DNA from: Thermoanaerobaculia bacterium
GTDB lineage: Bacteria; Acidobacteriota; Thermoanaerobaculia; Multivoradales; J023
DNA: 64,000 nucleotides
Assembly: GCA_030431255.1 (NCBI GenBank)
Contig: JAUIJL010000008.1
Coordinates: forward strand, 124,001-188,000
Reading direction: 5' to 3'
The position numbers and the translations under genes are program-made. The notes under the pieces were generated by a model that made no database searches, was not told the origin of the DNA, and saw nothing but the letters and a program-made list of their open reading frames with translations. Position 1 is the stretch's first letter. Every line of letters starts with the position of its first letter. Shown here one piece after another: positions 1 to 64,000 of the stretch.

Positions 1-3000
1 TCCGGGTATGACCTAGCCGGAAGACCGAGAGAGGAGCGGGTGGGCTTCCGGGGCCCGATGACCTGGGGCTACGACCTCTACAGCCGACCCCAAAGCGTGA
101 CTCTCCCACCGGGACTCAGCCGAGCTCCCGATAGCTCGTTTAGCGGCTTCGTCCGCCAATTCGATACCTTGGATCGGCTTTACGACATCAGTGGCCTCGG
201 GGCTTTGACCCAGGCGACTGTCGGAGTGACTTGGCAGTGGGGGGGAGGAGACCGTCTTTACGGTTGTAACACTAAGACTGCCCTGGGCACAGCTGCTCGG
301 TTCGGCTACATCGATGGAGCCGGGCCGCAAGCACAGGGGGATCAGCCTCCGTCCTCCAAGTGGAAGCTCGGAACGTTGACTTGGGGTGCCGGTCCTAGCG
401 CGGCAACCGCGGTGCCAGACACGACATGGGGCCAATTCGCCTTTGGTTGGCGCGGGGTAGAGGGCGACCCAAGAGATGGAGCCAAGATCGGCCGACAAGT
501 TAAAACCGGTCTAGATGCGGGAGGCCTGGACACCTTTGCGGGAATGGGCTGGGCCTGGAAGCTAGATGCGGGAGTCCGCCTAGTCGAAGCCTATCCGGGG
601 CGCGGTGATTTAGAAGGGCGAAATCTCCATCAATCCGACGGATTCGTCTACGAGTACGGCCGGGGAGACGAGCTCATCCGGATCGTCGATCAGTTTGCAG
701 GTGCCGTTGCAAATGTAGAGACCGGAGCCTACGGTCGCATTGAAGAGCGGGGCGGCGTGGGTTTCGAATACGACGCCGCGGGACGACGGACAGAAGACGA
801 TCGCTACTTCTATCGCTGGAATTGGCGCGGCGAGCTGATCGAGGTTACGGTTCGGGATGCTTGGCCGGACGGCGATATATCTCCCTACGCAGGTCACCAG
901 GTGCGCTATACCTATGACGCAAAAGGCAGACTGACTTCCCGACTGCATTGGGGCACATTCCTTGAAAGCGGCGGCCAGAGACCGTTTATCGAGCGGCGCG
1001 ACTATGTGTGGGAACATCGTGGCCTAGTCTCCGAGGTGGGCTTCGGTGACGCGGAAGGTGTCCAGAAGCGTTGGCGAAAGACTTACCTTCCCGGACCCTC
1101 GGGCCTCGACGACGCTCCTCAGGTCATTGTTGAAAACTTGGCATTTCCCGGAACCTTTGGCGGCGAGGCTCTATATACCTATCTGCGGGATGAGCTGGGC
1201 ACCGTTGTTGGAATTGTTGCGGAGGAAGAAAGTCAAGATCCGTCGAAACCGACCTTGCCGGCTCGTTATCTCTACACGCCTTACGGAGAAGCTCACGTCG
1301 AGACGGGCCCAGAGCTTCGGCGATCTCGATTCGATGCAGACATCGAGGACGTTCAAGGTAGAGAACAGACAGTCGGAGTGGGACAGAAGTCGGGCGGTTT
1401 GCGCATGTCCTTTTCGAGCGCTCTTGATGCCGGCTCGTTGGCCGACGCCGTAGTGGTTGAATCTCTTGGAGTTGGAGGTTGGCTGGAGGTTTCCGTAGCG
1501 GAAGTTGTTGTTGGCCTTGCTCCGAATTCGACGGATCTCTTGGTGATGTTGGAAAGCGGCTGGCGAGAGGGAAGCTCGTATCGCGTCAGGTTGAGCACGG
1601 GGTTGAGAGACTCCGTCGGCCGCAATCTCGAAGACGCCCTGGCAGTTGACTGGAGCGTTCCGCCCGGAAATGAGCTGGGGGTGGCCTACGATCAGCGTTT
1701 CACTGCTAGCTTCGACAACGTGCTCTCAGCTTCCAATACCTTGGGTGGAAGGTTCCCCGGAGGACAAAACAGCTTGTTCCAGGGCTTGTGGACTGATCCG
1801 GTTTCAGGCCTGAGCTACGCCCGCGCTCGTTGGTACGACGCTCGCAATGTTTCATGGATGTCTGAAGATCCCCTTGCGGACGTCGATAGTCCGAACATGT
1901 ATGCATTCGTCTCCTGGGCTCCCAATATGGGAACTGATCCCCTCGGCCAATGCTGGGGCAAGATGAGCCGAATTGGCGGTCTAACTTGTGCCGACTGGGG
2001 AGGAGCCTATGTCGACTACCTTTGGAGCAGCACCACCGATCTTGGCGCGATGGGGCTTGGAATCGTCAAGGGTACAGCCAATCTGGTCACTCTAGGCAAG
2101 GTCGAAGGAATCGAGCGTGCTGTTGAAGCCTATCAGGAGTCCGAAGGTACTCTGAGTGAGCGAATTGAAGCGGCCAATGACGCCTACAATGAAGGTCAAC
2201 TTGACTACGTGACGCTCGGATTCTACTCCGCCGAAGACAAAGGTGATCATGCCAAGCAGCTTGTCAAAGATTCCTTAGGCGTCGATGCACAAGTCAACGG
2301 TATTCACACAGCCGTTGAGGGAGCTACGGAAGGAGACTGGGACAAGGCGATTCGGGGCGGTGCCGAGTGGTTGGGTGGTGCCAGTCAGACGGTTCTAACG
2401 GTCGCAACTCTTGGTGAGACGGCAACTGGTGTCCAAGCGGTTGTCAAGAACGGTGGGCCTAAGCCTAAATCTACCGGTGGAGTCGTCGATGAGGTAGTCG
2501 ACGACCTACCACCTGTATGCACCGGGGCCGGATGTCTCTGTTTTGCCCCAGGAACGATGGTGCTTCTAGCCGACGGCACACTCAAGCCAATCGAGGACGT
2601 CGAGCCAGGGGATTTGGTGCTGGCCGACGACCCAGAAGATTCGGCACCGCCAGAGCTTACAGAGGTGCTCCAGCGCCATAAGACGTCGACCGAGAGGTTC
2701 ATCCAGATTTACCTTGAGTCCGCCGAGGGCTTGGACAAGCTGATTGAGTCTACGGGACGCCACCCCTTCTGGACCCTTAACCGCGGGTGGGTGGAAGCCA
2801 GAGATCTTGAGACTAACGATCTCCTGCTGACTCCCGAAGGTCGGGAGGTCCGAATTCGTGAGATTGCGGAAGAAAGAAGAGATTCAGAAACCTTCAACCT
2901 GACGGTCGCCGGACATCACACGTTTTTCGTTGTTTCTGGTGGAACGTCGGTTCTTGTGCACAATACGAATGACGGTGGTTGGGAGTTCAACCCAGAAGTT

Positions 3001-3336
3001 GATCTCGACTACCAAGGGCGGGGAGGCAATCCCTACCAGGCGATGAGGGAGGCACTCGACGAAGCATTCCGAAGGACAGGAGTTCCTCGGGATCAATTCG
3101 AGCCGACCAAGTGGGCAAAGGATAAACACGGAAAATCTTTCCCAGTCGAATGGCGCAGCCCAGCGGGAGCCGAGGTGAACATCGACGATCCTCGTCTGGT
3201 GCCGGTACAGGAAGGACCTCAGAAGCCGCACGTGGGCTATCAATCCCCTGGAAAGCGAGGAACGGGTGGTGCCGTTCGTGGGCATATCCTGGTAGATGAC
3301 GTTCCTGTGACTCGGGGAAGGATCGGATGTCAATGA
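1..3336 (+). CDS. Rhs polymorphic toxin, 5'-truncated by window (Rhs core - Hint - Ntox47-like tip)
   Basis: The reading frame is open from base 1, so the gene starts left of the window; 1111 codons are visible. The first ~650 residues are YD/Rhs repeats ending in the usual Rhs-core boundary (SEDPLADVDSP, then TDPLG near base 1945), about 80% identical by eye to the second Rhs gene. An Ig-like (Big_5-like) insert lies around bases 1390-1690. After a ~190-residue linker comes a Hint/intein-like domain, from the Cys codon at 2539 (CFAPGTMVLLADG) to VHN at 2956-2964, expected to cut itself and release the tip. The last ~123 residues (motifs NPYQAMREALDEA, GKSFPVEW, PHVGYQSPGKRG, RGHILVDDVP) resemble polymorphic toxin type 47, a predicted RNase; this is from memory of the family. 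The product is probably exported and used against competitors. The overlapping downstream gene is the expected immunity partner. Synonymous codon choice looks less GC-rich than in the second Rhs gene. Confidence 0.9.
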   Translation, partial: SGYDLAGRPREERVGFRGPMTWGYDLYSRPQSVTLPPGLSRAPDSSFSGFVRQFDTLDRLYDISGLGALTQATVGVTWQWGGGDRLYGCNTKTALGTAARFGYIDGAGPQAQGDQPPSSKWKLGTLTWGAGPSAATAVPDTTWGQFAFGWRGVEGDPRDGAKIGRQVKTGLDAGGLDTFAGMGWAWKLDAGVRLVEAYPGRGDLEGRNLHQSDGFVYEYGRGDELIRIVDQFAGAVANVETGAYGRIEERGGVGFEYDAAGRRTEDDRYFYRWNWRGELIEVTVRDAWPDGDISPYAGHQVRYTYDAKGRLTSRLHWGTFLESGGQRPFIERRDYVWEHRGLVSEVGFGDAEGVQKRWRKTYLPGPSGLDDAPQVIVENLAFPGTFGGEALYTYLRDELGTVVGIVAEEESQDPSKPTLPARYLYTPYGEAHVETGPELRRSRFDADIEDVQGREQTVGVGQKSGGLRMSFSSALDAGSLADAVVVESLGVGGWLEVSVAEVVVGLAPNSTDLLVMLESGWREGSSYRVRLSTGLRDSVGRNLEDALAVDWSVPPGNELGVAYDQRFTASFDNVLSASNTLGGRFPGGQNSLFQGLWTDPVSGLSYARARWYDARNVSWMSEDPLADVDSPNMYAFVSWAPNMGTDPLGQCWGKMSRIGGLTCADWGGAYVDYLWSSTTDLGAMGLGIVKGTANLVTLGKVEGIERAVEAYQESEGTLSERIEAANDAYNEGQLDYVTLGFYSAEDKGDHAKQLVKDSLGVDAQVNGIHTAVEGATEGDWDKAIRGGAEWLGGASQTVLTVATLGETATGVQAVVKNGGPKPKSTGGVVDEVVDDLPPVCTGAGCLCFAPGTMVLLADGTLKPIEDVEPGDLVLADDPEDSAPPELTEVLQRHKTSTERFIQIYLESAEGLDKLIESTGRHPFWTLNRGWVEARDLETNDLLLTPEGREVRIREIAEERRDSETFNLTVAGHHTFFVVSGGTSVLVHNTNDGGWEFNPEVDLDYQGRGGNPYQAMREALDEAFRRTGVPRDQFEPTKWAKDKHGKSFPVEWRSPAGAEVNIDDPRLVPVQEGPQKPHVGYQSPGKRGTGGAVRGHILVDDVPVTRGRIGCQ

Positions 3337-3773
3337 AAGATCATATCCGTCGGGAAATCGAGCGAGCTGCGGAAGAGCTCAATATAGCGCTTGCTCCACT
3401 GTCGAAAGAACGTTCTCTAGAGATTCGCGGCCAGTTGGCCCGTGCATACAGTAGGGAACCGGATCGGGCGACCCATTTTTCCTATCAGACTCTGGACGAG
3501 TACGATGCAATCTACTCAACAGAAAGTTGGAAGTTGGCGCCCCAGTTGCTGAATGCTTCTCCGATCCTATTTTTCCTGAACCCTGACGAGGACCTTACAG
3601 TTTGGCAGCTAGATTCGAGCCATGACGCATTTCTTCTACTTTCCGAGTCTTTTGGTTTTCCTTTTTATATGGCCACACTGGACTTGGAGGCAGTGGTCTG
3701 TGTTGATGATCATGACTGTCTTTACGGAGTAGGGGAAGCTGGCAGTGTCGTAAAGGATCTAAAGCAGACTTGA
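3327..3773 (+). CDS. Putative immunity protein for the Ntox47-like Rhs toxin
   Basis: This 148-residue protein starts 10 bases inside the end of the toxin gene, the coupling typical of toxin-immunity pairs. The ATG at 3327 is preceded by GGGGAAGG; a second in-frame ATG at 3333 is possible. It has no signal peptide or membrane segment and is acidic, with a hydrophobic C-terminal half rich in aromatic residues, as expected of a cytoplasmic inhibitor that binds a nuclease tip. I do not recognise a named immunity family, so the role rests on position and size. It would protect the producer and its siblings from the tip encoded just upstream. Confidence 0.75.
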   Translation: MSMKDHIRREIERAAEELNIALAPLSKERSLEIRGQLARAYSREPDRATHFSYQTLDEYDAIYSTESWKLAPQLLNASPILFFLNPDEDLTVWQLDSSHDAFLLLSESFGFPFYMATLDLEAVVCVDDHDCLYGVGEAGSVVKDLKQT

Positions 3774-3882
3774 GCTTGCAGCGATGGGCTGGTCGCCTAC
3801 TTTGCGGAGATCCAAGCTGGTGAAGTTAAGAAATGAGAATCTCTCGAATCGAGTAGGTTGAGCCTGGGGCCAAGGTGGTTGC

Positions 3883-6800
3883 GTGAACATTTGGTATAAG
3901 AGGTTGCCGAAATTGGAGACAAGAAAAAGAATTATCTGGTCTCTTTTGATTTGCTTGATCTGTCAGATTGAGATTTACGCCCAAGCCCAGGACGCCTCCG
4001 ACTGCCTGCCGGCCAAAGCCGACGAGGTGTCGAGCCTGGAAGACCCGGGAGCCCTGAGCCTGGCGGAAATGGCCGCCTGCATCTCGGACGTCGACGGCAA
4101 TTTCGCCTGGCTCCGCGACGTGGTGCTCGCCAACGACGTGGAGTGGCTCGATCGCGGCTATCGCGGCACCTACTCGGGCGTGTTCACCAAGGCGGACCCG
4201 GAGCAAAAACCCAAATGGAAGCGCGGTGATCTGCTCTTCGCCTCCATGGGCATGGCCGGCGTCTTCGTCTTCGACGTCTCCGAGCGTCGCCTGGACGAGT
4301 CGCACCTGGTGGGTCATCTGCACATCCAGGATCAAAGCGCCCTGTTGTTGCAGCTCGATCCCCAACGGGGGGTGGTCTTCGCCGGTGGCAACGACTACGG
4401 CAAACCGGGTCGTCCGCCGTTGATCAACGCCTGGGACGTGCGTTACGTCAACGCTTCGCCCAAGACCGAGATCAAGCCCTCCCCGGCGTTTTCGGTCAAC
4501 AAGCCGTGGGGCGCTGGACACCTGGCGGTAGACCCGACGGGCATGGGCCTGCTCTACACCTGGAGCACCACCGAAGGCCCGATCGCGGTGCCCATCGACA
4601 GCCCCGAGTTCCGTTTCAGCGGTCTGTATTTGCCGGAAGAAGGGGACATTCCACCGCCCAACGAGCGCCAAGAGGGCGAGGTTCTGCCGTCAATCCAAAA
4701 GCTGACCCAACGTTTTGTGCCGCTGGGCGTGCCGCGGGTGGTCAAGCTCGAGGAAGACGACGAGGAGCGAGCGAAGCAGCGGGACGAGCTGGAGGCGACG
4801 AATACCGCGGCCTTCAAAGTGCGTTTGGCGTTGCCGGGCTCGTTCGGCGACAAGCTGACGGCCAAAGTGGAAAGCCTGCGCGCCTTGCCGGACGCGCGGC
4901 ACCTGGGCAAACCCGACCTGGGCGCTGCGATCATGCCGCCGGGTGGACCGGGTTGGCCGGACGCGTCGGTGACGGTGACCCTGCGTCGCCTGGGCGTGGG
5001 TGACGACGAGCAAGGTCACGATCCGAACGTCGCCGGTGGGGAAGCGGGTCATTTCTCCGAGGCGTACAACCTCTACGAGTCGGAAGAGACGATCCTGCTG
5101 CTGGCGGATCCGCGGGCGCGGAGGGATTACAAGCTTCAAGATGTCGTGGACACCTCAGGCGCCGGTGAGGACAACAGCTTTGCGGTCAAACATGACGAGA
5201 AAGCTGCTTGTCGTAATTGTGATTGGCCTCAATATTTGCCCGATCCCAAGGGCGACACGCCGCCCCAACCCGATGAATTGGAGCACGTCGAGGAGCTGCT
5301 GGCGGGCCGCTACCTGCGAGCGATTCTATTCGTGGATCCCGAAGCCCCGGAGCCGATCCAGCAGAAGACCCAAGCCGCCTTGGACTTCTTCGAGCGCCAG
5401 GGAGACAACTATCCGACGCCGGCGGGTTTCGCGGATATCGCGGCGCCGGCGGACGCGGTGCCGTCACCGATTCAGGTGACTTTGGCGGAGCCGGCCCAGA
5501 ACCCGGCAATGTGGTCACCCGGAGAAGCGGGCGTGTCGGTGGCCTTGGCCGGCGGCGACCTGATGCTGACCGCGTCCGATCACGTGGTCACCGGACGCGG
5601 CATTCCCTTTACCTTCGATCGGACCTATCGATCCCACGGCCTGGGTTACGGACCTCTCGGCAGCGCGGGCTGGGGCGCCAATCTTTTCGCTCGCCTGCGC
5701 GAGATCGACACCACGGGCGAGGTGGAGTACCACGACGGCCGCGGACACGTCTGGCGGTTCTATCCCAATGTTTATTCTGGTGCCGAGCCCGGTGCCCTGG
5801 TGCCGGACGAGGATCACTACGACGAAGACCTCGCCGCCAGCTATCACCCGCCCAAAGGCGTCTACCTGCGTCTGCAAAAGCTGCGTGATGACCGCGGCTG
5901 GCGTTTGATCGGCCGACACCACGACATCGCCGAATTCGACGCCGAGGGTCGATTGACCAACGTGAGCGATCGCCATCGTCGAGGCCAGGATCCGGAAGAC
6001 CAAGGCAACACCCTTCACCTACGCTACGACGTGTTCGGTCAGCTGATCGGCGTCACCGACGATTTAGCCCGAGCCTACGAATTCGAGTATTACGACGACC
6101 CCAAGCCGGAAAACAAAGGCGGTGACGGCGACAAATACGGCCTGCTGAAGAAGATCATCGACTTTGCAGATCGTGAGATCGAATACGAATACGACGACGA
6201 GCGTCGTCTGACCAAGGTGCGCTACCCCGAGGTCAAGAATCCCGTCGACGCCTACCGTGATTTCTCCTACGAGGGAGATCAGCGACCGTTCTTGGAATAC
6301 ACCTACGATCCGCAAGAGGGTGTCCCCCCGAACGACGACGACGAAAAAGCGATTCTGCACGGCGAATTCGCGCAGCTCAGGATCTCCGAGGTTTTCCTGC
6401 CGGATTTCCTAGGGAACGATCGTCGCGTGCCCCGAGCTCGTTTTCGATACGACTCGGCGACGGGCCGGTTCGAGAGCGTGAGCTTTCCCACGCCCCAGGA
6501 CGAAAACAACAGCACTGCGGGCGTAATCTGGGAGCTGGAGCCTCCCGCGAATCAAGACGACGACGCGAGACCGCTGGACGGTTATACGGTTCGCGCGCCC
6601 TGGGGCCACGAGGTGGACTACCTCCTGGAGAAGGGGCGCACCGTCGGAGTCGAGCAATTGTTGGAGGTGGTGAACGACGACGGCGAATCTCGCCCCGAGG
6701 TGCCGGTCAAAACCGAATTCGCCTACACTGACGATGGCCGCTTGCAAACCATCACCTATCCCGACGGCGGGCAGCGGATCAACTGCTACGGCGATTCCGA

Positions 6801-9800
6801 GGGCGAGATCGGCGGTTGCCAGGGTGGCAGTGAAGACGTCGATCACCTAGCCAAGGCCAACGTGGTGCAAGCACTGACCCGAGCCACCACCGAGCGAGGC
6901 CAGGGCACGGCGGAGTACGACACCTTAGACGCCGCCGCTAGCTACCAAGAAGACAATCTGGTGTCCTCGGTGACCGACGGCTTGAGCCGCGGTATCCAGC
7001 TGGCCGTGCCTTCGGCCATGGGCAGCGAAACCATGGCCTACCAGACCGAAGGGGTGCAGTCGAAATTCGACTATGACGCCTTCGGCCGAATCAAAGACAC
7101 CCAGGGTGGCCTAGCCAATCCCTTCATGGTGAAAAGAAGTTTCCACGAGGACGCCGCAGGCAAGAACCAAGCCGGCTTAACCAAAAGAATAGAGGCGGGA
7201 ACGGGCCAATTTTGGAGCGAGGTCGAATACGACGAGCAATTCAATCCGGACAAGAGCGAAACCTCCCAAGGAACCCGAACCGAAACCCGATACGACTCCT
7301 GGGATCGTCCGGTGCAGACCATTTCCGGCCTGTCGGACGGTCGTTATCAACCGGTCGGAACGCCCGAATGCGACGAGGAAGGAGCCCGCCAAGAGCTGGC
7401 CTTCGACGCTGCCGGGCATGTCGTGCGCATCCGCAAGCTTCAGGACTACGTGGATTCCGCGGGCAACGTTCAATGCCGGTGGGTCGAAACCCGATATCAA
7501 TACAACGCGCGGGAGCAGGTCGTCGGTGTCTTTCAGACCCATCTGGCGGATCCCAATCAACAAGGTGAGGTGCTCACGGATCCGACCCTGATATCCGAGT
7601 CGGTTTACGACTCATATGGTCGCGTCTTCAAGCAGCGTTCCCTCAACTTATCGGATCCGGCGATCGAGGAGGTCTTTTCCTACGACGCCGCGGGTCGGGT
7701 TCGGGGCGTCAAGATCGGGGACGCCGGCGAAAAGGTGCGCGGGTACGATGCGAAGAATCGAGTTGTGCTTCAGACCGACGGGCACCAGGGGCAATGGCTC
7801 GGTCGGTTCGACGTGTGGGGACGGGTCTTTTTCCAGAAACACGCGACTGGTGCTTTCGAGCTGGCCTTCTTCGATGAATCCAACAACCTCACCCGGCAAG
7901 AGAGCTACAACTCCGATCCGCTCTCTACTTCGGGCGACCCGAAGCTCATGGCCCGTCTGCGGACCCACTTCAACAGCTTCGGGGCGGTCGAACGGGTCGC
8001 GACGACTCTGATCGACAGCGACGAGCAGAAGCAGATTCTGATCACCGAACAGGAATATGACGACGCCGGGCGGCTGAAAGCGACCTGGAGCGGTCCGCCG
8101 AAGTCGACCGATCCGGAATGTGCGGATGTAGCTACGGCTTGCCTCGATACGTCGAAAGCACGACGGGAAAAAGAAATCCTTTACGAGCGCGACACGGGAC
8201 GCCTGCTCGAGGAGCGTTTCGGTGGCGATTATCGGGCGGCTCACCTCTATGCCCATCGCTATGAGTACCATCCGGACAACGCATCGCCCCAACCCGACAG
8301 AATGATCTATTTGGAGTCGGTTCCCGGTCAGGAGCCGCTCGAAGAAACCGGCAGCACGAAATATGAGCGTGACGCTTTCGGTCGAGTCGTCACCGAGCGC
8401 AAGAGTGACGGGTCGGTCACTCACGTCACCTACGATCGCAGCTCGAGCCAGCCGATCCGCATCCGAACCGGGGCGGATTCGGTCACACGCATGAGCTTCG
8501 ACGGAATCGGCAAACAGCTCCAGGTGTTTCGACCCAACGGTCGCGGTCGAACCCTTTACGTCTACGATCTGGACGGCCGCATGCTGCGCCAGATATCGAC
8601 CACCGACTCGGATGCGTGGATCACCCGCTTCACCTACGACCGCACGGGCAGAACCCGTCGGGTCGACTACCACGATGGCACCTATGAAGAGTCGACCTAC
8701 CATCCCGACAACACGGTCGCGACTTTTCGCACTCGCGACGGTGTTTCCATCACCCACACCTACGACGAAGCCAACCATCTTCTCAGCAGTGTTCCGACGG
8801 CGGGCGAGCCGGCCGACACGCTGGTGGATTTGGATGCCGGCGATTTTGCCGACTGGGACGAGCTCAGCCGTCCGACGTCTCTGCGTCGGGGCAGTCCCGG
8901 TAGCGCCGCCGCGGACCCCGATCTGACCGTCGCCTATCCTGCCTATGATCTGGCGGGTCGCCCCGATCGCGAGCGGGTGGGCTCACGAGCGGCGATGGCC
9001 TGGACCTACGATATTTATAGCCGACCCACCCGATTGACCCTGCCGGTGGGATTGAGCCACGACGCGGGGACCTCGTTCCAAGGTTTCACCCGCCAATTCG
9101 ATACCCTTGATCGCGTCTTCGATATCAGCGGTCTCGGAGCCCTGACCGCGGCGACTGTCGGCGTCACCTGGCGATGGGGCGGCAGTGATCGCCTCTACGG
9201 TTACGACACCAAGACGGCTCTCGGCACGGCGGCTCGATTCGGCTTTATCGACGGCGCCGGGCCCCAAGGCGAAGGTGACCAACCGCCGTCGTCCGAGTGG
9301 AAGCTCGGGACGTTGACTTGGGGCGCCGGAGCCGGTTCGGCCACCGAGGTGCCCGGCACCACCTGGGGGCAATTCGCTTTCGGCTGGCGTGGTGTCGACG
9401 GCGATCCGCGAGACGGCGTCAAGATCGGTCGTCAAGTCAAAACGGGTCTCGACGCCGGCGGGTTGGACCTCTTCGCGGGCATGGGCTGGACCTGGAAATA
9501 CGATGTCGGCGTGCGAATGCACGAAGCCTATCCGGGACGTGGCAATCTCGATGGCGTCAACGCCCGTCAGGTGCCCGGTTTCATCTACGACTACGGCGAA
9601 GGAGATGAGCTAGGTCGAATCGTCGACCAATTCGCCGGCAAGGTCGTAGAGGTAGAGACCGGAGCCTATGGCCGAATAGCGAGTCGCGACGGCGTCGATT
9701 TCGCATACGACGCCTCCGGCCGTCGTACCGAAGACGACCGCTATGTCTATCGCTGGAATTGGCGCTCGGAGCTCGTTGAGGTCACGGTCAAAGACACCTG

Positions 9801-11877
9801 GCCCAGCGATGGGGAGCCCAGCGGTGGAGAGCCCGGCAACGAGCAAACCCCCTTTGCGGGCCATCAGATTCGCTACGATTACGACGCCAAAGGCCGCCTG
9901 ACCCGGCGCACCCACTGGGGAGCGCAGCCGGAAGGCGACGGCCCGCGACCTTTCATCGAGCGCCGCGACTACGTGTGGGAGCATCAGGGGCTGGTTTCAG
10001 AGGTCGGATTCGGCGATCCCGAAGGCATCATCAAGCGTTGGCGGAAAACCTACGTACCTGGTCCGGCAGGTCTCGACGACGCGCCCCAGGTCATGGTCGA
10101 GAACCTGGCCTTCCCCGGCTCTCAGCACGCGACGGGTCTCTATACCTACCTGCGCGATGAGCTCGGCACAGTGGTCGGCATTGTGGCGGAAGAGGAGAGC
10201 TCAGATCCGCAAAATCCCACGCTGCCCGGCCGATATCTCTACACGCCCTACGGCGAAGCCCATCTCGAAACCGGCCCCGAGCTGCGCCGGGCTCGGTTCG
10301 ATGCCGGTCTGACCGAGCTCGACGGGATTATTCAGGCCCCGGGTGCCGAGCACAAAGGCGGCGGTTTGGAAATTCGATTCTCCAGCGCTCTGGAAGGCTC
10401 GACGATCGCGGGCGGCGTCGTGGTCGAGCGGCTGGGGCTGGGCGGCTGGCAGTCGATTCCCGATGCGGAGATCCTCGTGGCCCTGGCCGGGGATCCTATG
10501 ACCCTCCAAGTGATGACGGTAGGTGGTTGGGCGCAGGGCGCGGCCTATCGGGTGCGCCTTGAGACAACTGTCGAAGACACGGCGGGTCGACCTCTGGCGG
10601 AAGAAAAGATTCTCGACTGGAGCGTTCCCGGTGCCGGCGACTACGCCGTTGCCTTTGATCGGCGCTTCGCCCCGGAATTCGAAAGTACGATCGCCGCGTC
10701 CGACACCTTGGGCGGCCGATTCCCCGGTGGCCAAAATCATCTTTTCCAAGGGCTGTGGACCGATCCGGTCACCGGCCTCAGCTACGCGCGGGCGCGCTGG
10801 TACGACGCTCGCAACGTGTCGTGGATCTCGGAGGATCCACTGGCGGATATCGACAGTCCCAATCTTTACGCTTTTGTCGGTTGGACGCCCAATATGGCGA
10901 CCGATCCGTTCGGAATGAATCGAGGAAACCCGAAGACGGAAGGGTCCTCGGAAAGCGTCTACTCACCAGACAAGGGCGAGATCCGAAAAGAAAACGCCGA
11001 AGCGCGTCGAGCCGAGAAGGAGCAGGAACGCCTGGCCCAACGTCAAGAGATGCTGCAGTTTCGCGACGCCATGAGGGCCCACCTCAGCAAGTGGACCGAA
11101 GACAGTCAGCGCGATCAGTTCTACTGGGAAATGGCCCCTTACGGTCTGTCGCAGCGCGAAATGACCGATTTGATGACCTTTGTTCTGGGGCCCGCCGGCA
11201 CCTGCCCGGGAGCCCAAGGCCAAATCATCTGCGAGGTGGCGGAGCTTCAGCTGATGATGGACGATCTGGCCAACGCCGCGTTGGCGGTGGAGATCGTTTT
11301 CGCGGCAGCGGACGTGGTTCATGTCCTAGGCCGAGGTGCGGCCCTCAAGCTGGCGAAATTTGCCGACAACCTGGTCGGCAGCTCGGTCACCCGTCGAGCG
11401 ACCCGAGATTTTCTCAAGCGAGTCGACCTTCCTGAAGGCCAGGCCGCCAAAATCACCACGGAAAGCTTCGAGCGCGGCGGGCTGGACGAATACGTGATTC
11501 GTCAGATGGCCGAAATCATCGCGGAGGATCCGGTCGCGCGAGCCGCTTACAGTCAGCTGCAGGCGCGCGGAATCCATCCAGTGCTCGACTTCGGCCCTGC
11601 ACCGCGTCAATTGATGGGCGAGGGTGGCTCTCAGGGAATCCGGATCTATATGCAAAACCACTCGAACGCCAGAGAAGCCGTATCTACCTTGGTTCACGAG
11701 GCGCGGCACTCGGTGGCGGCGATGCGGGGCATGAATCAAATGACCCGTTGGGCCGAGTGGCAAGCCCGCGCCCGGGAGTTCTTGATGCAGAATAAGCGTC
11801 GGCCCAATGCCTCGGAACGTGCCGCCATCTGGGATGAGGTAGATCGGCTCTATCCCGAGCTGCCCTTGAGAGAGTAG
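3883..11877 (+). CDS. Giant secreted Rhs/YD-repeat protein with C-terminal HExxH metallopeptidase-like tip
   Basis: A 2664-residue protein. I chose the GTG at 3883 because an AAGGTGG-like ribosome site precedes it and a signal peptide follows at once (hydrophobic run IIWSLLICLICQIEIYAQA, residues ~18-36). Residues ~40-540 form an uncharacterised N-terminal region with an LVIVD-like propeller look. A DUF6531-type Rhs entry domain starts near residue 545 (GGDLMLTASDHVVTGRGIPF). Dozens of YD repeats follow, and the Rhs core ends near base 10915 (TDPFG). An Ig-like insert sits at about 10360-10640, as in the upstream paralogue. The tip is different from that of the first gene: a coiled, charged linker, then a helical stretch and HEARH at residues 2605-2609, a zincin-type HExxH signature. 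It is therefore probably a peptidase toxin or processing domain; the family is not certain. The next gene, 28 bases downstream, may encode its immunity protein. Confidence 0.9.
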   Translation: MNIWYKRLPKLETRKRIIWSLLICLICQIEIYAQAQDASDCLPAKADEVSSLEDPGALSLAEMAACISDVDGNFAWLRDVVLANDVEWLDRGYRGTYSGVFTKADPEQKPKWKRGDLLFASMGMAGVFVFDVSERRLDESHLVGHLHIQDQSALLLQLDPQRGVVFAGGNDYGKPGRPPLINAWDVRYVNASPKTEIKPSPAFSVNKPWGAGHLAVDPTGMGLLYTWSTTEGPIAVPIDSPEFRFSGLYLPEEGDIPPPNERQEGEVLPSIQKLTQRFVPLGVPRVVKLEEDDEERAKQRDELEATNTAAFKVRLALPGSFGDKLTAKVESLRALPDARHLGKPDLGAAIMPPGGPGWPDASVTVTLRRLGVGDDEQGHDPNVAGGEAGHFSEAYNLYESEETILLLADPRARRDYKLQDVVDTSGAGEDNSFAVKHDEKAACRNCDWPQYLPDPKGDTPPQPDELEHVEELLAGRYLRAILFVDPEAPEPIQQKTQAALDFFERQGDNYPTPAGFADIAAPADAVPSPIQVTLAEPAQNPAMWSPGEAGVSVALAGGDLMLTASDHVVTGRGIPFTFDRTYRSHGLGYGPLGSAGWGANLFARLREIDTTGEVEYHDGRGHVWRFYPNVYSGAEPGALVPDEDHYDEDLAASYHPPKGVYLRLQKLRDDRGWRLIGRHHDIAEFDAEGRLTNVSDRHRRGQDPEDQGNTLHLRYDVFGQLIGVTDDLARAYEFEYYDDPKPENKGGDGDKYGLLKKIIDFADREIEYEYDDERRLTKVRYPEVKNPVDAYRDFSYEGDQRPFLEYTYDPQEGVPPNDDDEKAILHGEFAQLRISEVFLPDFLGNDRRVPRARFRYDSATGRFESVSFPTPQDENNSTAGVIWELEPPANQDDDARPLDGYTVRAPWGHEVDYLLEKGRTVGVEQLLEVVNDDGESRPEVPVKTEFAYTDDGRLQTITYPDGGQRINCYGDSEGEIGGCQGGSEDVDHLAKANVVQALTRATTERGQGTAEYDTLDAAASYQEDNLVSSVTDGLSRGIQLAVPSAMGSETMAYQTEGVQSKFDYDAFGRIKDTQGGLANPFMVKRSFHEDAAGKNQAGLTKRIEAGTGQFWSEVEYDEQFNPDKSETSQGTRTETRYDSWDRPVQTISGLSDGRYQPVGTPECDEEGARQELAFDAAGHVVRIRKLQDYVDSAGNVQCRWVETRYQYNAREQVVGVFQTHLADPNQQGEVLTDPTLISESVYDSYGRVFKQRSLNLSDPAIEEVFSYDAAGRVRGVKIGDAGEKVRGYDAKNRVVLQTDGHQGQWLGRFDVWGRVFFQKHATGAFELAFFDESNNLTRQESYNSDPLSTSGDPKLMARLRTHFNSFGAVERVATTLIDSDEQKQILITEQEYDDAGRLKATWSGPPKSTDPECADVATACLDTSKARREKEILYERDTGRLLEERFGGDYRAAHLYAHRYEYHPDNASPQPDRMIYLESVPGQEPLEETGSTKYERDAFGRVVTERKSDGSVTHVTYDRSSSQPIRIRTGADSVTRMSFDGIGKQLQVFRPNGRGRTLYVYDLDGRMLRQISTTDSDAWITRFTYDRTGRTRRVDYHDGTYEESTYHPDNTVATFRTRDGVSITHTYDEANHLLSSVPTAGEPADTLVDLDAGDFADWDELSRPTSLRRGSPGSAAADPDLTVAYPAYDLAGRPDRERVGSRAAMAWTYDIYSRPTRLTLPVGLSHDAGTSFQGFTRQFDTLDRVFDISGLGALTAATVGVTWRWGGSDRLYGYDTKTALGTAARFGFIDGAGPQGEGDQPPSSEWKLGTLTWGAGAGSATEVPGTTWGQFAFGWRGVDGDPRDGVKIGRQVKTGLDAGGLDLFAGMGWTWKYDVGVRMHEAYPGRGNLDGVNARQVPGFIYDYGEGDELGRIVDQFAGKVVEVETGAYGRIASRDGVDFAYDASGRRTEDDRYVYRWNWRSELVEVTVKDTWPSDGEPSGGEPGNEQTPFAGHQIRYDYDAKGRLTRRTHWGAQPEGDGPRPFIERRDYVWEHQGLVSEVGFGDPEGIIKRWRKTYVPGPAGLDDAPQVMVENLAFPGSQHATGLYTYLRDELGTVVGIVAEEESSDPQNPTLPGRYLYTPYGEAHLETGPELRRARFDAGLTELDGIIQAPGAEHKGGGLEIRFSSALEGSTIAGGVVVERLGLGGWQSIPDAEILVALAGDPMTLQVMTVGGWAQGAAYRVRLETTVEDTAGRPLAEEKILDWSVPGAGDYAVAFDRRFAPEFESTIAASDTLGGRFPGGQNHLFQGLWTDPVTGLSYARARWYDARNVSWISEDPLADIDSPNLYAFVGWTPNMATDPFGMNRGNPKTEGSSESVYSPDKGEIRKENAEARRAEKEQERLAQRQEMLQFRDAMRAHLSKWTEDSQRDQFYWEMAPYGLSQREMTDLMTFVLGPAGTCPGAQGQIICEVAELQLMMDDLANAALAVEIVFAAADVVHVLGRGAALKLAKFADNLVGSSVTRRATRDFLKRVDLPEGQAAKITTESFERGGLDEYVIRQMAEIIAEDPVARAAYSQLQARGIHPVLDFGPAPRQLMGEGGSQGIRIYMQNHSNAREAVSTLVHEARHSVAAMRGMNQMTRWAEWQARAREFLMQNKRRPNASERAAIWDEVDRLYPELPLRE

Positions 11878-11905
11878 GCGCAGAGAGTCAGAAGGAAGCA
11901 ATAGC

Positions 11906-12160
11906 TTGAAGAAAAAAATCAAATATCAGCCGGGCGGAAGGTTTCTTTTGGATCTGGAGGCCCTGCCGCCGGACAGCTTTGTCGTTCTGTGCCCCAGGTG
12001 CCGTTCGGAGCTGCTCTATGCGCCGGATGTAGAAGCCGCCAATCGATTGCGAATTCACCCCGGATTCTGTTGTCCGCGCAAAGGCTGCAACTTCTTCGTG
12101 ACATTTCACCTGTCGCCGCCGAATCCCGAGACCGACGAATCGTCGGTGGAGTCCGACTAG
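11906..12160 (+). CDS. Small Cys4 zinc-ribbon-like protein, possible immunity protein of the second Rhs
   Basis: An 84-residue basic protein starting at a TTG (11906) behind GAAGGAAG; there is no in-frame ATG near the start. It has a CPRC pair near residue 30 and a CC-x4-C group near residue 56, which looks like a rubredoxin-knuckle zinc ribbon, and an acidic tail. It lies 28 bases after the metallopeptidase-tipped Rhs gene on the same strand. This is the position of an immunity gene, but a general zinc-ribbon protein is equally possible. No close family recognised. Confidence 0.6.
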   Translation: MKKKIKYQPGGRFLLDLEALPPDSFVVLCPRCRSELLYAPDVEAANRLRIHPGFCCPRKGCNFFVTFHLSPPNPETDESSVESD

Positions 12161-12272
12161 TCGATGGCTCGGGAGGCGTTGGCTGAGCTCAGGTCAAAAT
12201 CCAGGGGTTGAAAAAGATCGGGCCAAGCGACCCCCCTGGCGGGATTCGCCATCGGGCTCCGTAGTGGAAGTT

Positions 12273-12296
12273 GACGGTCGGAAATCACCGACCGTC
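12273..12296 (+). promoter_or_regulatory. Hairpin in the mddA 5' leader
   Basis: Perfect 9-bp inverted repeat GACGGTCGG / CCGACCGTC with a 6-base loop, just upstream of the AGGAG ribosome site. No T-run follows. It could be the terminator of the upstream gene or a leader element affecting mddA translation. Confidence 0.45.
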
Positions 12297-12319
12297 CACC
12301 CACTTCAGGAGAAACCTCC

Positions 12320-13189
12320 ATGCGCGATACCACCTTCGAAGCCGCCCCCGCCACGCTCGAAAAAATCACGCTCGAAAAAACCGTCGTCCTACGCCCCGCC
12401 GCTCAGTCGACGCTGGGCCGCACCCTCATGGTCGGCTACAGCAGCCTTTGCTATCTGCTCTTCCTGGGCGTCTTTCTATATTTGATCGGATTCGTCTCGA
12501 ATCTGTTGGTGCCCGTGACTATCGACGGTGCCGGATCTGCTGGAGCTAGCGCGGCCGGTCCGTGGGGCATGGCTCTGGCGGTCAATCTGCTGTTGCTTCT
12601 GGCCTTCGGGGTGCAGCACAGCGGCATGGCCCGGGTCGGGTTCAAGAAGCAGATCACTCGTTTCTTGCCGGAGGCCATGGAGCGCAGCACCTACGTGTTG
12701 ATGTCGAGCCTGGTGTTCGTCGCCATCTTCGCCTTCTGGCAACCCATGCCCCAGATGGTTTGGCAGCTCGAGCAGCCGATCCTGCGCGGTCTGGCCTACG
12801 GTGCCTTCGCCATGGGCTGGGCCCTGGTGTTGCTCTCGACCTTCCTGCTCAGCCACTTCGAGCTCTTCGGATTGAAACAGACTTGGAACCACCTACAACG
12901 ACGCCTGCCGAGCCTGCCGACCTTCAAAACCCCCGCCTTCTACCGCTGGGTGCGTCATCCCCTGATGACCGGTTTCCTCATCGCCATGTGGGCGACCCCG
13001 GATCTGACCGCCGGCCGGGCGCTCTTCGCCGCCGGCATGACCGCTTACATCCTGGTGGGCACCCGATTCGAGGAAAAGGACTTGGTCCGGTTCTTCGGCG
13101 AGACCTACCGCCGATACCAAAAGAAAGTCCCGGCGTTCTTTCCCAATCCTTGGAAACGCATCTCGGGTCCGAGCGATTTGGCCGGCTGA
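12320..13189 (+). CDS. mddA: Methanethiol S-methyltransferase (MddA-like, NnrU/ICMT membrane family)
   Basis: A 289-residue integral membrane protein with about six hydrophobic segments. The ATG at 12320 is preceded by AGGAG. The landmarks match the MddA branch of the isoprenylcysteine-methyltransferase/NnrU superfamily: QHSGMARVGFKK, ERSTYVL, LSHFELFGLKQTW, FYRWVRHPLMTGFLIA and RFEEKDLVRFFGETYRRY. The RHP and EE motifs in the C-terminal half form the SAM-binding part. MddA enzymes methylate methanethiol to dimethyl sulfide with SAM at the inner membrane. The gene stands alone between the Rhs locus and the LamG protein, with its own leader hairpin, so it is probably a single-gene unit. The N-terminal ~30 residues are longer than in the usual family members. 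I am confident of the superfamily, somewhat less of the exact substrate. Confidence 0.82.
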   Translation: MRDTTFEAAPATLEKITLEKTVVLRPAAQSTLGRTLMVGYSSLCYLLFLGVFLYLIGFVSNLLVPVTIDGAGSAGASAAGPWGMALAVNLLLLLAFGVQHSGMARVGFKKQITRFLPEAMERSTYVLMSSLVFVAIFAFWQPMPQMVWQLEQPILRGLAYGAFAMGWALVLLSTFLLSHFELFGLKQTWNHLQRRLPSLPTFKTPAFYRWVRHPLMTGFLIAMWATPDLTAGRALFAAGMTAYILVGTRFEEKDLVRFFGETYRRYQKKVPAFFPNPWKRISGPSDLAG

Positions 13190-13379
13190 GCTTCAGCGGC
13201 AAAACGAATTCTCGTCGCGCCGCCCTGCAGATCCGTTGCTGGGACGATCACTAAATACACTTTCTCAAATGGGTGAACCGATTTCCGGCGTTTTCGCGCC
13301 TTGTTAGGAAAGACCTTATGTCGCCGGGCCGTTGGGCCGAAGGCGAACGGATTCATCCCATCTTGAGAGGACGTATGTC

Positions 13380-16300
13380 GTGTTATTCCTGAAAACTAAT
13401 CCGATAGCCACTTCGAGCCCGACTCGATTGCCTCGTTTTTTGTTCCTGCTCTCGGTTCTGCTCATGCTGAGCCTCGGCACCGGCTCTCAGGCCGCCGCCG
13501 GAGCGACCCAGCCCGTCGACCGCTTTGGACGACCGCTCGCCGACGCCGAAGGGCATCCTCTTCGTTACGACCGCTTCGAGACCGAGGCCGCTGAGCAGAC
13601 CCGTGCGGGCAAATCCGCCGAGCCTGTCGGGTCGCGGATGCGCCCTGAGACCGCGCTCGACGATCTGGCGGATTTGGAGACGCTGGGGGCCCGGGCCAAA
13701 TCGACAATTCCCGGTCTGCGGGGTGAGGAGACCTGGCACCACGTGCAATTCGGTGTCGGCATCGGCGACAAAGGCCTCCATCTCGCCCGCTTCGACGGCA
13801 CCGGAGCTCCGAGCCACATCGTGGCGACGGCGAGTGAGGAGAGCTTCGACCCCAACTCCTATTGGTATGTGCTGGAGGAGGGGCCGAGCGGTTTCGAATT
13901 CACCTGGCAGAGCGATTTCGACCACCATGAAATCGACGAGCTGACCGTCGCCGACGTGGACGGTGACGGGATCGACGAGGTGCTGGTGGCCAAACGCGGC
14001 CGGGTGGAGATTTGGGGTTATGCCGCCGGTGCCATGGAGCGAGTCTCCGGATTTTTCGCCAATGTGGGCACCTTTGCCGGCTTGACCGTGGCCGATGTGG
14101 ACGGCGACGGCGAGAGCGAGGTTCTGTTCTGCGATGACGGGGCGGAGCTGGCGGTGACCTCCATCGACGGTCTGACCGAGTTTCGCTCGGCCTCGTACCC
14201 TTGCTCGGATCTGGCGGCCGGCCAATTGGACGACGACGGTCGGATGGAGATCGTGGCCACCGACGGTGATACCCACGGTTGGGTGCTCGAAGGCACGACC
14301 CGGGCCCTTGAATGGCAGCGTTCCGGCGGCTTCGGCGACGAGCTGGTGGTGGCGGATGTGGACGGCGACGGTCGCGACGAGATCCTCGCGGGTTATCACT
14401 GGGACGACCTCTTCGCCTTTGATGCGGAAACCCAATCGTTGGCTTGGATCGAGGACGTGGACCTCGACCTGGACGCGTTGATCGCCGAGGATTGGAATGG
14501 CGACGGCGTGCCCGAGGTCATTTACGGCGACGGCCAATGGGGTGCGATCTACGTGCTCTCGGGCCTCGACGGCAGCCTGATCGAAAGTATCGATAATCCG
14601 GGTCACGGCGTGGCCGGCTTGGCCGTCGGCCCTTTGCGCGGTGGTGCCGAGCCGCAGCTGTTGTGGAGCCACGGTTACAGCTCCACCGCCGCCGACCACC
14701 TGCTGCTCTACGACACCGTGAGCGCCTCCGTGGAGATCGAGTCGCCGAGTTTTTTCGGGCCCCACTACTCGTTGTCCCAGGCGGTGATCGGCGGCGAGCC
14801 CCAACTGGTCTACAGCACCTACTACCCGGGCGGATTCGACGCCGATCCGAGCTATTTCCAAGTCGATGCCGACACCCTCGAGACGATCCGGGCGAGCGCC
14901 GAGATCGCCGGCGGGCCGCAATATCTCTTCGGAGTCGAGGCCGCGGATCTCGACGGCGACGGTGAGGACGAGATCCTGGTAGGGGGTGACGACGGCATGC
15001 TCGCCGCCTACGAGGGCGCGAGCGGTGCCTTGCGCTGGCAGTCCGCGATCTCCGACGGCCATCAAATCCACGGCATCGAAGCGGTGGACGTGGACGGCGA
15101 CGGCGATCTCGAGGTGGTGGCCTCGGCCCACCGCCGGACCACCGCCGCCACAGGGCCCGCGATCTTCGTCTTCGACGCCGCCGACGGTAGCGTGGAATGG
15201 CAAAGCTCGAGCCTGATCAACGGCTTTGTCCAGGCTCCCCATTTGCGGGTCGCCGACGTCGACGGAGATCCGGCGTTGGAAATCCTGGTGGCGGGCGAGC
15301 TGGACGATCTGTGGATCTTCGACGGCCAAACCAAGGCCCTCCAGCTGCAAACGTCTTCCCTGCAAATCACCGCCCTCGACACCGCCGATCGTGACGGCGA
15401 CGGCGTCGACGAGATCTTCGTCGGCAATGACGACGGCGAGATCGTGATCCTCGATCCGAGCACCGGCGCCGTGGTGGACACCGTGCATCCCCTGAGCTAC
15501 GCGCCGATCCAAGGTCTGCAGGTGGTGGACCTCAACCAAGACGGCGATCTCGATTACGCTTTTGCGCTCCGGGGTCGTCCCCAGGTGGTGAGCGGCGCCG
15601 ACGGCTCGGTGCTGTGGGCCTACTACCAAGCGAGCCCGATCTTCACCCATTACGACAACCCCGAGGGTGAGATGGACTCTCTCTTGGTGGGCAATCTGGA
15701 CAGCGATCCGGCCCAAGAGCTGTGGCTCAACCTGGGCACCCACGGCATGAAAATCTACGAGCTCACGCCCGTCAGCCATAGCGCGCCGACCTTCACCCTG
15801 ACCTCCCACACCGACGGCCAGAGCGTGGAAGGTCCGGAAATCACCCTCACGGGCTCGGCCTTCGACGCCGACGACGGGGATATCTCTTCCACCATCGTGT
15901 GGACCTCCCACACTCAAAGTCGAATCCTCGGTCGCGGCAGCTCGGTGACCGCGCGGCTGAATGCGGGCAGCCAAACCCTGTCGGCGATCGTTTACGACAG
16001 CAGCGGATATCCGGCCTATCAAGTCTTCAATGTGACGGTCATGCCCGGCAACGGCGCGCCGACCCTGGAAATCACCGCGCCCGTGCACGGTGCGATCCTC
16101 GAGCCGGGAAGCCTGCAGCTCAGCGGCTGGGCGACGGATCCGGAAGACGGTGACCTCAGCTCGCAGATCGCCTGGAGCTCCGACCTCGACGGCCCGTTGG
16201 GGTCCGGCACCCCGAGTGTGAGCCTCAGCGTGGGCGAGCATGTGCTGACGGCCGAGGTCGTCGACAGCGGCGGAAAAACCGCGAGCCAGGCTGTTTCGGT

Positions 16301-17855
16301 GACGGTGGCACCCGCCGGCATCCCCGGTCTGATGGCCTATTGGACCTTTGACGACGGCGTCACGGATCCGGCCTCCACCACGGCCCAGGACAGCTCGTCC
16401 AACGGTCGCGACGGTGCCCTCGAGCTGGGAGCCTCGGGACCCCAATGGGTCGCCGGGCGTCTCGACGGTGCCCTCGAGCTCGACGGCTCCGACGACCTGG
16501 CGCGCGTGGCTGCCGATGCCGAGCTCGACGAGCTCAGCGCCTTCACCGTGGTGGGTTGGATTCGCCACGGCGCCACCAGCGCCTTCCACTCGATCGTCGA
16601 CAAGCGGGACCACCACACCGACGGCTTCGACCTCTACCTCAACGCGTCCTCTCGGCTCTTCATCCGGGTCAACAATGCGTCGCTGAACGGCACGGCGGTG
16701 GTGGCCGACGGCACTTGGCACCATGTGGCCGGCACCTACGACGGCGGCGAGCTTCGGCTCTACGTGGACGGCGTGCTGGACGCCTCTGCTGCCGCCTCCG
16801 CCGGAGCATCGTCCACCGTCGGCGACCTGCTGATCGGTCGCAATTGGTCGAGTGGATACCTCTTCGACGGCGCGTTGGACGATCTGCGCCTCTACGATCG
16901 AGCCTTGAGCCCGGCGGAGATCCAAGAGATCCAAGACCTGCCGGCCCCCGAGCGTTTCAACGCCGGACCGTCGGGCATTTTGTTGGCCGGCACCACCGAG
17001 GCGACCCTGGAGCTGAGCACCGACGAGCCCGCGGCCTGCGCGTTCGACACCGTCGCCGGCACGGATTACGCCGCCATGCCTTATTCCTTCAACACCTCCG
17101 ACGGTCTTGGGCACTCGGCGGTGGTCACCGGGCTGCAAGACGCCACCACCTACGCGTTCTACGTGCGTTGTAGCGACGCGGCGGGTCACGCCAATGACGA
17201 CGATCTCGACATCGTCTTCGAGGTCGCCGACCCCGGCGACACCACCATCGGTCTGATCGGACATTGGCCCTTGGACGGAAACGGTGACGACGCCTCGTCC
17301 TACGGCCATCATGGGATCTTTGCCAACGGCGGCACCATCGTGCCGGGCCTTTTCGGCTCGGCGGTGGATTTCGACGGCGAGGAGACCGGGGTGCGGGTGG
17401 CGTCCACGCCTGTCCTGGGCTTGTTGGACGAGGTGTCGATCAGCGCGTGGGTCCTCGCTCAACCCGAGGACACCGGCTCGTTCATGTCGATCGTCGACAA
17501 ACGGGACGGCAATCTGGACGGCTACGACCTCTTCCTGACCGGTGACGCCAAGCTCTTCATGCGGGTCAACGACCAAAGCCACTCGGGCCTCACCGTCCTG
17601 GCCGACGGTCAATGGCACCACGTGATGGGCGTCTACGACGGCTCCACCATCGCTCTATGGGTCGACGGCGCATTGGAAACCACCAAAACCGTGGGCGCCG
17701 AATCTGTGGATACCACCGCGACCCTGCGGATCGGTGAGCATTGGGCCGTCGGCCAGGGCTACTACTTCAATGGTCTGATCGACGAGGTTCGGGTCTACGA
17801 GCGGGCTCTGGGCCCGGCGGACGCGGCGCTGCTTTCGGCACCGCCTGCGCCCTGA
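13380..17855 (+). CDS. Secreted FG-GAP/VCBS propeller protein with Ig-like and two LamG domains
   Basis: 1491 residues from a GTG at 13380, chosen because GAGAGGA ends 8 bases before it and a signal peptide follows (LPRFLFLLSVLLMLSLGTGS). Residues ~170-800 carry many FG-GAP/VCBS calcium-loop repeats of the type DVDGDGxDE, predicted to fold as beta-propellers. Two Ig-like units follow (bases ~15790-16310). Two LamG/concanavalin-like domains occupy ~16330-16930 and ~17250-17830; each has a conserved SIVDKRD and a GTWHHV- or GQWHHV-type motif. A fibronectin-like piece lies between them. The protein is expected to be extracellular, calcium-dependent and adhesive, binding sugar or matrix. It has no detected enzymatic domain. 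It stands alone, with no obvious operon partner. Confidence 0.85.
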   Translation: MLFLKTNPIATSSPTRLPRFLFLLSVLLMLSLGTGSQAAAGATQPVDRFGRPLADAEGHPLRYDRFETEAAEQTRAGKSAEPVGSRMRPETALDDLADLETLGARAKSTIPGLRGEETWHHVQFGVGIGDKGLHLARFDGTGAPSHIVATASEESFDPNSYWYVLEEGPSGFEFTWQSDFDHHEIDELTVADVDGDGIDEVLVAKRGRVEIWGYAAGAMERVSGFFANVGTFAGLTVADVDGDGESEVLFCDDGAELAVTSIDGLTEFRSASYPCSDLAAGQLDDDGRMEIVATDGDTHGWVLEGTTRALEWQRSGGFGDELVVADVDGDGRDEILAGYHWDDLFAFDAETQSLAWIEDVDLDLDALIAEDWNGDGVPEVIYGDGQWGAIYVLSGLDGSLIESIDNPGHGVAGLAVGPLRGGAEPQLLWSHGYSSTAADHLLLYDTVSASVEIESPSFFGPHYSLSQAVIGGEPQLVYSTYYPGGFDADPSYFQVDADTLETIRASAEIAGGPQYLFGVEAADLDGDGEDEILVGGDDGMLAAYEGASGALRWQSAISDGHQIHGIEAVDVDGDGDLEVVASAHRRTTAATGPAIFVFDAADGSVEWQSSSLINGFVQAPHLRVADVDGDPALEILVAGELDDLWIFDGQTKALQLQTSSLQITALDTADRDGDGVDEIFVGNDDGEIVILDPSTGAVVDTVHPLSYAPIQGLQVVDLNQDGDLDYAFALRGRPQVVSGADGSVLWAYYQASPIFTHYDNPEGEMDSLLVGNLDSDPAQELWLNLGTHGMKIYELTPVSHSAPTFTLTSHTDGQSVEGPEITLTGSAFDADDGDISSTIVWTSHTQSRILGRGSSVTARLNAGSQTLSAIVYDSSGYPAYQVFNVTVMPGNGAPTLEITAPVHGAILEPGSLQLSGWATDPEDGDLSSQIAWSSDLDGPLGSGTPSVSLSVGEHVLTAEVVDSGGKTASQAVSVTVAPAGIPGLMAYWTFDDGVTDPASTTAQDSSSNGRDGALELGASGPQWVAGRLDGALELDGSDDLARVAADAELDELSAFTVVGWIRHGATSAFHSIVDKRDHHTDGFDLYLNASSRLFIRVNNASLNGTAVVADGTWHHVAGTYDGGELRLYVDGVLDASAAASAGASSTVGDLLIGRNWSSGYLFDGALDDLRLYDRALSPAEIQEIQDLPAPERFNAGPSGILLAGTTEATLELSTDEPAACAFDTVAGTDYAAMPYSFNTSDGLGHSAVVTGLQDATTYAFYVRCSDAAGHANDDDLDIVFEVADPGDTTIGLIGHWPLDGNGDDASSYGHHGIFANGGTIVPGLFGSAVDFDGEETGVRVASTPVLGLLDEVSISAWVLAQPEDTGSFMSIVDKRDGNLDGYDLFLTGDAKLFMRVNDQSHSGLTVLADGQWHHVMGVYDGSTIALWVDGALETTKTVGAESVDTTATLRIGEHWAVGQGYYFNGLIDEVRVYERALGPADAALLSAPPAP

Positions 17856-17878
17856 GCAGCGAAAAAGCCATATGAAAC

Positions 17879-17925
17879 GGCCGGCACCCCCCGGAAGCCG
17901 TCAGGCGTCGCGGGGGATGCCGGCC
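17879..17925 (-). terminator. Strong hairpin, minus-strand terminator candidate downstream of array 1
   Basis: GGCCGGCA pairs with TGCCGGCC, and CCCCC with GGGGG (one bulged A). On the minus strand it is followed by a short T-run in GGCTTTTTCGC. It sits after the stop codon of the truncated minus-strand gene and in the direction of CRISPR array 1 transcription, so it could end both transcripts. Confidence 0.5.
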
Positions 17926-17931
17926 GCCGGC

Positions 17932-18119
17932 TCAAGGCGAGCAGGGACCACAGCTTTCGAAGTCGGCCGACAGGTCGAAGTCGAAGAAGTTGGGTTGATA
18001 GGGATCCCAATTGAATTCGATGCCTTCGTCGTTCCAATTGGGGTCGCTGAAGTCGCTCAGGCAGAATTGGTTGCCGGCGAGACAACAAACGACCGAATCC
18101 CAGCGGAAACGGATGGCCC
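17932..18119 (-). pseudogene. C-terminal part of a small cysteine-containing protein cut by CRISPR array 1
   Basis: The minus strand reads a coding-like stretch of about 62 residues up to the stop at 17932. It is rich in Asp, Phe and Asn, with a CC pair, a lone Cys and a terminal SCGPCSP. There is no start codon in this frame before the CRISPR repeat at 18120-18147. If that repeat is skipped, an ATG at 18163 inside the adjacent 'spacer' joins in frame and gives a 67-residue protein (start MVNKVRAIRF) with a fitting upstream AAAGGA ribosome site. I therefore regard this as the 3' part of a host gene interrupted by the array. No family recognised; chance cannot be excluded. Confidence 0.5.
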
Positions 18120-19184
18120 GGCCGATCCCCGCGTGCGCGGGGCAGACTGACTTTGTTGACCATGGTGGTTTCCTTTGTTCGGCCGATCCCCGCGTGCGCG
18201 GGGCAGACGCCCTTCCGCTCTTTCCCGCGTAGCGATGCCCCGGCCGATCCCCGCGTGCGCGGGGCAGACAGCGGGCATCACGGCACCGGTGTCGACTCAC
18301 GGGGCCGATCCCCGCGTGCGCGGGGCAGACCGGTGCTTGAGGCTTGGGAAGCCCAAAAGCGACGGCCGATCCCCGCGTGCGCGGGGCAGACGAGCTCGAC
18401 GCCTCCCGCCGATTCAAAAGTCTCGGCCGATCCCCGCGTGCGCGGGGCAGACCGCGGGCGGGGTCCAGTCGACGTCGGTGATGACGGCCGATCCCCGCGT
18501 GCGCGGGGCAGACGTTCGTCTTTCACGGGCGGTCGACCTTCGATAGGGCCGATCCCCGCGTGCGCGGGGCAGACACGACAAGGCGGCAGGGCTGGTCACT
18601 GTCGAAGGGCCGATCCCCGCGTGCGCGGGGCAGACCCGAAACTCTCTTCGAAGCTCAGCTGTAGTGAAGGCCGATCCCCGCGTGCGCGGGGCAGACAAGC
18701 AGAGCACAGCCACTATGACGCGCTCCGAGGGCCGATCCCCGCGTGCGCGGGGCAGACCCCGGTGAAGACTCTCCACTCACCGAGGCCGGGGGCCGATCCC
18801 CGCGTGCGCGGGGCAGACACAGAAAATAGATCTCCCTGGAAGGCTCACTAAGGCCGATCCCCGCGTGCGCGGGGCAGACGGAAGCCGCAGCCGGCTCCTA
18901 CTGGGACCAGGGGGCCGATCCCCGCGTGCGCGGGGCAGACCTGTCCGCGGTCGACATCCCACCGTGGCTCTATGGCCGATCCCCGCGTGCGCGGGGCAGA
19001 CCCTCAAAGCTCCAGCCATTGGCGTCGCCGGTGAGGCCGATCCCCGCGTGCGCGGGGCAGACTTGTGGAAAGCATGAACCGCTTCCTGCGCGGAGGGCCG
19101 ATCCCCGCGTGCGCGGGGCAGACTAGAAGACATAGAACGGCAGCTGGGGGGTGGGCGGCCGATCCCCGCGTGCGCGGGGCAGAC
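18120..19184 (-). CRISPR. CRISPR array 1: 18 repeats of 28 bp, 17 spacers of 33 bp (type I-E-like)
   Basis: The identical 28-bp repeat recurs exactly every 61 bp, with starts at 18120, 18181 and so on to 19157. On the minus strand the repeat starts GTCTGCCCC and carries the palindrome CCCCGC-GCAC-GCGGGG, then ends GATCGGCC; this is the typical type I-E form. All repeats appear identical and all spacers are 33 bp and unique by eye. The leader is at the right end (19185 onwards), so transcription runs leftwards. No cas gene is in the window, so the array must be served in trans or be an orphan. Confidence 0.98.
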
Positions 19185-19255
19185 TCTGCGACATTCTGTC
19201 GCAGCAGAAGGGTTGGCCCAGTGAAAGCATGATATTCAGTTTTCAAAGGGTGACT
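19185..19255 (-). promoter_or_regulatory. CRISPR array 1 leader
   Basis: It directly abuts the leader-proximal repeat and shares motifs with the leader of array 2: a palindrome GCGACA-TTC-TGTCGC at 19188-19202, and TTTTCAAAG at 19240-19248. In array 2 the same elements lie 4 and 53 bases from the repeat, here 4 and 56. These are likely to be integration or transcription elements. Confidence 0.7.
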
Positions 19256-19287
19256 CCAGTCGGTCTGATTCCTTAGATGCAATTCTC

Positions 19288-20389
19288 TCAAAAAAAGTCT
19301 ATCCAATCCCAGTAGAAGTCCCAAACCCGCGGAGGGAGACGATGAAGCTTGCGGATGGGGAAGCTGAGTGGGTGAAAACTCTCTTGGATGGACATTTCTA
19401 GGAAATGACATAAGGATATATCTGTCAGAACACGCGGAAGAGCTGCCTCTGTAGGTAGATTTCCGCCCTTGACCATTACACTGATAAACGGAGCCGCCGT
19501 GATGAAGCCCATGATGTTGACGACGGAGCTGGGAAAGCTCTCGCCGAAATATGTGTTGCCGGCGATGACGTTGTCGAGGGTCATGTTGCCTCGAATCAAG
19601 GCGTTCTTGGAATAACCGAGCCAAATTCCGTAGCGGTCACAAGCCTGAATGGTGTTGTTGATCAGCTCGTTTTGGTCGGAGAACGTCGACTCGATGCCGA
19701 TGTGCTCGGCTTGGCTGACGTCGTTGCTCAGGTAGCGGTTGCGGTCGGCGCCCCAATGGGTGGAGCCTTCTTGGGCGGCGGAAAACACGCCGTCGCCGCT
19801 GTTGCGCAGGCTGTTGCCCTGAACCAAGTTGTCGTTCGAGTCCTTGATCACCAAGATGGCGGCGGTGTCACATCCCGCCTCCTGGTAGTGACACACCACG
19901 GCGAGGCTTCCAGGTGGATGTTGTCGGCGACGTTGTTGAGCACCGTATTCGAGCTCGATCGATGAAGGTGCATGCCCCAGCCTTGGTTGTCGGAGCAGTT
20001 GTTGCCGTTCTCCAGCAAAATCGCCGAGCGGAAGCCGCGCAGACGACCACTGGAATAACCGTCGATGGTGACATTCGAAACACCATCGGCCATCACGCCG
20101 TAACCCGCGTCGGAACCGACGATCGAGACGTTACGAAGCCCGATGGTGAGATTGGAGCCGGCGACCTGGATCAGCCTGTCCTCAGCGGCGTCCGAAAGGT
20201 AATAGGTGCCTGGGCAAATCGTGGTGTTGCGGGTGATACGCAGATCATCCCTAGGGGTCTTGCACCGGCTGACAAATTGAGCCTCAGCCGGCGACCAAAG
20301 CCGAGCAGAGGCAGCAGGAGAAGAGAAGCGACGAAAGCTCGACAACGCAAGCCGAAGCGGTCGATTGTCGAGCGGGCAACCATGTCCAT
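19288..20389 (-). pseudogene. Secreted parallel beta-helix (NosD/pectate-lyase-like) protein, frameshifted
   Basis: An ATG at 20389 with an AGGAG site opens a signal peptide (FVASLLLLPLLGFG). The coherent protein then moves to a second frame near 20290 (RITRNTTICPGTYYLSD, VSIVGSDAGYGVMADGVSN) and to a third near 19910 (DTAAILVIKDSNDNLVQGNSL, EHIGIESTFSDQNELINN). These are the short Asn-rich rungs of a right-handed parallel beta-helix, as in NosD-like and carbohydrate-active proteins. Two frame changes mean that no intact product is made unless there is a sequencing error. The last ~190 bases before the stop are AT-richer and no longer helix-like, so the 3' end is probably lost beside the CRISPR leader. 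Its substrate cannot be guessed. Confidence 0.7.
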
Positions 20390-20401
20390 AGCGATCTCCT
20401 A

Positions 20402-21397
20402 ATGGGAAGCGGTGCGTGCTCGTCCGAGGGGCCTAGCTCCGGCTTCGCGGCTTTGGATCCCGGAACGCTCGACCCGCGCATCGTCGCGCCGGAAATCGCG
20501 CCGAAGCCCGACGGAGAGTGGATTCCGCTTTTTCTCTCCCAGAGAGAGCAGATCCAGCTCTGCATGACCGTCGACCCGCGGTGGGACACCGGCCAGTGGC
20601 ACCTGGAGTGACCGTTGGTTCAATCTGCGGGATTCGGCGGGGGCGGCGGCCTTGCTCCACCGGGCTGAGGAAGCTTTTCGTGACGTGGCTCAAAATCGAT
20701 GGCTGGCGGCGGTGACCCTGCGGGCGGTAATTCTGAGTCGGATGGGGCTGCACCGGGAGAGCTTCAACGCACTGCGAACGGCCTTGACGGCGGTCGTCCC
20801 ATTTGGATCACCGAATTCGGTTTGGCGGAGAACCCGGGCAACCCGGATTGGGAGCGTCAGCGCCAATACCTTCTGAATGCCTACGCAATCTTCAAGAGCT
20901 ATGGGTCCGGGGTTATTCCCCATGCTTTCTGGTTCGCTTGGGACGACCGCACTCACTACAACCCTGGTGGGGAGGCTTTTGGCCTAGTGGAGCAGAATCA
21001 TGAGCTTCGGGCTTCGGGCTTCGGTTTCAAGGATCTCACCCGTGCCTATGAGGAATCCTTGCCGTGCAGCACCTGGGACGGCGACATCCACAGCTGTGTG
21101 CGCCACCACACGGGATATACCCAAAGCTGTGCTTGGTACTCCTGGTCCAACAGATGCCTACCGCGCGGAACGTCCTTCTGCGCTGCCGGCTGTAGCAATG
21201 ACTGCAACGGAAGCAACGAGGATCGGGCTTGTCACACCTTTACCAATGTCGAAACCTGCAATGCAGCAGACACGGGCACCCAGGAATGCGCTTGGTACTC
21301 CTGCGCCAACAACGGCGCCGGGGGCTGTCGGTCACGCGGCACCTCCAATTGTGAAGCGGGTTGCTCGCAATATTGCTGCAATCCGGACCTACCCTGA
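20402..21397 (+). pseudogene. Degraded glycoside-hydrolase-like gene with two C-terminal Cys-rich modules
   Basis: The clear part is 20699-21397: a TIM-barrel hydrolase end (RPIWITEFGLAENPGNP, with the nucleophile-type Glu in TEFG; then VIPHAFWFAWDD), followed by two cysteine-rich repeats that share the pattern CAWYS...RGTS.C.AGCS..C. Upstream in the same frame (20402-20611) there is a piece VAPEIAPKPDGEW that looks like a barrel strand, but stop codons at 20609 and two further ones before 20699, and coding-like sequence in another frame, break the gene. The N-terminus and acid/base region are missing. Likely a relic of a secreted GH5/GH39-like enzyme. The fragment from 20699 might still be translated. 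Confidence 0.6.
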
Positions 21398-21628
21398 GGA
21401 TCAGGCGCCCACGCTCGTCGGAGCAGGGAGACCGGAAAGCTCGGAGCCGCGGGCGAAGCACGTCTGCGGCTCCGGCCATTTGGCGCGTCGGGCCAGGGCA
21501 CGGCCATTCAGGGGTCGAAACGGCAGGGACAGGCTGCTTCCGATGGAACGGAGATCCTGGGTTGGACGGTCGTCGTCAAGGTTCGAGACGCGAAGGGGCG
21601 GTCATCTGAGTTGCTAGGGTTGAGTATC
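21398..21628. other. Intergenic, nothing recognised
   Basis: About 230 bases between the hydrolase relic and the alpha/beta-hydrolase gene. No convincing gene, hairpin or promoter seen. Confidence 0.5.
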
Positions 21629-23137
21629 ATGGATGCCCCACATCGCGAGTCTTTCGACACCCTTGCTCTTCTTCTGCTCATCATCCTCGCGCTCGGCAGC
21701 CCGGCGCTGTCCCAGGAGGATCCTGTCTTTCCGACCTTGCCCGCGGACCAGCCCGTCGGCTCGGGACGGCTTCAGCCCTGTCTGGAGTCATTGCCGGGCA
21801 CGGTCGAATGCGGACGTTTCAGGGTGTTCGAAGACCGCGCGGCGGCGAAGGGCAGAACCCTCGATCTGGCGTTTGTGGTCGCCCGGGCGCTCGATCCAAG
21901 GGACCAAGACTCCAAGCGCAAGCATCCCCAGAGCAAACACCGGGACGCTGTCACTTTCTTTTTGGGCGGCCCCGGCTCGTCGCCGACGAACCAAGCCGTG
22001 GGATTCATGGGGCTGTTCCGCGACCTGCGAGCCGGCCGCGATCTGCTTTTCCTGGATTTCCGCGGTGCCGGCGCGTCGGCTGCCTTGAGCTGTGATGTGC
22101 CCTATCCCCGCGGCGTGGCGTCCCGATTCGACGAGCTCTTTCCGCCGGATCACCTGAAGGCCTGCGCCGAAGCCCTATCCGAACGGGCGCACCTCGAGCT
22201 CTATACCTCCGATGCCTCCATGGACGATCTCGAGGATCTGCGAAAGTGGTTGGGGTATTCCGCCCTCAATTTCTGGACCGGATCCTACGGCACACGGGAA
22301 GCGCAGGTGTTCCTGCGTCGCCATCCCAAGGCGGTGCGCACGATGGTGCTCAACGCCCCGAGCCCGATCTTCGAAAAATCCTATCTTTCCCACGCCAAGG
22401 GCCTGCAGGACGCCTTGGACCGATTGCTCGCCGAGTGTGCGGGCAACGGGCCGTGTCGACGGGCGTATCCCGAGCTGGATAAGGATTTGAAGGCGGTGCT
22501 GGCCCGGGTGAGATCAGACCCACCGAAGGTGAACGCCGAAGGGCAAGAGGTGACCCTGGGCGCCGGGGCTTTGGGTTACGCCCTACGCGGCCTGCTCTAT
22601 CGACGGGGCGGTGAGGTGCCCTACTTCGTGCATCAGGCGGCGATGGGGGAGTGGCAGCCGTTGGCGGATTACTTTTTGGAGCGCCAGAGCTGGGTATCGC
22701 GGCCCAACGACTCCACGGGTTACCACTTTTCGGTGATTTGCGCCGAAAGCATCGACTTCGTCACCGACGAGGAGGTGCGGCGGGAAACGGAGGGGACTTT
22801 CCTCGGAGACTTCTTGATCGGCGCATACCGGGATGCTTGTCGCGTGTGGCCCCACGCTCGTTTCCGGTCGTCGTTCCTCGATCCGGTGAAAAGCGACGTG
22901 CCGACCCTGATCCTGTCCGGCGAGCGGGATCCGGTCACGCCGCCGAGCAATGGCGAGGCGTTGGAGCCGGTGCTCACCAACAGCCGCCATGTGATCGTGC
23001 CGAACGGCGGCCACGGCGTATTCGGTCCGTGTTTCCAAGGCATGGTGCGAGAGCTGGTGGAAAGCGGCCGGGTCGATGGTCTCGACGACTCATGTGTTGC
23101 CGGAGGGGCGCCGACGGCCTTCCGCTTGCCGGACTAG
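21629..23137 (+). CDS. Secreted alpha/beta-hydrolase, tripeptidyl-aminopeptidase-like (S33/TAP)
   Basis: 502 residues from the ATG at 21629; an upstream TTG at 21611 is possible but the ATG puts the signal peptide near the start (LALLLLIILALGSPALSQ). Family landmarks in order: the oxyanion-loop segment GGPGSSPTNQ, the nucleophile elbow TGSYGTR (Ser of the triad), LILSGERDPVTPP (Asp) and PNGGHGVF (His) in the TAP C-terminal domain. Such enzymes hydrolyse proline or N-terminal tripeptides from peptides outside the cytoplasm. Several cysteines may form disulfides. It faces the subtilisin gene tail to tail, leaving only 12 bases between the stop codons. Confidence 0.88.
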   Translation: MDAPHRESFDTLALLLLIILALGSPALSQEDPVFPTLPADQPVGSGRLQPCLESLPGTVECGRFRVFEDRAAAKGRTLDLAFVVARALDPRDQDSKRKHPQSKHRDAVTFFLGGPGSSPTNQAVGFMGLFRDLRAGRDLLFLDFRGAGASAALSCDVPYPRGVASRFDELFPPDHLKACAEALSERAHLELYTSDASMDDLEDLRKWLGYSALNFWTGSYGTREAQVFLRRHPKAVRTMVLNAPSPIFEKSYLSHAKGLQDALDRLLAECAGNGPCRRAYPELDKDLKAVLARVRSDPPKVNAEGQEVTLGAGALGYALRGLLYRRGGEVPYFVHQAAMGEWQPLADYFLERQSWVSRPNDSTGYHFSVICAESIDFVTDEEVRRETEGTFLGDFLIGAYRDACRVWPHARFRSSFLDPVKSDVPTLILSGERDPVTPPSNGEALEPVLTNSRHVIVPNGGHGVFGPCFQGMVRELVESGRVDGLDDSCVAGGAPTAFRLPD

Positions 23138-23149
23138 CTCGGGTGCCTC

Positions 23150-25045
23150 TTATTCATGGGGCACGATGGTGTTGGTGCTGACGTTTTCGACCAGACCTTC
23201 ACTCCAAATGAAGGCCTCGCTCCAAATGAACGCTTCGCTCCAAATAAACGCTTCATTCTCGAGATCTGCTTCACTCCAAATGAAAGCCTCGCTCCAAATG
23301 AAGGCCTCGCTCCAAATGAACGCTTCACTCCAGATGAAAGCTTCGTTGGCGGCGAAGGAACCGTCCCAGCTGGAGCCGACGGTCGTGGCGTCGGGAATGT
23401 AGTAGTGGCTGTCGGAGCTCAGCCGTGCGGGGCCGGCGTAGTGCTCCAGCCCGGCGAGATCCTTGGCGATGTCCATGCCGCGGTTGGCACAGTCGTTTTC
23501 TAAGCCGACGAAAGCGTCGCCGACATGCAGAAGGCCCGCTCCTTGTTGGAAGACGCTGTATTTCAGCCGACCCTCGGCGTCGAGGGCCGGTCGCGCGCTC
23601 GACGTGAGTCGGCACTTGACCTCGTCGGGCGTCAACTGGGGCTCGGATTGCAGCAGAAGGGCCACGGCGCCACTGGTCACGGCCGCCGCCTGGGAGGTGC
23701 CCGACAGTTTCAGATAGTGGCTGTCGTTGTTGGCGTACCAGTCGGGGAAGCTTTGGCCGATGGTCGTGTCGTCGTCCACCAGGGCGAAGGTACGGCCACC
23801 CGGGGCCACCAGATCGGGCTTGATGAAGGCCTCGACGGTCGGCCCTGTGGATGAGAAGGAGGCCAATCGGTCGTCGGTGCCGTCGAAAGGCGTGTGGCCG
23901 TCGGTCATGGCGCCGGCGGTGATGATGTAGGGATTGTTGCCCGGGACGCCGATGGTCATGGGGTCGGGCCCGGCGTTGCCCGCGGAGGCGACGACCACAA
24001 GGCCCGCCTGCCAAGCCGCGGTGACGGCTTGATTGAGCGGATCTTGCCAATAATAGGAGCGAGCTTCGGCGCTGAACGAAAGATTCAGCACTCGAATACC
24101 GAAGTGGTGCTGGTGGTTGACCACCCAATCGATGCCGCGAATGACGTCGGCATAGGTGCCGCGTCCCAGCTCGTCGAACGCTTTGACCGCCACCAGGTCG
24201 GCACCCGGCGCGATGCTGCGATAGTGGCCGGCCTCGTCTCGGCTGCTGTCGATCATGATGCCGGTAACGTGGGTGCCGTGGCCGTATTCGTCGGTGGAGC
24301 CCCAGAATCGCCAGTCGGTCTCGTCTTTGATCGCGTCGTATTGTTCCAGCAGTCGATAGCTCTGGTCCGGTCTGAGAAGCAGCCTGGGAACCCGCCACAA
24401 ACCCGAGTCGATCACCGCGATGGTCACGCCGCTGCCGTCGAATCCCTGGGCATGCAGCGGACGCGCACCGACCAGCTCGGGAAACGCCGTGGACGGGTCC
24501 ATCGAGCCTTGGCCGTCGTCGTCATCGTCGTCGTCATGGTCCGCGGGTCTTACGGGTTGATTGACGCTGATGCGTAGGCCTTCGACCCTTTCCAGCCGGG
24601 CTTTCTGCTCGGGGGTCAGATTGGCGGCCACCGAAGAGATGATGCCCAGCTTATGGGTGATTTCGCCCCCCACTTCTTCGACGACTTGAATCACGGAAGC
24701 GAGATCCTTGCCTTGGATCAGGTAGGACGACGTCGACGGCTCGGCGCCTGTGTCCTTCGAAGAGCCTGTGTCCTTCGAAGAGCCTGTGTCCGTCGAAGAG
24801 CCGGTGTCCTTCGAAGAGCCTGTGTCACTCAAAAGACACGCTGCGGGTGATACGTGGCTCAGGGGCTCAGCAGTCAGGGGCTCAGCAGTCAGGGGCTCAG
24901 CAGTCAGGGGCTCAGCGACCTTGAAGTCAGAATGTCCAGAGATGTCGGGGGCGAAGAGAACGAAAATGAAGAAAGCCGCTGCCGCACCAATGAGTTGTGG
25001 CCGGGCAGGCCGTCGGGACAGGGACGAGTGAGTGAGGGGGGTCAT
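23150..25045 (-). CDS. Secreted subtilisin-like (S8) serine protease with tandem-repeat tails
   Basis: 631 residues. I take the ATG at 25045 (GGGAG upstream) rather than an in-frame ATG at 25150 because the signal peptide follows it (IGAAAAFFIFVLFAPDISG). Then come four AEPLT units, about five DTGSSK-like units, an inhibitor-I9-like propeptide (~105-165) and an acidic run of seven Asp (171-177). The S8 domain has Asp213 (AVIDSG), His256 (GHGTHVTG), the oxyanion Asn in SAGNAGPDP and Ser451 (LSGTSQAAA). The C-terminus has seven EAFIWS hexapeptides interrupted once by EADLEN. The protease is presumably extracellular; the hexapeptide tail may be a surface-attachment or oligomer tail, which is inference. 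Confidence 0.9.
   Translation of the reverse strand: MTPLTHSSLSRRPARPQLIGAAAAFFIFVLFAPDISGHSDFKVAEPLTAEPLTAEPLTAEPLSHVSPAACLLSDTGSSKDTGSSTDTGSSKDTGSSKDTGAEPSTSSYLIQGKDLASVIQVVEEVGGEITHKLGIISSVAANLTPEQKARLERVEGLRISVNQPVRPADHDDDDDDDGQGSMDPSTAFPELVGARPLHAQGFDGSGVTIAVIDSGLWRVPRLLLRPDQSYRLLEQYDAIKDETDWRFWGSTDEYGHGTHVTGIMIDSSRDEAGHYRSIAPGADLVAVKAFDELGRGTYADVIRGIDWVVNHQHHFGIRVLNLSFSAEARSYYWQDPLNQAVTAAWQAGLVVVASAGNAGPDPMTIGVPGNNPYIITAGAMTDGHTPFDGTDDRLASFSSTGPTVEAFIKPDLVAPGGRTFALVDDDTTIGQSFPDWYANNDSHYLKLSGTSQAAAVTSGAVALLLQSEPQLTPDEVKCRLTSSARPALDAEGRLKYSVFQQGAGLLHVGDAFVGLENDCANRGMDIAKDLAGLEHYAGPARLSSDSHYYIPDATTVGSSWDGSFAANEAFIWSEAFIWSEAFIWSEAFIWSEADLENEAFIWSEAFIWSEAFIWSEGLVENVSTNTIVPHE
23199..23345 (-). 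repeat. 18-bp tandem repeats encoding EAFIWS (8 units, one divergent)
   Basis: In-frame 18-base units (plus-strand form CTCCAAATGAACGCTTCG with third-position changes) encode four EAFIWS, one EADLEN, then three EAFIWS at the C-terminus of the subtilisin. Variation is mostly synonymous, suggesting selection on the peptide. Confidence 0.9.
24746..24830 (-). repeat. 18-bp tandem repeats encoding DTGSSK (about 4.7 units)
   Basis: Units of GCCTGTGTCCTTCGAAGA recur at 24746, 24764, 24782, 24800 and 24818 with one or two changes. They encode a Ser/Gly/Asp/Thr-rich spacer between the signal peptide and the propeptide of the subtilisin. Confidence 0.9.
24861..24920 (-). repeat. 15-bp tandem repeats encoding AEPLT (4 units)
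   Basis: Four copies of AGGGGCTCAGCAGTC, the last diverging at its end, encode AEPLT just after the signal peptide of the subtilisin. Near-identical copies imply recent slippage expansion. Confidence 0.9.
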
Positions 25046-25210
25046 GATTAGCTCCCAGGCTAGAGATGAAATGGCCGGCACCTGCTCGGGCGTAGCACTT
25101 GCTCGGTCGTAAGACCTGTATTTCCTGCTTTTGCAAGAGCCGTGCCGCATTGCCTAGGGCTAAAAATAGGCCTCTCCGTCAGCGGTCGGGGGCCATGTTT
25201 TGTAATTTTT

Positions 25211-26893
25211 TCAAAGGGCTTTGTGGGATCTGGAAACGGTCCTGCCGAGGATCTGGAGGCCGCGCTCCCACGCCGACGGCAGGGTGTGAAAATCTTCCAC
25301 CGTAGCAGAGCATTCGTTCAAGCTCTGCAGGTCTGTGTCGAGTCTGATGCTCTTGGGATTTTGGGTCGACAGCGCGGTCGGCCGTCGCGCCGGCTCAGTC
25401 TCGGCGCTGAGCTGCAGGGGCTCGAAGAAGCGCTCGACCTCTTCGGGCGTGGGGCGCTCCTCGGGATCGTGCGACACCATGGACATGATGAAATCCACCA
25501 CCGCTGCAGGCAGATCCGGAGCGACCTCGCCCAGGGGCCGGGGCTTCTGTTGGCAGATTTTCACCAGCATCCGCAGGCCGTTTCCGTCCGGGCCGTAGGG
25601 GCGACAGCCGCCGAGCGCTTCGTAGAGGGTCACGCCGAGGCTGTAGATGTCGGAGGCGATGCTGTCTTCGCCCTCGAGCAGCCGCTCGGGTGCGATGTAG
25701 TGGGGGGTGCCGATCAAACCCTCCTCGCCGTTGCCCGGGCCGGCGTCGGTGGAGACCTCTTCATTTTCTTCCCGATGGTCCAGCATTTTGGCGATGCCGA
25801 AGTCCACGACTTTGACCACCTCCCGGCCGCTGCCGATGTCCCGGTGCAACAGAATATTGGCCGGTTTGATGTCGCGATGCACGAGCCCGTTGCTCGACGC
25901 CTGGGCCAACACCGACGCCACCGGTATGGCGATTTCCGCCGCGCGGCGGACCGTCAGCCGGCCTTCTTGATCCAGCAGCTCGCGCAAAGTCAGGCCGCTC
26001 AGAAGCTCCATGACCAGGTAGGCGATGCCGCGATTGGACACTCCGCAGTCGAGCACCTGAACCGCGTTGGGATGATGGATTCGGCAGGCGGAAATACCTT
26101 CGAGCTGAAATCTTTCCAAGCTCTCCGGGGTGACGTTGCGCGACGACGGCTGAAGGATTTTGATCGCTACCTTCTTGTCGAGGCCCACGTGTTTGCCTTC
26201 GTAGACCGTGCCGTGGCCGCCGGAGCCGATTCGGCGATCCAAAGCATATTTGTGGTCGAGCACGCTGCCGGGCAGCACTTCTGACAGGGCGCTAAAGACC
26301 ATTTTTACTTTCTCTTGGGATTGCGAGAGCTCTCGATTCATGCGCTCCAGCACGCGGTTGCGTCGTTCCAGCTTGCGTCGCAAACGGTGGATTTCGAGCT
26401 GATTTTCCACCCGCGCCAGCACCTCTTCGGCCTGGAAGGGCTTCACCACGTAGTCGACGCCGCCCACTTCGAAACCCCGAATTTTGTCCTTCACCTCGTC
26501 GAGGGCGCTGATGAAAATGATCGGAATGGCGGCCAAGGCGGGATCCGTTTTCAGGATTCGACACACCTCATAGCCGTCCATTTCCGGCATGTTGATGTCG
26601 AGCAGGATCAAATCCGGAGGATGGGTCGAAACGACCCGGAGGGCCAGCCGCCCACTGTTCGCCGTGCGCACCCGATAGCCGGATCGGGCGAGGATCGACC
26701 GCAGCAGATCGAGGTTGTTGGGCAGGTCGTCGACGATCAAGATATCGCCCGATGTGTTTTGTCCGGCGTCTTCGATGGGATTCGTGGGTTTCATAGCTGG
26801 TTTTCCTGGGTCGATGGGATCGCCGTTGGGCAAGGTGATTTCATGGGCTCTGGAGCTGCCGACGCAGAGTCGGCTTTCAGCGGGTTCTTGCAT
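25211..26893 (-). CDS. Response regulator-Ser/Thr protein kinase fusion
   Basis: 560 residues. The N-terminal receiver (residues ~49-165) has DD at 55-56, phospho-acceptor Asp99 (LLDINMPEMDG) and Lys151. A short coiled coil (165-195) links it to a Hanks-type kinase: glycine loop GSGGHGTV (223-230), Lys245, HRDIKPAN (339-346), DFG (364-366) and the APE-equivalent APERL. There is no membrane segment, so it is cytoplasmic. The chosen ATG (26893) overlaps the end of the upstream hybrid kinase gene by 17 bases; an ATG at 26794 with AGGAAA upstream is an alternative. Coupling to the sensor kinase suggests that phosphotransfer to Asp99 controls Ser/Thr phosphorylation of unknown targets. Confidence 0.92.
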   Translation of the reverse strand: MQEPAESRLCVGSSRAHEITLPNGDPIDPGKPAMKPTNPIEDAGQNTSGDILIVDDLPNNLDLLRSILARSGYRVRTANSGRLALRVVSTHPPDLILLDINMPEMDGYEVCRILKTDPALAAIPIIFISALDEVKDKIRGFEVGGVDYVVKPFQAEEVLARVENQLEIHRLRRKLERRNRVLERMNRELSQSQEKVKMVFSALSEVLPGSVLDHKYALDRRIGSGGHGTVYEGKHVGLDKKVAIKILQPSSRNVTPESLERFQLEGISACRIHHPNAVQVLDCGVSNRGIAYLVMELLSGLTLRELLDQEGRLTVRRAAEIAIPVASVLAQASSNGLVHRDIKPANILLHRDIGSGREVVKVVDFGIAKMLDHREENEEVSTDAGPGNGEEGLIGTPHYIAPERLLEGEDSIASDIYSLGVTLYEALGGCRPYGPDGNGLRMLVKICQQKPRPLGEVAPDLPAAVVDFIMSMVSHDPEERPTPEEVERFFEPLQLSAETEPARRPTALSTQNPKSIRLDTDLQSLNECSATVEDFHTLPSAWERGLQILGRTVSRSHKAL

Positions 26894-29800
26894 GGTCGTG
26901 CTCCAGAGCGTCCAAAAGGGCTTCGATCTCGTAGGCGTCGAGCTTGCTTTGGATCTGCCGCTTCGTCTCGACGGGCAAGGAGTCTTCCTCCGACAGAATC
27001 CGCGACGCCTCGCCCACGTCGCCGATCATCAGGGCGCTGACCAGGTTCTCGCGCACCGCATCGGGGATCTGGTCCCCGACGAGCGGATCCAGGGGAGCGT
27101 CGTCCAGAGGGTCCGGCCGCGGGTCGACGCTTTCGAACCGGGCACCCAGGTGGCGCTCCATGGCGGAGAAGATGTCGTGCTCCGAAAACGGCTTCGCCAC
27201 GAAGGCATCCGCCCCCAGGTCGAGAACGGTTTTCCGCGGCTTGCCCAGAACGGTGGCGCTCAGCACCAAGATCACCGTGCGGGGTAGGTCGGGGTCCTCG
27301 GCCTCGGCGTCGCGGATCGTCCGCACCACCTCCTGGCCGCTGATTTTCGGCATGCGCAGGTCCGTCCAGATCACATCCGGGCGCCAGTCGCGCCACAGGG
27401 CGAGGGTCTGCTCGCCGTCGACGGCGGTGCGCACCTCGAATCCCACGCCGCTCAGAAGCTCTCGCAAAAGCAGACGGCTCTCTCGGCGGTCGTCGGCCAC
27501 CACCACCCGGAAGCCCTGGCCATCGGCCAGAGCCGTCACTCGGCGGTGATCGCTTCCCGGCTCCAGATCTGAGGCTCGGGCGGCCGGCAGCTCCACTTCG
27601 AGATGAACGGTGGTGCCTTTGCCCGGCTCGCTCTGCACCCGGATGTCACCGTTCATCAAGCGCGCGAAGTCACGGGTGATGGCCAACCCGAGGCCGGTGC
27701 CTTCCTGAGACCGACGACCGCTCTCGGTTTGCACGAAGGGTTCGAAGAGCTTTTCTTGCTCGGCTTCTGCAATGCCGACGCCGGTGTCGACGACGTTGAA
27801 AAAAGCGGTGGACGCCGTCCATCGGCCCGACAGCCGGACCTCGCCGAACGCAGGCGTGAATTTGACCGCGTTCGACAACAAGTTGAGCCAGATCTGGCGC
27901 AGCTTTTTTTCGTCGCCGTGAACCACCTCAGGGAAGCCTTCGAAGGGGCCGATGATCAGGGCCACCCCTTGCTCCTGGGCGCGCACCTTGATCATGCCCT
28001 CGACCCCCGTCACCGCTCGCTCGAGCTCGAACGGTCGAGCGTCGAGGGTGACTTGGCCGGCCTCGATTTTCGACAGGGACAGGACATCGTTGATCAAGCC
28101 CAGCAAGTGCTCACCACTCTGGGAGATGATGCTCAGGTGCTTGCGATGCTGTTGCGCCAGGGTTTGGTCGCGGCCCAGCAGGCCGGCGAAGCCGATGACC
28201 GAATTGAGCGGCGTGCGCAGCTCGTGGCTCATGCTGGACAAGAAAATACTCTTCGCCTGGTTGGCTTTCTCCGCTTCCCGTCGGGCGTCCTGGGCCTCGT
28301 TCTTCGACACTTCCAATCGAGACACAGCGCTTCGCAGCTCGGCGGTGCGCTGGGCGACCATGGTTTCCAGCTCCCGTTCCCGAGCTTTCATCTCGTTCAT
28401 GCGCATGCGCACGGTCATCATCACCGTGCCGCCGATCAGCAGCACGTAAAGGGTGTAAGCCCACCAGGTTTGCCAGGGGGCGGGCTTCTTGTGGATCGGC
28501 AGCTCGAACCCTGCCTCGTTCCAGGTGCCGTCGTTGTTGGCGGCCTTGACGCGCAGGGTGTAGGTGCCCGGATTGAGGTTGGTGTAGGTCACTCGCCTGG
28601 CTTCACCGAGATGGATCCAATCTCGGTCGAAGCCTTCCAGCAGATAGGCGTATCGGTTGCGATCGGGGGCGGCGAAATCGAGGGCGGAAAACTCGAAGGA
28701 GATCATCGAATCCCGATGGTCGAGGTCGAGGCGATCCAGCTCCTCGACCGGCCGATCGAAACGTACCGGCTCGTTCAGTTTTTTGACGGAGGTCAAGACC
28801 ACCGGCGGGGGATAGCTGTTGACCTCCAGGCGAGCGGGGTCGAAGGCGTTGAAGCCGTTGAAGCCGCCGAAAAACATCTTGCCGTCGGCGCTGCTGAAGT
28901 GGGCGCCGTAGTTGAATTCGTTTTGCTGCAAGCCGTGGCTTTCGTCGTAGTTGACGAAGCGATTGGGGGAGTCGGCCGCGGCGTGGGGATCGAAGCGGCT
29001 CAGGCCGTTGTTGGTGCTCACCCAAAGGTGGCCGTTGCGGCTGGTGTGGATGCCGTAAACCACACTGTTGGGCAGACCGTCGCTCTCGGTCAAGAAGCTG
29101 AACGAGGCCTCGCCGCGCTCTTTGTCGAGGTGGGTCAGCCGGCCCAACCCGGCGCCCTGGGTGCCCAGCCACAGGGTTCCTTCGGGGTCGACGTGCAGGG
29201 ACATCAGGGTCAGAGGGTCTCCCGTCTGGCGGGAGACGGGGAATCGCACCACCCGCCCTAGCTGCCGATCGAGCAGATTCAGGCCGACGGTGGTCGCCAC
29301 CCACAGGCCGTCGTCGGTTTCCGCCAGGGCGGTGACGTTGTCGCTCGACAAGGTGTGCTTGTCGTCGGCTGAGTGGCGGATGCGATCGACGCGGCCCGTC
29401 CGGCGGTCGAATCGGTTCAGCCCACCGCCGAAAGTGCCCACCCAAAGCGTCCGGCTCCGATCCTCGAAGAGCACCGAGACGGCGTTGGAGCTCAGGCTGG
29501 AAGGGTCGTCGCTCCGGTGGGAATAGGAGCTGAAGCGTCGGCTCTCGGCGTCGAATCGATGAAGGCCGCTACGATAGGTGCCGACCCACAGCACACCCTG
29601 AGCATCGTGGAGCAGAGCCATGATGCGAGGGTCGTCCAAGCCCCGGTCGTCAGCGGGACGAAAGTGATGGAAGACACCGGTCTCACGGTCGAGCCGATCC
29701 AACCCGCCGCCGATGGTGCCGATCCACAGATCGCCCTCGGGATCTTGCGAAAAGGAGCTGACGGCGTTGTTGGCCAGACTGTCGGGATTTTTCGGGTCGT

Positions 29801-30980
29801 GGCGGAGGTGACCGAAGGCCCAGCTGCGCGGATGCCATTTGTGAAGGCCGTTTTGGGTGCCGACCCAAAGCACGCCGCTGCGGTCTTGGAAGAGGGAGTA
29901 GATCCGCGGATTGGCGAGCCGCGCCGGGTCCGACGGATCCGCTCGGTAGTGCAGCATCGAGCGACCGGGATCGGCTGTTTCGGGGTCGAGCAGGTCGAGC
30001 CCCTGCTCCGTGCCGACCCACAGCCGACCGTCGCGATCCGCCAGCACCGCTCGCACGATATTCGACGCCAGGGAGCTGAGGGCGTCGGCTTCCGTGCGGA
30101 AGCGCTGGACGCCGCGGTCGGCGGGGCTGTAGCGCACCAGGCCGAGGTAGGTGGCCAACCACAGGTTGCCGTGGTGGTCCTCGGTGATCGAGCGAATCCG
30201 ACCGGAGCCTTCTTCGTCGAGGTTGCCGAGATCGATCCTGCTGATTTCGGCCGAATTCAAGTCCAGCAGATTCAAACCGGCGGCCGTGCCGATCCAGAGC
30301 CGTCGGCCTCTGAGGTCGGGGTGCAGGGTCAGGACCTCGTCGGAGGCCAGGCTTTGGGGGTCGCTCGAATCGTGCCGAAAGCGCAGCACCTCGCCGGTGG
30401 AGATCGTCAAACGGGTCAAGCCTTGCCCCAAGTCCGCCAGCCACAGCTCGTCGTCGTATTTCCATAGGTCGCGGATGACGGTGCCCAGGGTCGAGCCGTC
30501 GGCCGCGCTGAGGCGTTCGAACCGATCCGATTTCCGGTTCCAGCGCGCCGGTCCCCGCTCGGTGCCGATCCAAAGATCGCCCGCCGGATCCTCCTGAATC
30601 GCCCAGATATGGCTGCTGGGCAGGGTGGTCGGATCACCGGGTCGATATTTGTAAACGGCCATGTGGTAGCCGTCGAATCGATGGAGGCCGTCTTGGGTGC
30701 CGAGCCACATGAAGCCGCGGCCGTCTTGGTAAAGCGCGTTGATGGTGCCCTGGGAGAGCCCCTCCTCGATGCGCTCGAAGCGGATTTCCCGCTGCTGGGC
30801 CTCGATCGAAGACGGGACGAGCGCGGCCGTGGCGATCAGGACGGCCGTGGTGATCAGCGCGGAGGTGGCGAGGGCGCGCCCGGCGATCTCTCCGCGCAAC
30901 CCCCGGCGACGGGTGTTCCTGGCATGGGTCTGGGGCTCGAGGGGCGACCTCGAAACGAGCCGGGGGCTGATGCTGCTCAT
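26877..30980 (-). CDS. Propeller-type hybrid sensor histidine kinase (Reg_prop - Y_Y_Y - HisKA - HATPase - REC)
   Basis: 1367 residues, a one-protein two-component system. A signal or anchor segment lies at ~40-62. It is followed by about a dozen Reg_prop blades (repeated LWIGT/LWVGT motifs) forming two periplasmic seven-bladed propellers, and a Y_Y_Y domain near residues 720-830 (YLLEGFDRDWIHLGE). A membrane helix is at ~840-860 (TLYVLLIGGTVMMTV), the HisKA phospho-His at ~919 (MSHELRTPLNSVIGF), then an HATPase_c, and a receiver with Asp near 1207 (WTDLRMPKISG). An additional C-terminal helical stretch follows. The family is usually linked to polysaccharide sensing; no HTH output is present here. 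The output is probably the receiver-kinase protein of the overlapping downstream gene. Confidence 0.93.
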   Translation of the reverse strand: MSSISPRLVSRSPLEPQTHARNTRRRGLRGEIAGRALATSALITTAVLIATAALVPSSIEAQQREIRFERIEEGLSQGTINALYQDGRGFMWLGTQDGLHRFDGYHMAVYKYRPGDPTTLPSSHIWAIQEDPAGDLWIGTERGPARWNRKSDRFERLSAADGSTLGTVIRDLWKYDDELWLADLGQGLTRLTISTGEVLRFRHDSSDPQSLASDEVLTLHPDLRGRRLWIGTAAGLNLLDLNSAEISRIDLGNLDEEGSGRIRSITEDHHGNLWLATYLGLVRYSPADRGVQRFRTEADALSSLASNIVRAVLADRDGRLWVGTEQGLDLLDPETADPGRSMLHYRADPSDPARLANPRIYSLFQDRSGVLWVGTQNGLHKWHPRSWAFGHLRHDPKNPDSLANNAVSSFSQDPEGDLWIGTIGGGLDRLDRETGVFHHFRPADDRGLDDPRIMALLHDAQGVLWVGTYRSGLHRFDAESRRFSSYSHRSDDPSSLSSNAVSVLFEDRSRTLWVGTFGGGLNRFDRRTGRVDRIRHSADDKHTLSSDNVTALAETDDGLWVATTVGLNLLDRQLGRVVRFPVSRQTGDPLTLMSLHVDPEGTLWLGTQGAGLGRLTHLDKERGEASFSFLTESDGLPNSVVYGIHTSRNGHLWVSTNNGLSRFDPHAAADSPNRFVNYDESHGLQQNEFNYGAHFSSADGKMFFGGFNGFNAFDPARLEVNSYPPPVVLTSVKKLNEPVRFDRPVEELDRLDLDHRDSMISFEFSALDFAAPDRNRYAYLLEGFDRDWIHLGEARRVTYTNLNPGTYTLRVKAANNDGTWNEAGFELPIHKKPAPWQTWWAYTLYVLLIGGTVMMTVRMRMNEMKARERELETMVAQRTAELRSAVSRLEVSKNEAQDARREAEKANQAKSIFLSSMSHELRTPLNSVIGFAGLLGRDQTLAQQHRKHLSIISQSGEHLLGLINDVLSLSKIEAGQVTLDARPFELERAVTGVEGMIKVRAQEQGVALIIGPFEGFPEVVHGDEKKLRQIWLNLLSNAVKFTPAFGEVRLSGRWTASTAFFNVVDTGVGIAEAEQEKLFEPFVQTESGRRSQEGTGLGLAITRDFARLMNGDIRVQSEPGKGTTVHLEVELPAARASDLEPGSDHRRVTALADGQGFRVVVADDRRESRLLLRELLSGVGFEVRTAVDGEQTLALWRDWRPDVIWTDLRMPKISGQEVVRTIRDAEAEDPDLPRTVILVLSATVLGKPRKTVLDLGADAFVAKPFSEHDIFSAMERHLGARFESVDPRPDPLDDAPLDPLVGDQIPDAVRENLVSALMIGDVGEASRILSEEDSLPVETKRQIQSKLDAYEIEALLDALEHDHARTR

Positions 30981-31263
30981 ACGCGGTCAGAATGCAAATA
31001 TCAGGCCACGAGAGAAGCTCTAGGCATCGAGCTAAGTCCTCTGTTTAGGCCTTGTCCGGTCGTCCCATCATCCGGGTTCTTGTAAAAGATACAAGCGCCG
31101 GCTCGGCGGTTGTGTTCTTTACAATGAAGAAGCAGTTCGCGGGCGTCGCAGTTGCCGGAGCCGGCGGCTTCGAGGATCGAAGCGGATCGAATTCGCTCCC
31201 AAACGAGGCCGGCGCGGTCGAGACGTTGTATGCGCTCTCGGAACAGCTCGGGCGAAAAAGAAA
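30981..31263. other. Intergenic region upstream of the hybrid kinase
   Basis: No gene recognised. It contains an inverted repeat CTTGTA-5-TACAAG at 31079-31095, about 100 bases upstream of the kinase start, a possible operator. Confidence 0.4.
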
Positions 31264-31288
31264 GCGAGGCCGGTTGACCCGGCCTCGC
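31264..31288 (-). terminator. Rho-independent terminator of the bphO-bphP unit
   Basis: Perfect 10-bp stem GCGAGGCCGG / CCGGCCTCGC with a 5-base loop, followed on the minus strand by TTTCTTTTTCG. It lies 53 bases after the bphP stop. Confidence 0.85.
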
Positions 31289-31341
31289 CTAAGAGGTCGC
31301 TCGGCTTCGACGTTCCGCCGAAGGCTGGTGAGAGATTCAGG

Positions 31342-33981
31342 CTAGATGCGTCCCACCACGCTTTCGATGACGGCTAGCAGCTCGTCCGGGTCCACGGGCT
31401 TGGGCACGTGCTGCCGGAAGCCGGCCTTGATCGCCCGCGCTCGATCCTCACGCCGGCCGAAGGCCGTCAGCGCGATCACCGGAAGCTCGGACAGCTCTGC
31501 ATCTGACCGCAGGGCTTTGATCAGGCCGAATCCGTCCAGATTCGGCATGTCGAGGTCCGAAACCACGAGATCCACCCCGTGGCGTTCCTTGAGCATGCCC
31601 AAAGCCACGGCGCCGTCCGACGCGGTCTGGACCTTCGCGCCTTGGCCTTCGAGCAAGCTCTTCAGCATCTCGGCCGCGTCTTCCTGGTCTTCGGCCACCA
31701 GGATCTCCAGGCCCGACAGGTCCGCCGTCGATACGTCTTCCAAGCCGACCTCCGGGCTGCTGAGAGCGGCGACCGGAAGCCGCACGTGGAAGCTGGAGCC
31801 GAGCCCGAGCCCGTCACTTTGGACAGTGACCGTTCCTTTGTGCAGCTCGACGATGCTCTTGACGATCGACAGACCGAGGCCGAGCCCGGCGCGCTGTCGT
31901 TTGGTATCTCCCTGGGCAAAGGGCGCGAAGATCGTCTCGAGACCGTGCTCGGCAATGCCCAGGCCGCGGTCTCGCACGGTGAGCCGTAGATCGGATCGGG
32001 TTTTGTCGAGCCGAATCTCCACTTGTTGGCCTGGATCCGAGAATTTGATCGCGTTGCTGAGCAGATTCCACACCACCTGCCTGAGACGGTGGGCGTCACC
32101 GATGATCTCCGTACCGTCCCGAGAGATCCAAAGGTCGATGGAGATGCTCTGGGATTCGGCGCTCGGCCGCAGGCTTTCCACCGCATCCTCGACCACGGCG
32201 GAGAAATTCACCAGCTCGGTGTCGATGGAGAATTTGCCGCTGGAGATCCGCCCGAGGTCGAGCAGGTCCTCGATCAGCTCGGACTGCGCCTGGGCGTTGC
32301 TGCGGATGGTGGCGAGGGCGTGGTCTAAGCGCCGCCGCTCCGGGTCGCGCAGCAGCACCTCGACCCAGCCGACGATGGCGTTGAGCGGATTGCGCAGCTC
32401 GTGGGACACCGCGGCGAGGAAACGATCCTTCTCTTCATTGGCCAGCATCAGGCGAGCGTTCAGCCGCTCGAGCTCAGCCGCTTGATGAATCACGCTCGCC
32501 ACCAGGGCCGTGCGGAAGTCCGAAGCGATCGCCACCTCCCAATCCTGCCAAGGTTTGGAGCAGTCCTGGACCTCCTCGACCCAGGCCTCGAACGAGGAGC
32601 GCGGAATCAATCGTTGGTAGCTGTCGGTAGACACCGCCTTTGTCGGATTGCCGGCCCAGCGGACCGAGCGGATCCACTCGGCTCGGAACCAAAACAGAAA
32701 GTCGAGCCCGTCGGCGGAAATCGGCACTGCGACCACTCCGCACGAAGCATTTGGGAATTTCCACTCCAGATGGTCGCCGAGGTCTTTCAGGATGCAGTCC
32801 GTGCAGAAGACCTCGCCCGGAGCGGCGGCGTGCACGGCCGCTCCGAGCTTGCGGATCGTCCGTTCGTCGAGCTCCGAATCGATCAGGGTGACCTCTCCGC
32901 GGTAGAGGATGGCCGCGCCATCGCACTCGATGAGATCGGTCAGCTGACGTTGGTCGCCCTTGAGACCCTCCTGAAACGACGAGGCCGACACCATCTGGTC
33001 GATCAGCTCGTTCTGGACGCCGTAGGCTTCGTTCGTTCTCTCGGCCTGCTCGATCCGCTGTAGAGCGACGATCCGCTCCGACAGCAGCCGCGCGAAGAAT
33101 TCCAGGATCAGACGAACACCGTAGGAGACGTGGCGGACCTCCATGTGATGGCAGGCCACGAGTCCCCAGAGGTCGTCACCGTTGAGCAGCGAGATCGACA
33201 TCGAGGCGCGAACGTTCATGTTCTGCAGATACCGGCAGTGAATCGGCGAAACACTGCGCAAAGTGGAGTGGCTGAGATCCAAGGGGCGCCTCAGCTCGGA
33301 CAGAACGGTCGGCTCGAGCGGCACGGGCTCGTAGGAGGCGTCGGGAATGATGCGCACCGGGTTCTCGACGTACAGCAGACGCGCCTGCTTCGGAATATCC
33401 GAAGCGGGGTAGTGCAGCCCGAGAAAAGACTCCACCTGATCGCCGCTGCGCCTTTCGGCAATGACTTGGCCGTCCTTACGCTCGTTGAAGCGGTAGATCA
33501 TGATCCGGTCGAAGCCGGTCAACGCCGCCACTTCCTGCACGGCGATGTCGTAGAGGGAATCCAAATGATCGGCCAAGCGCAGTCGATCGAAACGTTGGAT
33601 CAAGGACCGATAGGCCGTGCGAAAAATAGTCTCGTCTCGCCCGGGTTTCTCGGTTTCCAGCACCAATAGACCGTCGGACCGATGAAGAATCCCGTGGAGC
33701 TCGCTGCCGTCGATCAGTCGCAGGGGTAGAGGGTTCAGAACGCGAGGGTCGCTGTCCAGGCTCTGTCGAATGTGCTCGACGCTTGAGGCCTCGAGAAGCG
33801 CGGAGAGCTTTTGGCCCACCACAGGTCCTTCGACGCCCAGGAGCTCGCCTGCGTTCTTGCCGGCGACGACCACTTCGAGCTGGGGCTCGCGCAGCGCCAG
33901 CAACGTTCCGTGGGGCTGAATGGACCCCGGGATGTGAATCGGCTCGTCGGCACAATTGTCGAGGGTGACCTGAGGGTTCAT
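31342..33981 (-). CDS. bphP: Bacteriophytochrome hybrid histidine kinase
   Basis: 879 residues from the ATG at 33981, which overlaps the heme oxygenase stop as ATGA; GGAGG lies 11 bases upstream. The PAS_2 domain contains Cys10 in the motif DNCADEPIHIPGSIQPHG, the biliverdin attachment site of bacteriophytochromes. A GAF domain follows with LHYPASDIPKQAR, the PASDIP chromophore-pocket motif, and then a PHY domain. The kinase half has HisKA (VSHELRNPLNAIVGW), HATPase_c and a C-terminal receiver (VVSDLDMPNLDGFG). It should bind biliverdin and switch between red and far-red forms to control its kinase, acting in the cytoplasm. The fused receiver makes it a hybrid kinase; there is no partner regulator nearby. 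Confidence 0.95.
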   Translation of the reverse strand: MNPQVTLDNCADEPIHIPGSIQPHGTLLALREPQLEVVVAGKNAGELLGVEGPVVGQKLSALLEASSVEHIRQSLDSDPRVLNPLPLRLIDGSELHGILHRSDGLLVLETEKPGRDETIFRTAYRSLIQRFDRLRLADHLDSLYDIAVQEVAALTGFDRIMIYRFNERKDGQVIAERRSGDQVESFLGLHYPASDIPKQARLLYVENPVRIIPDASYEPVPLEPTVLSELRRPLDLSHSTLRSVSPIHCRYLQNMNVRASMSISLLNGDDLWGLVACHHMEVRHVSYGVRLILEFFARLLSERIVALQRIEQAERTNEAYGVQNELIDQMVSASSFQEGLKGDQRQLTDLIECDGAAILYRGEVTLIDSELDERTIRKLGAAVHAAAPGEVFCTDCILKDLGDHLEWKFPNASCGVVAVPISADGLDFLFWFRAEWIRSVRWAGNPTKAVSTDSYQRLIPRSSFEAWVEEVQDCSKPWQDWEVAIASDFRTALVASVIHQAAELERLNARLMLANEEKDRFLAAVSHELRNPLNAIVGWVEVLLRDPERRRLDHALATIRSNAQAQSELIEDLLDLGRISSGKFSIDTELVNFSAVVEDAVESLRPSAESQSISIDLWISRDGTEIIGDAHRLRQVVWNLLSNAIKFSDPGQQVEIRLDKTRSDLRLTVRDRGLGIAEHGLETIFAPFAQGDTKRQRAGLGLGLSIVKSIVELHKGTVTVQSDGLGLGSSFHVRLPVAALSSPEVGLEDVSTADLSGLEILVAEDQEDAAEMLKSLLEGQGAKVQTASDGAVALGMLKERHGVDLVVSDLDMPNLDGFGLIKALRSDAELSELPVIALTAFGRREDRARAIKAGFRQHVPKPVDPDELLAVIESVVGRI

Positions 33982-34574
33982 GCCGGCACCTCCGAAACCC
34001 AAGCCTCCGACACCCAGTGACGGCGCCAGTCGGCGAGGGATTCAAAGGTGGCTCGAGCCCCGGCGGCGGCCAGCTCGACCTCAGAGTCGTCGATTTCTTC
34101 CAGAGCTTGGCAAAAGGATCGCCACATGTCTCGGGCGTTCTGGCCGTAGCTTTCCATGTAGCTTTCGCCATAGGGGCCGGGCACGACTCCGTGTTTTCGC
34201 AGCTCCTTGAGCAACGAGTGCGCGCCCAGGGTCGCCCCTTCGAGCACGTACAGCACGCCCATCGCCCGGCCGGGTGTGTCGGTCGGCGGCAACATCTCAT
34301 GCGGAGCCTCAGGTGTGGCGGCTCCTTCCGCTCCGAGATCCGATCGAAGCTTGTCGGTTTTCCAGCGGAGGTCGAGTGACGGCACCCGTTCCGCGAGCCC
34401 TTCGATCGACTTGAGCCGATCTTCGAGCGGTTGGTGAAAGGAAAGCAGAAAACGAAGGTGATCTCGATACGTCTCGGGATCCACCCTCCGCGTGATGGGC
34501 AGCAGATCTTCCAGCTGTTGATGAAGGTGAAGCGTTTGACGGCGCAAAAACTCTCTCGTTCCTTTATGAGTCAT
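33978..34574 (-). CDS. bphO: Biliverdin-forming heme oxygenase (BphO/HemO type)
   Basis: 198 residues from the ATG at 34574; the frame stays open further upstream, but only this start gives the normal family length. The N-terminal helix has the pattern T-x3-H (Thr14, His18 in QTLHLHQQLE), with His18 the likely proximal heme ligand. The distal helix segment GVLYVLEGATLGAHSLLKEL has the family Gly-rich kink (VLEGATLGA). It opens heme to biliverdin, carbon monoxide and iron with electrons from a reductase. It is directly followed by the phytochrome gene (ATGA overlap), so it supplies that chromophore. Cytoplasmic. Confidence 0.93.
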   Translation of the reverse strand: MTHKGTREFLRRQTLHLHQQLEDLLPITRRVDPETYRDHLRFLLSFHQPLEDRLKSIEGLAERVPSLDLRWKTDKLRSDLGAEGAATPEAPHEMLPPTDTPGRAMGVLYVLEGATLGAHSLLKELRKHGVVPGPYGESYMESYGQNARDMWRSFCQALEEIDDSEVELAAAGARATFESLADWRRHWVSEAWVSEVPA

Positions 34575-35313
34575 CGATCCGTATCTCAATGGTTGGGCTC
34601 CATCGTAGATTTTTCCGATGAGCGGCGCGATCGATATCGTCCGCTCGGGGTTCCAGAAGGCTCCGCCGCCCGGTGGAATCCCGAAACGACCCGCACTACG
34701 GTGGTGGGCACGACGGCCCCCAGCGCGCGCAGGCGAGGATGCCCTGTCCGAAGTGAGCGATGTGCTCGTTCTCGGCGCAGGGCGACAGCCGTCGGCGGCA
34801 GCATATAGATCCGCTGCGATCCGCTGCGGCCGGCGACATTCACATGAAATCTTGCGGGCAGGTCCACTTCGGTTTGCCGAATAGTGGCTCGAAAGCCCGT
34901 CCTCAAATCTCGAACAGATTCGGCCGCTACTCTCTTGGTAGAAGCCGGTGAATTGAGCTCGATGCAGGCGGTGCAGGGCACGGCCTCTAAAAATCGCACG
35001 CTGCAAGCACAGCTCCACCGTCGTTGTGGCTACCCGAAGGGGAGCCGGAGGCTCGACGGCGGACGCGCCTAGCGCTAGCTGCGGATCACAGTGGATCTCA
35101 GCGTCTGGTTTGAGTACAGCGACCGTAGGGGTCGCGGCACCGAGTGCGGACGAATCCGCTGGGCAGGGTCGAGGGGGGTGACTCGGAATCCGGGGCGGCC
35201 GAGGAATGGGCAGCCCGGCTCCGTTGCCGAGCGCTATAACGAGAAGCTCGTCCTCAAAATTTCCGCTGTGCCGAAATTTCTTGGATCTTGGCGTCGTCGA
35301 GAGAAAAGTGAGG
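34575..35313. other. 739-bp intergenic region between bphO and the ADOP permease gene
   Basis: No gene with convincing coding character or homology. It should hold the bphO promoter. A weak inverted repeat AAATTTC / GAAATTT at 35257-35279 lies just after the permease gene and may be its terminator. Confidence 0.5.
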
Positions 35314-37794
35314 TCAGCGCTCGAAGCGCAGCCCCTGGGTCGGATCCACGCCGGTGGCTCGACGGGCCGGCAGGAAGCTGGCCAAAAAGCCGACGCCCGC
35401 CAACACCAGAGACGTCACTCCGAGGGTGATCAGGTCCGTGGCCGAAACCCCGTAGAGCAGGCCGGAAAGACCTTGACCCGCGGCCACCGCCAGACCGAGC
35501 CCCACGGTCAAACCCAAGGCCACGACCTTGGCCGCTTGCCAGAGGATGAGCCGCAGGACCGCCCAGCGGTCGGCGCCGAGGGCCATGCGAATGGCGATTT
35601 CTCGATCCCGCTGGCCGACGGTGTAGGCCATCACGCCGTAAATGCCGACCGCCGCCAGGATCAACGCCACCGAGCCCAGCACGCCCAGTAGGGTGGCACC
35701 CATGCGCGCCGGCCACAGGCCTTGATGCACCACCGTCGCTGCGGTTTGCACGTTGTTGATCGGCAGATCGGCGTCCAAGGCCCGAATCTCGGACCGCAGC
35801 GAGCCCAAGACCGTCTCGGGATCGCCCTTGGCTCGAAACACCACGCTGACGAACGGGCTGTAGCTTTGTCTGCGGGGCACATAGACCTGGGGTTGAGGGC
35901 TCTCGCCGATCGCTTGATGTTTGGAGCTGCCCACCACACCGACCACCTCGCGGATCACTTCTTGGCCGATGAAATGGAACCGTTGTCCCAAAGGATCCTC
36001 ATCGGGCCAGAAACGCTCCGCCATAGCTTGGTTGATCAGAGCGACCGCCGGTGCATCGGCCCGGTCGTGGGCTGTCAAATCTCGCCCTCGCAGCAATTGA
36101 ACGCCGAGGGTGGCGAGCAAATCCGTGTCGGCGCTGTTGACGGGCACCAAGATCCGATGATTCGGATCGTTGTCCGCCCGGCCCTCGACGATGACCGTGC
36201 GCCAGAAACCGCCGCCGGTCAGCGGCACGATGGTGGTCAAGCTGGCGGATTCCACGCCGGGAATAGACCGCGTTCTTTCGAGCACTTGATCCAGGAAGAG
36301 CTGGCCCCGATCCTCGTCGTAACCCGCTTGGCCGATGTTGAGATCCAGCGACGCCAGGGTGTCGGGTTGATAACCCAGGTCCACCTCCATGGCCGCGCCC
36401 AAGCTGCGAATGAACAGACCCGAGCCCACCAGGGCCACGGCTGACAAGGCGATTTGACCCACCAGCAGCAGGTTGCGGTAACTGAAAAGGCGTCCCAAGC
36501 CGGCGGCGCTGTCGGAAGATTGGGTCAAATCCTGCACGATGTCCGGGCGCGTGAAACGGATGGCCGGCGCCAAACCGAAGAGCACTCCTGTCAACAGGGT
36601 GACGACCAAGGTGAAGAGCAAGACCCTGGGGTCGAAGCTCAAATCGAGCACCGTATTGTTGAGGAACGGCGGTCGGATCGCCCACAGGGCTTTTCGCGCC
36701 CAGACCGCGAACAACAAACCGAGCCCGCCGGCCAACACCGCCAGCAGCAAGCTCTCGCACATCAGCTGCCGGGCCAAGCGAGCGCGAGAGGCTCCCAGGG
36801 ACAGCCGAACCCCGATTTCCCGTCGTCGCGCAGCGGCTCGGCCCAACAGCAGATTGGCCACGTTGCCGCAGGCGATCAGCAGCACCAAACCCACGACCAC
36901 CATCAACAAACCACCGGCCTGTTGGAAACCCGCCTGTTGGTTGGGGCCGATGGCGGCGGTGGCGATGGGCACGATGGCGAAATGTCGATCCTTGTTGGCG
37001 ACCGGATATTCGTCGCGCAGCCCCGTCGCCAAGGACGCCAAAGCGTCGCTCGCCTGTTGCTCGTTCGCCCCGTCCCGCAAACGGGCGAAGACGAATGAGA
37101 TCAGCGCCCGCCGCTCGTCCACGTTTTCAGCGGTGAAACCCGTCAACAGCTCGCCGCGCATGGACATGGGCACCCACAGATCCGGTCCGCCGAGCACGAA
37201 AGTTCCCTGGAAGCCCGGAGGTGCCACACCGATGATGGTCAGGGGCAGGCGATTGAGCCGCACGGTTTGTCCGACCACCGCGGGATCCGCGCCGAAGCGT
37301 TCTTCCCAAAGCCGATGGCTGAGCACCGCCACGGGCTCGCTGCCGAGCTCGTCGTCCTTGCCCTGATCGACGAATACTCGGCCGGTTTGGGCGCCGACCC
37401 CCAGCACCGAGAAATAGTTGCTGGTCACCATCTGAAAGTTCACCGGCTCGGGCTCACCGGAGCCGGTCGCCAGACCGGCACCGTTGAACAAGATATCGAC
37501 CACATCGCTGAACACGGCCTCGGTGCCGTCGCGAATATCCTCGTAATTCGGTCGCGACACGGGCATGAAATTGCCCAGACTCTGATTTTCCTCGGTGGTG
37601 TAGATCGCCACCAAGCTGCCCGGGTCCGACACCGGCAGCGCACGGAGCAACACCGCGTTGAACAACGTGAAAATCGTCGTATTGGCCCCGATGCCCAGCG
37701 CCAAGGACAACACGGCCGCCCCGGTCACCAGGGGGCTCTTGGTCAACATGCGGAACGCGAAACGGATGTCTTTTCCCAGATCGAACACGATCAT
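35314..37794 (-). CDS. ADOP/MacB-like FtsX-family ABC transporter permease
   Basis: About 826 residues. Possible starts are GTG 37839, ATG 37794 and GTG 37788; the last has GGAGG at good spacing. I give 37794 because the product then opens with the usual LGKDIRFAFRMLTKSP. The layout is MacB_PCD - FtsX - MacB_PCD - FtsX: first membrane helix near the N-terminus (GAAVLSLALGIGANTTIF), a periplasmic domain, three helices (VLLIACGNVANLLLGRAAARR region), a second periplasmic domain and three C-terminal helices. This duplicated orphan permease type is very common in Acidobacteriota. No ATPase gene is adjacent, as is normal for the family. The substrate is unknown; export of peptides or lipophilic compounds is the family assumption. 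Confidence 0.92.
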   Translation of the reverse strand: MIVFDLGKDIRFAFRMLTKSPLVTGAAVLSLALGIGANTTIFTLFNAVLLRALPVSDPGSLVAIYTTEENQSLGNFMPVSRPNYEDIRDGTEAVFSDVVDILFNGAGLATGSGEPEPVNFQMVTSNYFSVLGVGAQTGRVFVDQGKDDELGSEPVAVLSHRLWEERFGADPAVVGQTVRLNRLPLTIIGVAPPGFQGTFVLGGPDLWVPMSMRGELLTGFTAENVDERRALISFVFARLRDGANEQQASDALASLATGLRDEYPVANKDRHFAIVPIATAAIGPNQQAGFQQAGGLLMVVVGLVLLIACGNVANLLLGRAAARRREIGVRLSLGASRARLARQLMCESLLLAVLAGGLGLLFAVWARKALWAIRPPFLNNTVLDLSFDPRVLLFTLVVTLLTGVLFGLAPAIRFTRPDIVQDLTQSSDSAAGLGRLFSYRNLLLVGQIALSAVALVGSGLFIRSLGAAMEVDLGYQPDTLASLDLNIGQAGYDEDRGQLFLDQVLERTRSIPGVESASLTTIVPLTGGGFWRTVIVEGRADNDPNHRILVPVNSADTDLLATLGVQLLRGRDLTAHDRADAPAVALINQAMAERFWPDEDPLGQRFHFIGQEVIREVVGVVGSSKHQAIGESPQPQVYVPRRQSYSPFVSVVFRAKGDPETVLGSLRSEIRALDADLPINNVQTAATVVHQGLWPARMGATLLGVLGSVALILAAVGIYGVMAYTVGQRDREIAIRMALGADRWAVLRLILWQAAKVVALGLTVGLGLAVAAGQGLSGLLYGVSATDLITLGVTSLVLAGVGFLASFLPARRATGVDPTQGLRFER

Positions 37795-38531
37795 CCTCCA
37801 CGGTGTGCTTTCACGGTGTTCTTCCACGGTCGTCTTCACGGTGGGCGGGCGCGCTTGCTCGTAATTACGTTCGGCGATGTCCAGGGTTGCTCGGGATCGA
37901 TGCTAAAAGCCCGCAGGTGGTCCGCGAAATTGGACCGCTGATTCATTTGCGAGGGTAGAGGCGAGCCGCGCTGCAAGCGATTTTCATGAATCACCGCGGA
38001 CAGGCCGACCAAATAGACCATGCCTGAAAAGTGGATGGTCGAACGTCGGATTTCGAGACGATTTCAACTGTATTTTCGGTGGGATCGAGACCACAAAATG
38101 CAGTGATGGGGCCCAGTGAAATAGCTTTACTTTCAAGCTGTCAAATGTTACAGTTTTTCTGCACATTGACGGGGATTGAGCCCGGTTGTTAGCTTGATTC
38201 CTGGTCGGAGATCAGAGACACGAATCGGTTCTCCGCAGCTTATTTTTTCGCTTTGGGAGCTTGGACACTGCCCTGCCGACTCCTGCGCCCAAAGCTTCTG
38301 TTCCGGCTGTAGCGGCCCTTCCGGGCTTGCTCGGTCCGCAGGCCATCTCGTCACCCGGCCTGTCGCCCTCGGCTCTTTCGGAGCGAGGGAGAGAACATCT
38401 CGGTTGGACATCCTGACGTCATCTGTCTGAGGTCCGAGCCTCTTGCTCGGGTTCTTTACACGGGATGACCGCGAAATCGCTCGCCGTCGAGACGACGCCG
38501 TCGGTTCCCCAAGCCTCGAACGAGGTACAGG
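37795..38531. other. 737-bp divergent intergenic region between the permease and the minor-pilin operon
   Basis: It must hold the promoters of both units. Four CACGGT words lie close together at 37800-37845. The middle (37980-38170) is clearly AT-richer than its surroundings. I see no convincing sigma-54 or sigma-70 site and no gene. Confidence 0.45.
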
Positions 38532-39260
38532 ATGACAGTCGACACCCACTCACAGCACCGGGCTTCCGCTCTCGGTCGGCTTCTCCCAACACATCTCCCT
38601 TTCTCCAGCTTCACTTGTTCCGGTCACTCGTCGCGACCCGGCCGGGGTTTCTCTGTGCTCGAGCTGATGGTCGTCGTCGGCGTCATCGGCCTCATGGCCG
38701 CGATCACCGTTCCCCGTTTTCAGAGTGTGATCCTCAACCATCAGCTGGACACCAGCATGAGGAGCTCTCAGGCGGTGCTCAAAAGAGCTCAGTCTTCGGC
38801 CGCCAAGCTCAACGTTCCGGTGGTCGTGGAGCCGATCTACGGTGAGCAGCACGAGCTGCGCGTCTTTGCCGACTATTGGGATGCCGACAGCTCTTCCGCC
38901 GGCAGCGATCTGAAATTCACCCTCGGCACCTCGGATCGAGTGCTTTTTCAATGGTCGCTCCAAGGCGAAGGCAAGCTGCCCCTCTACTTTTGGAGCACTT
39001 TGGATCGAAATCCGGAAGGCGATCACGCGATCCTCGGCTTCACCGACAGCCCGGACGGCGAAGACCAGCCACCGCTGATGGTCTTCAGCCCGCCCAGCGG
39101 TCGAATCAGAGACCTCGGGGCCCTGTCCATCTCGCTGGCTGACGGCGGCGGGGATCGCGTCAGCTGCCGGGCGTTGTCGGTCATCACGCTCATCGGCCAA
39201 ACCCGGATTCTTCCTTGCTCAGAGGCGCCCGAGCTTTACGAGGAAGACGAGGATGTGTGA
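38532..39260 (+). CDS. Type IV minor pilin, FimT/GspH-like
   Basis: 242 residues. The prepilin site is G/FSVLELMVVVGVIGLMAA, with Glu at +5 and the hydrophobic N-terminal helix; the leader is unusually long (about 39 residues, Ser/His/Arg-rich). The rest fits a GspH/FimT globular domain, with two Cys near the C-terminus. It is the first gene of a five-gene operon with overlapping ends. Minor pilins prime assembly of the pilus at the inner membrane and sit at its tip with PilY1. The start is the ATG at 38532 behind GAGGTACAGG. Confidence 0.88.
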   Translation: MTVDTHSQHRASALGRLLPTHLPFSSFTCSGHSSRPGRGFSVLELMVVVGVIGLMAAITVPRFQSVILNHQLDTSMRSSQAVLKRAQSSAAKLNVPVVVEPIYGEQHELRVFADYWDADSSSAGSDLKFTLGTSDRVLFQWSLQGEGKLPLYFWSTLDRNPEGDHAILGFTDSPDGEDQPPLMVFSPPSGRIRDLGALSISLADGGGDRVSCRALSVITLIGQTRILPCSEAPELYEEDEDV

Positions 39261-39789
39261 GCCACGAAACATGGTGGGTCGGAGAAGACATCGGGGTATG
39301 TCTTTGCTCGAGACCCTGGTCGCCATGGGCTTGTTGGCCACGGTCGCTCTTTTTTCCGTCCAGCCCTTCGCCTCGGTGCTCGGCGTGGTCATGCGAGGCC
39401 GCGAATCCACCGCCGCCGCCATCTTCGTCGGTTCCGAGGTCGACGTCTTGCACCGGCTTCCCGGGGAGCTCGATCCCCTGGCTTTGACCGAGGGAGAAGA
39501 CTTCACCAACAAACGTCTGTACTTGGCTGAAGGAGCGACTCGCTTCGTGGAGGCCATCCCCAGGCAACGTTTACGCTGGGTGCTGGATGTCACCGTCACC
39601 CAGCACAACCTCGAAGACTTCGAAGCCGACGCCGATGGTTTGTCCAATCTGGATACGCCGCTCGCCGGGGGCACCAGCTCGAGCTTCGTGCACGTCAAGC
39701 GGATTGAAATGAGATTGCGCGCCGCCCGCCAAGGAGGCAGCTTGGGCGCCGGGCTCCATCAACAATTCGTCATCTATCGAACGCCATGA
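39253..39789 (+). CDS. Type IV minor pilin, PilV-like
   Basis: 178 residues, overlapping the previous gene by 8 bases. The prepilin cleavage site is RRRHRG/MSLLETLVAMGLLATVAL: short basic leader, Glu at +5. This is the usual PilV/GspI-type N-terminus. The C-terminal domain has no recognised motif. It is the second gene in the order fimT-pilV-pilW-pilX-pilY1, which is the basis for the specific call. Needs the prepilin peptidase PilD, which is not in the window. Confidence 0.87.
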   Translation: MCEPRNMVGRRRHRGMSLLETLVAMGLLATVALFSVQPFASVLGVVMRGRESTAAAIFVGSEVDVLHRLPGELDPLALTEGEDFTNKRLYLAEGATRFVEAIPRQRLRWVLDVTVTQHNLEDFEADADGLSNLDTPLAGGTSSSFVHVKRIEMRLRAARQGGSLGAGLHQQFVIYRTP

Positions 39790-41144
39790 CGATGCCTGAC
39801 CGTTCCCAATCCGGATACTCCCTGATCGAGCTGGTGGTCGCCTTATTGGTGGCCACCGTGGTCATCGGCGGGGCCTACACCCTTCTGCAATCGGGCACGG
39901 AATTCGCCTCCGAGCAACGGGGACGCATTCAGATGCAAGAAAGCTCTCGGGGAGCCTTCGACGTGCTGACGGAATTCGGGCGAAAGTCGGGTTTCGGCGG
40001 CCTGCCGATCGACGTCAGCGGGCGCGAGATGCCGACCGGCGTCGCCCTTTCCGTGCGCAACAACGCGGACAGCGAGAAAATCCTCGTGGGCTCGAGCTTG
40101 CCGGACATTCCGCAGGTGATGGACGACACCGACGTGTTGGTGGTTCGGGGCTCGTTGGACGACGAAAGCATCTATTGGCTGTCCACGGACCCCACCGCGG
40201 CTTTCGAGCTCGACGGCGACGACGAAACCCAGGGGGATCTTTTCGTCCAATCGACTCTGGTCAATGGTCAAAGCCAGGATTTGGCCCCGCTGATCGAAAC
40301 CGTGCTCAGCGCCCGCAGCACCGATGACGGCACCGCCGCCATTCCGGAGGCCTTGTTGGTGGTCAGCTCCTTCGATCCGGAGGTCTATTGCATTCTGGAG
40401 CTCGATCCGGATCGATCCGTCGTCTCGGACACCGATCGACTCAAGCTGAGGGTGCTGATGCCCAATTCCGATGAGGATCGGACGGCCAACCTCTACCAAT
40501 CCCTATGTCCGGGCGCCACCTTTCCCGACATCCTTCGGGAACGTTTGCAGCAAACCAGCCACAGCCCCGGGGAAATTTTCGTCTTGGGGACCCTGGCCGT
40601 GCTGCAAGAGCGACGCTTCTATCTGCGTCCCACCTCCGACTCGGAGAATGATCATCCCGTGTTGCCGCCACTGCCGATGCTGAGCAGTGCCAGGGTGTTG
40701 CCGGGAACGGAGCTGCCGTACGGCTCGGATCCGAGCCATCTTCAAGAAGATATCGCCACGGGCATCATCGACTTCCAGGTGGAGCTGGGTTTCGACACCG
40801 ACAATGTCGGCGGCAATTGGGCCGACGGCGTCGCCATGGTGGAGGTCGACGACGGTGAGGTGGAGGACGATTGGTTGTTCAACAACCCAGGAGACGACGT
40901 CACCAAGCCACCGTGGGCCGATCGGGATCCCGACGACCCGGAGCCGCTCTTTCAATACCTACGCTTGCGGCTGGTGGCCTTGACCGACCAAGTGGATCGC
41001 CGTCATTTGGCGCCTCGCCTGACACAGATCGGCGATCACGTTTATGAGGACGGCCACGTCTACAACCAATCCCCGTATACGACGCTGCGCCGCTTGGAGT
41101 GGGTGACCACCATCGACGCTCGAAATCTGCGGCGTTACCGATAG
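39786..41144 (+). CDS. Type IV minor pilin, PilW-like
   Basis: 452 residues; the start overlaps the previous stop as ATGA. The prepilin site is QSG/YSLIELVVALLVATVVIGG. The long globular part (over 400 residues) is typical of PilW, larger than the other minor pilins. It is very acidic, with a Tyr/Asp-rich C-terminus and only three or so Cys. Position between the PilV- and PilX-like genes supports the call. Acts in the pilus tip complex. Confidence 0.87.
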   Translation: MTMPDRSQSGYSLIELVVALLVATVVIGGAYTLLQSGTEFASEQRGRIQMQESSRGAFDVLTEFGRKSGFGGLPIDVSGREMPTGVALSVRNNADSEKILVGSSLPDIPQVMDDTDVLVVRGSLDDESIYWLSTDPTAAFELDGDDETQGDLFVQSTLVNGQSQDLAPLIETVLSARSTDDGTAAIPEALLVVSSFDPEVYCILELDPDRSVVSDTDRLKLRVLMPNSDEDRTANLYQSLCPGATFPDILRERLQQTSHSPGEIFVLGTLAVLQERRFYLRPTSDSENDHPVLPPLPMLSSARVLPGTELPYGSDPSHLQEDIATGIIDFQVELGFDTDNVGGNWADGVAMVEVDDGEVEDDWLFNNPGDDVTKPPWADRDPDDPEPLFQYLRLRLVALTDQVDRRHLAPRLTQIGDHVYEDGHVYNQSPYTTLRRLEWVTTIDARNLRRYR

Positions 41145-41153
41145 GAGCAGACC

Positions 41154-41759
41154 ATGACCGAACGACGGCTCCCAGCTTCTGCCACCACCCGGTTTGCAAG
41201 CATCATATGGTCCAGTCGGCCCCCAGCAGCCCGCGGCAGCGCGCTACTGACGGTGTTGATGGTGGCTCTGATCCTGCTTCTGCTGACCACGGCCCTCGTG
41301 CCTTCTGCCCAGACCGAAGAGTCCGCTGGACGCAACGCCATGGTGCAGGAGCAGCTGCGCATGGGGGCGGTGAGCGTTCCCATGTTGCAGTCGGTTCGCC
41401 TGACCACCAACAACGATCACCGCGGCGGGGAAATGATGTTCGACGCCACGCCCCCCGGTCCCGTCACCGGGCCGGATCCCATTCAGAGGCTCCCCCTGCG
41501 CGACACCCTTGAGATGAATCCCCCGGAGTTGGTGAGCGACCTGCCTTGTGACCTCTGCGGCATCAACAACGACGACATCTACGGCAATAACGTTCCGGGT
41601 CGAAACGTCTTCTACGCTCTCGACGTGTGCTCGCGTCGAACCGCCGAAGGCAGAGACCGCGAGCTGGGACGGTATTGCCTCGCCACGGAGCTGAATCTGC
41701 TCCCTTGGAAACACGACGGCGCGGCTCAGGCTGCAGCCCAAGACAAGGTGACTTTCTAA
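41154..41759 (+). CDS. Type IV minor pilin, PilX-like
   Basis: 201 residues, nine bases after the PilW-like gene. It has a basic N-terminus and a hydrophobic helix RGSALLTVLMVALILLLLTT. The expected cleavage after Gly is followed by Ser rather than Phe, and there is no Glu at +5. This is the PilX/GspK-type exception, where the first pilin in the tip complex lacks Glu5. Two Cys pairs lie in the second half (CDLC, and CSRR with YCLA). The stop TAA overlaps the pilY1 ATG by one base, indicating translational coupling. Confidence 0.82.
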   Translation: MTERRLPASATTRFASIIWSSRPPAARGSALLTVLMVALILLLLTTALVPSAQTEESAGRNAMVQEQLRMGAVSVPMLQSVRLTTNNDHRGGEMMFDATPPGPVTGPDPIQRLPLRDTLEMNPPELVSDLPCDLCGINNDDIYGNNVPGRNVFYALDVCSRRTAEGRDRELGRYCLATELNLLPWKHDGAAQAAAQDKVTF

Positions 41760-44700
41760 TGCACAGCCTTCGATCCACGCTGCGCGGCGCCGCCGTTCTG
41801 GCGGCTTGTGCCGTCCTCTGCCTGCCCTGGTCCCCGCGCTCGCTGGCGGACGACACCTCGTTGCTGCGGGAGGAGGGCGCCAAGGCTTTCCTCTTCATTA
41901 TTCTCGACACCTCCCAATCCATGGTCAGCCTCGACATGGACGGCAATCCGGTGATGACCTACGAGGACTCGCGCCTCGCGTCGGCCAAACGAGCGCTCTA
42001 TCACGCTCTGGTGGACGTCCCAGATGTCAACCTCGGGATCGTCAGCTTTGGCGGCAAAGACCAAGTCCGGGTGGTGGGCAAGCATTGGCTTTACGAGATC
42101 AAAAGCAGTGTTTCCAATCAGGAAGCGATCGATTCCTTGCCGACGAATTATCCGGATATCGGTGCCCAGCTCTTCTTGGGGCCGGAGTTCGGGCAGCCGT
42201 CCGGAACCTGCGACTCGCCCTTGACCGACGAAGACGAGCTCAGCACCTACGCCAAGCTCGGCGCCGACAGCCAGACCACCACCGAGCAGTGGTATCGCGA
42301 GGGCGGGCGTACCTATCGTCTGACCTGGAGGAATCCCAGCGCGGTCGATAAATTGGGCAAATCTCAGCTCAAGGTCTCGCTGAAGATCGAGAGGCTCGCG
42401 AGTGGCAGCGGCGCCTGCGACGGTCCGACGTTCACCGGCTCACCGGATACGGTCAGCCTGGACCTGGACTTGGTCGGTCCCCGGTTGATCATGAGCTCGT
42501 CGAGCTCCGAGGTGATTCTGGCCGACGAGCAGAAGAAGAGCGAAGCCACCAATGGTGGACGCTGGGACTATCAGGCGGTTCGGGGTGACTACACCTGCGG
42601 GCCCGACAAACCCTTTTCCGCCCAGGGCATCGAAACCAACGACGACACCTCCCTCGATTTGGGCTGCACGGGTTTGCTTTGCAACAACTGGCTCTTCCCG
42701 ACCCAATCGGACGCCTCGGGCTACAGCGAGCTGGATTCGGGCGACGCCATTTTCTGGCACTACTCCGAGGATCGTCGGACCGAGGTCTTGCAACGCCTGA
42801 ACCCCCTGCATCCCGGGGGCGAGGAATTCGGTGTCGCCTCCCTGTTGGAAGACGATCCCGACCCGTTGACGGGTTTTTACGATTGGAAAGACTCTTCCGA
42901 GCGAACTTACCTCGGGGCCGGAAATAGCCCGTTGTCGGACGCCCTGCTCGACATCCGTTGTTGGCTCTCCGGCCCGGGGCGTCCTAAATGCCGCAACAAC
43001 AATCTCCCGTTTACCGACGGTTTCAACGACATCGCCACCGCCAATGATCTCGAATGGGAGATCTGCAAGCAGACGTATTTCATGATCGTGTCCGACGGTG
43101 AAAACAACTGCGAGGGAGAAAATCCCAGCGCCGACATCGCCGGTTTTTTTCGCGATCTGGGGACTCGCACCTGGTATTTCAACGTGGAGCCGGGCAACTC
43201 GGGAGCGGTGCAGTCGATCATCCGGCCCGGGCAAGGTGAGGCCATCACCGTCGGCAGCGAGGACGAGCTGACCCGCAAGATGAACGAGGTGATCGGGCTG
43301 ATTCTCGAGCGCCAGCGCACCTTTGCCTCCGCCGCCATCCCCTCCGTTTCCCACGATGTCGAGGATAAGGTGGTCATCACCTCGTTCCGGCCGTTCAACG
43401 ACTCCGGATATTGGGAAGGGCATACCACCGCGTTCCTCAAGCCGTTGCCGCTGGACGCCTTGGGCCGTCCCGATCTCGAGCACGACAATTTCCTGTGGGA
43501 TACCGCCGACGTGCTGCTCAGCCAGGCCCGATTGGACGTGTCGAGCGCGGTGACCGCTTCCGACCTCAGGCTGGGCGCGGGGCTCGACAGGCGACGGGTT
43601 TATTTTCCGATGGGCTCGGACGGTGGCACCGTTCCCCGGGTGCGCCAGCTTCTCGGGCCCCCTGACGGTCTGTCGGTGCCGGCGGGCAAAACGATCTCAG
43701 ACGTGGTGATCGATCAATGGCAGGGTCTCGGCATCGTCGGCGACGGTTATTCGATCAGCGGCGCCATCGCCGACACCACGGAATATTCCCGAGCCCTGTC
43801 GGTCTTTCGCAAAACCTACGGCATCAAGGAGATGGACGTGCTCGACGAGGACGGCGTGCCGATCACCGTGGAATACGTCCAAGGTGACATCTTCCACTCC
43901 AACCCCTTGGTGATCGGTGGACCCACCAACCCCCGCTGGTTCGAGCTCGACTACAACGGTTATCGCGAGTTTGCCCTCAAACAGCTGCGACGCCGCAAGC
44001 TGCTGCTCGCCTGTGCCAACGACGGTTTTTGCCATGGATTCGACGCCGGAGTTTTCCGCTCGACGGACGGCGAGTTCGATAGCGGCACGGGCACCGAGCT
44101 CTTTGCCGTGACTTCCCGCCAAGTGATGCCGATAATCACCGATCTGGCCGAAGGCACCAGCCACCAATGGGGCATGGACGGCTCGCCGCGGGTGATCGAC
44201 GTCTTCATGGACCCTGCCCACGACGGCACTCCAACGGCAGCGGAAAGGGAGTGGCGGACCCTGGCTCTGGTCGGAGGGCGGCGCGGCTCCCACAGCTTCT
44301 TGGCGCTCGATCTCACGAATCCAGATCCGATGGCCGAGGTCACCGACGACCTGGACAACGTGCTCGGTTATGTTCCCGAATCCGAGAGCGTTTTGCCCCA
44401 GAACGCCGACTATCCGAGCATTCCCTGGGAATTCGAGGATACCGCCGATGAGGATATGGACGGCGCCGCCGACATGGGCGAGGCGTGGTCGACGCCGAAC
44501 CTCGGCTTGATTCGCATCTTGGAAGGGGAAGAGATCGTCGACAAATTCGTCGCCGCCTTCAGCGGGGGCCTGGGCCCGGGCGGCAACTGGCTCTACATGG
44601 TGGACCTGGAGACGGGCAAAGCCATCTACAAACAACGATTGGACAGCGCCGCGCCGGCGGAGGTGGCGGCGGTGGATGCCGACCGGGACGGCTATTGGGA

Positions 44701-45595
44701 TCGGATCTACGCCACGACGGTCGGCGGCTTCGTCTACCGCGCAGACATCGGCGTGCCGAAAGCGCTGTCCTCCACCACCTATGGTCCTCGGGTGACCGAC
44801 AGCGCTTGGCAACCCAAGGCCATTTTCACCACCGGCGGTCGTCCCATCTACTTCGCTCCACAGGTGATCTTCGTCGGCCGGTTGGGTCGCTACGCGTTGG
44901 CCTTCGGCACCGGCAATCGAGACAACCTCTGGACCCGAGCCACGGTCGGCGGTGAGCGCTTCTACCTATTCGTCGATGAATCCCATCTCGAAGACGACGA
45001 TGATCTGCCGATCAGCGAGTCTCGTTTCTACGAGGTCTTGCCGGACGACGATGCCAACGGCGTCGATTTTCTGACCACCCGGGATCCGGGATTCCGAGGC
45101 TGGTATCTGGTGCTTTCCGAAGACGACAACGAGCGCCTGCTGAGCGCCGCCTTGGCGTTCCCGTCGGTCGTCACCTATTCCACCTTCGTGCCCAACCTGG
45201 ACGCCTCCACCAGCGGAAACGGCAGCAACTCGTCCACGGTCTGCACCCGCAGCGGCGTGAGCCGAAACTACATTCAATTCACCCTCAGCGGAGACGGCAC
45301 GATCGCCGGGGAAGACGGCAGCATCGGGCGATTCCAAGAAGTCGACGACTTCATCACCGATCCCTACGTCGAGTGGCGGTCCACCGATCAAACCCAAGAG
45401 GGATACGAAGATCCCCTCGACTTCGATCCGGTGCTGCGCGGCTTGTGGGACGCCCTCGTGGAGCATATGCCGCGGGATTGCGAGATCTCCCCGAACGCCG
45501 GCTTCAGCGTCAACGCCATCCGGTCCGACACCGGCGTCACCACCCTGGCCGTCATCCCGCAGTGCAAGCGCATGTCCAATTGGGTCAGAAAATAA
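41759..45595 (+). CDS. pilY1: Type IV pilus tip adhesin PilY1
   Basis: 1278 residues from the ATG at 41759, which shares one base with the pilX stop codon; a signal peptide follows (GAAVLAACAVLCLPWSPRSLA). The N-terminal von Willebrand A domain has the MIDAS motif DTSQS (Asp50, Ser52, Ser54) near the start. The C-terminal half is the PilY1 beta-propeller with a calcium loop D-x-D-x-D-G-x2-D at 973-981, the site that controls pilus extension and retraction in Pseudomonas. Last gene of the minor-pilin operon. The pilE gene that often follows is absent; instead, the stop codon is immediately followed by CRISPR array 2. Confidence 0.93.
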   Translation: MHSLRSTLRGAAVLAACAVLCLPWSPRSLADDTSLLREEGAKAFLFIILDTSQSMVSLDMDGNPVMTYEDSRLASAKRALYHALVDVPDVNLGIVSFGGKDQVRVVGKHWLYEIKSSVSNQEAIDSLPTNYPDIGAQLFLGPEFGQPSGTCDSPLTDEDELSTYAKLGADSQTTTEQWYREGGRTYRLTWRNPSAVDKLGKSQLKVSLKIERLASGSGACDGPTFTGSPDTVSLDLDLVGPRLIMSSSSSEVILADEQKKSEATNGGRWDYQAVRGDYTCGPDKPFSAQGIETNDDTSLDLGCTGLLCNNWLFPTQSDASGYSELDSGDAIFWHYSEDRRTEVLQRLNPLHPGGEEFGVASLLEDDPDPLTGFYDWKDSSERTYLGAGNSPLSDALLDIRCWLSGPGRPKCRNNNLPFTDGFNDIATANDLEWEICKQTYFMIVSDGENNCEGENPSADIAGFFRDLGTRTWYFNVEPGNSGAVQSIIRPGQGEAITVGSEDELTRKMNEVIGLILERQRTFASAAIPSVSHDVEDKVVITSFRPFNDSGYWEGHTTAFLKPLPLDALGRPDLEHDNFLWDTADVLLSQARLDVSSAVTASDLRLGAGLDRRRVYFPMGSDGGTVPRVRQLLGPPDGLSVPAGKTISDVVIDQWQGLGIVGDGYSISGAIADTTEYSRALSVFRKTYGIKEMDVLDEDGVPITVEYVQGDIFHSNPLVIGGPTNPRWFELDYNGYREFALKQLRRRKLLLACANDGFCHGFDAGVFRSTDGEFDSGTGTELFAVTSRQVMPIITDLAEGTSHQWGMDGSPRVIDVFMDPAHDGTPTAAEREWRTLALVGGRRGSHSFLALDLTNPDPMAEVTDDLDNVLGYVPESESVLPQNADYPSIPWEFEDTADEDMDGAADMGEAWSTPNLGLIRILEGEEIVDKFVAAFSGGLGPGGNWLYMVDLETGKAIYKQRLDSAAPAEVAAVDADRDGYWDRIYATTVGGFVYRADIGVPKALSSTTYGPRVTDSAWQPKAIFTTGGRPIYFAPQVIFVGRLGRYALAFGTGNRDNLWTRATVGGERFYLFVDESHLEDDDDLPISESRFYEVLPDDDANGVDFLTTRDPGFRGWYLVLSEDDNERLLSAALAFPSVVTYSTFVPNLDASTSGNGSNSSTVCTRSGVSRNYIQFTLSGDGTIAGEDGSIGRFQEVDDFITDPYVEWRSTDQTQEGYEDPLDFDPVLRGLWDALVEHMPRDCEISPNAGFSVNAIRSDTGVTTLAVIPQCKRMSNWVRK

Positions 45596-47088
45596 ATCCG
45601 ATCCCCGCGTGCGCGGGGCAGACTGGTGGTGGCGGGGGTGGAGGTGACTGGGCCAGGGCCGATCCCCGCGTGCGCGGGGCAGACTCGGGCACATCCAAGT
45701 CAGTCGGACTTAGACGAGGCCGATCCCCGCGTGCGCGGGGCAGACCTGGAGCACCTGATTTAGCTGTAGGGCCTCGTCGGCCGATCCCCGCGTGCGCGGG
45801 GCAGACTGATGGAGACATCATAACCCCATATATGATGAAGGCCGATCCCCGCGTGCGCGGGGCAGACTGTTCTGAACCGCATCCAAATACGCCTCAACAC
45901 GGCCGATCCCCGCGTGCGCGGGGCAGACGCGTGGATCTGATCACGGGCCGAAGGAGCGAGCGGCCGATCCCCGCGTGCGCGGGGCAGACTCTTACAAGGG
46001 GTTCACATTGTGTTGAAAATTCGGCCGATCCCCGCGTGCGCGGGGCAGACCGCCCTTTGTCTTGCGACCAAGGGATACCATGCGGCCGATCCCCGCGTGC
46101 GCGGGGCAGACAAGGCCAGTTTGTTCGGCGGTTCGGCATGTCGAGGCCGATCCCCGCGTGCGCGGGGCAGACTAGCGGCCTACTGTAAGAGCGTCGCAAA
46201 TGAACGGCCGATCCCCGCGTGCGCGGGGCAGACGTCGCTGAGTGGGACACGCTGGCAGGCGTCGAGGGCCGATCCCCGCGTGCGCGGGGCAGACATTTGT
46301 GGAGCTCGACGGCGATATGACGAAAAGGGCCGATCCCCGCGTGCGCGGGGCAGACCCCATCGGTCACTCTCGTGCCGCTCGAGCCGAGGGCCGATCCCCG
46401 CGTGCGCGGGGCAGACTTCTTCTGGAGCACCGAAGGGATCGACCGACTCGGCCGATCCCCGCGTGCGCGGGGCAGACATAAATCGCCAATAGGCCCGATT
46501 CTAGGGAAACGGCCGATCCCCGCGTGCGCGGGGCAGACGCGTTGGCGAGCAAAGACCACGCATCACTCAAAGGCCGATCCCCGCGTGCGCGGGGCAGACT
46601 TCACGCGATTCTCCTCGAGGTGCCTTCCATGGGGCCGATCCCCGCGTGCGCGGGGCAGACTGGGCGGTGAGCTTGGTTTGCTGCCCGGCCTGGGGCCGAT
46701 CCCCGCGTGCGCGGGGCAGACGTGTGCGCGATGGCTCGCTGCACCTTGGGATGGGGCCGATCCCCGCGTGCGCGGGGCAGACAAAGCAGCCGTCTCCTGG
46801 GGATCGCTGCTCTGAGGCCGATCCCCGCGTGCGCGGGGCAGACGGATCTGGGAGACACCGCCGCCGGTCTGGTGGAGGCCGATCCCCGCGTGCGCGGGGC
46901 AGACCCTTAGTCTTGCCGGATTTGCCTTCACCCTGAACGGCCGATCCCCGCGTGCGCGGGGCAGACCCGGACGGTGAGATCTTCGGACCCCTCAAATACG
47001 GCCGATCCCCGCGTGCGCGGGGCAGACGCAATCGCCGACGTGCAGACCCTGCACGACGAGGGCCGATCCCCGCGTGCGCGGGGCAGAC
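45596..47088 (-). CRISPR. CRISPR array 2: 25 repeats of 28 bp, 24 spacers (type I-E-like)
   Basis: The same 28-bp repeat as array 1, with starts every 61 bp from 45596 to 46877, then 46939, 47000 and 47061. Spacers are 33 bp, except one of 34 bp (46905-46938). The leader-distal repeat (45596) is degenerate at its first two plus-strand bases (AT instead of GG). It begins on the base after the pilY1 stop codon. The leader is on the right, so the array is transcribed leftwards, towards and antisense to pilY1. No spacer is shared with array 1 by eye. Confidence 0.98.
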
Positions 47089-47160
47089 TCTGCGACATTT
47101 TGTCGCGAATCGACAGTGGCCCTTGGCCAATCCTATTCGATTTTCAAAGATCGCTTCCAG
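47089..47160 (-). promoter_or_regulatory. CRISPR array 2 leader
   Basis: Directly next to the newest repeat. It carries the palindrome GCGACA-TTT-TGTCGC (47092-47106) and TTTTCAAAG (47141-47149), both conserved with the array 1 leader; the rest differs. Confidence 0.7.
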
Positions 47161-47421
47161 CAAACCGCCTGTTTGCAGCCGATCCTACAAAAGGGCCCTT
47201 CGAATGCAAAGACTGCCGACTGGCGAGAAGGATGCTCACATATCACTCCGTCCTTCGAGCACGGCTCTTTCCTGAGCTATCCATACGCAAATTCTCTGGG
47301 ATTGATTGATCCACGGCGCCGGTCCCGCGCTAGGGAAGTGAACGACGCCCTCGTCCGCCGACCCCCGATTCGGTGCATCAAGGCAGGCGGGTGAGACGTC
47401 ACTTAATCCCGGAGGTTTGTG
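47161..47421. other. Region between CRISPR leader 2 and the hydrolase-fold gene
   Basis: No gene recognised. It must contain both the rightward promoter of the 47422 gene and possibly the remaining leader. A GGAGG ribosome site lies at 47411-47415. Confidence 0.45.
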
Positions 47422-50172
47422 ATGAAACGTTTTCCCAGATGTGAGGCGCCATGGATGGTCGCCTGCTTGGTGTCCCTACTTTTTTCGGCCTCGGTCTTCG
47501 GCCAATGTCCGGCTGGATCGGAAGATCGTATCGAGTTTGAACCCGCCTATTGCGCTATGTCCGGCTCAAATTGCTCGCAAGATGTGACGCTTAGTTGGTG
47601 TTTGAACGGCAGTGGCGAGCCGGCCTTTCTGACCCGCTTCGGCAATGTGTGGGACACGACGATCGTGGCCGACGGCATGGTCCATCAAAGGCGACTCGAA
47701 ACGCCGCCGGTCGATCAGAAAGGGTATCCGGTCAAGCTTTGGCGTGGTGTGCCCGATGAAGATCCCACTTTCGTCGACGGCACGCGATTGCATCGAGAAC
47801 GAAGCCATGGAGAGCCTGTAACCCGCAATTGGTTCTCCATGCGCGCCATGCCGGCCGGCGGCTGCGAGCGGGATCCCCACGAGCAGCAGATCTGCGACGA
47901 TTCGGGCAACCTGGAGATTCCGAGCGAGCTCACGGGCGACCCCGCCATGGAGCCGGCCGTGCAATGGGCGTTGATGGGAATCAATCCAGATGCCTACGAT
48001 TTCGAGATCCAGGTGACCACCCGAAACGGCGACGTCCACAGAATCAATCCCGTGATGTCTCAGCCGGATCTCGAGGATCCCAACGTTCCCTTCGACGAGC
48101 CCTACACCCTATCCCTTGCCGAGATCCCCTCATTGCAAGGCAGCGAGCATCCGTGGATGATCGAGGCCATATTGGCGAGCAAGCTCACCGGCGAGTCGTT
48201 GTTGGACCTAGGCACGGTTTGGATTCGGGTGGCGCCGAACGGGCGGATGGTGGCGGAGGATACGCGATGCCTTCCCAGCGAGCCGGAGATCTGCAGTGTG
48301 CCGGTCGACGAGATCGTGGCCCACAATTTCTTCAGATTCGGTCCCGAGCAGCTCGAGCTGCGGCGGGCCGACGGCTCAGTGGTGTGGTCCGCGGACGTGC
48401 CGGAGGAAGCCCCGACGACGGGCCAATTCCCCGGTCCGGAGGTCTTGCTCAGCTATCCCGACTACCAGCGACCGGAAGAGCTGACCTTGTACAGCCGCGC
48501 TCTCGGTTGTGAAGGTGAGGATCAGGAAACTTGCACGGACACGGACGGCCCCTACCTCTACGAGCGGGAGCTGGATCGATTGACCGCGTGGACGGGGGAC
48601 TTCCAGGCGACCCTGACGACCGACGAGAATCCCTGCTTGCCCGTCGAACGGATGTGCGGAAACGACCTGCAATATCGTTGCGAGCCGACCCTCACGGTCA
48701 AGGCGAAGATGCACGAGCATCCCTGGCAGGTCGGGTTGGTCAAAGTCGGCAGCTCTCAGATCCATCCGGTGGCCTGCATCCAAGTGCCCAGCGGCTCCGG
48801 CGGCGACGTCTATGAGCAGCAGATCGCCTTGGGTTGCAACAACTCGCCGGGTGACGACGACAGCGCAAGGTCCTTCGCCCTCGTGCAGGGTTGCCCCTCG
48901 GGCAGCCAAAACCTCGCGGACCCCCAGAGCTTGGTGTCGTTGGACGATCTCGAGCTGCGATCCCACCACCTTTTCGAGGAGTCGGTGGAAGGCAACGAAT
49001 ACCTCGTCTGCTCGGAAACCGGTGAGAGCTTGGACCCCGAATCCGGCGGCTCCCTGGGGGTGATCATCAACGAGCTGCAGCTGCCCGAGCCGACGAGTGG
49101 GGGAGCGTGTGATCCAGGAGATCTCGAATATCAACGTGCCGTGGCGGTGGCGGAGCAGCTGCCGGCGGGAACCCGCTACGTGCGTCGCACCATCCGTTGG
49201 CCCGACGTCGAGCCCCAATCCGGCCAGAAGGACTTCAGCGCCTACCAATGTTTGTTGGAGCCGTTCTTCGAACGGGGCTACGAGGCTTTCTTGACCCTCG
49301 GCCGGACTCCCGCGTGGGCCTGCCGAGATGAGAAGCCGGAAGACTGCGAGACGGGAGATCCGCCGAATCTCGAGTATTGGGAATCGTTCGTGGTCGCGAC
49401 TTTGGAAACCTTTGCCCTCGGCGAGCACCCGGTGTTGGATTTCGAGGTTTGGCAAGAGCCGGAAAATAAGGATTTTTCGAATCTGACCCTCGGTGACTAT
49501 CGAGAGATCCTCAAAGCGGCCCACGATCACCGATGCGTCAGCACCGGTCCGACGGATCAGGCGTGCGCCCGGATCTGGGCACCCAACAGTGTCTTCAGCT
49601 CGTTCAAGCGGGCGAACAAGGCGGAGTTTTTCCTGCGCGGTGTGTTGGCGCCGGATCCGGAAACCGAGCTCCCCATCCTCGACGGCGTGGCCATCCACGC
49701 TTTCTTCAAGATCGACGACGTCAGCTCCGGCATCGCGACTTCGGTGGACTACACCCGGCGCCTCATGGACTCGATCGTCGACAGCGGCGGCCAAGCCATC
49801 TACGACGACGTGCCTATCGCCGTTACCGCGGTGTCCGTGGCTTCGGTGCCCAGAACCGTGGAAGGCTGCTTGATGGAAGAGCTCGAGGCTGCCGAGCGCA
49901 CGGCGTACCTGGAAGAGACCTTCGTCTGCGGCCTCAGCGCCGGTGCCGAAGCCGTGATCTGGTACTCGGCCACCGACGAGCGATTCTGGCAATGCGGCGT
50001 GGAGCAAGCCACCGGCCTCGATCGCGCCACCGGAGCCGGCATCTTGAAGTGGCTCTTCGACCCCGGCTTCGATCACGAGACCACGGACCTCACGAAGCCG
50101 GAGATGGCCGCACCGTTCAGCCAGATCGGGTGCGGCTTGAGCCCGGTTCTCCCGGGCTGCGCGGTCGAATAG
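47422..50172 (+). CDS. Secreted protein with C-terminal glycoside-hydrolase (GH39/GH5-like) fold
   Basis: 916 residues from the ATG at 47422 (GGAGG six bases upstream), with a signal peptide (VACLVSLLFSASVFGQC). Residues ~30-550 are a cysteine-containing beta-rich region of unknown family. From ~570 a TIM-barrel hydrolase is visible: YVRRTIRWPDVEPQSG, AFLTLGRTPAW and the acid/base motif EVWQEPEN with Glu679. Where such enzymes have the nucleophile (ITEFG in the relic at 20699) this protein reads VTAVS, with Ala803 instead of Glu. It may therefore be a non-catalytic carbohydrate-binding protein or use another residue. The gene stands alone and ends at a strong terminator. Confidence 0.8.
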   Translation: MKRFPRCEAPWMVACLVSLLFSASVFGQCPAGSEDRIEFEPAYCAMSGSNCSQDVTLSWCLNGSGEPAFLTRFGNVWDTTIVADGMVHQRRLETPPVDQKGYPVKLWRGVPDEDPTFVDGTRLHRERSHGEPVTRNWFSMRAMPAGGCERDPHEQQICDDSGNLEIPSELTGDPAMEPAVQWALMGINPDAYDFEIQVTTRNGDVHRINPVMSQPDLEDPNVPFDEPYTLSLAEIPSLQGSEHPWMIEAILASKLTGESLLDLGTVWIRVAPNGRMVAEDTRCLPSEPEICSVPVDEIVAHNFFRFGPEQLELRRADGSVVWSADVPEEAPTTGQFPGPEVLLSYPDYQRPEELTLYSRALGCEGEDQETCTDTDGPYLYERELDRLTAWTGDFQATLTTDENPCLPVERMCGNDLQYRCEPTLTVKAKMHEHPWQVGLVKVGSSQIHPVACIQVPSGSGGDVYEQQIALGCNNSPGDDDSARSFALVQGCPSGSQNLADPQSLVSLDDLELRSHHLFEESVEGNEYLVCSETGESLDPESGGSLGVIINELQLPEPTSGGACDPGDLEYQRAVAVAEQLPAGTRYVRRTIRWPDVEPQSGQKDFSAYQCLLEPFFERGYEAFLTLGRTPAWACRDEKPEDCETGDPPNLEYWESFVVATLETFALGEHPVLDFEVWQEPENKDFSNLTLGDYREILKAAHDHRCVSTGPTDQACARIWAPNSVFSSFKRANKAEFFLRGVLAPDPETELPILDGVAIHAFFKIDDVSSGIATSVDYTRRLMDSIVDSGGQAIYDDVPIAVTAVSVASVPRTVEGCLMEELEAAERTAYLEETFVCGLSAGAEAVIWYSATDERFWQCGVEQATGLDRATGAGILKWLFDPGFDHETTDLTKPEMAAPFSQIGCGLSPVLPGCAVE

Positions 50173-50213
50173 CTCACTTCTACACTTCTACATTTCTACG
50201 GTCAGGATTAGAG

Positions 50214-50248
50214 CGGCGAGGTCGATGCACGGCCTCGCCGTTTCTTTT
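50214..50248 (+). terminator. Rho-independent terminator after the hydrolase-fold gene
   Basis: Stem CGGCGAGG (50214-50221) / CCTCGCCG (50233-50240), followed by TTTCTTTT. A closely similar hairpin occurs at 61234. Confidence 0.85.
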
Positions 50249-50554
50249 CGGTCAGAGGTGCGTACGTTCTCTGGCTTTGGCGCTCGGGAGTTGGGGTCGG
50301 ATGGGTAAAGGAGCTCACAAATACAAGAGCAATTCTTAAAAATGGGGATTGCTTTACCCGCCACGTGTCCAATGAGCCAGTCGGAAGATCAATATGCAGA
50401 TGCAAATTGATCAATTGGCCCTGGTATACATCTTGCTAATTAAACCTTCCTGAAGCGGTACGGCAGGCAGCCTGCAAGCCTGCAGTGCGTCAACGAAGCG
50501 CAAAAATGCGCGGGAAGATCTATTCTGCTCAGTGATCGGTTAGGAGGTCTAAGC
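50249..50554. other. Upstream region of the AraC-family regulator gene
   Basis: About 300 bases with an AT-rich centre (50310-50450) that probably holds the promoter of the three-gene unit downstream; a TTGATCAA palindrome lies at 50407-50414. No gene seen. Confidence 0.4.
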
Positions 50555-51061
50555 ATGCCATCGAGAGCTCCCTGTGTTCCTCCCCCCGTGTTTTCCCAGG
50601 AGACGGCACTTTCTTCGATTCGTCGGGGTGATTTGGCCACCGAGCGATTGGTGATAGAGGCACATCTGGACCAAATGCGCGGAAAAGCTCCGGATAGCCT
50701 GGTCGGCACGAGCTCAGACGTTCGTCGGCTTCTCGAGGAGATTCACGGCGATCCCTTTGATCCACAGCTCAGCGTGAAATGCCTGAAGAAGCGTTGCAAC
50801 ATTCGCGACAACAATATTTCCAGCCGTTTTCGATTCACCTATGGAATCACGATCCGTCACTACATCGAGCAATTGAGGCTCGAGGCTGCGTCTTCGCTTT
50901 TGCGACAGCTGGACGTCGGCATTTTCGATATCGCGCTCTCCGTGGGTTATCAAAATCCCCAAACCTTCTACCAAGCGTTTCGCAAGCGATTCCAATGCAC
51001 CCCGTCGGATTTTCGGAGGCATCACGCGTCAGGGATGGCGAAACCGGGAGCGTCCCGATGA
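50555..51061 (+). CDS. Short AraC/XylS-type transcriptional regulator
   Basis: 168 residues from the ATG at 50555 (GGAGG seven bases upstream). The C-terminal ~100 residues form the double helix-turn-helix of the AraC family, with the signature DIALSVGYQNPQTFYQAFRK and the final PSDFRR. The N-terminal ~60 residues are too short for a cupin or sensing domain, so it is a minimal DNA-binding member. The stop overlaps the next ATG (ATGA), placing it in an operon with the dehydrogenase genes, which it may regulate. Cytoplasmic; ligand unknown. Confidence 0.88.
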   Translation: MPSRAPCVPPPVFSQETALSSIRRGDLATERLVIEAHLDQMRGKAPDSLVGTSSDVRRLLEEIHGDPFDPQLSVKCLKKRCNIRDNNISSRFRFTYGITIRHYIEQLRLEAASSLLRQLDVGIFDIALSVGYQNPQTFYQAFRKRFQCTPSDFRRHHASGMAKPGASR

Positions 51062-51549
51062 GTGGAACCGTGACCAGCGCGAGGCACGATGTGACCGAGC
51101 CCGATGATCGGAAGGTTCTGGAGCCCGAGTTGTCAGCCCGGAGGTTTGAGCTGGTGGCGGAGCGGGTGCTTCCCTCGGTGGACGGATTCCCAAGCGCCTC
51201 GGAGATTGGAGTGGGGAGCTATTTGGAGCGATTCGCGAAGGAGCCGTCTTTCGACGCGATCAGCGTGGACCTACGTCAGGCTTTGGAGTTGGTGGAGGAT
51301 CTCCTCTCCGAGATGTTCGGGGTTGGGCTCTCGGCGTCGAGCCCCGAGCAACGGGACGCGGTGCTACAGCGATTTGCGGACATTCCTATTCCCTCGATTC
51401 GGCGCCGATTTCAGCTCTTGGTGCAGGTTTCCATCGCCGGCTATTTCTGCCATCCCATCCATGGCGGCAATCGAAACGGGGACGGTTGGAAGGCCTTCGG
51501 CATCCGCATCGATCGCCGACCCGTCTCGAAGGGGTCTCACCATGGCTGA
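51058..51549 (+). CDS. Gluconate 2-dehydrogenase subunit 3-like protein
   Basis: 163 residues; the ATG overlaps the regulator stop. The C-terminal part has the family hallmark AGYFCHPIHGGNRNGDGW. This small subunit accompanies GMC-type FAD dehydrogenases of sugars and sugar acids. Family members often carry a Tat signal; none is visible here, so this complex may be cytoplasmic or exported with its partner. The gene overlaps the GMC oxidoreductase by 8 bases, which strongly supports a heterodimer. Confidence 0.88.
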   Translation: MSGTVTSARHDVTEPDDRKVLEPELSARRFELVAERVLPSVDGFPSASEIGVGSYLERFAKEPSFDAISVDLRQALELVEDLLSEMFGVGLSASSPEQRDAVLQRFADIPIPSIRRRFQLLVQVSIAGYFCHPIHGGNRNGDGWKAFGIRIDRRPVSKGSHHG

Positions 51550-53200
51550 GTCGTCAGAAAAATGGGATGTGATCGTCATCGGTAGCGGCGCCGGTGGCGG
51601 GCCCATGGCCTTTGTGCTCGCCAATGCGGGTTTACGGGTGTTGGTGTTGGAAAAAGGCTCGCGCCTGGGTCCCGAGCAGCTCTTGCACGACGAGATCACC
51701 CGGGCGCGTCAACGACACGCCTTCGTGCCCTCGGTCCAAGCGGATCCCCATGTGGTGGTGACGGAAGGCGGTGAGCCGGAGCTTTCCGATCTCGGTTGGA
51801 TCGGCAGCTGCGTGGGCGGCGGCACGGCGCGCATGGGCGGCTATTTCTATCGCTTTGTTCCGGACGATTTTCGCATGCGGAGCCGCTTCGGAGCGTTTGA
51901 GGAAAACGCCGATTGGCCCTACAGCTTCGCGGATCTCGAGCCTTACTACGTGGAAGCGGAGTGGCAGGTGGGAGTGTCCGGTGGCTCGGGGCCCCTCGAC
52001 GGTCCCCGTTCCAAGCCACTTCCCATGCCTGCTGTGCAATGCCATCCCATGGCAGAGGAAATCGACCGCGCCTGCGAGCGGTTGGGGATGTCTAGCTATT
52101 CCACTCCGAGGGCGGTGGCCACCCAGCCTTTCCACGGCCGACCCGCGTGTTCCTATTGCGCGGTGTGTGGGGACTACGGCTGTCCCACCGGCTCTCGGGG
52201 AAGCAGTCATACGGCCTTGCTCGATCGTGCGGAAGCCACGGGTCGCTGCGAGGTTCGTCCCCGGTCCATGGTCCGGGAGATCACGGTCGATAAAGGCGGA
52301 CGGGTCACCGGCTGCATCTACTTGGATGAGCACGACCGAGAGCATCGGGTGACGGCGAGGGTGGTCTGTTTGTCGTGCTCCGCGGTGGAGTCCGCGCGCC
52401 TGCTGCTGATGTCGCAATCTCCTCTGTTTCCGGATGGTTTGGCCAACGGTAACGGGTGTGTGGGACGCCATCTGCAGCTCCACAGCGGCTCCATGGGCCG
52501 GGGTAGCTTCGAGCCGGAGTCGACCCCCATCGGTGATCGGCTTTTCGATGCCGATCCCTACCTCGGACGTTCGGTGATGGATCACTATTTCCTGCCCGAG
52601 AAGGCTTCAGATCTACCCAAGGGCGGCATCCTCAGATTCGGCTTCACGTCTCCGGAGCCCATTGCCGGCGCCCGAAGCGTGGCTTTTCGCGACGGAGAAG
52701 CGCGCTGGGGAGAGCGGTTGATGCGAGACCTACAACATCACTTCCTGGGTCAGCGGGAGATTCACTTCGAGGTCTTCCACGACTTTGTGCCCAATCGAGG
52801 AACCTTCGTGGAATTGGATCCACAGGTGAAGGACCGTTGGGGCTTGCCGGTTGCACGGATTCACCTCGACTCCATCGAGCACCATCGCAAGGCTGGACGT
52901 TTTTTGGTCGATCGGGGTCTGGAGATCTTAGAAGCCATGGGTGCCGTCTCCACGGGGGAGGGCGCGATCGGCCGACCCACCCGTGTCCACCTTCACGGCA
53001 CCTGTCGAGCGGGAAACGATCCTGAAACGTCCGTGCTCGACGCCTATTGCAGATCCCACGAGGTGCCGAATTTATTTGTCGTCGACGGCAGCTTCATGCC
53101 CACCTCGGGCGGCGCGGCCCCGACCCTGACGATCCTGGCCAATTCTTTTAGGACTGCCCACCATGTGGAGCGGGCATTTCGTCGCGGGGAATTCCACTGA
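51542..53200 (+). CDS. GMC-family FAD-dependent oxidoreductase (gluconate/sorbosone-dehydrogenase-like large subunit)
   Basis: 552 residues from the ATG at 51542. The FAD-binding Rossmann motif VIVIGSGAGGGP is at residues ~10-21. Ferredoxin-like cysteines occur in the middle (CSYCAVCGDYGCPTGSRG), as in the gluconate/glucoside dehydrogenase branch. The C-terminal GMC_oxred_C domain has HLHGTCRAGNDP (active-site His) and VDGSFMPTSGGAAPTLTI. It should oxidise an alcohol or aldose, passing electrons via the small subunit to an unknown acceptor. The 3' end overlaps the convergent hlyD-like gene by 53 bases. The substrate is unknown; a tailoring role for the neighbouring peptide cluster is possible but unsupported. 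Confidence 0.9.
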   Translation: MAESSEKWDVIVIGSGAGGGPMAFVLANAGLRVLVLEKGSRLGPEQLLHDEITRARQRHAFVPSVQADPHVVVTEGGEPELSDLGWIGSCVGGGTARMGGYFYRFVPDDFRMRSRFGAFEENADWPYSFADLEPYYVEAEWQVGVSGGSGPLDGPRSKPLPMPAVQCHPMAEEIDRACERLGMSSYSTPRAVATQPFHGRPACSYCAVCGDYGCPTGSRGSSHTALLDRAEATGRCEVRPRSMVREITVDKGGRVTGCIYLDEHDREHRVTARVVCLSCSAVESARLLLMSQSPLFPDGLANGNGCVGRHLQLHSGSMGRGSFEPESTPIGDRLFDADPYLGRSVMDHYFLPEKASDLPKGGILRFGFTSPEPIAGARSVAFRDGEARWGERLMRDLQHHFLGQREIHFEVFHDFVPNRGTFVELDPQVKDRWGLPVARIHLDSIEHHRKAGRFLVDRGLEILEAMGAVSTGEGAIGRPTRVHLHGTCRAGNDPETSVLDAYCRSHEVPNLFVVDGSFMPTSGGAAPTLTILANSFRTAHHVERAFRRGEFH

Positions 53201-54443
53201 TCAGCGTCTCGTCCGAGGGCTCGACGCCGACCGGCTCCTGGGAATCGGTGGGTTGGGGCACGGGAGGGGCGCCCACCAAGAACTCATAGACCACATTGAG
53301 GAAAGGCATGCCGTGCCGGTAGGCGATCCTGGCCTTTCCGCGCATGCCGCCTCGCAAATAGAAGTCCCCGCCGTCGAGGCGTATCCAAGGCTCGTCGAGC
53401 AGAATTTCGACGCCGTAGACGGGCACACCGGCGGTGTCCACCTCCGGGCGCTGGTCGATGCGACGCACCTTGCCTTCAAAGGATTTGAAGCGCTCTTTGG
53501 GCAGACCCACCAGCTCGACCGCCGCGGTTTGACCCGTGCGGACTTGAATCACGGCTTCTTCGGGGATGCGTGAGATGAAACGGATGGACTCCACATCGAT
53601 CACCCGCGCCAGCTCGTCGCCTGGGGCGACCTGTCGCCCGATGAGGTCGTTGGCCGCCTCGGCGACCAAGACGCCGTCGATTTCCGCGGCGATCAAATAG
53701 TGTTGCTCCGAGCCCAGAAGGCGTTCGACCTCACCCCTCCAAAAGACCTCTTCGCTCTCCAAGCGAGCCAGCTCTGCGGCGGAGTCGAGGGTCGATTTCT
53801 GTTGCTCACCTCCCAGCAAGCGCAGCTCGATATCTACGGCTGCCTTGTTGGCGGTGGCTTGTTGCTCCTCAATTTGGCGCTGTCGAAGTCGCTCGCCGGC
53901 GGCGCTGACTCGGCGTCGGGCCTCTTCCACGTCTCGTTCGCTGACCAGGCCGTGCTCCGCCAGCTCGAGGGTTTGGTCCAAGCGTCGCTCCAAGGCCTCC
54001 AGGTCCAGCTCCGACTCCCGTTTCCTGGAAATCGCGAGCTCGGCTTCATATCGGCTTTGACGTTGCTCTTCCAGGCGTCTCGAATGCTCGAGGGGATCCA
54101 GGAGGCGAGCCCGCAGGTCGAGCTCGGCCCGGGATCGCGCCAAGCCCGAGCGAGTGGCAGCCAGCTTTTGCTCAGCTTCGGCCAGCCGGCCGATACGCTG
54201 CGGATCGTCCAACCGAAGCAGCGGTTGTCCCGCGGACACCCGCCGGCCGCCGGCTGCCAAGACCTCCACCACTTGTCCGACCACCGGCGTGCGCACGATT
54301 TGGTAATTGTGCACGGTGACCTGACCTTGGGCTTCGACGGTTCGTTCGAGCCGTCCGGCGAGGGTCAGGCCCACGGCCGCCAAAAGCATGAAGGTGAGCA
54401 TGACCGGGAATAATCTCAGGACCCATCGAAGAGGTTTCCTCAT
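53148..54443 (-). CDS. HlyD-family membrane-fusion protein of the peptide exporter
   Basis: 431 residues from the ATG at 54443, which overlaps the exporter stop (ATGA). One N-terminal membrane helix (LFPVMLTFMLLAAVGLTLA) anchors it in the inner membrane. A biotinyl-lipoyl-like segment follows (VEVLAAGGRRVSAGQPLLRLDD), then a long alpha-helical hairpin (~100-270, Glu/Arg/Leu-rich coiled coil) and a C-terminal beta-barrel. Such adaptors link an inner-membrane ABC exporter to an outer-membrane channel; no TolC gene is nearby. As last gene of the lasso-type cluster it suggests that the product is carried across the whole envelope. Confidence 0.9.
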   Translation of the reverse strand: MRKPLRWVLRLFPVMLTFMLLAAVGLTLAGRLERTVEAQGQVTVHNYQIVRTPVVGQVVEVLAAGGRRVSAGQPLLRLDDPQRIGRLAEAEQKLAATRSGLARSRAELDLRARLLDPLEHSRRLEEQRQSRYEAELAISRKRESELDLEALERRLDQTLELAEHGLVSERDVEEARRRVSAAGERLRQRQIEEQQATANKAAVDIELRLLGGEQQKSTLDSAAELARLESEEVFWRGEVERLLGSEQHYLIAAEIDGVLVAEAANDLIGRQVAPGDELARVIDVESIRFISRIPEEAVIQVRTGQTAAVELVGLPKERFKSFEGKVRRIDQRPEVDTAGVPVYGVEILLDEPWIRLDGGDFYLRGGMRGKARIAYRHGMPFLNVVYEFLVGAPPVPQPTDSQEPVGVEPSDETLISGIPRDEMPAPHGGQS

Positions 54444-56272
54444 GCGGTCGCGGCCCTCCACGGCTCTTTGGCGTCGGTAGTCTGATCCGGGTCGGCCTGG
54501 GATTCCGGGCCGGCCTGGGATTCCGGGCCGGCCTGGGTTTCCGACGCCGCGGTGGAGCGCTCCTGCTCGTCGATCAGGCGACGATAGGCGGCGCAACGTC
54601 GGTAGAGATCGGCGGGGCTGCCGTGGTCCAGCACCTTGCCCCCTTCCACCATCACCACACGATCCGCCCAGACGATGGCCGAGGGACGGTGGGCGATGAC
54701 GATCACCGTGCGATGCTCCAATGCTTGTCCGAGGGCCTGCAAGAGCCGATGCTCGGTGAAGCCGTCGAGGGCCGCAGTGGCTTCGTCGAGGATCAGCAAC
54801 GGCGTGTTTTGGAGGATTGCCCGGGCAATGGCGACCCGTTGTCGCTGGCCGCCGGAGAGCCGGTCTCCGCGGGAGCCCATCGAGGTGTCGAAGCCGTCCT
54901 CCAGGTCATCGACCACGTCCGCCACCTGGGCGGTGGCCAGGGCTTCGAGCAATTGATCGTCGTCGGCGTCAGGGCAGGCGTAGCGCAAATTTTCCCGCAG
55001 GCTGACGTCGAATAGGACGGGCTCTTGGGTGACGATGGCCGTGTGGCGTCGAAGGTCCTTCAGGGAAAATCGCTCGATCGGGATTCCACCGATGGTGATC
55101 GAGCCCCGATTGGCATCGTATTGGCGGGTCAACAAGCGGCCGACTGTGCTCTTGCCATTGCCGGACGCACCGACCAAAGCGATTTTTTCACCGGGTTGGA
55201 CGTCGAGCTCGAAGCCGTCGAGCACCGGAGTTTCGTCGTAGGCGAAGCCCACCGCCTCGAAGCGCACCCGAGGGGTGCCTTGGGGCCAGGCAAGTGGCTC
55301 GGCCGGATCGACGATGGTCGGTTCTTGCTCGAAGAGCTCCATTACCCGTCGGATGCTGGCGGTGCAGCGCATCAGCTCCGAATAGAGGTGCACCATCACC
55401 TCCATGGGCTCAAAGATACGAATCAGATACGAGTAAAAAGCCACCAATCCACCGATGGTGAGGTGGCCTTGAAGCACCCGATAGCCGCCGAACCCGAGCA
55501 CCGCGGCTCCGGCGAGGGTGACAGTCACCTGGTAGACGAACGAGAGGGTCAGCTCGTCGATTCGGCGGTCGAATCGCGTTTCCAGGGCCTTGCGCCCCAT
55601 CCGACCGAAGCGGCGTCGCTCTCCCGCTTGGCGGTTGAGCAGCTGCACCTGAACCATGTGAGCCAGCTGGTTTTCGAGAAAACCGTAGCGGGCGCCCACC
55701 GCCTTCTGGACTTTCTCCGAAGCCCGACGCAGGCGTTTTTGACCGTAATGGCGGAGCAACGCCATGGTCGGCACCAAAGGCAGCACCAAGAGGGCGAGCT
55801 GCCAATCCAGAAGCATCATCACCACGGCCGAGAGGAAGGTCATGATGATGATGCGCAAGAGGGAGGCTAGGCTCTGACCACCGATGCCCCCGAGCTGCTC
55901 GATGTCGCTTTCCACCCGATGCAGAAGCTCCCCGCGGGACCGGCGCAGGTAGAACTCTCCCGAGAGCCTTTGGAGATGGGCCAGCAGGCGTCGACGGATA
56001 TCAAAGGTCATGCGCTCGGCGGTGTAGACGTCGAGCAAGCGGTTCATGCTGCTGAAAGAAAAACGGAAGAAGAAAAGAGCGAAAAAAGCCAAGGCCACGA
56101 AGGGCAACATGTCCACCTGTTTCCAGGTGATCACTTGATCGATCAACCACTTGAGAATCAGGGGATCGATCAAGGCGAGAAAGCTGACCAGCCCGACGGA
56201 GGTCAGGCGCAGCCCGTAGAGGCGGCGTTGGGGCCAGGCTTGGCGGATCAACCACCGGATTTCTTTGGACAT
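54440..56272 (-). CDS. ABC exporter of the lasso-type cluster (D protein)
   Basis: 610 residues. I start at the ATG 56272 (MSKEIRWLIRQAW) because the upstream in-frame GTG at 56302 lies in the loop of a perfect hairpin. Six membrane helices (~20-310) are followed by the nucleotide-binding domain: Walker A GASGNGKST, signature LSGGQRQRVAIA, Walker B LLILDEATAALD and the switch His in VIAHRPSAIV. There is no C39 peptidase domain, consistent with leader removal by B2. The C-terminal tail has short GPESQA-type repeats of no known role. Together with HlyD it should export the mature peptide and give self-protection. Confidence 0.92.
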   Translation of the reverse strand: MSKEIRWLIRQAWPQRRLYGLRLTSVGLVSFLALIDPLILKWLIDQVITWKQVDMLPFVALAFFALFFFRFSFSSMNRLLDVYTAERMTFDIRRRLLAHLQRLSGEFYLRRSRGELLHRVESDIEQLGGIGGQSLASLLRIIIMTFLSAVVMMLLDWQLALLVLPLVPTMALLRHYGQKRLRRASEKVQKAVGARYGFLENQLAHMVQVQLLNRQAGERRRFGRMGRKALETRFDRRIDELTLSFVYQVTVTLAGAAVLGFGGYRVLQGHLTIGGLVAFYSYLIRIFEPMEVMVHLYSELMRCTASIRRVMELFEQEPTIVDPAEPLAWPQGTPRVRFEAVGFAYDETPVLDGFELDVQPGEKIALVGASGNGKSTVGRLLTRQYDANRGSITIGGIPIERFSLKDLRRHTAIVTQEPVLFDVSLRENLRYACPDADDDQLLEALATAQVADVVDDLEDGFDTSMGSRGDRLSGGQRQRVAIARAILQNTPLLILDEATAALDGFTEHRLLQALGQALEHRTVIVIAHRPSAIVWADRVVMVEGGKVLDHGSPADLYRRCAAYRRLIDEQERSTAASETQAGPESQAGPESQADPDQTTDAKEPWRAATA

Positions 56273-56287
56273 AGCGGTTCTGGGAGG

Positions 56288-56313
56288 AGGACCGGAGCTC
56301 ACGCTCCGGTCCT
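56288..56313 (-). terminator. Perfect hairpin between precursor A1 and the exporter gene
   Basis: 11-bp perfect stem AGGACCGGAGC / GCTCCGGTCCT with loop TCAC. There is no T-run after it, so it is more likely an attenuator or a 3'-end stabiliser that keeps precursor mRNA abundant. Confidence 0.6.
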
Positions 56314-56334
56314 GACCTCAATCACCGAGTTGGA

Positions 56335-56469
56335 TCAGAGGGCGATTTCGTCGCAACCGCACGATTTGGTGCAGTCGCAGGCATCGTCCGCGTCCAAGTT
56401 CGGGCGGCCGAGGGTCAGCTCACGGGCATCACCGAGGTCGACGATCTCAGGAGTTTCATAGGCTTGCAT
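56335..56469 (-). CDS. Lasso-type RiPP precursor A1, 44 residues
   Basis: The ATG at 56469 has GGAG upstream. The leader (residues 1-20) has the lasso leader signature: Tyr4, Pro7, Leu12-Gly13 and the penultimate Thr19. The predicted core starts at Gly21 (GRPNLDADD) and has 24 residues. The Gly21 amine could close a macrolactam on Asp28 or Asp29, giving an 8- or 9-residue ring. Four cysteines (31, 33, 37, 39) all lie in the tail, unusual for lasso peptides, and the end is DEIAL. The leader is identical to that of A2 over YETPEIVDLGDARELTLG. Role inferred from sequence and the surrounding B1, B2, C and D genes. Confidence 0.85.
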   Translation of the reverse strand: MQAYETPEIVDLGDARELTLGRPNLDADDACDCTKSCGCDEIAL

Positions 56470-56518
56470 GGTGTTTCTCCAAAGGGGTGCCGTAGAACGG
56501 CAAATTAAGGAACTTGCA

Positions 56519-56542
56519 GGACCGGAGCACATGCTCTGGCCC
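56519..56542 (-). terminator. Hairpin between precursors A2 and A1
   Basis: GGACCGGAGC / GCTCTGGCCC (two G-T wobbles or mismatches) with loop ACAT, a degenerate copy of the hairpin after A1. It suggests that gene plus hairpin were duplicated together. Confidence 0.5.
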
Positions 56543-56565
56543 CAGCATCGAGGCCGGGGGTCGGA

Positions 56566-56700
56566 TCAGAGAGCGATTTCGTCGCTGCCGCCGCCCGATT
56601 TGGTGCAATCGCAGGCGTCGTCGCAAGGCAGGTTGGGGCGACCGAGAGTCAGCTCACGGGCATCACCGAGATCGACGATTTCAGGGGTTTCATAGGTCAT
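56566..56700 (-). CDS. Lasso-type RiPP precursor A2, 44 residues
   Basis: The ATG at 56700 follows GGAGAAAAACCC. The leader (1-19) carries Tyr3, Pro6, Leu11-Gly12 and the penultimate Thr18. The core starts at Gly20 (GRPNLPCDD), 25 residues, with ring acceptor Asp27 or Asp28. Cysteines are at 26, 30 and 32: one in the predicted ring and two in the tail. The tail cysteines 37 and 39 of A1 are replaced by Gly/Ser here (SGGGS). The odd cysteine number leaves a free thiol or a dimer. The final DEIAL is conserved with A1. Confidence 0.85.
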   Translation of the reverse strand: MTYETPEIVDLGDARELTLGRPNLPCDDACDCTKSGGGSDEIAL

Positions 56701-56839
56701 GGGTTTTTCTCCATGGTCGTGCCGTCGAATGACGGCGGTTGTGCCGGAGCGGCCGTAGGGCACAAGGAACAGACCCTGTGATCCCTCGGACCTCTCCCAG
56801 CGTTGTAAACATCGTTCAAAAGGACGTCGAGCACGCCGG

Positions 56840-58792
56840 TCACGCGCCACGGGTTAGACGCCTGTGGTCGGATCGGTTCGCCGTCTCAGGGGTCGACGAA
56901 GGCTCTGTCTGCGGACGGCTCAGAGCGGTGGAGGAGCTCATGCTCCGCAACCACAGCTCGAGAGACACCGTCCGATGCATCTGGGCGGGCTGGCTCACCA
57001 AGCCGTGGCGCGCGCGGCCCAGGGCACTGCGGAAGGCGGCACCGTCGATCACACCGATACCTTCCAGCAAGGAATCTTCGAAAAGACTGCCGACCCATTG
57101 GCGTTCGCGGACCAGGGCGCGCTGGAATGCCTCCGTGGGTCCGGCTTTGGTCCTCCGCTCGAGCACCGATTGGGGCATTCGACCCTTGAGGGCTCGCCGG
57201 ACGACGGAGCGGGTCTCGTGGGGACGCAAGTGTTGGTCGATGGGAATCGCCAGGGTGAATTCCAGCAGGCGGCGGTCGAGATAGGGATATCGGACCTCGA
57301 AGTGACCCTGGCTGACGCATTTCTGCAAGGCGAAGACGCGCATGGTTTGGCGTAGCACCGAGTATTGAAATCCCCGGCTCCGGAGACGAAATCCGAGATC
57401 GTCACCGGGTCCTAAGGTGCGATCGCGGAAATCGGTTCGATCCAAGAAATCGGGCTTGAGCCAATCACCGATCGGTCGTTGTCGGCTGCGGGTTCTCCAA
57501 CCCGCGGGCCGCAGGGGCACCACCGCTCCCTGCCATAGGGTTTGGAGCAAGGGCCGTTGTCGGCTGCGGGCCCATCGATAGGCGGCCCTGAGCATGTGTG
57601 TGGGTTTTCCCTCGACCCAAAGATCCGCCAGCTCCAGGGGCACGTCGAGATCCTCGGCGAAGACGCATTGGTCTCCTCCCAAGCCGCTGAGCAGAATCCG
57701 AGAGCCGTGGGATTGCATCAGCTCGGAGACGCGATCGTAGCGAGCCAAATAGCTGATCTGATTGGTCGGCAGGTCGGGGCCCCAGCCGGCGGGCGGTCGC
57801 TTGCTGAGAATGGGGTGGTCTTCTTCCCGAAAGTGATGGGGCGTCACCCGGGTCGCCTTTTCGATTTCCCGGATGTAGGGACGCTCGTCGGCGGTGGTCG
57901 CCTGGTCGAAGACATAAGAGATCGTGTGCAGAGGGCGTTCTGGCACACGACCGGTGCGCATCAGCTCGTCGGCAAGGCAGACGATCGAGGAGGAGTCGAC
58001 CCCACCGGAAAGCTCGGAGAAAATCGGTCCGCCTCCCCGCAGTCGACATGCCACGGCTTGCTCGAAGAGCTCGGCGAAATGTTCTTCGTATTGTTGATCC
58101 GAGGAGTAGCGGATCTCGTGGCTGGGATCGAAATTCCAATAGCGGTGACGTTGCACGCCGTGGTGGTCCGCCACTAGAACATGTCCACCGGGCAAGCTTT
58201 CGATGCCGACGAAAGGCCCTCGGTCCGTGATGCTGTTGGCGAGGAAAGCGGCGATGAAATCGGGCTCGGGTTTGAGCTCGAGATCCAGGGTCTCTGCCAG
58301 GGCGCGGGCCCGGGACGACCAGACCACCTGCTCGTCGGTCACGTGGTAGTACAAGGGACGAAATCCCAGGCTATCCGTGGCCAGCACCAAGCGACCCTGG
58401 TGGGGATCCCACAAAGCCAAGGCGAAGTTGCCCACCAAGCGTCGAAAACCCTCCACCCCCCAGCGTCGATAGACCTCGGACACCAGCTCGATGGGGGACG
58501 CGTCTCCACAGGCGACTAGAGCGTTGGTGTCGATCGCGGACCGCAGATCGTCGGTGTTGTCCAACCAACCGTCGAACGTGATGATCAGGCCATCTCGGCA
58601 GACCTTGGGCTGCGCCGTTTCATCCTCTTCGCAGCCGGTGTTGAAGTGGCCGAGCATCATGCCGACCCGGGTGGAGTATTCGTAGCGGACCGAGTCCGGC
58701 CCCAAGGACCTCAGGGCCTCGGCCAAACGTCTGGGGATTTGGGTGCTCGGGGTTTCCCCCGATCGGTGGAAGACTCCGCCGATGGCGCTCAT
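56840..58792 (-). CDS. Lasso cyclase, asparagine-synthetase-like (C protein)
   Basis: 650 residues from the ATG at 58792 (MSAIGGVFHRSGE). The N-terminal half is an Ntn-type glutaminase-like domain, but residue 2 is Ser rather than the catalytic Cys of AsnB. This fits an enzyme that needs no ammonia. The C-terminal half has the PP-loop ELSGGVDSSSIVCL near residue 260, which adenylates the ring Asp side chain so that the Gly amine can attack it. It lies just upstream of the precursor genes and downstream of B1 and B2. The length fits lasso C proteins. An ordinary asparagine synthetase is unlikely in this context. Confidence 0.9.
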   Translation of the reverse strand: MSAIGGVFHRSGETPSTQIPRRLAEALRSLGPDSVRYEYSTRVGMMLGHFNTGCEEDETAQPKVCRDGLIITFDGWLDNTDDLRSAIDTNALVACGDASPIELVSEVYRRWGVEGFRRLVGNFALALWDPHQGRLVLATDSLGFRPLYYHVTDEQVVWSSRARALAETLDLELKPEPDFIAAFLANSITDRGPFVGIESLPGGHVLVADHHGVQRHRYWNFDPSHEIRYSSDQQYEEHFAELFEQAVACRLRGGGPIFSELSGGVDSSSIVCLADELMRTGRVPERPLHTISYVFDQATTADERPYIREIEKATRVTPHHFREEDHPILSKRPPAGWGPDLPTNQISYLARYDRVSELMQSHGSRILLSGLGGDQCVFAEDLDVPLELADLWVEGKPTHMLRAAYRWARSRQRPLLQTLWQGAVVPLRPAGWRTRSRQRPIGDWLKPDFLDRTDFRDRTLGPGDDLGFRLRSRGFQYSVLRQTMRVFALQKCVSQGHFEVRYPYLDRRLLEFTLAIPIDQHLRPHETRSVVRRALKGRMPQSVLERRTKAGPTEAFQRALVRERQWVGSLFEDSLLEGIGVIDGAAFRSALGRARHGLVSQPAQMHRTVSLELWLRSMSSSTALSRPQTEPSSTPETANRSDHRRLTRGA

Positions 58793-58838
58793 GGGAGCTC
58801 CTCGAAATGTTCTGCTGTGGAGGAAAGGATGGGATCCA

Positions 58839-59297
58839 TCAACATCGTTCCAGCTCGGCGTACCGGGTTTTGACGACCGGGTGATCGTTGACCACCATGC
58901 CGTCGACCTCGACCCAGGCGTGGGCATAGAAAGGAATCTTTTCGACACCGATCACCATTTCCGCGTCGATTCCTGCGAGCCGAAGCAAGATGGTGGTGGT
59001 GGCGGACCTTTGCAGGCACCAGGCCTTCTTGAAGTAATAGGCGGCCGCGCGATCGACCCCCGAGCAGATCCGCTGCACGGTTGCGGGATTTTCGGAGCGG
59101 CCCAGCCGTGGTGCCCTTCGGACCCATCCGTGAAGACGATGAAAACCGCCGATGCGAGTGACGCCGTCCACCAGAACCAGAGCGAAAAACGCACCCACGG
59201 CCGTCAAACGCTCGCCGAGGGTTCGGGCCGGGCTCAGATCCCGCGGTCGCAGCTCTTCGATCTGATCTCGTTCCAGAGCGGGCTCAGCGACGGACAT
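58839..59297 (-). CDS. Lasso leader peptidase, transglutaminase-like (B2 protein)
   Basis: 152 residues from the ATG at 59297, overlapping the end of B1 by 14 bases. It carries the transglutaminase-like Cys-His-Asp triad: Cys94 in KKAWCLQRSATTTILLRLAG, His126 in AHAWVEVDG and Asp138 in VVNDHP. This is the Transglut_core3 form of lasso B2 proteins, which cut the leader after the residue before the core Gly. Length and gene order fit the split B1/B2 type. Confidence 0.92.
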   Translation of the reverse strand: MSVAEPALERDQIEELRPRDLSPARTLGERLTAVGAFFALVLVDGVTRIGGFHRLHGWVRRAPRLGRSENPATVQRICSGVDRAAAYYFKKAWCLQRSATTTILLRLAGIDAEMVIGVEKIPFYAHAWVEVDGMVVNDHPVVKTRYAELERC

Positions 59298-59550
59298 CGA
59301 CCAGACCTTTTTGGTCGAGCATGCCGACGAATCCGTCGAAATCTTTCTCCAATCGGTCCGCGGGCGCGTCAAATTGGGCCGCGAGATGATTGAGGATGGT
59401 CTGCCGCTCGGCACCTTGCTCGAGCTGCTGCCAGATCTCGGTGCCGACCGGATTGATGCTGAAATATCGGCCCTCGCGCAAATCGAGCAAGACGGCGCCT
59501 TCGGCCTCCGACATGGCACGGACGTGGCCCTTGGTGCGAATTTGACTCAT
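59284..59550 (-). CDS. PqqD-like leader-binding protein (lasso B1, RRE)
   Basis: 88 residues, first gene of the cluster; the ATG at 59550 has GGATGGAG upstream. The PqqD/RRE fold is indicated by GAVLLDLREGRYFSINPVGTEIW-type strands and helix, followed by the C-terminal helices. The RRE binds the YxxP part of the precursor leader and presents it to B2 and C. It overlaps B2, so both are made together. Confidence 0.9.
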   Translation of the reverse strand: MSQIRTKGHVRAMSEAEGAVLLDLREGRYFSINPVGTEIWQQLEQGAERQTILNHLAAQFDAPADRLEKDFDGFVGMLDQKGLVDVRR

Positions 59551-60150
59551 GGCAGGTCTCCATCCTTCGGCTCGGCAACAGAGCGGTAGCCGAGCAAGTG
59601 CGAAGTCGTTAGACGGTGATTCGTTTTGATGGGCGAATTCTTGGGCCTGTGCCGCGTCGGCCGTATCAAGATCCGTCTTCGGATTCGGGCCGCCGGTGGC
59701 GTCTGGCCGAGCTGTCTGACCGAGCTGTCTTTCGGCGTCGTCTAAGAAAGAACACTCAGGGGTTCACCTAAAAGGGCATCTAAAGTTTTTGGGGCTTTTA
59801 GGTTTTGAAAGAAATCAACGGGGCAGCACTGCCCGGCTCTAGTCGCCGTGTCCAAAGATTCTGCCCCCCGCAAAATCATTGGACATGACGAAAAGGTGTG
59901 ATCTTTGGGGTTTCCTCTCCGGTGCGCGGTCCGTTGTCAAAAAATTTTGTCGGCGGTTGCTCCCGGCTTATCCGCTGAAGAATCTCTAACCCGCTTGTTT
60001 GCAGCTCTTAGCGGCGCATCAATCTTGTGGCACAGGTTTTGATCTTCTGAGGAGGTGCTAGTCGACGACCCTGATTGTGAGTGGTCGTCTATCGCTCTAC
60101 CGAAGCGCGGTTGGAGCGAGCACAAGAAGCTCATCCAGGAGATTGACGGC
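59551..60150. other. Intergenic region upstream of the lasso cluster
   Basis: 600 bases that should hold the cluster promoter (minus strand) and that of the Rpn gene. Two inverted repeats are seen: ACCTAAAAG / CTTTTAGGT (59766-59803) and GGGCAG-CA-CTGCCC (59821-59834). The first is in an AT-rich patch. No gene recognised; an in-frame GTG at 60055 would extend the Rpn protein but looks non-coding. Confidence 0.45.
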
Positions 60151-61209
60151 ATGGCCGAGGAACAGGATAAAACCCACCGACTGCTCTTTCATTTCCCGCG
60201 CATGGTCGAGGATTTGGTTCGCTACTGCTTGGCAGGCGACTGGGTCGATCGATTGGATTTCAACACCCTCGACAAGGTCCCTGAGAGGTTGCTCAGCCCG
60301 GAGCTCAAACGTCGGGAGCAGGACATTCTCTGGCGAGTGGCGATTCGACAAGATCCCTACGAGACCCGTGAGCTGGATGCTCGAGAAACATCCGATCCGC
60401 CGTCCGACTGGTTTTATGTCTATCTTCATCTCGAGCATCAGAGCCGCCCGAGAAAGCTGATGGCCCTCGACATGGTCACCTACAAGCTCTTGGCCCTGCA
60501 CGACCTGGCGCGGCGTAAGGCCCTAGGACCCGGGGGCAAGCTACCGACCATCTTGTCGGTGGTGTTTTACAACCACGACCAACCTTGGACAGCCGCCACC
60601 TCGCTGCTGGACCTCTTGGAGCCCCTGCCCGACGGCCCCGAGGGGCTGGATTTCTGGAGCTACCACTTGATTGACGCTCAGCGCCACGATCTGAGCCCCT
60701 TGATCGGATCGAAAAGCCCACTCCTAGGGCTTTTCCGTCTCGAGCAGCTCGAAGATATGGAGGGCCTGAGCGAAGCCGTAGACGATCTGAAAGTGGTGTT
60801 GAATCTGGCGGATCAAGAGCTGGCCGATGCGTTCGTCACCTTCATCAACCAGGCAGTCCTGCCCCGTTTAATCGCCGAGGGCGATAAACTACCGACGATC
60901 AGAGATCTGCAGGAGGTTCCCACCATGATCGGCCAACGCATAGAACGCATCAAAGAGCGCATGAGAGAAGACATCGCCGAACGCATGAGAGAAGACATCG
61001 CCGCTCAGGCACGTTCCGAAGGTTTGCGGGAAGGACAACGTCAAGGAATAAAGGCCGTTCTCAAAGAGCTCATCGAGCACAAATTCGGCATGGTCGACCC
61101 CGATCTTGAGACCCGGCTGCAGGAAGCTTCCCTCGACGATCTCCTCCGCTGGAGCCGCAAGATCCTCGCTGCGTCGACCCTTGATGAGGTTTTTACGAAT
61201 CTCGACTAA
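60151..61209 (+). CDS. Rpn-family recombination-promoting nuclease / transposase-like protein
   Basis: 352 residues from the ATG at 60151 (AGGAG upstream); a GTG at 60055 is an alternative. The N-terminus has the family start DKTHRLLFHFPRMVEDLVRY. The PD-(D/E)xK nuclease core ends in HLEHQSRP (the Glu-x-Gln motif), and is followed by DMVTYKLLAL and VVFYNHDQPW. The C-terminal ~100 residues are helical, with a duplicated MREDIAE segment (60961-60999) and a DUF4351-like end. Rpn proteins are mobile-type nucleases of about 300-350 residues; the length fits. It is a single gene with its own terminator. Confidence 0.85.
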   Translation: MAEEQDKTHRLLFHFPRMVEDLVRYCLAGDWVDRLDFNTLDKVPERLLSPELKRREQDILWRVAIRQDPYETRELDARETSDPPSDWFYVYLHLEHQSRPRKLMALDMVTYKLLALHDLARRKALGPGGKLPTILSVVFYNHDQPWTAATSLLDLLEPLPDGPEGLDFWSYHLIDAQRHDLSPLIGSKSPLLGLFRLEQLEDMEGLSEAVDDLKVVLNLADQELADAFVTFINQAVLPRLIAEGDKLPTIRDLQEVPTMIGQRIERIKERMREDIAERMREDIAAQARSEGLREGQRQGIKAVLKELIEHKFGMVDPDLETRLQEASLDDLLRWSRKILAASTLDEVFTNLD

Positions 61210-61233
61210 CGAGCCGTCGTGGAGGGCAGAATC

Positions 61234-61272
61234 CGAGCGGCGAGGTCGATCCACGGCTTCGCCGCTCGTTTT
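61234..61272 (+). terminator. Rho-independent terminator after the Rpn gene
   Basis: 10-bp stem CGAGCGGCGA / TCGCCGCTCG with a 15-base loop and then TTTTGT. Its loop and stem (GCGGCGAGGTCGAT then CACGGC) closely match the terminator at 50214. Confidence 0.85.
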
Positions 61273-61294
61273 GTCTTGACCAAGGGAGGTAGGA

Positions 61295-62515
61295 ATGACG
61301 CGTGATATTTGGGCCTATAAGCTGACGGTCAAGGAGCATTTCATGGAGCCGAGGGCTGAGGCAGATTGCCTCGTGGCTCAAAGTGAGGATGCTGATCGCT
61401 TCGGAGAGCCCTGGTTGCCCTTGGCCCAGAGAAACGATGCGCCGGGAAAGCGTGCGAATCCGGGCGATCTGTTCGTCCTGGTAGTTTCGCCGGGTAAAGG
61501 AGAAGATCCTTACGCGCACTCCGTGGCGACAGTAGCTGAGGCCGGTCGCTTGCCGCCGGAGAAGCGCCCCTCGGCATTGAAGGAATCTAAATCCGAGTGC
61601 TTCATTCGTTTCAGGCACGTCTGCCCGGTTGAGGAATTGGAAGGATACGAGGAGATGATTTCGGAACTACCGAATTCCTGGGACCCTGCAAGATGGAAGG
61701 ACGGTCAGGATTCTGTGCACAAGCTGACGAAGACCTCAAAAACGAGCGAATCGGCATCGACTAAGCATTCCGCCGAGCCTACGGGACCCCCCGAGCCGAT
61801 CGAGCAGGTCGCCCTCGGAGCGGAAGGCTCCTTCATCGGTGTGGACCTCACGGCCGGGACCTGGGAATCGGCCATGGACGGGGGTAAAAAGCCGTTTCCG
61901 GCGGTGGAGCTGGCCGGCGACGGGAACCGCCTGAGATTCGTCGCCAAGCGGGATTTCGAGACGCTGACGGCCTTTCGGGAGTGGGTCGATGAGCGTCGAC
62001 CGACCCGGCTGATGATCGACGGCCCTTGCGCGGTGCGCGGTGCGTCGCTATCGGCAGGGCGGAATGAGTGGGTCTATGGGGAGATGACCGCCCGCCTCGC
62101 GGAACGCCGGCTCAGCGCCGACAAGATCCCGCTTTTTTGGACCACCGAGGGGACTCTGAGGGCCTTCGACGGGGCCAGCCGTTGGATCGCCAGATCGTTG
62201 GCTCTATTCGAGGATCTAGAGCGAAAAGACGGTCGGCAGGCTCTCGAAACCTATCCCAACGGCGTCTTCGTGCGGTTGGCCAGATCCCACTGGCCGGGAA
62301 TGCGGTTGGGGAAGAAGTCGGGCTCCGACGGCCGTGGGCAACGGCTGGCGCTCCTGGCAGCCTATATCGACGATGTGCAGGATCGGCTCGGAAACCACGA
62401 CGACATCGACGCGGCGGCGGCCGCTTTGATGGGTGCGCTCGTTGAGGTGGGGGAGGTCGACGAGCTGGGCAACGTCGACGAGGGCGGAATCATTTATTTG
62501 CCGCCGAATCCCTGA
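61295..62515 (+). CDS. DUF429 (RNase H-like) protein with an extra N-terminal domain
   Basis: 406 residues; the ATG at 61295 has GGGAGG six bases upstream. The C-terminal ~230 residues match DUF429, a predicted RNase-H-fold nuclease: GVDLTAG at the first strand, LMIDGPC, LETYPNGVF and DDIDAAAAAL as the acidic end. The N-terminal ~150 residues (ending in a Ser/Thr/Lys-rich linker) are a separate domain of unknown family, perhaps a binding module. Substrate not known. Stands alone between two hairpins. Confidence 0.75.
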   Translation: MTRDIWAYKLTVKEHFMEPRAEADCLVAQSEDADRFGEPWLPLAQRNDAPGKRANPGDLFVLVVSPGKGEDPYAHSVATVAEAGRLPPEKRPSALKESKSECFIRFRHVCPVEELEGYEEMISELPNSWDPARWKDGQDSVHKLTKTSKTSESASTKHSAEPTGPPEPIEQVALGAEGSFIGVDLTAGTWESAMDGGKKPFPAVELAGDGNRLRFVAKRDFETLTAFREWVDERRPTRLMIDGPCAVRGASLSAGRNEWVYGEMTARLAERRLSADKIPLFWTTEGTLRAFDGASRWIARSLALFEDLERKDGRQALETYPNGVFVRLARSHWPGMRLGKKSGSDGRGQRLALLAAYIDDVQDRLGNHDDIDAAAAALMGALVEVGEVDELGNVDEGGIIYLPPNP

Positions 62516-62657
62516 TCAGTCGGGCTCACGGCTCCATCGAGATAGTGCCTCGACGGGTGGAGGAGGTCCGCTGCTCACCCCTCGCTGGGACCGCTCGGGT
62601 CGCGGAAATGACCTTCCGTATCAAGGCGTCTATCGATGGGTCGCAGGATCGTCATGG

Positions 62658-62686
62658 GGGTGAGATCCAATTGGGATCTATCACCC
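62658..62686 (+). promoter_or_regulatory. Palindromic leader hairpin upstream of the small secreted protein gene
   Basis: GGGTGAGATCC pairs with GGATC and TCACCC (2-base bulge), loop AATTG. It lies eight bases before the AAGGAG ribosome site; it could be an operator or an RNA hairpin that affects translation. Confidence 0.4.
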
Positions 62687-62705
62687 TTCAACCAAGGAGA
62701 CCCCC

Positions 62706-62975
62706 ATGAGCCAACATCCGTTCAAACGTTACCTCGGCTGGTTCCTCTCGCTGTTCATGTCCCTGTCCGGCTTCATGTCCATGAGCGCTCCGGAGCAGAG
62801 CACCTGCGAGCCACCGGTGTGCGATCCTGAGATTCCCCTGGGCATCGAATTCGCGGTCGGTGACGATCCGCCGCCGTGCCCACCGGCCGGTTGCGATCCA
62901 CAGCTGCCGTCGGGCATCGAATTCATGGTCCACAGCTCCGATGGGGAAGGGGGGGAGTTTCTGATCGATTGGTGA
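62706..62975 (+). CDS. Small secreted protein with an internally duplicated CDPxxPxGIEF motif
   Basis: 89 residues, ATG at 62706 behind AAGGAG. It has a short basic start and a hydrophobic segment (YLGWFLSLFMSLSGFMSM), a signal peptide or anchor. The mature part has two similar halves: CEPPVCDPEIPLGIEFAVG and CPPAGCDPQLPSGIEFMVH, each with a Cys pair, then an acidic tail ending FLIDW. It has its own 5' hairpin and a strong 3' hairpin. I do not recognise a family. Possibly a secreted structural or signalling peptide, or an unusual peptide precursor, but no modification gene is adjacent. Confidence 0.7.
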   Translation: MSQHPFKRYLGWFLSLFMSLSGFMSMSAPEQSTCEPPVCDPEIPLGIEFAVGDDPPPCPPAGCDPQLPSGIEFMVHSSDGEGGEFLIDW

Positions 62976-62982
62976 GGCAGTG

Positions 62983-63006
62983 GCCGGCGAGGAAAACCTC
63001 GCCGGC
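62983..63006 (+). terminator. Strong hairpin after the small secreted protein gene
   Basis: 10-bp perfect stem GCCGGCGAGG / CCTCGCCGGC with loop AAAA. No clear T-run, so termination is likely but not certain. Confidence 0.65.
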
Positions 63007-63123
63007 GACACTCGGATCTTCGTCGGGTTTCGAATAGAAGCCCCCAACGTTGCGTAGGACTTTCTGATCAGACCCCACGCGGGAATCGTCGTCGGAATCA
63101 CCATTCGGGAGAGTCGGATTCTC

Positions 63124-64000
63124 ATGCAGTCTTCAGCGTCGACCTTCAGCCGTCCTTTGCCGGCCCAGCTTCTCCGCGACCTCGGTCGTGTGATTTCCCG
63201 GGGCTGGGACCAGATCGGAGTCGCTTTTGTGGTTTGCTGGTTGACGGGAGTGACCCTGGCCTCGATGTCCGAGACAGATACCTTGGTCTTCAATGCGGTT
63301 TTGATAGGTGCTCGCCTGCTTCTCAACGCCTACGTCTGCTTATTCACTTTTTGCATTTTGACGGGCCAACAATGCCCCGGTATTTTCGATCGATTGGCGT
63401 TGGTGCATCCCTCGGGTTTCATCTGGCAGATCGGATTCATCGTCGCAAGCTTGCTCGGCGGGCTCGTTGCCGCCGGTTTGCCTTGGCTGATGGTGATGTC
63501 GGGTTTCGGCCTAGTGCTCTGTGTGGCGGTTTGTGAGAATCCTCGTCAATTGGAAGGTTTGGGAAGAAGCCTGTATTTGGCTCGCGGTCACCGATGGTGG
63601 CTCAGCCTTTGGATGATTCCGTTTCTGGTTCCCGGTTGGGCATTGGCGAGATGGGTGATCGACCCTGCTTTGCAGGTCGCCCCCCTCTACGGGTTGGAGT
63701 GGCTGCTCGCCGTGACCTCTTTCATTGCTTTGGATGTCGCCGCCGCCGTGGGTCTGACCATCGGATACTTCAGAATTCGTCGAGCCCGGGGCGAGCTCAC
63801 CGCCGACGCCTCATCTGAGGGTGATCTCGGCTCATACGACCCCGCGAGACTTTCCGCGGCAGCGGCTTTGGCGGGATCCGCCGACTTTGCCACCCTACGC
63901 CCGGAGGTCCAACCGGAAGCGCCCAGCTTCCAGCGGGAGTATTCCTCCCTAGAGGAATCTGAGGAAGATGCCTTCCAGCGCGAGTATTTCTCGCAACCGC
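63124..64000 (+). CDS. Multi-pass membrane protein, 3'-truncated by window
   Basis: The plus strand is open from the ATG at 63124 to the end of the window (292 codons) without a stop. About five hydrophobic segments are visible: QIGVAFVVCWLTGVTLAS, a segment around LLLNAYVCLFTFCILTG, QIGFIVASLLGGLVAAG with LVLCVAVCE, LWMIPFLVPGWALA and a last one near SFIALDVAAAVGLTIGYF. After the last helix the protein turns acidic, and two FQREY motifs appear near the end (bases 63931 and 63973), suggesting the start of a repeated cytoplasmic tail. No family recognised; the ribosome site is weak (GGGAGAG at a long distance). Confidence 0.75.
   Translation, partial: MQSSASTFSRPLPAQLLRDLGRVISRGWDQIGVAFVVCWLTGVTLASMSETDTLVFNAVLIGARLLLNAYVCLFTFCILTGQQCPGIFDRLALVHPSGFIWQIGFIVASLLGGLVAAGLPWLMVMSGFGLVLCVAVCENPRQLEGLGRSLYLARGHRWWLSLWMIPFLVPGWALARWVIDPALQVAPLYGLEWLLAVTSFIALDVAAAVGLTIGYFRIRRARGELTADASSEGDLGSYDPARLSAAAALAGSADFATLRPEVQPEAPSFQREYSSLEESEEDAFQREYFSQP

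Follow-up and report, generated by a model that had tools for sequence, protein, structure and literature searches.

The gene cluster analysed here, in a stretch of 64,000 nucleotides of a Thermoanaerobaculia genome (the whole of which we call the window), appears to be a lasso-peptide cluster with an oxidative tailoring operon of its own, by which the Cys-x-Cys motif of the core would be oxidised, most likely to a thiazole; we put this composite reading forward tentatively, as one that falls a little short of probable. The lasso genes run along the minus strand from 59550 to 53148, in the order B1, B2, C, two precursors of 44 aa, an ABC exporter (D) and an HlyD-family adaptor. A plus-strand operon (50555-53200), absent from the preliminary description of this region, meets HlyD tail-to-tail (Table 1).

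Table 1. Genes of the lasso cluster and of the adjoining operon, with their positions in the window.
Feature	Coordinates	Strand	Description	Basis
B1	59284..59550	-	88 aa, PqqD-like leader-binding protein	PF05402 65.2 bits
B2	58839..59297	-	152 aa, leader peptidase, Cys94-His126-Asp138	NF033537, PF13471
C	56840..58792	-	650 aa, macrolactam (lasso) cyclase, Ser2, SGGVDSS at 262	NF033535, tree
Precursor A1	56566..56700	-	44 aa, core GRPNLPCDDACDCTKSGGGSDEIAL from Gly20	NF033521 30.2 bits (cut-off 19)
Precursor A2	56335..56469	-	44 aa, core GRPNLDADDACDCTKSCGCDEIAL from Gly21	NF033521 30.1 bits (cut-off 19)
D	54440..56272	-	610 aa, ABC exporter, permease and ATPase	PF00664 and PF00005 over cut-off
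HlyD-family adaptor	53148..54443	-	431 aa	PF13437 48.2 bits (cut-off 22.2)
AraC-type regulator	50555..51061	+	168 aa	PF12833 64.8 bits (cut-off 33.6)
Gluconate_2-dh3-like partner	51058..51549	+	163 aa, RR-x-F motif absent	PF13618 51.1 bits (cut-off 23.4)
GMC oxidoreductase, RiPP-linked clade	51542..53200	+	552 aa	PF05199, PF00732

That this is a lasso-peptide gene cluster we regard as very probable, since leader, B2 and cyclase tree all agree in their sequences. The preliminary description had proposed a lasso-type RiPP cluster, contiguous on the minus strand and with overlapping ends, and both points held. B2 (85.9 bits with NF033537, cut-off 33; 88 bits with PF13471) and both leaders exceed the NCBIfam lasso cut-offs, the lasso models for the cyclase (NF033535, 300 bits, cut-off 525) and for PqqD (NF033530, 55.9 bits, cut-off 70) match below theirs, and the coordinates give overlaps of 14 bases for B1/B2 and 4 bases for D/HlyD. 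The PqqD-like character ascribed to B1 was borne out by PF05402, which marks a leader-binding protein of this type, and its matches in the PDB included the lasso B1 proteins TbiB1, TfuB1 and 9x90; a PDB search with B2 found no lasso B2. All three residues of the Cys-His-Asp set described for the B2 peptidase are in place, and C, described as AsnB-like with Ser2, starts with MSAIGG and therefore has this serine. The two precursors were likewise confirmed in frame and position, both with the Y-x2-P, L-G and Thr at -2 of lasso leaders; we call A1 the gene at 56566-56700 and A2 that at 56335-56469, the earlier A1 (Gly21-44) fitting the gene at 56335. Over 33 aligned codons they have 22 identical, with nine silent changes and two changes of residue. 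Since B2 and the leaders are over the lasso cut-offs and the changes between the precursors are mostly silent, the gene set is more than a chance arrangement.

The cyclase tree (23 rows) separates five AsnB-type rows at 100/100 and places C within a set of ten lasso-locus cyclases (92/97). The preliminary description had named a grouping of the enzymes with another family as grounds for giving up the lasso assignment; for the cyclase, with which this was run, C stands apart from the AsnB-type enzymes. Its sister is the cyclase of a distant genome, G167 (96/94), and that of G334, a genome of the same genus as the window, falls outside (100/99). This tree is unrooted, has long branches, includes only part of the phylum's cyclases and omits L022 (seemingly a near-copy of L021) and L027 (the second-cyclase match of G167). 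The cyclases of the Halopiger and G362 lasso loci lie nearer to its AsnB side.

The five cores of the window and G167 have in common Gly1, Asp9, Cys11, [DE]12, Cys13 and [KR]15, Asp9 being the acidic ring residue expected at core position 7-9. No cysteine other than Cys11 and Cys13 is found in all five, and the residue before Cys11 is always small (Ala, Ala, Gly, Ala, Ser). There are three core cysteines in A1 and four in A2, the latter as two Cys-x-Cys pairs. The product predicted from the cluster is a threaded macrolactam. An unthreaded macrolactam, or some other AsnB-type modification, seems very unlikely to us: threading cannot be read from sequence and the NF033535 match is under its cut-off, but leader, B2 and cyclase tree are those of lasso clusters and Asp9 is present in 5/5 cores.

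The cores had been described as unlike any known lasso peptide, which stands only in part, as close relatives were found in one other genome, G167. A search with the core DNA pattern in the genome-contig collection gave three stretches, with no genuine case beyond the window and G167; matches in Chloroflexi and Thermoplasmata were judged from their reading frames to be due to chance. The pattern had 0 matches in the viral contig collection, the precursor search of the plasmid collection gave no match, and a cyclase scan of the genome-contig collection confirmed no relative. A profile of the five precursors run against 147 genomes of the class recovered the two of the window and one cysteine-free lasso precursor in G380. 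The lasso locus of G334 resembles that of the window in having relatives of B1, B2, C, precursor, D (48% identical) and HlyD (35%), but its core, AFVGGTIADNDCVYRDGWA, has no Cys-x-Cys. HlyD was considered as the point of novelty of the window cluster and rejected, as the G334 locus also pairs it with the exporter.

The end of the GMC gene overlaps that of HlyD by 53 bases. The GMC oxidoreductase is found beside RiPP genes in G167 as well, where AraC, Gluconate_2-dh3, GMC, a MacB-like permease (beginning 4 bases after GMC), B1, B2, C and two precursors are aligned in one direction; the AraC proteins of both loci are 51% identical over 105 aa. In G167 the GMC operon is on the same strand as the lasso genes, whereas in the window it is on the opposite one, which counts against a functional connection. 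Along these lines, the locus might be a plain lasso cluster, with the GMC operon a neighbour acting on something else. The convergent strands would fit, GMC matches are common in the phylum (105/396 genomes at E 1e-40 or better) and the other lasso loci of the class that were examined lack the enzyme, no RiPP-type GMC having been found in the examined stretches of G334 and eight others. We nevertheless consider this unlikely, although it deserves to be kept as a rival. As a whole answer it was set back, because it leaves unexplained the three-gene module that recurs with lasso genes and with the same core signature in G167, as well as two properties of the enzyme, its clade and its catalytic pair.

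In a tree of 37 rows the window GMC belongs to a six-row clade (support 100/100) together with two LanM-linked rows. The six members adjoin lasso genes (two), LanM (two), YcaO (one) and an M16 peptidase only (one), so that a lasso, LanM or YcaO gene set accompanies 5/6 of them vs 0/11 ordinary GMC loci. Among the GMC candidates scored (at most three per genome in the phylum scan, at most nine in a second scan) this clade was reached at these six places, all with peptide-maturation genes or a peptidase adjoining; in the 43 genomes of the G167 family it was found in G167 alone. Eight of the stretches (L097, L098, L099, L101, L102, L113, L115 and L117) reach or come near a contig end, and an absent neighbour in them is therefore weak evidence. 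The second residue of the catalytic pair is Ala or Pro in 6/6 clade rows and Asn, His or Gln in the 31/31 others, and could serve as a sequence mark for finding further enzymes of this kind. The partner subunit has also changed, as the RR-x-F motif is absent in 4/4 RiPP-linked loci and present in 6/6 ordinary loci tested. The sharing of the clade with LanM loci, the changed catalytic pair and the partner lacking RR-x-F all count in favour of tailoring. Against it counts the separation of the two lasso-linked GMC rows, that of the window lying outside the other five (90/84) and that of G167 grouping with G409 and G438:C342, although a tree in which they group is worse by 6.14 log units, a difference too small for rejection (p 0.152), the grouping not being shown thereby. 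At the two residues inspected, 483 and 526, His483 is kept in the window enzyme and lost in the other five, a further point against. Neither of the two LanM-linked loci has a Gluconate_2-dh3 gene adjoining GMC in the ORF lists, and the RiPP-linked modules therefore differ in construction, which together with the small numbers (six clade rows, two lasso loci with the module) also weighs against.

Taken together, these observations suggest that the GMC enzyme probably acts on the window precursors. B1 would bind the Y-x2-P leader, and GMC and its partner subunit would oxidise one cysteine of the precursor thus bound, still in the cytoplasm. Cys11 is the likeliest candidate, because of the two cysteines common to all cores it alone is preceded by a small residue in each of the five; it would close onto the backbone, most likely as a thiazole (-20 Da). 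B2 would then cleave before Gly1, C would link Gly1 and Asp9 around the threaded tail, and the product would be exported by D and HlyD, with AraC controlling the GMC operon. The calculated monoisotopic masses of linear core, lasso and lasso with one thiazole are 2484.003, 2465.992 and 2445.966 for A2 and 2493.057, 2475.046 and 2455.020 for A1; a thiazole corresponds to -20.03 Da and a disulfide to -2.02 Da. Thiazole as the product of GMC action is possible rather than probable, and a lasso peptide with at least one thiazole, formed by a flavin GMC enzyme and with no YcaO protein, is slightly more doubtful still.

The usual role of Gluconate_2-dh3 partners is electron transfer. Cys-x-Cys might accordingly be a metal site or a redox dithiol, with GMC/Gluconate_2-dh3 as its electron partner, and the two pairs of A2 and the gene for a PCYCGC-family protein adjoining the G167 cluster could be taken in this sense; the window cluster itself shows no sign of a metal, LanM and YcaO loci have GMC enzymes of the same clade, and we find the idea extremely improbable. 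A disulfide across the single residue of Cys-x-Cys is strained. The preliminary description had expected disulfides, and joining of Cys11 to Cys13 (plus Cys17 to Cys19 in A2) by GMC or by air, with no thiazole, would suit the four core cysteines of A2 but not the three of A1. Disulfides are known from cysteine-containing lasso peptides, and FilE, a flavin-dependent oxidoreductase of the felipeptin cluster, has been guessed to form one, although the same account holds lasso disulfides to be probably enzyme-independent (PMC9266682). We prefer thiazole because the GMC operon adjoins the lasso genes, and GMC relatives in LanM clusters are described as forming thiazole at Gly-Cys (PMC13083261, 2026); disulfides we judge rather unlikely.

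If our reading is true, thiazole formation by GMC enzymes, published for lanthipeptides in 2026, also serves lasso clusters, and if GMC works on a lasso precursor at all, its reaction is a tailoring step that can be carried from one RiPP class to another. Azoles would seemingly be a new modification of lasso scaffolds, since 'thiazol' was not found in the main texts of two lasso reviews, of 2022 and 2026.

Compared with known systems, the window shares with split B1/B2 lasso clusters (NF033521, NF033537, NF033535) the gene set, leader motif, B2 triad and cyclase grouping, and differs from them in the HlyD adjoining the exporter, the Cys11-[DE]-Cys13 after Asp9, the GMC operon and the PqqD and cyclase scores under the lasso model cut-offs. 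The GMC matches the fructose/glucose dehydrogenase type over its full length (best PDB match E 3.3e-49) and has the PF13618 subunit of that type, but with Ala at the catalytic Asn position and a partner lacking RR-x-F. With the tha and the Thermoanaerobaculia ThaO/TheO clusters, going by their description (PMC13083261), it has in common a core with cysteine and a GMC next to RiPP genes; the clusters described there, for TheO on contig DATEIO010000468.1, belong to class II lanthipeptides, this one to lasso peptides. In the same description Ala in place of Gly before or after the cysteine impaired the reaction of the TheO substrate. In both window cores Cys11 stands between Ala10 and Asp12, which counts against our reading, and the only Gly before a cysteine is that of Gly18-Cys19 in A2 (one G167 core has Gly10). 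For want of these Gly flanks we do not file the window GMC as a proven ThaO/TheO-type member. A LanM cluster in the window's own genome also has a GMC, related to this one (58%), and its precursor contains GG-Cys.

The minus strand carries, between 59550 and 53148, seven genes in the order B1 (a PqqD-like leader-binding protein), B2 (leader peptidase), C (macrolactam cyclase), the precursors A1 and A2, D (ABC exporter) and HlyD. B2 and C are separated by 46 bases, C and A1 by 139, A1 and A2 by 96 and A2 and D by 62, while the coordinates confirm the overlapping ends noticed in the preliminary description at B1/B2 (14 bases) and D/HlyD (4 bases). The Pfam matches are PqqD, Transglut_core3, Asn_synthase with a GATase domain, an ABC exporter and HlyD. 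The cut-offs of two NCBIfam models are exceeded: lasso_biosyn_B2, with a cut-off of 33, scores 85.9 bits on B2, and the leader model for lasso precursors, with a cut-off of 19, scores 30.2 bits on A1 and 30.1 bits on A2. C matches the lasso cyclase model best, but its 300 bits stay below the cut-off of 525, and B1 likewise scores below the cut-offs of the lasso PqqD models. Over 33 aligned codons A1 and A2 have 22 identical, nine with silent differences and two with residue changes. Near the C-terminus of D (54485-54545) the residues QAGPES are repeated, and at 62706-62975 (plus strand) a candidate 89-aa ORF begins with a hydrophobic segment and contains a CDPxxPxGIEF-like stretch twice.

The enzyme phylogeny proposed as a check was run on 23 cyclase rows: the window's C, two from G167 (a distant genome), one from G334 (same genus), eight further ones from the phylum (of which seven adjoin a B2 match and one carries no label), six from lasso loci on plasmids, among them an E. 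coli locus for microcin J25, and five AsnB-type. The AsnB-type rows split off on one side of a branch (100/100), placing C apart from them; branches are long in this unrooted tree, and those lasso-locus rows that come from Halopiger and G362 fall closer to the AsnB side. Gene order, the B2 and leader scores and this tree bear out a lasso-type cluster with two precursors and an exporter, and we regard this assignment as secure. The sister of the window's C is G167 C1 (96/94), and G334, though of the same genus, falls outside this pair (100/99). The G334 lasso cluster has relatives of D and HlyD, but its core is different (AFVGGTIADNDCVYRDGWA).

The more interesting part of the locus lies just outside the region first described, where three genes, each overlapping the start of the next, end tail to tail with HlyD (53-base overlap between the GMC oxidoreductase and HlyD genes).

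Positions of the precursors and of the adjoining operon in the window
Feature	Position	Strand
AraC	50555-51061	+
Gluconate_2-dh3-like gene	51058-51549	+
GMC oxidoreductase	51542-53200	+
A2 precursor	56335-56469	-
A1 precursor	56566-56700	-

In G167 the same three genes are collinear, and share their direction, with genes for a MacB-like permease, B1, B2 and C and with two precursor genes; identity to the window's proteins is 51% for AraC (105 residues) and 52% for GMC (540 residues). Just upstream of this module there is a second lasso enzyme set of cyclase, B2 and B1 (L030 3998-6367, minus strand). A third lasso precursor on the opposite strand (L028 6283-6444, plus) and a PCYCGC-family protein (L028 9105-9569, minus) adjoin the G167 cluster.

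A precursor search of 396 phylum genomes at E 0.1 matched 10, including the window's own. Three precursors matched in G167 (E 1e-7 to 5e-5), with the cores GWTNLSVEDGCECTKWKEE, GFTELWVEDACECTKNKED and GNMDGDTFDSCDCARWKE; the eight further genomes (E 0.01 to 0.1) were taken as chance. Gly1, Asp9, Cys11, Asp/Glu12, Cys13 and Lys/Arg15 are common to all five cores. Since the third G167 core has Phe8, Asp9 is the acid shared by all five, which points most naturally to a ring of nine residues. Run against genome_contigs, where 84,980 species are represented by one genome each, a DNA pattern with the core spacing matched one contig whose three matches are spaced as in G167; two other stretches were judged chance, and viral contigs gave none.

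GMC matches at E 1e-40 or better occur in 105 of the 396 phylum genomes, and among the matches listed, with no more than three candidates scored in each genome, only the window's, that of G167 and one on contig C50 of the window's own genome (58%) exceed 50% identity to the window's. The C50 gene is upstream of LanM (DUF4135 and LANC_like) and of a precursor ending GGCSYGTFCPTSAICSPCPPKHCY. This stretch (L094 4015-9493), with LanM, GMC and a GG-Cys-core precursor, is a tha-like lanthipeptide cluster. Searching 148 class genomes at E 1e-110 gave three more places among the matches listed. The GMC gene of G438:C182 adjoins LanM and a precursor 53% identical to that of C50. At G409:C616 the enzyme stands beside a classical azole gene set: the genes for Gluconate_2-dh3, GMC, an M16 peptidase, a ThiF-type protein, YcaO and a nitroreductase all point the same way (L110 8202-16674). 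At G438:C342 (L111 8609-16594) the GMC gene is accompanied by Gluconate_2-dh3, an M16 peptidase and an ORF judged MacB-like by eye, and no known RiPP class gene was recognised. In a tree of 37 rows these six GMC proteins form one clade (100/100). The window row lies outside the other five (90/84), so this tree does not make sisters of the two lasso-linked enzymes; a constraint uniting the pair was not rejected (p 0.152). At E 1e-5, 11 loci of next-best GMCs had no B1, B2, C, LanM, YcaO or M16 match, and GMC matches were absent from the stretches examined at nine further lasso loci from the class (L029, L113-L120). Within 20 kb of any of 99 above-cut-off B2 places, no other GMC was among the matches listed, which extend to about E 1e-53 (tables compared by eye).

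Fructose dehydrogenase aligns with the window GMC over its whole length, and titles of the matched PDB entries name its N1146A and H1147A variants. We compared the two positions that form the catalytic pair of GMC enzymes. At the catalytic His the window has His483 where the other five clade rows have Leu or Met, and His is found in 30 of the 31 remaining rows; the Asn position is Ala or Pro throughout the clade and Asn, His or Gln in all 31 others. This altered pair may be a mark of changed chemistry in the clade. An RR-x-F (Tat-type) motif near the start of the Gluconate_2-dh3 partner was found in all six ordinary loci tested, drawn from the 11 next-best ones, and in none of four RiPP-linked loci, which is consistent with work in the cytoplasm. 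ORF lists of the LanM-linked loci have no such partner next to GMC.

That the GMC enzyme acts on the window peptides is probable, given the gene order in G167, the rare core common to both loci and a clade linked to RiPP genes. What it makes is more doubtful. By analogy with ThaO and TheO, a thiazole would be the leading candidate for the product. In Thermoanaerobaculia, a class II lanthipeptide cluster encodes the GMC enzyme ThaO, which is reported to install a thiazole at a Gly-Cys site of its precursor (-20 Da), as supported by isotope labelling, mutants, MS/MS and NMR (PMC13083261). For TheO the same paper reports a -20 Da change that fits a thiazole and takes place on short cores and in the absence of its LanM; its authors stress that homology to ATP-binding enzymes is lacking. 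Cys11 would be the best site, as each of the five cores has a small residue at position 10. Against this, TheO is impaired when the Gly before or after the cysteine is changed to Ala (PMC13083261), and the window cores have Ala10 and Asp12 in place of those glycines. Either the window enzyme differs from TheO in substrate taste, or the site would be elsewhere (Gly18-Cys19 in A2), or the reaction would be another oxidation.

The main text of PMC13083261 does not contain "Lasso", nor do the main texts of two lasso reviews, PMC9266682 (2022) and PMC13352647 (2026), contain "thiazol". Within one library of open-licence papers, titles and abstract openings on lasso with GMC, thiazole, azole or heterocycle gave nothing on point, and PMC13083261 was the sole match for GMC, thiazole and RiPP. 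Lasso clusters are a known kind; what is new in this one is that it is paired with a GMC oxidoreductase of the RiPP type and that Cys-x-Cys is conserved in its cores.
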